In this document: one piece after another, positions 1 through 33,645 of the stretch
Layout: every line of letters starts with the position of its first letter
Position numbering within the stretch: position 1 is the first letter of the stretch
From: Sulfurimonas indica
Lineage (GTDB): Bacteria; Campylobacterota; Campylobacteria; Campylobacterales; Sulfurimonadaceae
Length of the DNA stretch: 33,645 nucleotides
Assembly: GCF_009192995.1 (NCBI RefSeq)
Contig: NZ_SDID01000022.1
Location: 1 to 33,645, forward strand
Reading direction: 5' to 3'
The notes under the pieces: model-generated
What the model was told of the DNA's origin: nothing
The model's input: the letters and a program-made list of their open reading frames with translations, nothing else
Database searches by the model: none
Translations under genes and position numbers: made by a program

Positions 1-1
1 A

Positions 2-148
2 AGAGGTGGAAATTGCATTTATTGGTTGAATGGGCGAAATAATACCTTACCTATTAGATATAGAAGAATAGGAAACTCCCAAAAAGCAAGATATATTTTC
101 CCAATTTTAGAAGTAGCAAATTTCTTAGCTTTTGAAGATGCCGCATAA
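2..148 (+). CDS. C-terminal fragment of a small protein, possibly HTH DNA-binding
   Basis: An open frame enters from the left edge and stops at a TAA at 146-148, giving 48 residues of the C-terminus; the start lies outside the window. The composition reads as real protein: a Trp-Leu-Asn stretch, then Leu-Pro-Ile-Arg-Tyr-Arg-Arg-Ile-Gly, then Ala-Arg-Tyr-Ile-Phe-Pro-Ile-Leu-Glu-Val-Ala. The last part resembles the wing and final helix of small excisionase or AlpA-like helix-turn-helix proteins, where an Arg-Tyr/Phe strand precedes a short helix. That assignment is weak because the recognition helix is missing. Such proteins often belong to integrated elements, which would fit the repeats that follow, but no integrase is visible. 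Confidence 0.5.
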   Translation, partial: RGGNCIYWLNGRNNTLPIRYRRIGNSQKARYIFPILEVANFLAFEDAA

Positions 149-269
149 TTTACTTACATATATAAAATTAATCAATCATTGTAATTAAGAGTGCTGCTCT
201 TTATATTATTTAATAGCTACTTTAAAAGAGTGTGTATTTTTGTAAATATAGTTGAAAGTTTGGGGAGAT

Positions 270-291
270 GTTGTCTTATTGTTGTCTTATA
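270..291. repeat. Tandem 11-bp direct repeat
   Basis: Two adjacent copies of GTTGTCTTATT/A occupy 270-280 and 281-291, differing only in the last base. The 11-bp period is about one helical turn, which would put both copies on the same face of the DNA. They lie in the non-coding gap after the partial HTH-like gene. The role is unknown; a protein-binding site or a recombinase arm site is possible. Confidence 0.5.
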
Positions 292-309
292 TTGTTTTTG
301 AAAGTTCTC

Positions 310-331
310 AAACCCCTTAAAGCAGGGGTTT
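310..331 (-). terminator. GC-rich hairpin downstream of the cold-shock gene
   Basis: AAACCCC (310-316) pairs with GGGGTTT (325-331) around an 8-base loop, and TCTC/GAGA can extend the stem past a small bulge. It begins 10 bases after the stop codon of the cold-shock gene, where a terminator is expected. On the minus strand it is not followed by a good U-run, so it may instead be a 3' stabilising structure. Confidence 0.4.
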
Positions 332-340
332 AGGGAGATA

Positions 341-559
341 CTAAAGTGGAGTTACATTCTCAGCTTGAGGACCTTTTTGTCCCTCACCGATTTCAAATGT
401 AACTCTTTGACCTTCTGCTAGAGAAACTCTTCCACCATTTGGATTGTTTACTTGACGGAAATGTACGAATACATCGCTCCCACCATTGTCTTGTTGAATA
501 AAACCATAACCTTTTTCATCGTTGAACCATTTAACTGATCCGTCCATTAATTGTGCCAT
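341..559 (-). CDS. Cold-shock domain protein (CspA family)
   Basis: This is a 72-residue single cold-shock domain, the usual size for the family. The RNP1 motif Lys-Gly-Tyr-Gly-Phe-Ile (residues 16-21) and the RNP2 motif Asp-Val-Phe-Val-His-Phe (29-34) are intact, and Gly-Ser-Val-Lys-Trp-Phe near the N-terminus is typical. Proteins of this family bind single-stranded RNA and DNA in the cytoplasm and melt mRNA secondary structure. The ATG at 559 follows an AAGG at suitable spacing; a second ATG four codons on lacks one. The gene is monocistronic, diverges from the manB unit, and has a long leader carrying a hairpin. Whether it is induced by cold or is constitutive cannot be told from sequence alone. 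Confidence 0.95.
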
Positions 560-641
560 TGTGTAGCCTTGTATATAAATTTGTGTAAAAATTGGAGAAG
601 TCTTTAGGAGGTTTTAACACGGGTAGAGCAAAAATCACACT

Positions 642-666
642 AAAGATGAATTCACGCCTCATCTTT
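642..666 (-). promoter_or_regulatory. Stem-loop at the 5' end of the cold-shock gene leader
   Basis: AAAGATGA (642-649) and TCATCTTT (659-666) form a perfect 8-bp stem with a 9-base loop. It would sit just after the predicted transcription start of the minus-strand cold-shock gene, about 80-110 bases before its start codon. Long structured leaders are known for cspA-type mRNAs; any role here is inferred. Confidence 0.45.
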
Positions 667-677
667 CACTTGGCAAC

Positions 678-705
678 AGTATAGCTGAATTATAGAATTA
701 GTCAA
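678..705 (-). promoter_or_regulatory. Predicted sigma-70 promoter of the cold-shock gene
   Basis: Read on the minus strand, TTGACT (705-700) and TATACT (683-678) are separated by 16 bases. Transcription would start near 671, giving a leader of about 110 bases, which is long for this compact genome. Confidence 0.5.
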
Positions 706-733
706 ACTTTTTTGCCTTTTTTTGCAAATTCTT

Positions 734-762
734 TTGAAATATGCCGATATTGGCTCTATAAA
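734..762 (+). promoter_or_regulatory. Predicted sigma-70 promoter of the leader ORF and manB
   Basis: TTGAAA (734-739), a 17-base spacer and TATAAA (757-762) make a good vegetative promoter. Transcription would start near 769, just before the ribosome site of the 33-codon ORF at 784. The distance to the manB start is therefore about 137 bases. Confidence 0.5.
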
Positions 763-783
763 GCAGCTAAAAAGAGGTCAAAG

Positions 784-885
784 ATGCAAATATCAGCTTT
801 CAGAATTAAACTTTTCTCCAGCTTCATATTTGGATATCAAAGCATAGTATCTTTTTTTAATCAACTTCAGTGTATTATTGCGTAA
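784..885 (+). CDS. Possible 33-residue leader ORF upstream of manB
   Basis: An ATG at 784 is preceded by AGAGG at good spacing and opens a 33-codon frame ending at TAA 883-885, 20 bases before the likely manB start. The peptide begins with a short basic amphipathic stretch (Gln-Ile-Ser-Ala-Phe-Arg-Ile-Lys) followed by a Phe/Ile/Ser-rich hydrophobic segment. It could be a small membrane peptide, or a leader whose translation affects manB. It matches no family I know, and no run of a single amino acid suggests classical attenuation. The evidence is the ribosome site and its place directly after a promoter; conservation cannot be judged here. Confidence 0.35.
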   Translation: MQISAFRIKLFSSFIFGYQSIVSFFNQLQCIIA

Positions 886-905
886 TTAATTTCAAGGAAA
901 TATTT

Positions 906-2264
906 TTGAGTATTTATAGAGAGTATGATATCCGTGGTATCTATGAAAAAGAGTTAAATGAAGCGAGTGTTGTACGTATTGGCCGAGCATTGGCTGATAA
1001 AATAGATGGTGAGTATGTAGCAGTCGGTTATGATGCAAGAAGCCACTCTCCAATTTTTTTTGAATACCTCACGCAGGGACTTAATGCCGGTGGAAAAACT
1101 GTGCTTGATATGGGGCTAGTACCAACTCCCGTAAATTACTTTACAAATTATCAGGAGTGGGATGGCATCACACCTTCTGCATCTGTGATGATTACAGGGA
1201 GTCATAATCCAAGTGAGTATAACGGTTTTAAAATTACCATAGATAAACTACCGTTTTTCTCAGATGATATCTATGCACTTGGACGTGAGTGTGAGGCTAT
1301 GGATATGCCTCAAATAACTGAGAGAAAAGTCATTAAAATTGATGCAGTTTCAAGATATATTGACTTTATTGTCAATGCATTTCAACATCTTAAAGGGATG
1401 GATACGCGCATCGTATATGATTGCGGTAACGGTGTTGCAGGAGTTGTCACAGAAGATATTTTTAATAGATTGGAACTGCATGCAAAAGGGCTCTATGTTG
1501 AGCCGGACGGAACATTCCCAAATCACCATCCAGACCCTTCAGTGGAACACAACTTAGAAGATGTGAAAGCTCTTTTAGAAAAAGAGGGTGATATTGCTTT
1601 TGCCTACGATGGAGATGCAGACAGGATTGCAGTGCTTACACATAAGAACAATATCAAAGGCGATATGATGGCACTTCTATACTCTATGAAGATGGAGAAG
1701 CCGACGGTTATCGGTGAAGTGAAGTGTTCTCAAGTGATGTATGACGAACTGACTCGCCGTGGTGCAAAAGCCATTATGTATAAAACAGGGCACTCAAATC
1801 TTAAAGTGAAAATGAAAGAGACAGGTGCTGATCTTGCATGTGAAGTAAGCGGGCATATTTTCTTTAAAAACCGCTATTTTGGTTATGATGATGCTATCTA
1901 TGCGACACTGCGTATGTTAGAGCTCATAAAAGAGGGCATTGACTTGGATGCTGAACTTGAAAAATTGCCAAAAGTGTTCTCTACAGAAGAGATAAAAGTG
2001 GAAACTACAGAAGAAGAGAAGTTTAAACTGATGGATACAATCAAAGAGCTTCTCAAAAATCCGCCTGTAGATTTCCCTACTATCAAAGATATCATTACAG
2101 TAGATGGTGTACGTATTAACTTTGAAAAAGGCTGGGGACTTGTCCGTGCATCAAATACAACTCCGGTTCTTGTAACGCGTTTTGAATCAACAGATGCAGC
2201 GGAAGCAAAACATTATGAGAAAGTAATTAATGAGCTTATTTTAAAAGCTAAAGAAAGCTTATAA
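906..2264 (+). CDS. manB: Phosphomannomutase/phosphoglucomutase
   Basis: This 452-residue enzyme belongs to the alpha-D-phosphohexomutase family, which interconverts hexose 6- and 1-phosphates to supply nucleotide sugars for LPS and polysaccharide. All four family signatures are visible: Thr-Gly-Ser-His-Asn-Pro with the phosphoserine (Ser99), the metal loop Asp-Gly-Asp-Ala-Asp (235-239), the sugar loop Glu-Val-Ser-Gly-His (313-317) and the phosphate loop Arg-Ala-Ser-Asn-Thr-Thr-Pro (414-420). I chose the TTG at 906 because AAGGA lies 7 bases upstream and translation then begins Ser-Ile-Tyr-Arg-Glu-Tyr-Asp-Ile-Arg-Gly, the typical family start. An in-frame ATG at 870 adds 12 unrelated residues and has no ribosome site. 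The substrate preference (mannose or glucose) is not certain. Confidence 0.9.
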   Translation: MSIYREYDIRGIYEKELNEASVVRIGRALADKIDGEYVAVGYDARSHSPIFFEYLTQGLNAGGKTVLDMGLVPTPVNYFTNYQEWDGITPSASVMITGSHNPSEYNGFKITIDKLPFFSDDIYALGRECEAMDMPQITERKVIKIDAVSRYIDFIVNAFQHLKGMDTRIVYDCGNGVAGVVTEDIFNRLELHAKGLYVEPDGTFPNHHPDPSVEHNLEDVKALLEKEGDIAFAYDGDADRIAVLTHKNNIKGDMMALLYSMKMEKPTVIGEVKCSQVMYDELTRRGAKAIMYKTGHSNLKVKMKETGADLACEVSGHIFFKNRYFGYDDAIYATLRMLELIKEGIDLDAELEKLPKVFSTEEIKVETTEEEKFKLMDTIKELLKNPPVDFPTIKDIITVDGVRINFEKGWGLVRASNTTPVLVTRFESTDAAEAKHYEKVINELILKAKESL

Positions 2265-2325
2265 TAAACATTACTTAATATTATTTGGATAGAATTCTCT
2301 CAAAATTATTTGAGGAATGCTGTCT

Positions 2326-2667
2326 ATGCTTTTTTATTTTGCCCTTTTATTCTCTTTTTTATACTTTAAGATTGCCCGTGTCTATAAAAAAGAGGAAAAA
2401 CCAAATACAAATATGCTTATTCAAAATGTCATCGTTTTAGCAGCTGTAATAGCTCTATTTGCATATGGGTTTACACATAAAACTTGGTACGTCGTTGTCA
2501 TTGTTGCCTATCTCTTCTTTATACTTTCATCTTTGATTGTTTCTGCTGTACAACTCGGTATTTTCATTGATGGAAAACCTTTTGTGAAACTCTCGCACCT
2601 TTACAGATCTTTGGCATTTTTAGGGATGTTTATCGCATTTATTGATGTCTATTTATGGGGCATTTAA
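2326..2667 (+). CDS. Small polytopic membrane protein of unknown function
   Basis: This is a 113-residue hydrophobic protein with four likely membrane helices, at about residues 1-16, 33-50, 55-77 and 90-110. A short Lys/Glu-rich loop follows the first helix. I recognise no family. An ATG at 2317 lies only one base from the GAGGA ribosome site, so the ATG at 2326, nine bases after it, is the more likely start. It stands between manB and pyrC on the same strand, but predicted promoters on either side suggest it may be transcribed alone. No catalytic or ligand-binding motif is visible. Confidence 0.7.
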   Translation: MLFYFALLFSFLYFKIARVYKKEEKPNTNMLIQNVIVLAAVIALFAYGFTHKTWYVVVIVAYLFFILSSLIVSAVQLGIFIDGKPFVKLSHLYRSLAFLGMFIAFIDVYLWGI

Positions 2668-2679
2668 TTGCAACTTCGA

Positions 2680-2685
2680 TATAAT
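2680..2685 (+). promoter_or_regulatory. -10 box of the pyrC promoter
   Basis: TATAAT at 2680-2685 would start transcription near 2692, about 23 bases before the pyrC ATG and enough to include AAGGA at 2703-2707. No clear -35 box is present. Confidence 0.4.
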
Positions 2686-2714
2686 TGCCTAAATGATAAT
2701 CTAAGGACTCTTTG

Positions 2715-3722
2715 ATGAAAACGCATACGCTTTTAATGCCACTTGATATGCACCTACACCTGCGTGATGGTGTAATGCTTGAAAATATTGCTCCACTGAC
2801 TGCATACTCTTTTAGTGGTGCCATTATAATGCCAAACCTTGTTCCTCCTGTAACGACAAAAGAGGATGTTATTGCCTATAAAGAGCGCATTATTGCAGCT
2901 GTACCAAATGACTACTTTGAACCTTATATGACACTCTTTTATCAAAACTATGATAAAAACTTTTTAACGGATGTAGCAGAAGAGATTACAGCAATCAAGC
3001 TCTATCCGGCAGGAATTACGACAAATTCTGAAGGTGGTGTGAGCTCTTTTGATATCGAAGAGATGCGTCCAACACTTGAAGCAATGAGCCAGTTAGGGAT
3101 TCCACTGTGTGTTCATGGTGAGACAGATGGCTTTGTCATGGACAGAGAGGCTGAATTTATGTCTATCTATGAGCTTTTAGCGAAGAACTTTCCAGATTTG
3201 AAAATCATTATGGAGCATATTACGACAAAAGCAGCCGTTGATATGCTTGATAAGTATGATAATCTCTATGCAACAATTACAGTCCATCACCTTCTTTTAA
3301 CACTAGATGATGTTGTGGGTGGCATGATGCAGCCACATCTTTTTTGTAAACCGATCGCAAAACGTCCCCAAGACTTGGATGCACTATTATCTATCGCACT
3401 TGAAGCACATCCAAAAGTGATGTTTGGTTCAGACTCAGCGCCGCATCCTCGTCATAAAAAAGAGTCTTGTGGCTGTGCTGCAGGTGTCTTTACTGCACCG
3501 ATCGCTCTGCAGCTTCTGTGTGAGATTTTTGAGCAATTTGATAAGCTTGATAACCTGCAGACTTTTGTCAGTGACAATGCACAGAGCATTTACGGTATCT
3601 GTCCGGAGTTTAAAGAGGTAACCTTAGAAAAACGTCCTTTTGTTGTACCGGATGAGTACTCAAATGTAGTACCTATGTATGCAGGTGAAACTCTATCTTG
3701 GGCTATTGAGAGTGTCGATTAA
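2715..3722 (+). CDS. pyrC: Dihydroorotase (class II type)
   Basis: This enzyme cyclises N-carbamoyl-aspartate to dihydroorotate, the third step of pyrimidine synthesis, in the cytoplasm. The binuclear zinc site is complete: His13 and His15 in Asp-Met-His-Leu-His-Leu-Arg-Asp, the carboxylated Lys95 in Ile-Lys-Leu-Tyr-Pro-Ala-Gly, His134 in Cys-Val-His-Gly-Glu, His168 in Met-Glu-His-Ile-Thr, and Asp240 in Gly-Ser-Asp-Ser-Ala-Pro-His. The length of 335 residues matches the class II PyrC family. AAGGA 7 bases upstream supports ATG 2715 over the adjoining TTG 2712. The 3' end overlaps the start of a two-component regulator, so pyrC appears to lead that unit. Confidence 0.96.
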   Translation: MKTHTLLMPLDMHLHLRDGVMLENIAPLTAYSFSGAIIMPNLVPPVTTKEDVIAYKERIIAAVPNDYFEPYMTLFYQNYDKNFLTDVAEEITAIKLYPAGITTNSEGGVSSFDIEEMRPTLEAMSQLGIPLCVHGETDGFVMDREAEFMSIYELLAKNFPDLKIIMEHITTKAAVDMLDKYDNLYATITVHHLLLTLDDVVGGMMQPHLFCKPIAKRPQDLDALLSIALEAHPKVMFGSDSAPHPRHKKESCGCAAGVFTAPIALQLLCEIFEQFDKLDNLQTFVSDNAQSIYGICPEFKEVTLEKRPFVVPDEYSNVVPMYAGETLSWAIESVD

Positions 3723-4368
3723 AATACTGCTTTTAGAGGATGATCTGCTCTTTGGCGAGACAATAGTGGACTTGCTTGAAGATGCTGATTATGAAGTGAT
3801 TCATGTGCCTAATGGACAGGATGCCCTTGATGCTACCTATAAAAACAGGTTTGATCTCTATCTTTTAGATATCAATGTTCCTCTCATTGATGGGCTTTGT
3901 CTTTTAAGAGACCTGCGTGAGGCAGATGATAATACACCCGCCATCTTTTTAACGTCACACACAGAAAAGTCAAAACTAGAAGAGGGCTTTGTAAATGGTT
4001 GTGATGATTACATTACCAAACCTTTTGATATGGATGAACTTTTACTGCGCATAAAAGCAGTGCTTCGAAGAGTGAAACAGCATGAACCTGAATGTGCTGG
4101 AGAGCTGTGTCATGATGAAGTGCATCAGCGTATTCGTTATAAAGGAGAAGAGCTAAATCTTTCTAAAAAAGAGTATGGACTGCTTCTGCTTTTTATGAAA
4201 CACTATAATGAAACAGTTCCTAAAGAGTTGATCTTGGATGAGTTGTGGAGTAGTGCAGAAGGTGGCAGTGACGGCGTGCTTCGTGTTTATGTCAATCGTC
4301 TCAAGCAACTGCTCCCTGAACTCAAGTTTGAAAATGTCCGAGGCATAGGATACAAACTTGTTTCGTAA
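3712..4368 (+). CDS. OmpR/PhoB-family response regulator
   Basis: The receiver domain at residues 1-115 has the acidic pocket Glu9-Asp10-Asp11, phosphoacceptor Asp53, the switch Thr/Ser near 81 and Lys103 in Thr-Lys-Pro-Phe. A winged-helix DNA-binding domain follows at about 125-218, ending Arg-Gly-Ile-Gly-Tyr-Lys-Leu-Val. The start is probably GTG 3712 inside the end of pyrC, since this gives the usual Ser-Ile-Lys-Ile-Leu-Leu-Leu-Glu-Asp-Asp opening; TTG 3706 is an alternative, and an in-frame ATG at 3679 adds residues out of family register. Overlap with pyrC and with the downstream kinase indicates translational coupling. Targets are unknown; exbBD in the same unit is an obvious candidate. 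Confidence 0.9.
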   Translation: MSIKILLLEDDLLFGETIVDLLEDADYEVIHVPNGQDALDATYKNRFDLYLLDINVPLIDGLCLLRDLREADDNTPAIFLTSHTEKSKLEEGFVNGCDDYITKPFDMDELLLRIKAVLRRVKQHEPECAGELCHDEVHQRIRYKGEELNLSKKEYGLLLLFMKHYNETVPKELILDELWSSAEGGSDGVLRVYVNRLKQLLPELKFENVRGIGYKLVS

Positions 4369-5194
4369 TCTCCGGTTTAATATTTTTGTTTTTTATTTTT
4401 TGACAGTGAGTCTGTTTTTACTGCTTTTGTATTATGCTCTTGAAGTTTTGGCAGTTTCTAATCTCTTGCTTTTAGGGATTATTGTTTTTGCTTTGGTCAT
4501 TCTCTCTGCACTGTTCATCTCTAAACTCTCGATTGACCCACTTGAAGCCTATGTAAAAAATCTACAGATGCTCTCCAAAGAGACATTGCATGAGCTCAAT
4601 TTACCTATAAGTACGATTGTGACTAATACCCAAATGTTAAAGAAGAACCTGAACGATACAAAAATGCTCAAAAGAGTAGAACGTATTGAGAGTGCTTGTA
4701 ATATGTTAAAACAGCGCTATAATGAACTCGATTATCTTATTAAGATGCAGACAAAACAGGAGATAAAAGAGAAATTTTTTTTAGATGAACTTGTCAAAGA
4801 ACGGGTAGAATTCATACAAAAGATTTACCCAAATATGGAGTTTCATCTATCATTAGCTTCTTGTGAGCTTTTTATGGATAAAATTGGACTCTCTAAGGTA
4901 ATTGACAACCTGATTGATAATGGAGTAAAATACTCAGGAAGTTCGAAAAAGATAGATATAAAAATAGAAAATGATATGTTGCTTGTTCAGGATTATGGAA
5001 TCGGGATGGATGAGGTAGAGCTTTTAGGTATCTTTGACAACTACTATCAGATAAACAGAGATATGCAAGGTTTTGGAATAGGGCTAAGCATGGTCAAGAG
5101 ATTTTGTGATGAGAATGGTATTGTATTGATTTTTGATTCATCACCGAATGTTGGAACAACAGTAAAATTAAAATTTAAAAAACTACAGGGATAA
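4358..5194 (+). CDS. Sensor histidine kinase with no evident periplasmic sensor domain
   Basis: This 278-residue kinase pairs with the regulator it overlaps by 11 bases. Two close hydrophobic segments (about residues 8-28 and 35-55) form a membrane hairpin with only a few residues between them. They are followed directly by the dimerisation helix with His78 in Leu-His-Glu-Leu-Asn and by an HATPase domain. The N box (Asn184, Asn188), the G1 box Asp212-Tyr-Gly-Ile-Gly and the G2 box Gly-Phe-Gly-Ile-Gly-Leu (238-243) are intact. There is no HAMP or PAS domain, so the signal is probably sensed within the membrane or through a partner. The start is TTG at 4358, since no suitable ATG lies near. Confidence 0.9.
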   Translation: MFRNLRFNIFVFYFLTVSLFLLLLYYALEVLAVSNLLLLGIIVFALVILSALFISKLSIDPLEAYVKNLQMLSKETLHELNLPISTIVTNTQMLKKNLNDTKMLKRVERIESACNMLKQRYNELDYLIKMQTKQEIKEKFFLDELVKERVEFIQKIYPNMEFHLSLASCELFMDKIGLSKVIDNLIDNGVKYSGSSKKIDIKIENDMLLVQDYGIGMDEVELLGIFDNYYQINRDMQGFGIGLSMVKRFCDENGIVLIFDSSPNVGTTVKLKFKKLQG

Positions 5195-5196
5195 GA

Positions 5197-5655
5197 ATGC
5201 AGACAACAAGTTCAATGATAGAGTATGCGGAAAAGGCACTTGATTATGGCGTAATGGGAATTTTGGCACTGATGAGTGTAGTTACTTTATGGCTTTTTAT
5301 AGAGAGAATGATGTTTTATAAAAGTGTACGTATAGAAGATTATAAACATAGAGATAATTTAGAACTTGATTTGACCGACAATATAGGTATCATCAGTGCT
5401 ATTGGTTCAAATGCTCCATATGTTGGGCTCTTGGGAACTGTTGTTGGGATTATGATTACTTTTTACTCTTTAGGTGATATCGGTGCAGTTGATGCGAAAA
5501 AAATCATGATGGGCCTTGCATTAGCACTTAAAGCCACAGCGGCAGGTCTTATTGTGGCGATGCCGGCAATTATTGCCTATACAATAGTGCTGAGAAAAGT
5601 AGAACGTATACTTACAAAATTTGATATAGCAAACGAAGAAGCAGTAAATGAGTAG
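5197..5655 (+). CDS. exbB: ExbB-like proton-channel protein (MotA/TolQ/ExbB family)
   Basis: This 152-residue inner-membrane protein has three likely helices at about residues 17-37, 70-92 and 107-132. The central Gly-Leu-Leu-Gly-Thr-Val-Val-Gly-Ile segment is the family signature. With ExbD it uses the proton-motive force to energise TonB-dependent uptake or a related process. It is short, like other Campylobacterota ExbB proteins. An AGGGATAAG ribosome site overlaps the end of the kinase gene, and the ATG lies two bases after the kinase stop. No tonB gene follows, so the partner must be encoded elsewhere or the pair serves another system. Confidence 0.88.
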   Translation: MQTTSSMIEYAEKALDYGVMGILALMSVVTLWLFIERMMFYKSVRIEDYKHRDNLELDLTDNIGIISAIGSNAPYVGLLGTVVGIMITFYSLGDIGAVDAKKIMMGLALALKATAAGLIVAMPAIIAYTIVLRKVERILTKFDIANEEAVNE

Positions 5656-6043
5656 ATGTAAAAAAAAGAACTTCAAGCGTTTTGATCAGATAAATGTTAT
5701 CCCTTTTATCGACATTATGCTCGTTCTTCTTGTTATGGTGCTGACAACTGCAACATTCATAAAACAAGGTGTCATTCCTGTTGATCTACCGGAAGCAAAA
5801 GCAACACAAAAAGAAGATACACAAAAAGAGGTCACCGTATATGTCAATGCAAAAGGTGAGATTTTTTTTGAAAAAGAGCAGGTAAATCTCACGCAACTAG
5901 AACAGAAACTCTCTACTATTTCAAAAAAACAGACAGTAGTCCTCAGAAGTGATAAAGAGTCCAAATTTCAGGATTTTGTCTCTGTGATGGATATTTTAAA
6001 GCGTCTTGGTCACGAACAGCTCTATATCGTTACAAAAGAGTAA
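5648..6043 (+). CDS. exbD: ExbD-like energy-transduction protein
   Basis: This 131-residue protein has a short basic cytoplasmic N-terminus, one membrane helix (about residues 17-38) and a periplasmic domain, the ExbD/TolR layout. The Asp used for proton translocation is present as Asp22 in Ile-Pro-Phe-Ile-Asp-Ile-Met-Leu. The gene overlaps exbB by 8 bases, consistent with coupled synthesis of complex subunits. It ends three bases before the stop codon of a convergent minus-strand gene. TolR cannot be excluded, although no tolB or pal gene is nearby. Confidence 0.88.
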   Translation: MSRCKKKNFKRFDQINVIPFIDIMLVLLVMVLTTATFIKQGVIPVDLPEAKATQKEDTQKEVTVYVNAKGEIFFEKEQVNLTQLEQKLSTISKKQTVVLRSDKESKFQDFVSVMDILKRLGHEQLYIVTKE

Positions 6044-6046
6044 AGC

Positions 6047-6271
6047 CTAGTAAGCTTTCTCTAACAGTTGAAATTTCGGTTTTACTTTTTTTTCAACTGT
6101 CACATTTTTTTCTTTTTTGGCAACAGGTTCTGTATTGAATTCTTTTTGTTTTACCTCTTTGTCTTCATTGAAGAGTGTTGTTGCTATGAAAAAAAGTACC
6201 ATAATAACGACAACACTTGCATAGAGTAGCAGATAATTTTTTATCTGTCCACTCTCAAACGGATTTTGCAT
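6047..6271 (-). CDS. Small single-span membrane protein of unknown function
   Basis: This is a 74-residue protein with an N-terminal cytoplasmic tail of about 11 residues, one helix at about 12-34, and a Lys/Glu/Val-rich tail that should lie in the periplasm. An AAGGA ribosome site lies 6 bases before the ATG. It follows the patatin-like gene by two bases on the same strand, so the two are probably co-transcribed. The layout recalls the N-terminal third of TonB, but the C-terminal TonB domain is absent and the gene faces exbD from the opposite strand, so a TonB role is only a guess. I recognise no family. Confidence 0.65.
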   Translation of the reverse strand: MQNPFESGQIKNYLLLYASVVVIMVLFFIATTLFNEDKEVKQKEFNTEPVAKKEKNVTVEKKVKPKFQLLEKAY

Positions 6272-6273
6272 TC

Positions 6274-7128
6274 TTATTCCTTTAATTCTTCAATCGTATT
6301 GCAGATATTATAGCCATACTCTATAAGCTTATCTGCTTTGTTAAATTCAAATGTCCCACATAAATTTATGGGAATGTCTATTTCAATATCTGAAGGATAA
6401 GCTGCCAGTTTCATTTTAGCAATATTACTCTGCATAGTTTCAAAGGATTTATTTGCAACCATATAGATATTATTTTCTTTTGTAAAACTATCAGGTAAAG
6501 ATAATTTACCAAAGTACTCTTTAAAGGTATTTGAAATAGAAGAGTCCTTATTTTTATTATTTATAAGTGGATGTAGTGTTGCTTCTCCTCCAAGATTTAC
6601 AGAAATGGTTAAATCTGTATCGTCATGAAATGTCGGAGCAATAGGCACCGGATTTAATACACCGCCATCGACAAGATTTTTGTTTTTATATTTATAGGGT
6701 GTGAAGAACATAGGAAGTGAGATAGAAGCACGAATGGCATTCAGTAGAGGCCCTTCATTGATCCAGACCTCTTTGTGTGTATCTATATCTGTTGCAACCG
6801 CTGTAAATTTAATTGGCAGCTCTTCTATTGTATGCTCTCCAAGAATCTCTTGGAGCTTTTTCATAAGCTTTTCACCGGAAACAAAACCGCCACTTCCTTT
6901 AAAATCAAGAAGTTTAAGCATATCTAAGATATCAATCTCACGCAGCCACTCACTGTATGCATCTAATCGCCCGGCAGCGTAAAAACCACCGATAAGTGCA
7001 CCCATAGAACAACCGGAAATAGATTTGATTTTATAGTTGTGTTCTTCTAGCCACTTGATTATACCAATATGTATGATGCCCCTTGCACCACCACTACCAA
7101 GAACTAGTGATATCTTTTTTTCTTTCAT
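6274..7128 (-). CDS. Patatin-like phospholipase (RssA/YchK type)
   Basis: This 284-residue alpha/beta hydrolase has the full patatin signature: the oxyanion loop Gly-Ser-Gly-Gly-Ala-Arg-Gly (residues 11-17), the nucleophile Ser41 in Gly-Cys-Ser-Met-Gly, and the catalytic Asp154 in Asp-Gly-Gly. There is no signal peptide or membrane helix, so it is probably cytoplasmic or peripheral, acting on acyl lipids. Bacterial members of this subgroup are mostly uncharacterised. An extended -10-like TGCTAAAAT lies about 30 bases upstream; the ribosome site is weak. It lies downstream of groEL with a hairpin between them, so it need not share the heat-shock transcript. Confidence 0.85.
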   Translation of the reverse strand: MKEKKISLVLGSGGARGIIHIGIIKWLEEHNYKIKSISGCSMGALIGGFYAAGRLDAYSEWLREIDILDMLKLLDFKGSGGFVSGEKLMKKLQEILGEHTIEELPIKFTAVATDIDTHKEVWINEGPLLNAIRASISLPMFFTPYKYKNKNLVDGGVLNPVPIAPTFHDDTDLTISVNLGGEATLHPLINNKNKDSSISNTFKEYFGKLSLPDSFTKENNIYMVANKSFETMQSNIAKMKLAAYPSDIEIDIPINLCGTFEFNKADKLIEYGYNICNTIEELKE

Positions 7129-7237
7129 ATTTTTCTTTGAATGTAAGATGAGGGTATTTTAGCATAGTTTTATGATGAAAGGGAGTTAAAAGGATTTTTC
7201 TTTGAATGGATTAAGTGAAAGATAAAAGAGAGTATAC

Positions 7238-7267
7238 TGTCAAGTGCTCAAAGAGCACTTTTTGACA
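7238..7267. terminator. Hairpin between groEL and the patatin-like gene
   Basis: TGTCAA-GTGCTC (7238-7249) pairs with GAGCAC and TTGACA (7253-7258, 7262-7267) with a 3-base bulge. It begins just after the groEL stop codon, where a terminator is expected. The T-run follows the inner stem on the plus strand, while the minus-strand side is less U-rich, so termination of groESL here may be partial. Confidence 0.5.
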
Positions 7268-7268
7268 G

Positions 7269-8912
7269 TTACATCATACTTGGCATTCCCATTTGTGGAG
7301 GCATACCTGCTCCCATGTCTGGTGCAGCAGCTCCCTCTTTTGGAATCTCAAAGATTGCTGCTTCTGTTGTAAGAAGTAAGCTTGATACTGATGTTGCATT
7401 TGTAAGTGCAACACGCTCAACTTTAAGTGGATCGATGATACCAGCTTCAAACATATCTACATACTCACCAGTTGCAGCATTGAAACCGATTGTCTCGCTG
7501 TCAGCATTCTCAATAGCGTTAACAACAACACCTGTATCATAACCAGCATTTGCTGCGATCTGTTTTACCGGAGCTTTTACAGCACGTAAAATGATCTCAG
7601 CACCGATTTTTTGGTCACCCTCTAAATCATCAACAGTTACTTTTGCAGCAGCACGAACAAGAGCCGCTCCACCACCGATAACGATTCCCTCTTCAACAGC
7701 AGCTTTTGTCGCTGAGAGTGCATCATCAACACGGTCTTTTTTCTCTTTCATCTCTGTCTCAGTTGCAGCACCTACTTTGATAACTGCTACACCGCCAGAA
7801 AGTTTTGCAAGACGCTCTTGGAGTTTCTCTTTGTCATACTCGCTTGTAGTTGTCTCCATTTGAGTTCTGATCTCTTTGATGCGAGCCTCAACTGCCTCTT
7901 TACTTCCTGCACCATCAACGATAACAGTATTGTCTTTGTCAATGACTACACGAGCAGCTTGACCAAGCATGTCAATAGTTGTACCTTCTAGTGTATGACC
8001 AGTCTCCTCAGAGATTACTGTACCACCTGTAAGGATTGCGATATCTTGGAGCATCGCTTTTCTTCTGTCACCAAAACCAGGTGCTTTAACAGCAGAGATA
8101 TTCAGCACACCACGAAGTTTGTTTACAACTAGAGTTGAGAGTGCTTCACCCTCTACATCTTCAGCAATGATAAGCAGTGGGCGGTTTGTTTTTTGTACTT
8201 GCTCTAACACTGGTAAAAGGTCTTTTAGTGATGCGATTTTACTGTCAGCTAGTAAAATCCAAGGATTTTCAATCTCAGCTGTCATCTTCTCAGTGTTTGT
8301 GATGAAGTAAGGACTTAAGTAACCGCGGTCAAACTGCATACCCTCAACTACATCGAGCTCGTCAACGATACCTTTTGCTTCTTCAACAGTGATAACACCA
8401 TCTTGACCGACTTTCTCCATAGCCTCAGCAATCATCTCACCGATTTGTGCATCAGAGTTTGCAGAGATTGTAGCAACTTGCGCGATTTCATTTTTATCTT
8501 TAATAGTTTTTGCACTTGCTTTTAGGTTCTCTAAAATCGCTTCACATGCTTTGTCCATTCCACGTTTTACTTCAACAGGGTTTGCACCTGCAGTGATATT
8601 ACGCAGACCTTCAGAGAAGATAGCATTTGCTAAAACTGTTGCAGTTGTTGTTCCATCACCAGCCTCATCAGCAGTATTAGATGCTACCTCTTTTACAAGT
8701 TGTGCACCCATATCTTCTAGTTTGTCAGCAAGTTCAATCTCTCGAGCAACAGAAACACCATCTTTTGTGATTACAGGACTTCCGTAAGATTTTTGGATTA
8801 AAACATTACGACCGCGTGGTCCCATTGTTACTTTTACTGCATCTGTAAGTTTCTCAACTCCGCGTGCCAATTTATTTCTTGCATTATCTGAAAAAATTAT
8901 CTCTTTTGCCAT
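7269..8912 (-). CDS. groL: Chaperonin GroEL (Hsp60)
   Basis: This is a full-length 547-residue chaperonin that folds proteins in an ATP-driven double ring with GroES. The ATP-binding stretch Gly-Asp-Gly-Thr-Thr-Thr-Ala-Thr and the N-terminal Met-Gly-Pro-Arg-Gly-Arg-Asn motif are present. The C-terminus is a Gly/Met-rich tail ending Met-Gly-Met-Pro-Ser-Met-Met, the flexible tail found inside the folding cavity. An AAGGAG ribosome site precedes the ATG. The gene follows groES by 37 bases and shares its promoter. There is a single copy in the window. Confidence 0.99.
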
Positions 8913-8949
8913 ATTTGATATCTCCTTAAATTTTATAATTGTTAAATTA

Positions 8950-9210
8950 TTATGCGATTACGCCAAGAATGTCTGATGTCTCAAGCACTAAGTACTCTTT
9001 CCCTTCAAGTGCGAGTTCAGTTCCAGAATATTTGCCAAATACAACAACATCACCCTCTTTAACATCTTCAACTTCGCTTGATACTGCGACTACTTTTGCT
9101 TGTGAAGGTTTTTCCTTCGCATTGTCAGGGATGATAATTCCACTTGCAGTTGTATTTGTCTCTTCGACTCTCTCTACTAATACTCTATCACCTAGTGGTT
9201 TGAAATTCAT
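8950..9210 (-). CDS. groS: Co-chaperonin GroES (Hsp10)
   Basis: This 86-residue protein forms the heptameric lid of GroEL. It starts [12 protein letters not shown], the family signature, and contains the mobile-loop region around residues 17-32 (Thr-Thr-Ala-Ser-Gly-Ile-Ile-Ile-Pro). The length is slightly short compared with the 95-97 residues common elsewhere, which is normal in this phylum. AGGAGG stands at good distance from the ATG. It is the first gene of the groESL operon. Confidence 0.98.
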
Positions 9211-9248
9211 TTAATTATCCTCCTAATTTCTTTTAAATTACAAGTGTG

Positions 9249-9277
9249 ATAATACAAAAAAAAAGAGAATATGTCAA
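9249..9277 (-). promoter_or_regulatory. groS: Strong sigma-70 promoter of groESL
   Basis: On the minus strand TTGACA (9277-9272) and TATTAT (9254-9249) are separated by exactly 17 bases, including a run of nine T. Transcription would start near 9242, about 30 bases before the groES ATG. I see no CIRCE-like TTAGCACTC inverted repeat. Confidence 0.7.
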
Positions 9278-9281
9278 TCCT

Positions 9282-9300
9282 TTTAGTCTTAGTGACTAAA
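9282..9300. promoter_or_regulatory. Inverted repeat just upstream of the groESL -35 box
   Basis: TTTAGTC (9282-9288) and GACTAAA (9294-9300) form a perfect 7-bp inverted repeat around five bases. It begins 4 bases upstream of the -35 box of the groESL promoter, in the shared gap with the divergent glutaredoxin gene. It is a candidate operator; it fits neither the CIRCE nor the HAIR consensus that I know. Confidence 0.4.
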
Positions 9301-9328
9301 CTTTTCTAAATATTTTTATGAAACTTTA

Positions 9329-9357
9329 TTTACTATAAAGAAAACAGTATCTATAAT
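9329..9357 (+). promoter_or_regulatory. Predicted promoter of the glutaredoxin gene
   Basis: TTTACT (9329-9334), a 17-base spacer and TATAAT (9352-9357) would start transcription near 9364. This gives a short leader that includes the AAGGAGG ribosome site. Confidence 0.5.
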
Positions 9358-9385
9358 TTCATAAAGAAATCAAGGAGGAAGCTTT

Positions 9386-9625
9386 ATGGAGAGTAAAAAA
9401 CAGAAAAAAGTAGTACTCTTTACATCTCCGACATGTAAATGGTGTAGTGTTGCAAAAGAGTACTTCAAAAAAAACGGTATAAAATTTAAAGCCATAGATA
9501 TTACAAAAGATACAAAAGCAGCACAGGATTGTGAACGTCATGGTTGTCGAGGTGTTCCTGTTGTTTTAATAGGAAGCAGATGGATTTGTGGATTTGATCA
9601 AAAAGCGATAGAAAAAGCATTATAA
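9386..9625 (+). CDS. Glutaredoxin-like thiol-disulfide protein
   Basis: This 79-residue thioredoxin-fold protein has the redox motif Cys17-Lys-Trp-Cys20 and the cis-proline Pro58 in Gly-Val-Pro-Val-Val. It has no signal peptide and so acts in the cytoplasm as a small electron donor or deglutathionylating enzyme. Two further cysteines near residues 49 and 54 and one near 69 are unusual for so small a member. AAGGAGG precedes the ATG. It is divergent from groES, and the tRNA gene follows it 65 bases later. A NrdH-like role is possible, but no ribonucleotide reductase gene is near. Confidence 0.85.
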   Translation: MESKKQKKVVLFTSPTCKWCSVAKEYFKKNGIKFKAIDITKDTKAAQDCERHGCRGVPVVLIGSRWICGFDQKAIEKAL

Positions 9626-9666
9626 AACTTTTTTGTACTTTTATAAAACTCTAAGATGAACTTATG

Positions 9667-9672
9667 TATAAT
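9667..9672 (+). promoter_or_regulatory. -10 box upstream of tRNA-Met
   Basis: TATAAT at 9667-9672 stands 18 bases before the mature tRNA 5' end, so transcription would start about 10-12 bases upstream of it. No clear -35 box is seen. Confidence 0.4.
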
Positions 9673-9690
9673 TCCAGCCTCTTAAACGAT

Positions 9691-9767
9691 GTCAAGGTAG
9701 CTCAGCTGGTTAGAGCGCTGGTCTCATAAGCCGGAGGTCGAGAGTTCAAGTCTCTCTCTTGACACCA
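9691..9767 (+). tRNA. tRNA-Met (CAT), probably elongator
   Basis: The 77-base sequence folds as a full cloverleaf. The acceptor stem GTCAAGG pairs with TCTTGAC (one G-U pair), followed by discriminator A and an encoded CCA. The D arm is AGCTC/GAGC-like, the anticodon loop is CTCATAA (anticodon CAT), and the T arm GAGAG-TTCAAGT-CTCTC is regular. The paired first acceptor base pair argues against initiator tRNA. A tRNA-Ile with lysidine-modified CAT cannot be fully ruled out by eye. Confidence 0.92.
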
Positions 9768-9845
9768 TTTTCTTAAACAAACTTCCGCCCATTCAACAAT
9801 CAAGTGCGACAATCTGTAATAAATATCGTTTCAGCTCCTATGCGG

Positions 9846-9851
9846 TATAAT
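9846..9851 (+). promoter_or_regulatory. -10 box very close to the cytochrome c peroxidase start
   Basis: TATAAT at 9846-9851 is followed after 6 bases by the ATG at 9858, so transcription would begin at or within a base or two of the start codon. The mRNA would then be leaderless, which fits the absence of a ribosome site. The -35 region is weak. Confidence 0.4.
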
Positions 9852-9857
9852 AACATC

Positions 9858-10766
9858 ATGTATAAATTAATAAGTATATTGCTATTTTCAACTTTAATGG
9901 CGAGTGAGCCCATTACTCCATTACCGCAAACTGTAGAAGTCAATTATGCGAAGGTAAAACTTGGAAAAGCACTCTTCTTTGATCCTATTCTCTCACATGA
10001 TGACACTGTCAGTTGTGCAACATGCCACAACTTGGAAGAGGGTGGTGATGACGGACTCAAGTTCTCTTTTGGTATTAAAGGGCGGGAGGGAACAATTAAT
10101 GCTCCTACTGTCTATAATGCCTATTTTAATTTTCGACAGTTTTGGGATGGTCGGGCAAAAGATTTACAAGAACAAGCTGCAGGACCTATTGAAAATCCTA
10201 TTGAAATGGCTTCTTCTTTTAAAGAGGTCGTAGCAAAACTCAGAAAAAGCGAATATAAAAAACTTTTTGATGCAATTTATGATGATGGTATTACAAAACA
10301 AAATATTACTGATGCCATAGCAGAGTATGAAAAAACGCTTATCACACCAAATTCTCGCTTTGACAAATATCTAAGAGGTGATAGCAAGGCTCTTACTCAG
10401 GAAGAAAAAGAGGGATATGCGCTTTTTAAGTCTAAAGGATGTGCAAGCTGTCACCATGGGGAAAATATTGGTGGCAATCTGTATAATAAATTCGGTATTT
10501 TTAACGAAACGAATTCAGAGTGGCTGGGAAGATATAATATTACTCATAAAGAGAGAGATAAATATTTCTTTAAAGTTCCCTCGCTTCGTAATGTTGCAAG
10601 AACCGCGCCCTACTTTCATGATGGACGTACGTATGATCTTAAAGAAGCTGTTGAAATTATGTCTCAGTATCAACTTGGCCGTCATATTACCAAAGAGGAG
10701 ATTTCAAAGATAGTAGCTTTCTTAAAATCACTCAATGGTGAACTTCCTAAAAATATTGAGCCCTGA
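9858..10766 (+). CDS. Dihaem cytochrome c peroxidase (CcpA/MauG family)
   Basis: This periplasmic enzyme reduces hydrogen peroxide with electrons from c-type cytochromes. It has a short signal peptide (about residues 1-16) and two haem c sites, Cys53-Ala-Thr-Cys56-His57 and Cys195-Ala-Ser-Cys198-His199. Pro-Ser-Leu-Arg-Asn-Val and Ala-Pro-Tyr-Phe-His-Asp-Gly (His254) are typical of the family. The length of 302 residues is normal. The ATG at 9858 is chosen because the signal peptide begins there; upstream in-frame ATGs at 9804 and 9840 add a non-signal extension. A TATAAT ends only 6 bases before this ATG and no ribosome site is visible. The stop codon overlaps the next gene by one base. Confidence 0.93.
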   Translation: MYKLISILLFSTLMASEPITPLPQTVEVNYAKVKLGKALFFDPILSHDDTVSCATCHNLEEGGDDGLKFSFGIKGREGTINAPTVYNAYFNFRQFWDGRAKDLQEQAAGPIENPIEMASSFKEVVAKLRKSEYKKLFDAIYDDGITKQNITDAIAEYEKTLITPNSRFDKYLRGDSKALTQEEKEGYALFKSKGCASCHHGENIGGNLYNKFGIFNETNSEWLGRYNITHKERDKYFFKVPSLRNVARTAPYFHDGRTYDLKEAVEIMSQYQLGRHITKEEISKIVAFLKSLNGELPKNIEP

Positions 10767-13606
10767 TGATAGAAAAATTTAAACAGACAGACAGAACTAC
10801 ATTTATACTTTTTATCTTTATCCTCTTTGTTTTTATTATGTTTGTTACTGGATATAAAATAAAAGAGGGTATGAGCCATTATGCTTTACAAAGTAACAAA
10901 ATAACAACTCTGCAACTTATAGACAAAGAACTTTACAGTTTCACTTTTACTACAAACAAGTTTACGAATTATGATGAAATCGATAAGCAAGAAAATAAGT
11001 TCCATCAAATACTTAAACGTGTAAGCAGTGATTTGCAAAAATACAATACAGACACTTCTGTTCTTCTAAAAGATATCTCAAAAAATTTTCAAAAGAAAGT
11101 TGAAGATTTAGAATATTTTAAAGCACAAAACTCTACTCTTATCAACAGCTCGCACTTTCTTTTTGATCTGCAGAGAACTATTTCAGATGCTTCTGAAATT
11201 TCACTTCAAGCAAAGAATCTAACAAATGAAACACTTTTTTATATTTTAAGATATGCTTCAAGTGACTATATTGATAAAAAAATTATAGATAAAAAACTCA
11301 ATAAACTTAAAATCATTGCAAATAATGAAAAAAAACAATATCTATATACTTTTTACCGACACTCTAAAGTGATGCTTCAAACACTCCAATCACTCAAAGA
11401 AGTTTCACAAGAGATTCAAATAAATCCTCTTTATCAGCAAATTGAAATGCTTAAACTTCATATTACACGTGACTATGAAAAAAGTTTGCAGTACCAAACA
11501 TGGCTATTGAATACTTTTTTCTTTTTTGCAGTTTTTATTTTGTTTGCACTGATTCTCTCTCATCTTGAGTCAATCAAAATAAAGAAAGAACTTTTAGCTT
11601 TCAAATACGCTGTAGAACACAGTGACAATATTGTCGTGATAACAGATATAGAAAGAAAGATTATCTATGTCAATGAAACATTTGAAAAAGCGACTGGATA
11701 TAAAGCCAAAGAGGTACTTGGGGAAAATCCAAGAATATTAAAATCAGATATCCAAGATGAAAATGTTTATGAAGAGCTCAACACTAAGCTAGCAAAGGGT
11801 GAGAAATGGGATGGGCAATTCATAAATAAACGAAAAGATGGTACAATTTTATATGAAAAAGCTTCCATCGTTCCTGTTTTTATAGAAGGAAAGCTTGTCA
11901 ATTATATTGCTCTTAAACTTGATATTACAGCTTATATAGAAAAAAATAAAAAACTAGTGCAAGCAGCTACAGTTTTTGAAAATACAGAAGAAGCTATTAT
12001 CATAGCCGATGCAGAGGGAAAAGTTGTCTCTGTCAATAGAGCATTTACAAACATATACGGATATATGCTTAAGCAAATCCAAGGAAAGAATCTTAGTTTT
12101 TTACAATCAGGAGCGCAAGATAAATATTTTTATGAAGATCTCTGGAATCAGCTTTTAAAGAATGGTATATGGAAAGGAAAGCTTGTTAATATAAGTAGTG
12201 CAGGAGAGTTAATCCCTGTCTGGACAACAATTAAACAAATCACGAATGATAAAGGGAATGTTGCTAATTATACTGCAGTGCAAACTGATCTTAGAGAGTT
12301 AGAAACTTCACAGAAAAAAGCTGATTATCTTGCTTACCATGACGCTCTGACAGAGCTCTATAACCGTACTCATTTTGAGGAGTATTTATTTCATGCGTTA
12401 GCAGTAGCTCGAAGAAATCAAACTATTTTAGCTGTGTTGTTTGTAGACCTCGACCGATTTAAAATCATAAATGACACACTCGGACATGACATAGGTGATG
12501 AAGTATTGCAGGGTGTTGCATCGAGGCTTAAAGCTACACTTCGAGATAGCGATTTTATCTCGCGATGGGGTGGAGATGAGTTTGTTGTCATCTTAGAAAA
12601 TCTGGAATCTGCAAGTGATGCGGCCATAGTGGCTACAAATATCATTAAAAATCTTGCAGAACCAATTAAGATAAATGAACATTCTCTTGTCACTACTGCA
12701 AGTGTTGGCATAGCCATCTATCCAGAAAACGGAGAAGATGTAAATACACTGGTTAAACATGCCGACAGTGCGATGTATTTTGCTAAAGAAACAGGAAAAA
12801 ACAATGTTCGCTATTACACAAAAAAACTTTCTCAAAATATACAATATAAACTCAATATTGATATGGAGCTTCGTAGTGCTTTACAAAATAATGAGTTCCA
12901 TATGGTTTTTCAACCACAATACAAGCTTAGTACAAACAGTATTTTTTCAATAGAAGCACTTATACGATGGCAAAACCCGACTCTTGGCAACGTTCCTCCT
13001 GATAAATTTATTCCTGTTGCCGAAGAAAACGGAGTAATCATTACACTCGGATATTTTGTTTTTGAGGAATCATGTAAAGCATTTAAGCAGATGCATCAAT
13101 CGAACACACAAATAAAATATATCGCTATTAACGTTTCTAGTTTACAGTTTAAAGAGCCTAACCTTTTAGAGAACTTTTTAGCCATACTTAAACGACATAA
13201 TGTCAAACCAAGTGAAATAGAAATTGAAATTACTGAACGCTTCGTTATGGAACAAACTGTTGCTAGCATGAGTATTTTACAAAACTTCAGAGATCATGGA
13301 TTTAAAATTTCCATTGACGATTTTGGAACAGGGTATTCCTCTATGTCCTATCTCAAACAACTTCCAGTTGATACCATCAAAATAGACAAATCCTTTGTAG
13401 ATGGTATAGCGCAAGAGAGTTCTGATAATATTGTTATAGAGGCTATTATTGCGCTGGCAAAAACACTTGGATATACAGTAGTTTCTGAAGGCATCGAAAC
13501 AGAAGAACAAGAAGATTTTCTTAGCAAAGCAAATTGTGATCTTGGACAAGGTTATCTTTTCTCGAAGCCGGTTAGATGTGAGGAAATTATGGAAAGGTTT
13601 CATTAA
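10766..13606 (+). CDS. Membrane PAS-PAS-GGDEF-EAL cyclic-di-GMP protein
   Basis: This is a 946-residue sensor that should make or break cyclic di-GMP. A helix at about 11-30, a largely helical periplasmic sensor region (31-245) and a second helix (248-266) are followed by two PAS domains (about 277-395 and 400-512), a GGDEF domain with the motif intact at 602-606, and an EAL domain with Glu-Ala-Leu at 730-732. The inhibitory site Arg593-x-x-Asp596 is present. In the EAL domain Asp-Asp-Phe-Gly-Thr-Gly (851-856), Lys-Ile-Asp-Lys near 873 and Ser-Glu-Gly-Ile-Glu near 908 are kept, so both activities look possible. Its ATG overlaps the stop of the peroxidase gene (TGATG), implying coupled translation and perhaps a shared redox signal. 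Confidence 0.93.
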   Translation: MIEKFKQTDRTTFILFIFILFVFIMFVTGYKIKEGMSHYALQSNKITTLQLIDKELYSFTFTTNKFTNYDEIDKQENKFHQILKRVSSDLQKYNTDTSVLLKDISKNFQKKVEDLEYFKAQNSTLINSSHFLFDLQRTISDASEISLQAKNLTNETLFYILRYASSDYIDKKIIDKKLNKLKIIANNEKKQYLYTFYRHSKVMLQTLQSLKEVSQEIQINPLYQQIEMLKLHITRDYEKSLQYQTWLLNTFFFFAVFILFALILSHLESIKIKKELLAFKYAVEHSDNIVVITDIERKIIYVNETFEKATGYKAKEVLGENPRILKSDIQDENVYEELNTKLAKGEKWDGQFINKRKDGTILYEKASIVPVFIEGKLVNYIALKLDITAYIEKNKKLVQAATVFENTEEAIIIADAEGKVVSVNRAFTNIYGYMLKQIQGKNLSFLQSGAQDKYFYEDLWNQLLKNGIWKGKLVNISSAGELIPVWTTIKQITNDKGNVANYTAVQTDLRELETSQKKADYLAYHDALTELYNRTHFEEYLFHALAVARRNQTILAVLFVDLDRFKIINDTLGHDIGDEVLQGVASRLKATLRDSDFISRWGGDEFVVILENLESASDAAIVATNIIKNLAEPIKINEHSLVTTASVGIAIYPENGEDVNTLVKHADSAMYFAKETGKNNVRYYTKKLSQNIQYKLNIDMELRSALQNNEFHMVFQPQYKLSTNSIFSIEALIRWQNPTLGNVPPDKFIPVAEENGVIITLGYFVFEESCKAFKQMHQSNTQIKYIAINVSSLQFKEPNLLENFLAILKRHNVKPSEIEIEITERFVMEQTVASMSILQNFRDHGFKISIDDFGTGYSSMSYLKQLPVDTIKIDKSFVDGIAQESSDNIVIEAIIALAKTLGYTVVSEGIETEEQEDFLSKANCDLGQGYLFSKPVRCEEIMERFH

Positions 13607-13787
13607 TCAATAAAGTATAAGTAGAGACTACATCCGTTATTTTATCCAAAAACAATCATAGAAAATGTATAATAGCAATCTATAAACAGTTTTGAGGTAG
13701 AAATAGGGTAGAAATTACCCGCTTGTAAAAGTATATGATTTTTTAAAATCCCGAAATTTAGGGGTTGTTTAGGGGGTAGAAGAGAAT
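13607..13787. other. Intergenic region with tandem repeat, hairpin and -10 box before pabA
   Basis: TATAAT at 13668-13673 could start a pabA transcript near 13680, leaving a leader of about 108 bases. That leader holds two copies of GGTAGAAAT (13696-13704 and 13707-13715) spaced 11 bases apart. The small inverted repeat GGGTA-gaaat-TACCC (13706-13720) overlaps the second copy. A G-rich stretch, AGGGGTTGTTTAGGGGG, precedes the start codon. I find no leader peptide rich in Trp codons. Confidence 0.45.
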
Positions 13788-14357
13788 ATGATTTTAATGA
13801 TAGATAATTATGATAGTTTTACATATAATATTGTTCAGTATTGTAGAGAGTTGGGTGCTGATTTAAAAATTATTCGTAATGATGAGATGACTTTAGAAGA
13901 GATTGAAGCACTCCACCCTGAAAAAATAATCATCTCTCCCGGTCCTGCTTCTCCTGATGAAGCGGGGATTACGCTTGATGTGATTCGTCATTTTAAAGAT
14001 AAAGTGCCAATTTTAGGGATTTGTTTGGGGCATCAAAGTATTGCTCAGGTTTTTGGCGGAGATGTGGTCCGTGCAAAAAATATGATGCATGGAAAAACAT
14101 CCAAGATGCAGCAAACCGGTGAGTGTGCAATCTTTAAAGACCTGCCACAAGAGTTTATAGCCACTCGTTATCACTCGCTCATCGTAGATAAAAACAGACT
14201 CCCTGATATCGTTGAGCCAAAAGCCTACTCTACAGATGATAAAGAGATAATGGCACTCAAAATAAAAGGTAAAGATATCTATGGAGTGCAATTTCATCCA
14301 GAATCAATTATGAGTGAATATGGGCATGAAATGATAGGAAACTTTTTAAAACTATGA
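13788..14357 (+). CDS. pabA: Class I glutamine amidotransferase, PabA/TrpG
   Basis: This 189-residue subunit releases ammonia from glutamine for aminodeoxychorismate synthase (folate) or anthranilate synthase (tryptophan). The catalytic triad is visible: Cys79 in Gly-Ile-Cys-Leu-Gly-His, and His170 and Glu172 in Gln-Phe-His-Pro-Glu-Ser. The N-terminal Ile-Asp-Asn-Tyr-Asp-Ser-Phe-Thr-Tyr-Asn is the family signature. No trpE or pabB lies next to it, so it may serve either enzyme or both; I prefer pabA since it is outside a trp operon. The stop overlaps the next start by four bases (ATGA), an odd partner for a folate gene. Confidence 0.88.
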   Translation: MILMIDNYDSFTYNIVQYCRELGADLKIIRNDEMTLEEIEALHPEKIIISPGPASPDEAGITLDVIRHFKDKVPILGICLGHQSIAQVFGGDVVRAKNMMHGKTSKMQQTGECAIFKDLPQEFIATRYHSLIVDKNRLPDIVEPKAYSTDDKEIMALKIKGKDIYGVQFHPESIMSEYGHEMIGNFLKL

Positions 14358-15556
14358 GGTACAAACTCATCTTATTTCTCATCTTAGGAATAGATGCTTT
14401 CGTACTTTTTTTTGAGACATCACACATCTCAATAGCCTCAAGTGAGGCTTCACTGCTTTATGGTGACTTCTCTTTTTTACAGCTTTTAGTCAAAGCCTCT
14501 TTAGCTCTTTTTGGACAGAATGATTTTGGACTTCGCTTTCCTTTTATAATGATGCACATTGCCAGTGCGTTTCTTATCTATGATATCTCTAAACGCTATT
14601 TGAATTCTGAGCGAAACAGACTTTGGCTTGTTCTGACTTTTGTATTACTGCCTGGTGTTGTCAGTGCAGCTATAATGGTCAATCATGCGGGATTTATCAT
14701 CTTTGGACTACTACTGTACCTCTACTTAGAAGAGAGAACTCCAAAGTTTTTTATGAACCTACTTCTTCTTATTTATGCTTTAGTGGATGTCGGTTTTGTC
14801 TATCTCTTCTTAGGCTTGGCTTTTTATCATCTTTTTCACAAAGAGAAAAAAGAGTTTATCTATAATATTGGACTTTTCATCCTATCTTCTTACCTGTATG
14901 GGTTTGATATATATGGTTTTCCACGAGGTCACTTTTTAGATACTATAGGTGTTTACAGTGCTATTTTTACACCTATCATCTTTATCTATCTGTTTTATGT
15001 ACTTTACAGGCGCTATTTGGCAGATAAACGTGACAAACTCTGGTATATTGCTGCAACGGCACTGCTTTTTTCGCTTCTTATCTCTTTTCGTCAAAGAGTA
15101 GATATTGAACATTTCGCACCCTATCTTATTGTTGCACTTCCACTTGCAGCACAGACTTTTGCAAGCTCTTATAGAGTACGTTTAAAAGAGAATAGAAAGG
15201 CTTACAGAGCGATATTTGTTATATCTTTTATACTCTTGATATTCAATACCCTTCTTGTCTTTTTCAATAAAGAGCTCTATCTGTTCCTAGATGATCCAAA
15301 AAAGAACTTTGCTTACAATATGCATATAGCAAAAGAGTTGGCACAGACACTCAAAAGCCAAGGTTATAGCTGTGTAAGTACAGATACAAAAATGCAAAAG
15401 CGTTTGCGTTTTTATGGAATCGATAAATGCACTCAAAATAGACTCAATGCAATTCCTCTTCAGAGTACGAAGCAAGAAAGTGTAACTATTCGTTACAAAA
15501 ACAAAACCCTTTACAAAGCCACTGTTACTAAATTAAACAATAAACAAAGCATTTAG
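14354..15556 (+). CDS. Polytopic GT-C-like (GT39/PMT_2) membrane glycosyltransferase
   Basis: This 400-residue protein has about nine hydrophobic helices and then a soluble C-terminal tail (about residues 310-400) containing two Cys. The N-terminal layout, one helix, a loop with Ser-Ser-Glu-Ala-Ser-Leu-Leu-Tyr-Gly, then Leu-Arg-Phe-Pro-Phe before the next helices, matches GT39/ArnT-type enzymes, which transfer sugars from polyprenyl phosphates on the outer face of the membrane. The first catalytic position in the loop reads Ser-Glu (Glu31) rather than the usual Asp-Glu, so activity is uncertain. It overlaps pabA by four bases. The acceptor is unknown; a membrane protein of another function is possible. 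Confidence 0.6.
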   Translation: MRYKLILFLILGIDAFVLFFETSHISIASSEASLLYGDFSFLQLLVKASLALFGQNDFGLRFPFIMMHIASAFLIYDISKRYLNSERNRLWLVLTFVLLPGVVSAAIMVNHAGFIIFGLLLYLYLEERTPKFFMNLLLLIYALVDVGFVYLFLGLAFYHLFHKEKKEFIYNIGLFILSSYLYGFDIYGFPRGHFLDTIGVYSAIFTPIIFIYLFYVLYRRYLADKRDKLWYIAATALLFSLLISFRQRVDIEHFAPYLIVALPLAAQTFASSYRVRLKENRKAYRAIFVISFILLIFNTLLVFFNKELYLFLDDPKKNFAYNMHIAKELAQTLKSQGYSCVSTDTKMQKRLRFYGIDKCTQNRLNAIPLQSTKQESVTIRYKNKTLYKATVTKLNNKQSI

Positions 15557-15599
15557 ATAGTTAAGCTAAGGCAAAGATATTTATTAAATGAGTTTATGC

Positions 15600-15605
15600 T
15601 AAAAT
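15600..15605 (+). promoter_or_regulatory. aclB: Extended -10 promoter of aclBA
   Basis: TGCTAAAAT, an extended -10 (hexamer TAAAAT at 15600-15605), would start transcription near 15612, 24 bases before the aclB ATG, with TAGGGAG as ribosome site. Confidence 0.5.
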
Positions 15606-15635
15606 TACCCACAAATATCAAAATAGGGAGTTTCT

Positions 15636-16976
15636 ATGGCTCAAAAAGCGATACGAGAATACGACGCAAAGTCAATTTTAGCAAAACACTGGGATAAATA
15701 TTTTCCAGATTTTACTTATTCATATGAAACAGTTTTAGTAACTTCAGGTGCTGAGTTGCTTGAAGCTGCAAAAGAGAAGCCGTGGTTAAAAGAGAAGCCA
15801 CTTGTTGCAAAACCGGATATGTTATTTGGTAAACGTGGTAAAAACGGACTAGTACTTTTTAAAGATCAAAAACCTGGTGATGTTTCTTTAGAAAAAGCAG
15901 CGGCTTGGATTGATGAAAAATCAAAAGAAGATGTTGAAGTATATTTTTCTTTTGATGGTGACACTCCGACTGGTGAGCCTAAAGTAGATAGATTGACTCA
16001 CTTCATTGTTGAGCCATTTACTCCACATGATCAATCAGAAGAATACTATATCTCTGCTACTTGTGTTGGTGATGAAGATGTTCTTTATATGTCAGCTGAA
16101 GGTGGTATGGAAGTTGAAGAAGGTTGGGATGAAAAAGTTACTGAAGTAGCATTCCCAATTACTGCTACAGAAGAAGAAATTGCTGAGAAAATCAAGGCAA
16201 ACATTCCTGCAGATGTAAAAGAAGAAGATAAAGAAAACTTCGCAAAATTTGCAATCGGTTTCTTTAAAGCATACCGTGAGCTTAACTTTGCTTACCTTGA
16301 GATTAACCCATTTGTAATGCAAGGGTCAAAAATCGAGCTTTTAGATATGGTTGCTAAGCTTGATGATACAGCAGGTTTCATGATGGTAGAAGAGTGGGGT
16401 GATGTAGAGTATCCTACTGCATTTGGTATGGAAGCGAAATCTCCGGAAGTTGAAGCTATCGAAGAGGCTGATGCAAAAACTGGTGCTTCACTCAAACTTA
16501 CACTTCTTAAGCCAGAAGCTAGAATCTGGACTATGGTTGCCGGTGGTGGTGCTTCAGTTGTATATGCTGATACTATCGCTGACTTCGCAGGTATCGAAGA
16601 TCTTGCAAACTATGGTGAGTACTCAGGTGGTCCAACGACTGGTGAGACAAAATTCTATGCTGAGACTATTTTAGATCTTATGACTCGTGAAAAAGATCCA
16701 AAAGGTCGTGATAAGATCTTAATCATCGGTGGTGCGATTGCAAACTTTACTGATGTTGCGAAAACATTTACAGGTATCATTCAAGCATTTGAAGAGTATG
16801 CAGATAAAATGAAAGATGTTGGTATCAAAATCTACGTTCGTCGTGGTGGACCAAACTATGAAAAAGGTCTTAAAGACATCAAAGAAGCAGCTGACAGATT
16901 AGGTCTTGAAATTCACGTTTATGGGCCAGAAACACACGTTACAGATATTGTACGTATGGCATTAGAAGAGAAGTAA
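15636..16976 (+). CDS. aclB: ATP-citrate lyase subunit AclB (succinyl-CoA synthetase beta-like)
   Basis: This 446-residue subunit carries the ATP-grasp and citrate-binding part of two-subunit ATP-citrate lyase, which cleaves citrate to acetyl-CoA and oxaloacetate and closes the reductive TCA cycle. It opens Ala-Gln-Lys-Ala-Ile-Arg-Glu-Tyr-Asp-Ala-Lys. It contains Lys-Pro-Asp-Met-Leu-Phe-Gly-Lys-Arg-Gly-Lys (about residues 59-69), the ATP-grasp N-terminal site. The acidic segment Tyr-Leu-Glu-Ile-Asn-Pro-Phe (about 220-226) is the metal-binding part shared with SucC. It is followed after nine bases by aclA. Codons look biased toward GGT, GTT, AAC and TTC, as expected for an abundant enzyme. AclB is distinguished from SucC by this partner. 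Confidence 0.95.
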   Translation: MAQKAIREYDAKSILAKHWDKYFPDFTYSYETVLVTSGAELLEAAKEKPWLKEKPLVAKPDMLFGKRGKNGLVLFKDQKPGDVSLEKAAAWIDEKSKEDVEVYFSFDGDTPTGEPKVDRLTHFIVEPFTPHDQSEEYYISATCVGDEDVLYMSAEGGMEVEEGWDEKVTEVAFPITATEEEIAEKIKANIPADVKEEDKENFAKFAIGFFKAYRELNFAYLEINPFVMQGSKIELLDMVAKLDDTAGFMMVEEWGDVEYPTAFGMEAKSPEVEAIEEADAKTGASLKLTLLKPEARIWTMVAGGGASVVYADTIADFAGIEDLANYGEYSGGPTTGETKFYAETILDLMTREKDPKGRDKILIIGGAIANFTDVAKTFTGIIQAFEEYADKMKDVGIKIYVRRGGPNYEKGLKDIKEAADRLGLEIHVYGPETHVTDIVRMALEEK

Positions 16977-16985
16977 GGAGAAGAG

Positions 16986-18803
16986 ATGGGAAAATTATTT
17001 ACTAGAGATACACAAGCAATTTTTTGGAACAACAACAAAACAGCAATCCAAAGAATGCTTGATTATGATTATACAATTAAAAGAGAGACACCATCTGTTG
17101 CAGCTATCGTAGCTCCTACAAGTGGAAACAAATTTGAGAAGTTCTTTTGGGGTGGCGATGAGATTATGATCCCACTTTACAAAAGTACTGCAGAAGCAAA
17201 AGCTGCTCAGCCACAAGCTGATGTACTTTTAAACTTTGCATCTTTTAGAACTGCTTATGATGTAACTATGGAAGCACTGAACATTGGTGGTTTCAAGACT
17301 ATCATGATCACGGCTGAAGGTATTCCTGAGAGACTTGCTCGTGGTATGAATGCATACGCACGTGAGCTTGGTGTTGTTGTAATTGGACCTGCTACTGTTG
17401 GTGCTATTGCTCCGGGTGCATTCAAAATTGCAAATATTGGTGGTACTATTGAGAACATCATCAACTCTAAACTTCACCGTGCAGGTTCTTGTGGACTTGT
17501 AACTCGTTCAGGTGGGCTTTTTAATGAGCTTTCAAACATCATCGCTATCAATGCTGATGGTATCGCTGAGGGTGTTGCAATCGGTGGTGATAGATTTGTT
17601 GGTTCAGTTTTCATCGACAACTTACTTCGTATGCAAGAGAACCCAGATGTAAAATATATGATTTTACTTGGTGAAGTTGGTGGTACTGAAGAGTACAAAG
17701 TGATTGAAGCAGTTAAATCTGGAAAAATTACAAAACCAATCATCGCATGGTGTATCGGTACAATCGCTAAGTACTATGACTCTGGTGTTCAATTCGGTCA
17801 CGCAGGTGCATCTGCAAATGCTGAGAGAGAGACTGCTGAAGCGAAAAACAAAGCTATGGCTGAAGCTGGTATTCATGTACCTGCAACATTCAATGATCTT
17901 CCGGCAAAAATCAAAGAGGTTTATGAAGGACTTAAAGCTGAAGGTGTTATCAGTGAGATTGAAGAGCCTGAAATCAACATCGTACCAAAAGTACGTCGTC
18001 CTAAACAGTTTATCTGTACAATCTCTGATGACCGTGGTGAAGAGGCAACATATGCTGGTTTCCCAATCTCTAGTGTTGCTACTCCAGATACTGGTAAAGG
18101 TATCGGTGATGTTATTTCACTTCTATGGTTCAAAAAACAGTATCCAAAATGGGCTACAGACTTCATTGAGACTGTAATCAAAACTGTTGCAGACCATGGT
18201 CCAGCAGTTTCTGGTGCACATAATGCAAAAGTAACAGCGCGTGCTGGAAAATCTGTTGTTGAGTCACTTGTAACTGGTCTTTTAACAATTGGTCCACGTT
18301 TTGGTGGTGCTATTGATGGTGCAGCAAAATACTTCAAATATGCTGATGATAACAACCTTTCTCCAAAAGAGTTCTTATCATACATGAAAAAAGAGGGTGT
18401 GCCAATTCCAGGTATCGGTCACCGTATCAAATCGTTGAAGAACCCAGACCTTCGTGTAACTGGTCTTATGAACTATGCAGCAGAGCATTTCCCAAGTACT
18501 CCATTACTTGACTATGCAAGAACTGTTGAAGCACTTACTACAAGTAAAAAAGAGAACCTTATTCTTAACGTTGATGGTACTATCGGTATCTTAATGGTTG
18601 ATATGTGGAGAGCTCTTGGATACTCTGAAGAAGATATCAATGAGTTTATTGAGTCTGGTACTCTTAATGCATTCTTCATCGTAGGTCGTTCAATCGGTTT
18701 CATCGGTCACGTACTTGATGAAAAACGTCTTGCAATGCCAATGTATCGTCACCCAATGGATGACATTCTTTATGATGTTAAAAAAGCAGAAAAAATCGAC
18801 TAG
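16986..18803 (+). CDS. aclA: ATP-citrate lyase subunit AclA
   Basis: This 605-residue subunit joins a succinyl-CoA synthetase alpha-like part (residues 1 to about 330) to a citrate-synthase-like citryl-CoA lyase domain (about 340-605). The phosphorylated His272 is in Gly-His-Ala-Gly-Ala. In the lyase domain His404 (Asp-His-Gly-Pro-Ala), His479-Arg480 (Gly-Ile-Gly-His-Arg) and Asp530 (Asn-Val-Asp-Gly-Thr-Ile-Gly) correspond to the catalytic region. The size agrees with AclA of green sulfur bacteria and other autotrophic Campylobacterota. An AAGGAGAAGAG ribosome site joins it to aclB. A strong hairpin follows, so aclBA is a two-gene operon. Confidence 0.97.
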   Translation: MGKLFTRDTQAIFWNNNKTAIQRMLDYDYTIKRETPSVAAIVAPTSGNKFEKFFWGGDEIMIPLYKSTAEAKAAQPQADVLLNFASFRTAYDVTMEALNIGGFKTIMITAEGIPERLARGMNAYARELGVVVIGPATVGAIAPGAFKIANIGGTIENIINSKLHRAGSCGLVTRSGGLFNELSNIIAINADGIAEGVAIGGDRFVGSVFIDNLLRMQENPDVKYMILLGEVGGTEEYKVIEAVKSGKITKPIIAWCIGTIAKYYDSGVQFGHAGASANAERETAEAKNKAMAEAGIHVPATFNDLPAKIKEVYEGLKAEGVISEIEEPEINIVPKVRRPKQFICTISDDRGEEATYAGFPISSVATPDTGKGIGDVISLLWFKKQYPKWATDFIETVIKTVADHGPAVSGAHNAKVTARAGKSVVESLVTGLLTIGPRFGGAIDGAAKYFKYADDNNLSPKEFLSYMKKEGVPIPGIGHRIKSLKNPDLRVTGLMNYAAEHFPSTPLLDYARTVEALTTSKKENLILNVDGTIGILMVDMWRALGYSEEDINEFIESGTLNAFFIVGRSIGFIGHVLDEKRLAMPMYRHPMDDILYDVKKAEKID

Positions 18804-18822
18804 TTTTTTCTTCTGACATCTT

Positions 18823-18851
18823 GTAACCAAAGAGTTTTTCTCTTTGGTTAC
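18823..18851 (+). terminator. Strong hairpin after aclA
   Basis: GTAACCAAAGAG (18823-18834) and CTCTTTGGTTAC (18840-18851) form a perfect 12-bp stem with a five-T loop, followed by TGCTCCTTTTAAAA. It is the clearest intrinsic terminator in the window, although the U-run is interrupted. Confidence 0.8.
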
Positions 18852-18945
18852 TGCTCCTTTTAAAATTTACTCCCTCTCTATTCCAAACACCTTTTTATAA
18901 CCAATTCTATGCTATTATTTCAGATATTATTTTTAGGCAGAACAG

Positions 18946-19536
18946 ATGAAAAACTATATAAAAGATCAAATTAAAAAATCATATGAGACAAAGCAGGCAA
19001 TATATGAAGATGATGCGCTTTTGGACAAAATAGAAGATGTTGCACGCAGATGTGTAGCACTCTATAAAACGGATAAAAAGACAATTTTAGCCGGTAATGG
19101 CGGAAGTGCTGCCGATGCACAGCATATTGCTGCAGAACTTGTTGGCCGTTATGGGTTTGACAGACCTTCCATTCCATCTTTAGCACTGACAACTGATACA
19201 TCTAATCTGACTGCGATAGGAAATGACTACGGATATGACCAGGTTTTTTCTCGTCAGCTTGCAGGTATGGGACAAGAGGGTGATATCTTTTTTGGTATCT
19301 CAACTTCTGGAAATTCGCAAAATATCATCAATGCTTTTGAGGTGGCAAAAGAAAAAGGCATCACAACAGTAGCCCTTGTCGGTCGAGACGGTGGGAAAAT
19401 GGCCGTGATGGCAGATGTCGCACTCATTGTACCATCAGATTCTACACCACGTATTCAAGAGTCACATATCCTAATCGGTCATATTCTTTGTGATATAATT
19501 GAGAAAGAGACCTTTGGTGAAGGTGTAGGTGCATAG
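18946..19536 (+). CDS. gmhA: Sedoheptulose 7-phosphate isomerase
   Basis: This SIS-domain enzyme turns sedoheptulose 7-phosphate into D-glycero-D-manno-heptose 7-phosphate, the first step toward ADP-heptose for the LPS core. Asn-Gly-Gly-Ser-Ala-Ala-Asp-Ala-Gln-His (about residues 51-60) with His60 as zinc ligand and Ser-Thr-Ser-Gly-Asn-Ser (about 119-124) for phosphate binding are the family signatures. The 196-residue length is normal. A TGCTATTAT promoter element lies at 18910-18918. The gmhB start follows the stop codon directly. Confidence 0.95.
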   Translation: MKNYIKDQIKKSYETKQAIYEDDALLDKIEDVARRCVALYKTDKKTILAGNGGSAADAQHIAAELVGRYGFDRPSIPSLALTTDTSNLTAIGNDYGYDQVFSRQLAGMGQEGDIFFGISTSGNSQNIINAFEVAKEKGITTVALVGRDGGKMAVMADVALIVPSDSTPRIQESHILIGHILCDIIEKETFGEGVGA

Positions 19537-20052
19537 ATGCAGAGAAAAGCTCTTTTTTTAGACCGTGACGGTGTTGTCAATGTTGAAAAAGAGTATCTTT
19601 ACAAAATAGAAGATTTTGAATTTATTGATGGTATCTTTGATCTCTGCCATCACTATCAGGATTTAGGTTATTTGATATTTATTGTAACTAATCAGTCAGG
19701 TATTGCTCGCGGCTTTTATACCGAAGAAGAGTTTACTAAGCTCACGCAGTGGATGTTGGAAGTTTTTGAGCAAAAAGGCATCAAAATTACAAAGGTGTAT
19801 CATTGTCCACATCATCCGGATTTATCAGGTGAGTGTGCATGTCGTAAACCAAAACCTGGAATGCTGCGTGAGGCAGTAGATGAGTTTGATCTGGATTTGC
19901 AAAACTCTATTATGATAGGCGATAAAGAGCGAGACATTGAAGCAGGGCAGAGTGCTGGACTGCGTGAGACCTATTTTTTTGATGAGAGCGGAAAAGTTCA
20001 AGCGTCAAAAGCTACGAAAATTGTAAAAAAATTAGATGAGATTTGGAAGTAA
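19537..20052 (+). CDS. gmhB: D-glycero-D-manno-heptose 1,7-bisphosphate 7-phosphatase
   Basis: This 171-residue HAD-family phosphatase removes the 7-phosphate after HldE phosphorylation. Nucleophile Asp9 and acid Asp11 are in Leu-Asp-Arg-Asp-Gly-Val-Val-Asn. The GmhB zinc site Cys90-Pro-His92 with Cys100-Ala-Cys102 is present, followed by Arg-Lys-Pro-Lys-Pro-Gly-Met. Ile-Gly-Asp-Lys-Glu-Arg-Asp is the last HAD motif. The ATG abuts the gmhA stop codon, so the two are co-translated. Alpha versus beta anomer preference cannot be read from the sequence. Confidence 0.95.
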   Translation: MQRKALFLDRDGVVNVEKEYLYKIEDFEFIDGIFDLCHHYQDLGYLIFIVTNQSGIARGFYTEEEFTKLTQWMLEVFEQKGIKITKVYHCPHHPDLSGECACRKPKPGMLREAVDEFDLDLQNSIMIGDKERDIEAGQSAGLRETYFFDESGKVQASKATKIVKKLDEIWK

Positions 20053-20054
20053 AT

Positions 20055-20546
20055 ATGCTTATTTTAAACAGTGGTGGAACATTTAACAAACGGTACAATG
20101 AAGAGATGGGAGTTTTGGAAGTCCCTTATGATAATGACGCTATCGATGAGATTATGGCTTCAATCAAACATCATTTTATGGTCGCTGGTGTTGTCTATAA
20201 AGACAGTTTGGATATGGATATAGAAGATAGGAAAAGAGTTGCAAGTATCATTGCAGAGTCTGAGGAAGCTGAATTTGTTATCGTTCATGGTACCGATACG
20301 ATTGATGAGACGGCAGAGTTCTTAGATGCTATCTTTGATGACAGAGTTATAGTGCTCACGGGAGCTATGAAGCCTTACTCTATCGAGAAATCAGAAGCGA
20401 GCTTTAATCTTGGAATGTCCATAGGTTTTGCCCAGACGCAAGAGATAGCAGGGGTGTATATCTGTATGAACGGTTATGTACGTCCATGGCAGGAACTCAA
20501 AAAAAATAGAACATTGGGGAAATTTCAAGTTGTCCAAGAAGATTAA
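20055..20546 (+). CDS. Half-length asparaginase-like protein (N-terminal domain only)
   Basis: This 163-residue protein corresponds to the N-terminal domain of bacterial L-asparaginase, about half the usual 320-350 residues. Thr9 (Ser-Gly-Gly-Thr-Phe) and Thr80-Asp81 (His-Gly-Thr-Asp-Thr-Ile-Asp-Glu-Thr-Ala) match two of the catalytic triads. By eye, the active Lys of classical enzymes (Lys162 of E. coli type II) aligns with Gln. The C-terminal domain, which completes the active site of the dimer, is absent. Start ATG 20055 has GGAAG upstream, and a TTG at 20043 is less likely. It sits two bases after gmhB, and ccoI begins within its last 17 bases. The function is unknown; asparaginase activity is doubtful. 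Confidence 0.75.
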   Translation: MLILNSGGTFNKRYNEEMGVLEVPYDNDAIDEIMASIKHHFMVAGVVYKDSLDMDIEDRKRVASIIAESEEAEFVIVHGTDTIDETAEFLDAIFDDRVIVLTGAMKPYSIEKSEASFNLGMSIGFAQTQEIAGVYICMNGYVRPWQELKKNRTLGKFQVVQED

Positions 20547-22923
20547 ATGTGACCACTGTCATCTGGAATTTATGCAAGATGTAATGATAGAAGATGATGG
20601 ACATTACTTTTGTTGTAATGGTTGTCAGGGTGTCTTTCATCTTTTAAGTGATCAGGGACTTAATGGTTTTTACAAAAAGCTTGGGAGTGAAAAACTCGCA
20701 CCGCCTCAAGAGCAGTATGAAGACTCCAGTAATTTTAATGCACCGGCATTTTATGAACGTTTTGTGACCGTAAATAAAGATGGATTCTCTGAAGTATCTT
20801 TAATTATTGAGGGTATTCACTGTTCTGCGTGTGTCTGGCTCAATGAAAAAGCACTTATCAATATGGATGGTGTTATTGCTACAAATATCAACTACACAAA
20901 CAACAAAGCCAAAATTGTCTGGGATGATGATGTTGTAAAACTCTCCGAGATTATCGATATGATCCGTGCCATAGGTTACAATGCCTACCCTTATGATGCA
21001 AGTCTGCAGGAAGAAAAAGCAAATCAAGAGCGAAAAGATTATTACCTTCGCATTGCAGTTGCTGTCTTTGCAACGATGAATATGATGACAATCATGGTTG
21101 CACAGTATGCCGGATATTTCACTGGAATATCTGCTGATGTGAAACATATTTTAAATCTTGGGGAGTGGGTTCTTGCAACGCCTGTTCTTTTTTACAGTGG
21201 ATGGCCGTTTTTTCGAGGAATGTACTATGGTATAAAGACAAAAACGGTCAATATGGACACCCTTGTTGCAACAGGTGCACTTCTGACCTATATCTACTCC
21301 ATCTACATTACCCTTACTCGAAGTGGAGAGGCATATTTTGATTCTGTGACGATGATAATCTCTTTTGTCTTAGTTGGAAAGTTTTTAGAAGTCCTTAGTA
21401 AAAAAAGTATTGCAGATACACTTGATATTATGAGTCAGCATCTTGTCAGTGATGTAAAAGTCGTAGAAGATGAAAAAATCGTCACAAAAAGTGTTCATGA
21501 TATAAAAGAGGGTGAGATAGTACTTCTTGGAAGTGGAGAACGTGTTGCTCTTGATGGAGAAGTGTATGAGGGCAGTGGCAGTTTTGATGAGTCAAGCCTC
21601 ACCGGAGAGAGTGAACCGATTTTTAAAGAAAAAGGCGACAGCATTATCAGTGGAACTGTCAGTATCGATGCGGATATAAAATATAGAGTCACAAAAGATT
21701 ATGCACACTCAACGATGAGTAATATTGTCTCACTACTTGAAAATGCGATGAATAACAAGCCGCGAATCCAGCAGTTGGCAAACAAGCTAAGTGAATATTT
21801 CTCGACAATTATCTTGCTTTTAGCAGCGTTTACTTTTGTCGGGTGGTATTTTTACTCCCATAACTTTGAACAGTCCTTTATGATCTCCATCTCTGTGATT
21901 GTCATTGCATGTCCATGTGCACTAGCTCTTGCTACTCCGGTTGCAACACTTGTAGGGCTCTCCATCGCATCCAAGAGAGGCATACTTTTTAAAGAGGCAG
22001 CTCAACTGGAAACCATGGCAAAGGCAGATGTTTTGGCTCTTGATAAGACAGGGACCATTACGCAGGGACGTCCTGAAGTCGTGCAATTTGAAATATTCAA
22101 AGAGTTTGACACCTCTATGCTTTACTCTTTAATTTTAAACTCAAAACACCCTATTGCAAAAGCAGTGGCAAGTGCCATCTATGATGAAAATCTCTCTTGT
22201 TATGAGGTGGAGAGCCTCAAAAATATTGCCTCTCAGGGAATTACGGCAATGTATAATGGTAAGATGTTAGCAGGTGGTAATGCCAAACTTATGCGTGCTA
22301 TAGGGATTGATGTAGAGAGTAGCAGTGAACACAGTGAATTTTATTTTGCTTATGGTGGTGTATTACTGGCAAAGTATGAGCTTTTTGATATGCCTTGTGA
22401 GGATGCAAAAGAGTCTATAGAAAAAATTAAAAAGATGGGTATTGAAGTTATTATGCTTACTGGTGACCATACGAAAAGTGCACAAAAAGTAGCAGAGCTT
22501 GTCGGCATTGAAAAGTATGAATCAGAACTCACTCCAGAGGATAAATCCACCTACATTGCAAACCTGCATAAAGAGGGTAAAACTGTTGTGATGGCAGGTG
22601 ACGGTGTTAATGATATCTTAGCACTTGCAAGCAGTGACATTGCCATTGCTATGGGTAATGGGAGTGATATTGCTATAGAGGTCAGTGATGTTGTACTTTT
22701 AAACGATACATTTGCATCACTCTATGATAGCTTTAAAATCTCAAAACGCACCTTTATAATGATAAAAGAGAATCTTGGTCTCTCTTTACTTTACAATGGC
22801 ATCACAATTCCGCTTGCGATGGCCGGGTACATTATTCCGCTAATTGCTGCAATCTCTATGAGTCTTTCATCACTACTTGTTGTTGGGAACTCAATGCGAA
22901 TAAAATTAGGATATAAGGACTAG
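20530..22923 (+). CDS. ccoI: Copper-transporting P1B-type ATPase CcoI/FixI
   Basis: This 797-residue pump exports copper for assembly of cbb3-type cytochrome oxidase. The Cys-rich N-terminus (Cys7-x-x-Cys10 and Cys28-Cys29-x-x-Cys32) precedes a heavy-metal domain with Gly-Ile-His-Cys98-Ser-Ala-Cys101. Later come the actuator Leu-Thr-Gly-Glu-Ser, the membrane Cys461-Pro-Cys463, phosphorylated Asp505 in Asp-Lys-Thr-Gly-Thr, and Gly-Asp-Gly-Val-Asn-Asp near the C-terminus. The extra N-terminal Cys pairs and the adjoining ccoS identify the CcoI subgroup rather than CopA. The start is probably TTG 20530, about nine bases after a GGGGA; an upstream in-frame ATG at 20476 lies deep within the preceding gene. 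Confidence 0.93.
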   Translation: MSKKIKCDHCHLEFMQDVMIEDDGHYFCCNGCQGVFHLLSDQGLNGFYKKLGSEKLAPPQEQYEDSSNFNAPAFYERFVTVNKDGFSEVSLIIEGIHCSACVWLNEKALINMDGVIATNINYTNNKAKIVWDDDVVKLSEIIDMIRAIGYNAYPYDASLQEEKANQERKDYYLRIAVAVFATMNMMTIMVAQYAGYFTGISADVKHILNLGEWVLATPVLFYSGWPFFRGMYYGIKTKTVNMDTLVATGALLTYIYSIYITLTRSGEAYFDSVTMIISFVLVGKFLEVLSKKSIADTLDIMSQHLVSDVKVVEDEKIVTKSVHDIKEGEIVLLGSGERVALDGEVYEGSGSFDESSLTGESEPIFKEKGDSIISGTVSIDADIKYRVTKDYAHSTMSNIVSLLENAMNNKPRIQQLANKLSEYFSTIILLLAAFTFVGWYFYSHNFEQSFMISISVIVIACPCALALATPVATLVGLSIASKRGILFKEAAQLETMAKADVLALDKTGTITQGRPEVVQFEIFKEFDTSMLYSLILNSKHPIAKAVASAIYDENLSCYEVESLKNIASQGITAMYNGKMLAGGNAKLMRAIGIDVESSSEHSEFYFAYGGVLLAKYELFDMPCEDAKESIEKIKKMGIEVIMLTGDHTKSAQKVAELVGIEKYESELTPEDKSTYIANLHKEGKTVVMAGDGVNDILALASSDIAIAMGNGSDIAIEVSDVVLLNDTFASLYDSFKISKRTFIMIKENLGLSLLYNGITIPLAMAGYIIPLIAAISMSLSSLLVVGNSMRIKLGYKD

Positions 22924-22925
22924 AA

Positions 22926-23147
22926 ATGGATAGTTGGGTAATTGGTATGATGCTTGGAGTATCGGTATTTTTGGGAAGTATCGCAGTTGTTGCATTGATG
23001 TGGGCAATCAAAAAGGGGCAGTTTGATGATAAAGAGAAGTTTTTAAATTCAGCACTGTTTGATGATGTCGATGAGTTAAATGATGCGGCACGTGCCCAAG
23101 CAAAGAAAAAAGAGGCTCTTCGTAAAAAAGAGTATAGACCAGAATAA
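22926..23147 (+). CDS. ccoS: cbb3-type oxidase assembly protein CcoS
   Basis: This 73-residue protein has one N-terminal membrane helix (about residues 5-27), then the family motif Lys-Lys-Gly-Gln-Phe-Asp-Asp and a charged tail. CcoS is needed for cofactor insertion into the cbb3 oxidase. The ATG lies two bases after the ccoI stop codon, matching the usual ccoI-ccoS order. The tail is longer and richer in Lys/Glu than the minimal form, reaching a Lys-Lys-Lys-Glu-Ala-Leu-Arg-Lys-Lys segment. The oxidase genes themselves are not in the window. Confidence 0.88.
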   Translation: MDSWVIGMMLGVSVFLGSIAVVALMWAIKKGQFDDKEKFLNSALFDDVDELNDAARAQAKKKEALRKKEYRPE

Positions 23148-23176
23148 AATTAGAGATTTTAAAAAAGAGGAAGGGT

Positions 23177-23198
23177 GAGCTACCCAAAAGGGTAACTC
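23177..23198 (-). terminator. Hairpin between ccoS and the cytochrome c gene
   Basis: GAGCTACCC (23177-23185) faces GGGTAACTC (23190-23198) across an AAAA loop. On the minus strand it forms nine pairs, one of them G-U, and is followed by CCTTCCTCTTTTTT. This fits termination of the cytochrome c gene better than of ccoS, although it may serve both. Confidence 0.6.
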
Positions 23199-23216
23199 AA
23201 AGTGAAATAATAATAA

Positions 23217-23504
23217 TTATTTACCGATAGTTTGTGCGAAAGCTTCTAAATCAGCATCAGAGTAACGTGCTACTTGACCTTTCATAACACCTTTCATTGG
23301 TCCACCGTAAGTTCCAGCTTTGTAACCTTTGAGTGCAGCAGCAATGTCAGCGTGAGTCATGTCAGCAACAACTTTAGATTTACCCATAGCTTTTTTCTCC
23401 CAGTTAGCACCATGGCATGCAGCACATGCTTTACCATTTACTGCAGCAGATGCAGCTGTTACTAATGCTAAAGTAGCGATTGAAGCAATTACGATTTTTT
23501 TCAT
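23217..23504 (-). CDS. Small periplasmic monohaem cytochrome c (c553-like)
   Basis: This 95-residue protein has a clear signal peptide (residues 1-20, ending Ala-Ser-Ala) and one haem site, Cys27-Ala-Ala-Cys30-His31. A Gly-Gly-Pro-Met-Lys-Gly-Val-Met segment (about 68-75) supplies candidate axial methionines. Such class I cytochromes carry electrons in the periplasm, in this phylum to cbb3 oxidase or cytochrome c peroxidase, and both systems are represented in the window. AAGGAA precedes the ATG, and TATAAT on the minus strand at 23540-23535 is a good -10. It stands alone between the ccoI-ccoS and hldD units, transcribed opposite to both. Confidence 0.92.
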   Translation of the reverse strand: MKKIVIASIATLALVTAASAAVNGKACAACHGANWEKKAMGKSKVVADMTHADIAAALKGYKAGTYGGPMKGVMKGQVARYSDADLEAFAQTIGK

Positions 23505-23534
23505 TTTATTTCCTTAATTTAAAGTTTCATATGC

Positions 23535-23540
23535 ATTATA
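23535..23540 (-). promoter_or_regulatory. -10 box of the cytochrome c promoter
   Basis: ATTATA on the plus strand reads TATAAT on the minus strand. It is about 31 bases upstream of the cytochrome ATG, leaving room for a short leader with AAGGAA. The -35 region is not consensus-like. Confidence 0.45.
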
Positions 23541-23617
23541 ATAGGTAAAGTCTTAAATACTTGTTAATCATTTTAAAGGTATCATTTTATTAAAATTAAT
23601 TTACTATGGATGAGAAA

Positions 23618-24622
23618 ATGAGATACATTGATGAAGATTTAGCAGATAAAACAATATTGATTACCGGAGGGGCTGGGTTTATAGGCTCAAATCTGGCATT
23701 TTACTTTCAAGAGAATCATCCAAAAGCTCATGTGGTCGTACTTGACAGTTTTCGAAGTGGAGAGACTTTAAGTAATGGAAACCTGAAAAGCTTTGGACAT
23801 TTTAAAAATCTTTTAGGCTTTAGTGGAGAGGTTATCAGTGGTGATATCAATGATAAAGATCTGCTTTTAGACTTGGAAGTCAACTATAAATTTGATTATA
23901 TTTTTCATGAAGCAGCTATCAGCGATACTACTGCACTAGAGCAGGATTTGATGATAAAGACAAATGTCAATGCATTTAAAGACCTACTTGATCTTGCTGT
24001 GGCACATGATGCAAATATGATCTATGCATCTTCTGCAGCAACTTATGGTGGTAGTGATGTTTTTAAAGTAGGACACGAAGAGCCAAATAATGTATATGGT
24101 TTTTCAAAAGTGATGATGGACAATATTGCAAATGACTATATGAAATCTTCAGACATCGCCATTGTGGGACTTCGTTACTTTAATGTATATGGTGCTAGAG
24201 AGTACTTTAAAAATACAACGGCTTCAATGGTACTGCAGTTTGGACATCAACTGCTTGCTGGTAAAAATCCTCGTCTTTTTGAGGGAAGCGACAAGATACT
24301 GCGTGACTTTATCTATATAGAAGATATCATTCAGGCAAATATTAAAGCTATGCATCCAAAAAAGAGTGGTGTATATAATGTAGGAACAGGAAAAGCACGA
24401 AGTTTCCAAGACATTGTAGATATACTACAACGTGAGTTAGGAACAAATGCACAATGTGAATATATTCCAAATCCGTATGTTGGCTCATACCAGTTCTTTA
24501 CACAAGCTGATATTGAAGATACAAAAGAGTATCTCGGATATGAGCCGGCATATGAGATGGAAGAGGGAATAAGAGCGTATGTTCCTGAGATTAAACGTAT
24601 CTATGAAACAGAAGTAAAGTAG
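23618..24622 (+). CDS. hldD: ADP-L-glycero-D-manno-heptose 6-epimerase
   Basis: This enzyme makes the last step of the ADP-heptose pathway, epimerising ADP-D-glycero- to ADP-L-glycero-D-manno-heptose. The Rossmann motif Gly-Gly-Ala-Gly-Phe-Ile-Gly is at residues 17-23, and the catalytic Tyr160-x-x-x-Lys164 lies in Asn-Val-Tyr-Gly-Phe-Ser-Lys. The length of 334 residues is normal for HldD. The ATG at 23618 is preferred to that at 23606 because GGATGAG lies just before it and would serve as its ribosome site. It is followed by hldE after four bases. Confidence 0.94.
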   Translation: MRYIDEDLADKTILITGGAGFIGSNLAFYFQENHPKAHVVVLDSFRSGETLSNGNLKSFGHFKNLLGFSGEVISGDINDKDLLLDLEVNYKFDYIFHEAAISDTTALEQDLMIKTNVNAFKDLLDLAVAHDANMIYASSAATYGGSDVFKVGHEEPNNVYGFSKVMMDNIANDYMKSSDIAIVGLRYFNVYGAREYFKNTTASMVLQFGHQLLAGKNPRLFEGSDKILRDFIYIEDIIQANIKAMHPKKSGVYNVGTGKARSFQDIVDILQRELGTNAQCEYIPNPYVGSYQFFTQADIEDTKEYLGYEPAYEMEEGIRAYVPEIKRIYETEVK

Positions 24623-24626
24623 TAGA

Positions 24627-26057
24627 ATGAATATATTAAAAGAGGCAAAGCCAAATATCCTTGTAGTTGGGGATTTGATGATAGACCATTACCTATGGGG
24701 GAGTTGTGAGAGAATTTCTCCTGAAGCACCTGTACAGGTAGTAGACATCGCAAAAGAGACAACAGTTCTTGGTGGGGCAGGAAATGTTATCAACAACTTA
24801 AAAGCTCTTGGTGCGAGTGTGAGTGTTGCTGGTGTTATAGGGGATGATCCCAATGGTGATGAACTGCGTGCAATGTTGCGAGATATTGCTGTTGATGAAA
24901 GTAAACTTATAGTGCAGCATGATAGAAAAACTTCAAAGAAGAGCCGTATTATTGCCGTAAGCCAGCAGATACTTCGTTATGATAAAGAGAGTAAAGAAGA
25001 TATTACAGAAGATTCTGTAGAGAGTATCATGAAATCTCTGCGTGAGGATATTAAAAGTTTCGATGCTGTAATTCTTTCTGATTATGGAAAAGGTGTCTTG
25101 ACTCCTTCTCTCACGCAGGCCATCATACAAGCCGCAAAAGCAGAAGGTGTCCGTGTCCTTGTTGATCCAAAAGGGAGTGACTTCTCAAAATATCGTGGAG
25201 CTACACTGCTCACACCAAATAAAAAAGAGGCACAGCTTGCAACAGGCATTGAGATAAATGATGAAGCTTCACTTAAAAAGGCACTTTTAAAACTAAAAGG
25301 TGAGTGTGATTTAGAGATTTCACTTATTACGCTCTCTGAAGATGGAATCGCTATCTATGACAGTGATCTCAAAAGATTTCCAACAGTTGCCAAAGAGGTC
25401 TTTGATGTAACAGGTGCAGGTGATACGGTCATAGCTTCTATAGCCTATGCTCTCTCAGCTGGAAAAAACATCGATGAAACAGCAAAATTCGCAAACTTGG
25501 CTGCTGGTGTTGTCGTTGGAAAAATCGGGAGTGCAACGGTTACTATTGATGAGATAGAGGAGTATGAAGCAAGTCTTCATAAAAGTACTTCTGATGCACA
25601 CATAAAAACTTTTGAAGAGATTGATGCAATAGTAAAACGTTATAAGGCAAACGGGAAAAAAGTTGTTTTTACAAATGGCTGCTTTGATATCTTGCATGTA
25701 GGGCATGTAAAGTACTTACAAATTGCAAAGAGTTTTGGAGACATCTTGATAGTAGGACTTAACTCAGATGCCTCGGTTTCACGTCTTAAAGGGCCAACAC
25801 GACCTGTAAATGTAGCCCAGGACAGAGCATACCTACTTGCAGCACTTGAAGCAGTGGACTTTGTAGTGCCATTTGAAGAAGATACACCTTATGAGCTTAT
25901 TAAAATGATAGCACCGGATGTTTTGGTCAAAGGCGGTGATTATGAAGGTAAAAAAGTAGTCGGTACAGAATTTGCTAGAGAGTTAAAACTTGTGGACTTT
26001 GTCGATGGCAAAAGTACAACAAAAACTATAGAAAAGATACAAGGAAAGACATGTTAA
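24627..26057 (+). CDS. hldE: Bifunctional heptose 7-phosphate kinase / heptose 1-phosphate adenylyltransferase
   Basis: This 476-residue protein joins two enzymes. A ribokinase-like domain (about residues 1-315) has Gly-Ala-Gly-Asp266 as its anion hole and catalytic base. A nucleotidyltransferase domain (about 340-476) has Thr-Asn-Gly-Cys-Phe-Asp-Ile-Leu-His-Val-Gly-His (349-360) with the HxGH motif. It phosphorylates heptose 7-phosphate at C1, then, after GmhB acts, attaches AMP to give ADP-heptose. Its intermediates, heptose bisphosphate and ADP-heptose, are known bacterial signals for the ALPK1 pathway in animal cells. The fused form is usual in this phylum. It overlaps the next gene by seven bases. 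Confidence 0.96.
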   Translation: MNILKEAKPNILVVGDLMIDHYLWGSCERISPEAPVQVVDIAKETTVLGGAGNVINNLKALGASVSVAGVIGDDPNGDELRAMLRDIAVDESKLIVQHDRKTSKKSRIIAVSQQILRYDKESKEDITEDSVESIMKSLREDIKSFDAVILSDYGKGVLTPSLTQAIIQAAKAEGVRVLVDPKGSDFSKYRGATLLTPNKKEAQLATGIEINDEASLKKALLKLKGECDLEISLITLSEDGIAIYDSDLKRFPTVAKEVFDVTGAGDTVIASIAYALSAGKNIDETAKFANLAAGVVVGKIGSATVTIDEIEEYEASLHKSTSDAHIKTFEEIDAIVKRYKANGKKVVFTNGCFDILHVGHVKYLQIAKSFGDILIVGLNSDASVSRLKGPTRPVNVAQDRAYLLAALEAVDFVVPFEEDTPYELIKMIAPDVLVKGGDYEGKKVVGTEFARELKLVDFVDGKSTTKTIEKIQGKTC

Positions 26058-26656
26058 AGAAAATTACACTTCTTGGTGCAACAGCATTAACAGCTTTTGC
26101 TCTTAATACGGGTGAGATCAATATCAATAATAAAGATTTAGAAGTAAGCGGACAGTTCGATGTTGGACAGTTTAATGAAGCTGTAGAACCAAATACAATG
26201 TTCGTAGGTGCAAAGTTTTTAAATGCGGATGAGAAACACTCTGATAATGAGCGAGTAAATTTAGACCCATATTTTGAAGCAAACTTCTTGATGATGAGAC
26301 CAATTGGTAATCAAGGTATGCGAGTAGGAATGGGTGCAAAAATAAACTTTACAAAAAACTTTACATCAGTACCTTTAGGTTTACAGTTTGCATATAAAAT
26401 TCCAGCAAACAGCTACGTACCAATGTACTTAAATGGTGAACTTTACTATGCACCAAGTGTTCTCTCATTTAGTGATGCAGACAGCTTTTTAGAGTATCGT
26501 TTAAGCTATGATATTGAGATTATCGATAATGGTAGAATAACGCTAGGATACCGTTCTATGGATACAAACTACAAAGCAAACAAAGGGTACTCTTCTACAG
26601 GTGGAGATTTTAATTATAATTCGTACTGGTATGTCGGATTTAAAGTAGGTTTTTAA
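26051..26656 (+). CDS. YfaZ-like outer-membrane beta-barrel protein
   Basis: This 201-residue protein has a signal peptide (about residues 1-17, ending Thr-Ala-Phe-Ala) and alternating amphipathic strands rich in Tyr and Gly. It ends in Val-Gly-Phe-Lys-Val-Gly-Phe, with the terminal Phe used in barrel assembly. The internal Met-Gly-Ala-Lys-Ile-Asn-Phe and Gly-Leu-Gln-Phe-Ala-Tyr-Lys strands suggest a small barrel, probably of the YfaZ type, whose function is unknown. AAGGAAAG within the end of hldE is the ribosome site, and the coding regions overlap by seven bases, so it is produced with the heptose enzymes. The YfaZ assignment is by general resemblance. Confidence 0.7.
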   Translation: MLKKITLLGATALTAFALNTGEININNKDLEVSGQFDVGQFNEAVEPNTMFVGAKFLNADEKHSDNERVNLDPYFEANFLMMRPIGNQGMRVGMGAKINFTKNFTSVPLGLQFAYKIPANSYVPMYLNGELYYAPSVLSFSDADSFLEYRLSYDIEIIDNGRITLGYRSMDTNYKANKGYSSTGGDFNYNSYWYVGFKVGF

Positions 26657-27636
26657 ACTTTTAGATCCAAGTTATTAACAGCCTCGATAACTTCAGAGGC
26701 TGTAATCGTTGTCATACACTCATGATGCTCTAGTGGGCACTCTCTTTTCATACATGGACTGCAATCCATTTCATGTCTAACAATAATACTTTTTTCATTC
26801 ATCCACTGTGAAGTCTCTTTATATTTTGTCGGACCAAAAATGGCCACAGTTGGAACTTGATAAGCAGCTGCAACGTGCATTGGACCACTGTCATTGGTTA
26901 TAAAGAGTGAACATCCTCCGATATTACTGCACAGTTCTTCAATGGTAGTTTTTCCTGCTAAATTTGTGTAGTTGGTAATACCTAGTTTTTTGAGATTTTC
27001 TTCAATTTCTGCTGCCATTTCCACTTCATTTGGACCACCAAAGATGATGATGTCATATCTATTGCTAAAGTGTGCTGCCACGGCAGCAAAGCGTTCAGGA
27101 TACCATCTTTTGGCACTTCCATACGTTGCTCCTGCATTGATGCCAAGCATTGGCTTGCCAAACTTCTTAGGCTCGATGTAGAGTTTGAGCGGTGGGATTT
27201 CATCTTTGGTAAAATCATTTATATTAACCATAGCAAGCTGAGAATATTGCTCCACAAGATGTTGATTTGTCACTATCTTTGGTGTATGAGAGAGTAAAAA
27301 TCGTGAATGCCAAGACTCTCTAGCGATGGTTAGGACTGTAGTTGTAAAATAGAGTAGAAGTGAAGAGTGGAGTTGATTTCTAAATGTGACAGCAAGATTA
27401 AAAACACCCAACTTTTTTGCAAATTTATAGGTAGCCATAAGACGTGAAGAAGCTTTTTTTGTCTCATCAACGACAGCCCTTTGGCAAAGTGGATGATGTT
27501 TAAGTGCTTCAATACTGACATAACTTCCAACAAAGGTAAATCTCGCACTAGGATGTTTCTTTGCCAAAAGCTCAATAGCCGGTGTCGCCATGATGGCATC
27601 ACCAAGCCAGTTTGGAAGGATAACTAAGATTCTCAT
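26653..27636 (-). CDS. waaF: LPS heptosyltransferase II (GT9)
   Basis: This 327-residue GT9 enzyme should add the second L-glycero-D-manno-heptose to the LPS inner core, using the ADP-heptose made by neighbouring genes. It opens Ile-Leu-Val-Ile-Leu-Pro-Asn-Trp-Leu-Gly-Asp (Gly12, Asp13), a WaaF signature. Ala-Gly-Ala-Thr-Tyr-Gly-Ser-Ala-Lys-Arg-Trp is typical of WaaF, and Thr-Asn-Asp-Ser-Gly-Pro-Met-His forms the ADP-heptose site. Its ATG overlaps the stop of the upstream glycosidase-like gene (ATGA), so the two form a unit. The 3' end overlaps that of the YfaZ-like gene by four bases. Confidence 0.92.
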   Translation of the reverse strand: MRILVILPNWLGDAIMATPAIELLAKKHPSARFTFVGSYVSIEALKHHPLCQRAVVDETKKASSRLMATYKFAKKLGVFNLAVTFRNQLHSSLLLYFTTTVLTIARESWHSRFLLSHTPKIVTNQHLVEQYSQLAMVNINDFTKDEIPPLKLYIEPKKFGKPMLGINAGATYGSAKRWYPERFAAVAAHFSNRYDIIIFGGPNEVEMAAEIEENLKKLGITNYTNLAGKTTIEELCSNIGGCSLFITNDSGPMHVAAAYQVPTVAIFGPTKYKETSQWMNEKSIIVRHEMDCSPCMKRECPLEHHECMTTITASEVIEAVNNLDLKV

Positions 27637-28925
27637 TCTATACGCTCACTTGCATTGACTTTTTTACCAACCTCTTTGGTGATGAAGATATAGATAGGAG
27701 AGTCATTGATATCTAAAATCTCATTTTTTAAACGTTTTCCAGTTTTAGAGTAGACTTCAAAAAAATCTTCATTTTTGAGTGTTGTAGGCTTTAGTGACCA
27801 GTGAATCTGTAGGAGTTGTTCATCGACCCAGAGTTGAATGATATAGTAGCCCCGTTTAATATCAAGACGTAAAAATTGGGCATTTTGAAGTGTTTGTATC
27901 ATCTGTTTATAAACATAAAAGGCTTCTCTTTTTTTGATGCTATCTCGATTGTCTACAAGACCATAACCAGGAGCTATGAGCTGATGCCATGATACAGAAT
28001 CAACCTGTTGGCTTGCAAAGGCTAAAAGATAATAACGCAGCATATAATTGGCGTAAACCTCTTCGCTCACGCACTCATATTCACTTGTTGGTGCATAGGG
28101 TGCTGTACCACTGAGTGGCCAGTTTACTTCTGTAATGTGAAGCTCCTGTTTTGTCTTTGGACTGAGCCATACCATAGTACTTAAAAGAGCGAGTTTATCG
28201 GTAAGTGAGAATCCTAGTTGTGTGTTTTCCGGTGCGCCCCGTCTATCAACATATAAAAGTGCTGCAATACCGTCATATTTGCACTTACAAAAGTTAAAGA
28301 GTGTATGGGCAGTGTAGTGAAATTCAAAATCAATCACATCACTTCCGATGATTTTAATGTTCGGAAACTGCTTTTGTTTTAGATTGAAAGCCACTTTATA
28401 AAATGCGAGATATTCTCTGACAGAAAAAAAGCCCCACTTTGCGCGGTTAATGGTTGAGCCGATTTCAAAGATATCTACGATATCGTCTAGTTCTTGAAAT
28501 ATCTGCGTGAGGTTTTCTCTCAAAAGTGCTAAATCTTCGATATTTTCTCTATCTTGTAAAATTTTCAGGGTTATTTTTTTATTTTTGTACTTTGAGAGAA
28601 ACTCTTTTAGTTGCGGCAATTTTTCCATTTCCCAGAGTTTAAAGCGTGTTAGGATACTCTCTACACCAAGTTCTTCTATCATATCAGTTGTTGCGTGAGC
28701 ATCTCTTTGGAAGTCAATGCCTAAAGAGAAGAACTGTTTTGACTCTATCTCTTTTCTCTTTATAAAAGGGGTAGCAAGCATGGAAAGTGGCAGTAAAATA
28801 AGTGCACTTAAAAAAGTGTAGAGTAGGGATGGCAACTCTTTTTTACGCATCGATTTTTTAAAAGTTCTGTCTTGAAGTAGTGCTGGTTGGTCGGAATAAT
28901 CATCCCAGGAAAACGGTTTTTTCAT
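27633..28925 (-). CDS. Membrane-anchored TIM-barrel protein, degenerate clan A glycosidase-like
   Basis: This 430-residue protein has a basic cytoplasmic tail, one membrane anchor (about residues 34-54) and a large outer domain resembling a clan A glycoside hydrolase. Several segments fit such a barrel: Leu-Thr-Arg-Phe (92-95), Phe-Glu-Ile-Gly-Ser-Thr-Ile-Asn-Arg (153-161), His-Ile-Thr-Glu266-Val-Asn-Trp (263-269) and Val-Ser-Trp-His-Gln (311-315). Glu266 is a candidate nucleophile. Where active enzymes have Asn-Glu after strand 4, this protein reads Ser157-Thr158, so the acid/base Glu seems lost. It is translationally coupled to waaF, suggesting work on LPS or exopolysaccharide, perhaps binding rather than cleaving. 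The family assignment is by eye. The ATG lacks a ribosome site. Confidence 0.6.
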   Translation of the reverse strand: MKKPFSWDDYSDQPALLQDRTFKKSMRKKELPSLLYTFLSALILLPLSMLATPFIKRKEIESKQFFSLGIDFQRDAHATTDMIEELGVESILTRFKLWEMEKLPQLKEFLSKYKNKKITLKILQDRENIEDLALLRENLTQIFQELDDIVDIFEIGSTINRAKWGFFSVREYLAFYKVAFNLKQKQFPNIKIIGSDVIDFEFHYTAHTLFNFCKCKYDGIAALLYVDRRGAPENTQLGFSLTDKLALLSTMVWLSPKTKQELHITEVNWPLSGTAPYAPTSEYECVSEEVYANYMLRYYLLAFASQQVDSVSWHQLIAPGYGLVDNRDSIKKREAFYVYKQMIQTLQNAQFLRLDIKRGYYIIQLWVDEQLLQIHWSLKPTTLKNEDFFEVYSKTGKRLKNEILDINDSPIYIFITKEVGKKVNASERIE

Positions 28926-28932
28926 AAGTGCA

Positions 28933-28956
28933 ATTATAGCTATATTAAGTTAAAAT
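28933..28956. promoter_or_regulatory. Divergent -10 boxes close to both start codons
   Basis: The 37-base gap between two divergent genes holds TATAAT on the minus strand (28938-28933) and TAAAAT on the plus strand (28951-28956). Each stands 6-7 bases from the ATG of its own gene, so both mRNAs could be leaderless, and neither gene has a ribosome site. The two RNA polymerase footprints would overlap. Confidence 0.45.
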
Positions 28957-28962
28957 AGTCAT

Positions 28963-29928
28963 ATGAATATATTAGTTGTACGAACAGATAAGCTCGGAGA
29001 CTTTATAACGGCACTGCCAAGCTTTTATGTCTTAAAGCATCATAGTCCAAAAAACCGCATCATAGCCCTTGTAGCTCCACTTAATCGCTCTTTGGCCCAG
29101 ACGTGTGATTTTATAGATGAGGTTATAGTTGATGATGGTAAAAGTTCTCTCTTTGCACTTTCACAAAAATTACAAGCTGCTAAGATAGATGCTTCTGTTA
29201 CACTCTTTTCAAATACACGTGTGGCTCTGGCTCAGTTTTTTGCACGCATACCAAAACGCATCGCTCCTGCTACTAAAATCGCACAGATTTTTTACAACAA
29301 AAGAGTGGTGCAGCGGCGCAGTGAAGTCAAGATGGCTGAGTTTGAGTATAATCTCGCGCTCACGCAGGCACTATTTTCAGACATTTCACTCGATTTTCCA
29401 AAGCCGCTTTTACATTTTGATGATGCGAAAAAGGTCTATGAAGTTTTTTGTGCAAATTATGACATTACACGCGATGTTATCGCTTTTCATGTTGGTTTTG
29501 GTGGATCATCTGATGCAAATTGGAACCTTGATGAGTATGAAGAGCTCATTCGTGTAAAACTACGTGATAAAAAGTATCAGATCGTGCTTACTTTCGGTCC
29601 TGATGAAAAAGAGCTTTATGAAGAGATGCAAAACCGTCTCATGGGTGAGGGTGTTGTCTTTTACCTCTCACTTGATGGCATTGTCACCTTTGCAAAGTTG
29701 CTGAGTCAATTTAAACTTTTTGTCTCTACTTCAACAGGTACATATCATCTGGCTTCTTTAGTGGGGTGTCCTACAATAACCTTTTTTGGTGACAGCAAAT
29801 TTGCAAGTGCTGCAAGATGGAAAAGTATAGGGGATGCAAAACTGCAAAAGCACTATATGTTACCTATTGATGAGAGTAAAAGAAAAGTGATATTTGAGGA
29901 AGTAAAGCAAGAACTACTTGCCTTTTAG
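28963..29928 (+). CDS. GT9-family heptosyltransferase-like protein
   Basis: This 321-residue GT9 protein starts Asn-Ile-Leu-Val-Val-Arg-Thr-Asp-Lys-Leu-Gly-Asp (Gly12, Asp13), the family opening. Ser-Thr-Ser-Thr-Gly-Thr-Tyr-His-Leu-Ala (about residues 250-259) stands where the ADP-heptose site lies. It probably adds a heptose or related sugar to the core. It lacks the Trp-Leu-Gly-Asp of WaaF and may be WaaC or a later transferase. It is divergent from the glycosidase-like gene, and its last 15 bases overlap the end of the convergent GT2 gene. No ribosome site is visible before the ATG. Confidence 0.85.
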   Translation: MNILVVRTDKLGDFITALPSFYVLKHHSPKNRIIALVAPLNRSLAQTCDFIDEVIVDDGKSSLFALSQKLQAAKIDASVTLFSNTRVALAQFFARIPKRIAPATKIAQIFYNKRVVQRRSEVKMAEFEYNLALTQALFSDISLDFPKPLLHFDDAKKVYEVFCANYDITRDVIAFHVGFGGSSDANWNLDEYEELIRVKLRDKKYQIVLTFGPDEKELYEEMQNRLMGEGVVFYLSLDGIVTFAKLLSQFKLFVSTSTGTYHLASLVGCPTITFFGDSKFASAARWKSIGDAKLQKHYMLPIDESKRKVIFEEVKQELLAF

Positions 29929-30672
29929 CTCTTTGTTTAGTTCATAGAGTTTGATGTACTTGTAAAAATTTGTCACCATATGTGAGTATGCGATAACAAG
30001 CCCTACATATCCGTCACGAAATCCCTGTTTGAAAAAGTAGGTCTTGATAAATGAGTAGGCTCCGTTAAAGAAGGCCTTAGCGGGTGAGGAGCTCTTTTTG
30101 CCTGCATTGTTCTTTGCAAAGAGGGTAGAGTAGGTATTGGCTTTATTAACAAACTGCTCGATGCTTTGGTAGCTGTAGTGAAGCATATTTCCCTCTAAGA
30201 GCTCCGTTTGAAGCTCTTCTGTAATGATATCTTCATGGACATCATTGTCATTGTATTTTGTTACACTTTTGTTGTAGAGTCGTTTTATCTTCTGGTTGTT
30301 CCAACCGCAGTGTTTTACTTCTATGTCTTTGTAAAAGGCACGAAAGTTAAGAATGTAAACTGTGTTTGCATCGAGTTTCTTTGTAGCAAGTACCTCACGC
30401 AGCTTCTTATCAATAACTTCATCACTGTCAACGATTAAAATCCACTCATTTTTGGCATAACTTGCCGCCTTGTTCTTACTCCAGCCAAAACCTCTAAACT
30501 CGCCCTCTATTAAGTTTACATTGGTAAAACTTTTTGCAATCTCCATGGTTCTATCAGTTGAACCATTGTCATAAACGACTACATCCTCAAAATCTTGCAG
30601 CGCCTGAAGGGTCTTTTGAATGGTTGTTTCATTGTTTTTAGCAAGTACTACGGCAGATATATTACCAATCAA
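29914..30672 (-). CDS. GT2-family glycosyltransferase, WaaE/KdtX-like
   Basis: This 252-residue GT-A enzyme has Asp-Asn-Gly-Ser-Thr-Asp-Arg-Thr (35-42) and the metal-binding Asp82-Ser-Asp84-Glu for a nucleotide sugar. The Cys-Gly-Trp-Asn-Asn-Gln-Lys-Ile-Lys-Arg-Leu and Val-His-Glu-Asp segments (about 116-146) resemble WaaE/KdtX inner-core beta-glucosyltransferases. A hydrophobic C-terminal region suggests membrane association. The start overlaps the end of the kinase gene by 11 bases, so kinase and transferase are co-translated. The donor sugar is not certain. Confidence 0.85.
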   Translation of the reverse strand: MIGNISAVVLAKNNETTIQKTLQALQDFEDVVVYDNGSTDRTMEIAKSFTNVNLIEGEFRGFGWSKNKAASYAKNEWILIVDSDEVIDKKLREVLATKKLDANTVYILNFRAFYKDIEVKHCGWNNQKIKRLYNKSVTKYNDNDVHEDIITEELQTELLEGNMLHYSYQSIEQFVNKANTYSTLFAKNNAGKKSSSPAKAFFNGAYSFIKTYFFKQGFRDGYVGLVIAYSHMVTNFYKYIKLYELNKELKGK

Positions 30673-31402
30673 TCTCTTTTCCTTTGAGTCTTTTTTTGAA
30701 ATTTTTTATCTTTTTGTTCTGCAGGGAGTAGTGCAGTGCTTTTTGTACAAAGTCAGAACACTCTGTGTACTCTTTTGCATAGGCTGTTGCTATGCTTGTA
30801 AGCGCCTCTTCGCTTGCCCAGAGTTTTGAGAAGTTTTTGGCTCTCTCATCACAGGAGAGGGTGAAAAAACGCATACGATTGACATCGACTATCTTAAAAG
30901 TATAGTTGCCATTTTCTTTTTTGATGAGAATATTTCCAGGAGAGTAATCTTCATGAAATATTCCTGCATTATGCAGAGCAAGAGTAAACTTGGCAAAGGC
31001 TTTAAAAATGCTCTCTCTATTGGGAAAGTCTTTTTCTAGGAGAGGCTCACGAATGGTAAAGTCATAGATAAACTCCTCACTGACAAAGTAACTCTCATCT
31101 AGAAGACCGTTTTTAAAAAACTCAATATAACCTATGGGCGTAGGTGTAAAGTCACCAAGTTTGAGTGAGTAGTCATAGGATTTTTTTGCTTTGGAATCTT
31201 TAAAAAATGTATAAGCAATTTTATTAATGATATTTGGAACTTTAAAAGCTTTTACAACTGTAGAGACACCTTCATAAGGGATGACTTTTAGTTCATTACG
31301 TGCTTTATGGATGTTGTCTGTTTGGGTATGAAAATAGTTTTGGATATTTTTAAAAAAGTGTTCAAATTTCTCCTTATATTGAGGAGAGATAATATATTTC
31401 AT
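30662..31402 (-). CDS. WaaP/InaA-like LPS core kinase
   Basis: This 246-residue protein has a eukaryotic-like kinase fold of the lipopolysaccharide kinase family. A Val-Val-Lys51 strand gives the ATP-binding Lys, the catalytic loop is His150-Glu-Asp152-Tyr-Ser-Pro-Gly-Asn157, and the metal-binding Asp173 is in Ile-Val-Asp-Val-Asn. Such enzymes phosphorylate inner-core heptose or Kdo on the cytoplasmic face, strengthening the outer membrane. Tight coupling to the GT2 gene and the heptose neighbourhood support this role. Protein kinase activity cannot be excluded. A minus-strand TATAAT at 31440-31435 is a likely -10. Confidence 0.82.
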   Translation of the reverse strand: MKYIISPQYKEKFEHFFKNIQNYFHTQTDNIHKARNELKVIPYEGVSTVVKAFKVPNIINKIAYTFFKDSKAKKSYDYSLKLGDFTPTPIGYIEFFKNGLLDESYFVSEEFIYDFTIREPLLEKDFPNRESIFKAFAKFTLALHNAGIFHEDYSPGNILIKKENGNYTFKIVDVNRMRFFTLSCDERAKNFSKLWASEEALTSIATAYAKEYTECSDFVQKALHYSLQNKKIKNFKKRLKGKEIDW

Positions 31403-31423
31403 AGAGTTCTCATTATTTATTTT

Positions 31424-31441
31424 GTATAATAGACATTATAC
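31424..31441. promoter_or_regulatory. Face-to-face -10 boxes in an inverted repeat
   Basis: GTATAAT (31424-31430) and ATTATAC (31435-31441) form a perfect 7-bp inverted repeat around AGAC. Each arm contains TATAAT in the direction of one of the two divergent genes: plus for the GT9 gene, minus for the kinase. Spacing to both start codons suits a short leader with ribosome site. The repeat may also bind a regulator. Confidence 0.5.
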
Positions 31442-31457
31442 TAAAAAAGGTGTTGGT

Positions 31458-32483
31458 TTGAAGTTAAATTTTAGGCGAGGAAGTGCTTTTGCATCGAAAC
31501 GGGCAAAAGAGTATTTAAAAGATAAAGATCCTGAAGATATTAAAAGGATTACCGTAATTCGTCATGCAGCGATTGGGGACTTTATGAATATTCGTCCGTT
31601 TTTGATAGAACTTCGAAAGTTTTTTCCAAACGCCAAAATAACTTTAAGTGTAGTTAAACATTATATGTATGGAATACCAGAGGATTTGATTGATGATATC
31701 CATGTCGTTAGCAGATATGCAGAAGATGGTTCTAAAACAAGTCTGTTCACGCGTATTAAAGAAGCCAAAAAACTTCCTTCTCCGGATATTATTTTTGACT
31801 TGACAGACAGTACCCTCTCTTTATTGGTTGTTGCACTTTCAAATGCCAAGCTCAAAATTGGCTATCCCTACAGAGCAATTAGAAGGGCTTTCTTTGATAT
31901 AGCAACACTCAGAAGTGACTTTGTCGTTGAAGCACTCTCTGTGGAGCATATACTTAATGTTTTGGGAGCAAAAACAGCTTATCCTCTCCGGTATGGATTA
32001 GAGAAATTTTATCCAAAAAATAGTATTCAAAACCGTATAGTCTATTTTGCCGGAGCATCTGCAAAAAGTAAGTGTTGGGCTGCAGAGAAATTTTCTGCCT
32101 TGATAGATAAGATGTCGCAAAAATTTCCAGAATATGAGCATGTGATATTGCAAGGTATCGGTGAGGATGAGAAGTTTTTTGATATCTATGAACCGCTCAA
32201 AGAGCGGAAGAATGTACGACTGCAAGAGCTACTCCCTATAGAAGATGTGATGCAGTTCTTAGCAAACAGTAAAATGCTGGTTTCTAATGATACAGGTGTG
32301 CGAAATATGGGAATAGCCTTAGAGATTCCTACTGTTGGGATATTTTTTGAGATACCTCCGTTTCGTTACTGGCCGCGTGAAGAGAAGCATGAGTGTGTAT
32401 TTAATCTGGAATATACACAGCCATCTGTTGAAGATGTATTTGAAACAATGTGTAGCCTGTTAGAAAAGCTTTATGAAAAATAA
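31458..32483 (+). CDS. GT9-family glycosyltransferase
   Basis: This 341-residue GT9 protein has Arg-His-Ala-Ala-Ile-Gly-Asp-Phe-Met (Gly40, Asp41) at the N-terminal acceptor site and Ser-Asn-Asp-Thr-Gly-Val-Arg (277-283) in the donor domain. His, usual after Gly-Pro-Met in heptosyltransferases, is replaced by Arg-Asn, so the donor may not be ADP-heptose. The start is taken as TTG 31458 because AAAAAAGG lies 7 bases upstream and an earlier in-frame TTG at 31422 overlaps the promoter. It overlaps the following GT4 gene by 11 bases. Its sequence begins with a basic stretch not shared with the other two GT9 proteins. Confidence 0.82.
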   Translation: MKLNFRRGSAFASKRAKEYLKDKDPEDIKRITVIRHAAIGDFMNIRPFLIELRKFFPNAKITLSVVKHYMYGIPEDLIDDIHVVSRYAEDGSKTSLFTRIKEAKKLPSPDIIFDLTDSTLSLLVVALSNAKLKIGYPYRAIRRAFFDIATLRSDFVVEALSVEHILNVLGAKTAYPLRYGLEKFYPKNSIQNRIVYFAGASAKSKCWAAEKFSALIDKMSQKFPEYEHVILQGIGEDEKFFDIYEPLKERKNVRLQELLPIEDVMQFLANSKMLVSNDTGVRNMGIALEIPTVGIFFEIPPFRYWPREEKHECVFNLEYTQPSVEDVFETMCSLLEKLYEK

Positions 32484-33564
32484 AAATATTTTAGAAGTCT
32501 GTCTTTCAGGTGGACTTGGTGGACTTGAGATGTTTGTGGCAAGTTGTTATGAAAATTTCTCTAAAGAGGGTAGTTGTAATGTTGTTGTTGCCCCCAAAAG
32601 CAAGCTTGATAATTTTCTTGGAAAGATTCCCAGAAAAAGAGTCAAAAGAAGTAAATTTTTCCCTCTACTTCCAGCTTTGAAGCTTGCTAAAATTATTGAT
32701 GAAAATGAGATTGATATAGTCCATTTTCACTGGAATAAAGATAGTATCACTGTTGTTTTAGCTAAAGTTTTCAGTAAAAGAAAGCCAAAGATAGTGCAGA
32801 GCCGTCACATGGGAATGACACGCTTTAAAGATGATTTCTTTCATAGATGGGTTTATAAAAATATTGCTCTTATTCATGCTGTGACTGATGAAGTTGCAGC
32901 ACAACTGCGAAAATATATACCACAAGATAGTTCTCCTAAAATTCAAAGAGTTTATCTTGGAGTTGCAGAGAAAACAGTTGATAGCCAAAAAGTTACACTA
33001 TTGAGAGAAAAATATAATATAAAAGATGATACATTTGTTCTTGGCATTGTTGGCAGGATAGAGAAGCCAAAAGGACAGTACAAGGTCATTGAAGCCTTAC
33101 ACCTTTTAAAGAACCCAAAGATGAAGCTTTTAGTAGTTGGTGCTGCGATGCAAGAGAGTTACTTGCAAGAGCTGCAAGATGAAGTAGTGCGTTTAGGCTT
33201 GCAAGGACAAGTTGTCTTTACAGGATTTACTCAAGATGTTGCAGAACATATGCAACTTTTTGATGTCAACGTTTTAGCAACAGAGCATGAGACATTCGGT
33301 CTGGTAGTCATTGAGGCGATGCTTGCAGGTGTTCCTGTTGTTGCCACTGCAAAAGGTGGTCCTTTAGAAATTATAGATGATGGTGTTGATGGGTTTTTAT
33401 TTGATGGAAGCAGTAAAGATTTGGCAGAAAAAGTTAATCGGCTTTACAGAGATAAAAAAGTGTATGGGATGATGCAAAAAGCAGGCATACAAAAAGTAAA
33501 AGAGAAGTTTGATAAAGAAAAACAGTTAACAGAGTTGTATGATATTATTATAAATAAATCATAA
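32473..33564 (+). CDS. GT4-family glycosyltransferase
   Basis: This 363-residue GT-B enzyme has Gly-Gly-Leu-Gly-Gly-Leu-Glu near residues 13-19 for the acceptor side. Gly-Ile-Val-Gly-Arg-Ile-Glu-Lys-Pro-Lys-Gly (191-201) begins the donor domain, and the Glu273-x7-Glu281 motif lies in Glu-Thr-Phe-Gly-Leu-Val-Val-Ile-Glu. It should transfer a sugar from a nucleotide donor to the LPS core or O-chain. Overlap with the preceding GT9 gene shows co-expression. The exact linkage and sugar cannot be told. Confidence 0.88.
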   Translation: MKNKNILEVCLSGGLGGLEMFVASCYENFSKEGSCNVVVAPKSKLDNFLGKIPRKRVKRSKFFPLLPALKLAKIIDENEIDIVHFHWNKDSITVVLAKVFSKRKPKIVQSRHMGMTRFKDDFFHRWVYKNIALIHAVTDEVAAQLRKYIPQDSSPKIQRVYLGVAEKTVDSQKVTLLREKYNIKDDTFVLGIVGRIEKPKGQYKVIEALHLLKNPKMKLLVVGAAMQESYLQELQDEVVRLGLQGQVVFTGFTQDVAEHMQLFDVNVLATEHETFGLVVIEAMLAGVPVVATAKGGPLEIIDDGVDGFLFDGSSKDLAEKVNRLYRDKKVYGMMQKAGIQKVKEKFDKEKQLTELYDIIINKS

Positions 33565-33580
33565 AATATTATGTTTTTTT
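33560..33580 (+). terminator. Weak AT-rich hairpin with T-run after the GT4 gene
   Basis: CATAA (33560-33564) and TTATG (33569-33573) form a 5-bp stem around four bases, followed by seven T. The stem includes the stop codon. It is weak, but the T-run supports termination on the plus strand. Confidence 0.4.
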
Positions 33581-33640
33581 ATTATCTTTAGCTTGAGAAA
33601 TGGCATTGTAGATACGCATCAACTTGGCCACCCGTACGCA
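33569..33640 (-). other. Possible end of a minus-strand gene at the window edge
   Basis: A minus-strand frame ending at TAA (33571-33569) reads as plausible protein over its last 23 codons, including Leu-Met-Arg-Ile-Tyr-Asn-Ala-Ile-Ser-Gln-Ala-Lys. A stop codon at 33643-33641 closes the frame upstream, so it would need a frameshift, or it is chance. A second frame, ending at 33588, is open to the edge. Too little sequence remains to decide. Confidence 0.2.
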
Positions 33641-33645
33641 TTAAC

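Follow-up and report, generated by a model that had tools for sequence, protein, structure and literature searches.

Several clan-A proteins, namely plant myrosinase, the GH1 Gln variants and Klotho, are without an acid/base residue, and all of them belong to GH1; we know of no bacterial, membrane-anchored protein from an LPS locus in this group. Beta-glucosidases in which Gln takes the acid/base position act as transferases if supplied with an acceptor and a good leaving group (excerpt of PMC1781453). PslG of Pseudomonas aeruginosa, a GH39 endo-beta-glucanase, is located at the inner membrane, is encoded in a polysaccharide biosynthesis locus (excerpt of PMC9075953) and carries Asn164 and Glu165 (excerpt of PMC11912335).

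The window, a stretch of 33,645 nucleotides from Sulfurimonas indica (contig NZ_SDID01000022.1), contains an intact ORF which starts with ATG and encodes 430 residues. Its product belongs to a GH39/PslG-like family with an N-terminal anchor, in every aligned member of which, from sequence and model, the strand-4 acid/base Glu is lost while Glu266 and an almost frozen pocket are kept. The resemblance to the GH1 proteins, a kept nucleophile and a replaced acid/base, is an analogy within the clan. The features of the gene are as follows.

27633–28925, minus strand: whole gene, for a GH39/PslG-like barrel of 430 residues with a membrane anchor and no acid/base Glu (ORF, model, structure match)
28836–28925, minus strand: residues 1–30, N-terminal tail, presumably cytoplasmic (conservation, charge bias, YrbL fusion)
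28764–28835, minus strand: residues 31–54, helix taken as the transmembrane anchor (model helix and hydropathy)
27885–28730, minus strand: residues 66–347, (beta/alpha)8 barrel (model; GH39 and PslG top the VIA-align list)
28452–28457, minus strand: Ser157-Thr158, replacing the clan-A Asn-Glu with its acid/base (end mapping; 158 never Glu in 97 rows)
28434–28451, minus strand: residues 159–164, I-N-R-A-K-W, of which N160, R161, K163 and W164 are invariant (97-row alignment)
28323–28331, minus strand: Asp199-Phe200-Glu201, invariant, just past strand 5 (alignment and model)
28239–28247, minus strand: Asp227-Arg228-Arg229, invariant, past strand 6 (97-row alignment)
28128–28130, minus strand: Glu266, nucleophile kept, end of strand 7 (97 of 97 rows and end mapping)
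27681–27881, minus strand: residues 349–415, beta-rich C-terminal domain (model, alignment)

The AlphaFold2 model of the whole protein (m201faf78cd5b, pLDDT 85.9) shows a membrane helix followed by a clan-A barrel and a beta-rich C-terminal domain, the last of which is not reached by 34 of the 97 aligned proteins (<375 residues), two of these 34 (L090 and L092) being cut at contig ends. The barrel strands are b1 66–70, b2 90–96, b3 117–123, b4 152–155, b5 191–198, b6 219–223, b7 262–267 and b8 310–313. An earlier, sequence-only reading of this DNA had proposed a membrane-anchored clan-A barrel, and both parts of that proposal are borne out: the model places a helix at 31–54, with a mean Kyte-Doolittle value of 1.8 for residues 35–53 over the 97 rows, and structure comparison with VIA-align returns a (beta/alpha)8 barrel whose nearest solved structure is the GH39 entry 5jvk (Z 32.5, 336 aligned, 2.6 Å). 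PslG follows [9g17, 5bx9 and 4zn2; Z 30.8–31.2, 347 aligned, 2.9 Å, 13% identity], the match including the C-terminal part, and all rows below GH39 and PslG stand at Z 24.5 or lower. Foldseek also ranks 5jvk first, followed by GH30 xylanases, PslG being absent among the best 50 matches listed, which counts against the functional reading that we prefer below. In a library of viral structures phage GH5-type barrels lead, with no closer fold.

At the level of sequence the protein belongs to no known family at a meaningful score. Searched singly against Pfam, NCBIfam, PDB sequences and PHROGs, or as a 67-row alignment [A2, 66 relatives and the window protein] against PDB, Pfam and NCBIfam, it gave only weak, mutually unrelated matches. 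The GH39 profile PF01229 is absent from the 23 families matched by the 67 members at E ≤ 1 and drew a blank when 21 genomes were screened in full, a search that found it in two of 14 controls (Caulobacter vibrioides and Bacteroides ihuae). The family differs from GH39 in the acid/base Glu and, to the extent that PF01229 recognises PslG-type enzymes, in its sequence profile.

Genome contigs were scanned for perfect matches to short peptides of this protein, a search that reaches close relatives only, and on these terms the family was found here in a single order of Campylobacterota. Within that order it is present in 82 of the 298 genomes sampled. Of 108 loci searched by tblastn, 106 hold the protein, the exceptions being L107 and L108. 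The 97-row alignment, which includes the window's protein, leaves out the window locus L001, four loci on contigs shared with others (L031, L043, L045, L050) and the fragments L053, L098, L104, L105 and L106, and retains L090 and L092, which are cut at the 3' end. A smaller alignment, A1, holds 22 of the 23 loci from the peptide scan, the fragment L053 being omitted.

Residues 153–161 read F-E-I-G-S-T-I-N-R, as had been pointed out, and position 158 is Thr in 64 rows, Ala in 31, Val in two and never Glu, so the acid/base Glu is missing family-wide. The same reading had raised the question of whether the Ser-Thr pair itself is conserved. It is not: position 157 is Ser in 32 rows, Thr in 32, Asn in 28, His in four and Val in one, and the tree requires 19 or more changes of the 157/158 pair, none of which puts Glu at 158. 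That the neighbouring Asn (Asn164 of PslG) drifts too, at position 157, also counts against our preferred reading. Glu266, within I-T-E-V-N-W-P, is by contrast present in 97 of 97 proteins. It belongs to a set of 34 invariant positions, of which 29 lie on the catalytic (beta-alpha) face; the mean frequency of the top residue on that face is 0.80 versus 0.54 in the opposite loops. Asp199, Glu201, Asp227 and Glu284 are likewise retained, and five invariant Arg/Lys (R94, R161, K163, R228, R229) lie at strand ends and in loops. Asp227-Arg228-Arg229 may serve in binding an anionic substrate. One might suppose from the missing acid/base, and from the truncated descendants described below, that this is a decaying glycosidase gene without present function. 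The 34 invariant residues persist, however, in relatives down to 32% identity, and the gene is present in 50 of the 51 genomes of the window's own taxonomic family (counted from a 397-genome table); we find this reading very hard to credit.

By the strands of the model, Ser157-Thr158 come after strand 4, and strand 7 carries Glu266 at its end. Their correspondence to catalytic residues of known enzymes was obtained by folding strands 4–7 alone (fragment 150–268) and reading off the aligned ends, a procedure which presumes that no gap falls within the initial nine or the final three residues aligned and which relies on a weak model (pLDDT 62.1, matches at Z 5–7). For six of the seven enzymes of known numbering this pairs Thr158 with the acid/base residue and Glu266 with the nucleophile, GH128 entries, 6gpa/6gp5, 8i0j and 8uwt being left out of the count as lacking residue numbers. 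The pair falls on 162/279 of 6uqj, 160/278 of 2bs9, 160/277 of 1px8, 235/340 of 3ke0 and 165/263 of both 1ur0 and 2gft, and Thr158 falls on 168 of 8j3y, for which the mutation is known from the title and the acid/base role is assumed. We take E278 of 2bs9, E160 of 1px8 and E165 of 1ur0 to be catalytic residues, GCase to be a member of GH30 and 1ur0 of GH53. The GCase rows 9fb2, 9fa6 and 9fa3 give 274/379, which is 235/340 plus a leader of 39. Heparanase (8ohr) dissents: its residues 15–119 align to 161–269 and so miss its catalytic pair, which we take to be E225/E343, and this counts against the mapping. The triose-phosphate isomerases and sialic-acid lyases in the match list are uninformative on catalytic positions, and PslG and 5jvk do not appear in the best 50 rows, a result of no weight against them. 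For the reference positions, excerpts of PMC7242879 give Glu162 and Glu279 as the catalytic residues of XacXynB (6uqj), and titles in its reference list name Glu160 as acid/base of the B. stearothermophilus xylosidase and Glu277 as nucleophile of the T. saccharolyticum xylosidase; E235 and E340 are given for GCase (excerpt of PMC7141376). PDB entry titles name E263 as nucleophile (2gft) and an E168Q mutant (8j3y).

Thus, where clan GH-A carries its strand-4 acid/base Glu the protein has Thr158, the strand-7 nucleophile, proposed earlier to be Glu266, is in place, and one of the two catalytic Glu residues of GH39 is present. F-E-I-G-S-T-I-N lies in register with F-E-x-W-N-E-P-[DN], which we take to be the GH39 signature. 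Since the PF01229 search yielded no GH39 sequence, the mapping to PslG rests on strand, motif and spacing: Glu276 of PslG would correspond to Glu266 by strand and spacing rather than by direct mapping (Glu165 to Glu276, 111 residues; Thr158 to Glu266, 108). The two proteins resemble each other in the barrel with its C-terminal part and, presumably, in the combination of inner membrane and polysaccharide biosynthesis locus (for PslG, excerpt of PMC9075953). They differ in that PslG has Asn164-Glu165 (excerpt of PMC11912335) where Ser-Thr is found here and mostly Thr-Thr or Asn-Ala in relatives, and in that PslG cuts the neutral Psl polymer whereas the present gene lies in an LPS-core locus. The five invariant basic residues are a further possible difference from PslG.

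Another conserved Glu at the acid/base site had been named as grounds for giving up the idea of a lost acid/base. At the site itself the idea stands, for Thr158 sits there in the sequence mapping; the objection finds some footing one strand over, just past neighbouring strand 5, where Asp199 and Glu201 are invariant in 97 of 97. One of these could have replaced the strand-4 Glu, leaving a retaining hydrolase for the trimming of core or polysaccharide, much as PslG acts on Psl. We know of no clan-A enzyme with an acid/base on strand 5, and consider this special case of our preferred reading rather unlikely, even with the model offered by PslG, an inner-membrane hydrolase encoded within a biosynthesis locus (excerpts of PMC9075953 and PMC11912335).

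The tail preceding the helix is conserved, W7, D8, S11, D12, Q13, P14 and K23 showing 98–100% identity in the 97 rows. In 94 of the 97 rows there are more Lys and Arg before the helix than after it, and in two near-identical genomes the tail is fused to a domain of YrbL, a kinase. Charge bias and fusion both favour a cytoplasmic N-terminus and a periplasmic barrel, the orientation that we infer. Four genomes carry a short descendant, in two of them within an LPS locus, which retains the C-terminal domain and has lost the active site, Glu266 and Trp313-His314 included; a non-catalytic role is therefore possible at least in those genomes. The conserved tail residues W7, D8, S11, D12, Q13 and P14, the YrbL fusion and the short descendants, with the acid/base Glu missing in 97 of 97, would suit a pseudo-enzyme: its barrel would bind, without any chemistry, either LPS core or a lipid-linked glycan while its tail docks a cytoplasmic core-assembly enzyme, the whole acting as membrane scaffold or glycan sensor. 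A binder has, however, no evident need for an invariant Glu266, nor for Asp199, Glu201, Asp227 and Glu284, and we regard this explanation as possible but doubtful.

Two genes of the locus are relevant to function.

26653–27636, minus strand: waaF, heptosyltransferase II (TIGR02195, 191.7 bits versus a cut-off of 134.6)
28963–29928, plus strand: GT9b, a second GT9 (heptosyltransferase-like) gene (PF01075, 56.7 bits)

The gene overlaps waaF by four bases (27633–27636), as had been noted. Whether such genes are always next to waaF was a further question put to the family, and the answer is usually rather than always: in 39 of 72 loci (L031–L052 and L054–L103) the next ORF downstream is waaF-like, and in 56 such an ORF lies within the examined stretch, which for some loci ends at a contig end; adjacency was scored from mechanical ORFs of at least 90 residues and similarity clusters, "waaF" meaning the waaF-like GT9 cluster. 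A waaF-like ORF also comes next downstream in 10 of 14 loci counted apart (14 of the 29 loci L002–L030). The place among heptose/LPS-core genes is therefore usual, not universal, and the approximately 16 of 72 loci that show no waaF-like ORF in the examined stretch count against our preferred reading. Forty-three of 44 genomes with a GT9b match at E ≤ 1e-60, a cut chosen after inspection of the match list, also carry the barrel gene, as do 43 of 55 at the original cut-off of 1e-20 (raw counts, kinship ignored). Wzy_C (O-antigen ligase/polymerase) was considered as a partner and rejected; it is present in 72 of 81 gene-carrying genomes, a count omitting G260 with its short descendant only, versus 143 of 217 others (raw, kinship ignored), and is absent from three nearly complete gene-carrying genomes (G247, G180 and G263). 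Among the literature matches listed, no title or abstract opening names a role for such a protein.

With one catalytic Glu kept, the other lost family-wide and a setting of LPS-core genes, the protein is probably an enzyme with unusual chemistry, and otherwise a sugar-binding leftover. The two functions suggested earlier, a pseudo-glycosidase and an enzyme of altered chemistry such as a transglycosidase, both survive; as the nucleophile is among the 34 invariant residues and 29 of these lie on the catalytic face, altered chemistry is favoured over a plain pseudo-enzyme. We lean, somewhat, towards an enzyme of altered chemistry that sits in the inner membrane, faces the periplasm and works on LPS core or lipid-linked glycan, although loss of an acid/base Glu usually means loss of hydrolysis. 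Such an enzyme would resemble PslG in working at the inner membrane on a glycan under assembly there, whether LPS core or some lipid-linked precursor. Nucleophilic attack by Glu266 at the anomeric carbon would yield a covalent glycosyl-enzyme. The leaving group, whose departure normally depends on the strand-4 Glu, might be helped off by a relocated acid, with Glu201 and Asp199 as candidates, or might need no proton, an example being phosphate held by R94, R161, K163, R228 and R229. A trimmed sugar would result or, without an acid/base, perhaps a transferred one.

Carried further, the phosphate alternative would make the periplasmic, membrane-anchored clan-A barrel a glycosyl transferase: a phosphate-linked donor, either a polyprenyl-phosphate sugar or a core phospho-sugar, would give the Glu266 glycosyl-enzyme, from which the sugar would pass to the LPS core, a general acid being needless with phosphate, held by the same five basic residues, as the group that leaves. 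We think this decidedly unlikely; if true, a glycoside-hydrolase fold would be doing glycosyltransferase work in LPS assembly.

Neither Pfam nor NCBIfam has a model that matches the family, which is usually found among LPS-core genes. If catalytic, as our preferred reading of altered chemistry has it, it would show a retaining glycosidase working, or becoming a transferase, after lineage-wide loss of its acid/base, and would add to LPS assembly a step of which our literature search found no description. If not catalytic, it would offer a natural series, from full barrel to half-barrel remnant, in which to study the change from glycosidase to binding protein.

The gene for the PslG-like barrel protein is an intact ORF with an ATG start, is present once in the S. 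indica genome, and lies among LPS-core genes: hldD, hldE, a YfaZ-like gene, waaF (heptosyltransferase II), two more GT9 genes, a GT2, a GT4 and a weak Kdo/WaaP-type kinase which would fit a phosphorylated core. The four-base overlap with waaF proposed from sequence alone is borne out by the coordinates.

26051-26656, YfaZ-like gene (PF07437, 26.5 bits, cut-off 23)
26653-27636, waaF
27633-28925 (-), gene under study, 430 aa
28963-29928 (+), GT9b, divergent GT9 gene
30662-31402, weak Kdo/WaaP-type kinase (PF06293, 22.0 bits, cut-off 21.3)

The YfaZ-like gene is retained beside waaF or hldE across many Sulfurimonas loci. No meaningful match to the 430-aa protein was found in Pfam, NCBIfam, PHROG or the PDB sequences, nor to the 67-row family alignment A2 and its members in Pfam, NCBIfam or the PDB.

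An AlphaFold2 model built with 23 sequences (pLDDT 85.9, pTM 0.88) displays eight barrel strands between a helix at 31-54 and a C-terminal part rich in beta structure. The top VIA-align match is the GH39 enzyme 5jvk (Z 32.5, 336 aligned, 2.6 Å), with three PslG entries just below it (Z 30.8-31.2, 347 aligned, 2.9 Å), followed by GH30 and GH1 enzymes at Z 24.5 or less. Foldseek likewise places 5jvk first (E 2.4e-14) and then GH30 xylanases; PslG was not seen among its best 50 rows. Based upon these rankings the protein is, as modelled, a clan-A barrel, the fold that the sequence-only reading had proposed, and is nearest to GH39 and PslG.

That reading also suggested that the acid/base glutamate is missing at Ser157-Thr158 and that a candidate nucleophile, Glu266, is kept. 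Residues 150-268, from strand 4 to just beyond the strand-7 glutamate, were folded alone and the aligned ends read off, with fragment residues 9 and 117 corresponding to Thr158 and Glu266; this presumes no gap among the nine aligned residues at the start or the three at the end. The fragment model has a pLDDT of only 62.1, with similar secondary structure and structure matches of Z 5-7. Thr158 and Glu266 fall on 162/279 of 6uqj (XacXynB), whose catalytic residues are Glu162 and Glu279 [excerpt of PMC7242879], on 235/340 of 3ke0, where E235 is the acid/base and E340 the nucleophile [excerpt of PMC7141376], on 160/278 of 2bs9, with Glu160 as acid/base, and on 160/277 of 1px8, with Glu277 as nucleophile [both from titles of references in PMC7242879]. 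They fall on 165/263 of 1ur0 and 2gft, the latter entry naming E263 as nucleophile in its title, and Thr158 falls on 168 of 8j3y, whose title names an E168Q mutant. As far as residue numbers were at hand the mapping agrees for six of seven enzymes, placing Thr158 and Glu266 at the catalytic pair; for the seventh, heparanase (8ohr), it misses the catalytic residues. PslG is compared here by spacing: its Glu165, preceded by Asn164, and nucleophile Glu276 [excerpt of PMC11912335] are 111 residues apart versus 108 for Thr158-Glu266.

The Ser-Thr pair itself varies. At position 158 the 97 aligned proteins have Thr (64), Ala (31) or Val (2), and at 157 they have Ser (32), Thr (32), Asn (28), His (4) or Val (1); a tree of the 97 requires at least 19 changes of the pair. 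Asn-Ala occurs on the branch split off by the midpoint root, used for drawing only, and on several others, which would fit an ancestral loss from Asn-Glu to Asn-Ala with drift afterwards. Thirty-four residues are invariant, including R94, N160, R161, K163, W164, D199, F200, E201, Y225, D227, R228, R229, E266, N268, E284, W313 and H314, and 29 of the 34 lie on the catalytic face, defined here as 110 positions in beta-alpha loops and at strand ends. The commonest residue has a mean frequency of 0.80 on this face versus 0.54 in the opposite loops and in the helices; the value is 0.34 in the C-terminal domain, partly because 34 of the 97 rows, all under 375 aa, stop before that domain (two, L090 and L092, end at contig ends). 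Two relatives (L052:6001-7383 and L144, the latter on a contig of equal length, G482) carry about 40 additional in-frame residues directly after the anchor helix, perhaps a small insertion; those of L052 are absent from the other 22 rows of alignment A1.

In 94 of the 97 rows more Lys and Arg precede the helix than follow it, and the N-terminal tail is itself conserved (W7, D8, S11, D12, Q13, P14 and K23 at 98-100%). In two near-identical genomes (G057 and G153, loci L094 and L095) a domain of YrbL, a kinase-like cytoplasmic protein of the PhoP regulatory network, opens the same reading frame, giving a 549-aa fusion (PF10707, 113 bits in L094). Among the 50 loci L054-L103 there are 8 whose next upstream gene falls in the similarity cluster of this fusion, and the one cluster member tested (L065) is a YrbL protein. 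Given the charge bias and these YrbL fusions and neighbours, the tail is probably cytoplasmic and the barrel periplasmic. Adjoining the YrbL-like protein upstream of the gene is a roughly 320-aa protein (L065:2452-3411) whose P-loop ATPase matches are weak; it is fused with the YrbL-like part in L081, L082 and L087.

Of the 298 genomes sampled in the order, 82 have a match to the family (34 of 81 genera), G260 through a short descendant alone. Across the phylum 98 of 397 genomes match, every one labelled as the same order or closer, and within the window's own family 50 of 51 match, taking the unlisted misses, sorted by kinship, as outsiders. Six of the 98 show no whole gene: G322 matches at threshold (E 0.0098), the proteins of G467, G480, G290 and G260 are short, and a contig end truncates the gene in G466. 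The gene is not always next to waaF. Of 72 loci (L031-L052 and L054-L103), 39 have a waaF-like ORF immediately downstream in the same orientation and 56 have one at any place in the locus; in other loci the gene that follows encodes a PAP2 phosphatase, an EptA-like protein with a sulfatase domain or a different product. Ignoring kinship, 43 of the 44 genomes (of 298) with a GT9b match at E ≤ 1e-60 carry the gene, as do 43 of 55 at 1e-20; 38 of 81 genomes with the gene are without the strong match. Wzy_C is a non-obligatory companion.

Four genomes hold short descendants of 240-265 aa, two of them (L139 and L141) in LPS loci:

L138:4869-5594, short descendant
L139:4796-5593, short descendant
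L140:4630-5352, short descendant
L141:4989-5720, short descendant

These have a hydrophobic N-terminal stretch, part of the barrel's second half and the C-terminal domain; strands 1-5 are mostly gone, as are Glu266 and Trp313-His314. Since the lineage can thus shed catalysis and keep the rest, a scaffold reading stays alive. We regard a non-catalytic role for the protein as rather unlikely.

For a catalytic protein the natural use of the conserved residues would be for Glu266 to form a covalent glycosyl-enzyme. As the strand-4 acid is missing, a carboxylate of the next strand (Glu201 or Asp199) might have taken over its role; alternatively the leaving group may need no proton. Transferase activity is reported for beta-glucosidases whose acid/base position holds Gln, provided that an acceptor and a good leaving group are available [excerpt of PMC1781453]. 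The five invariant basic residues (R94, R161, K163, R228 and R229) suggest an anionic substrate, for example one with a phosphate or the Kdo carboxylate.

No described role for such a protein appears among the literature matches listed. PslG, an inner-membrane glycosidase of a polysaccharide locus [excerpt of PMC9075953], resembles it in fold and in its setting within a glycan-building locus. New here are the family-wide absence of the acid/base while the pocket is frozen, the location among LPS-core genes, and the size of a family unmodelled by Pfam and NCBIfam.
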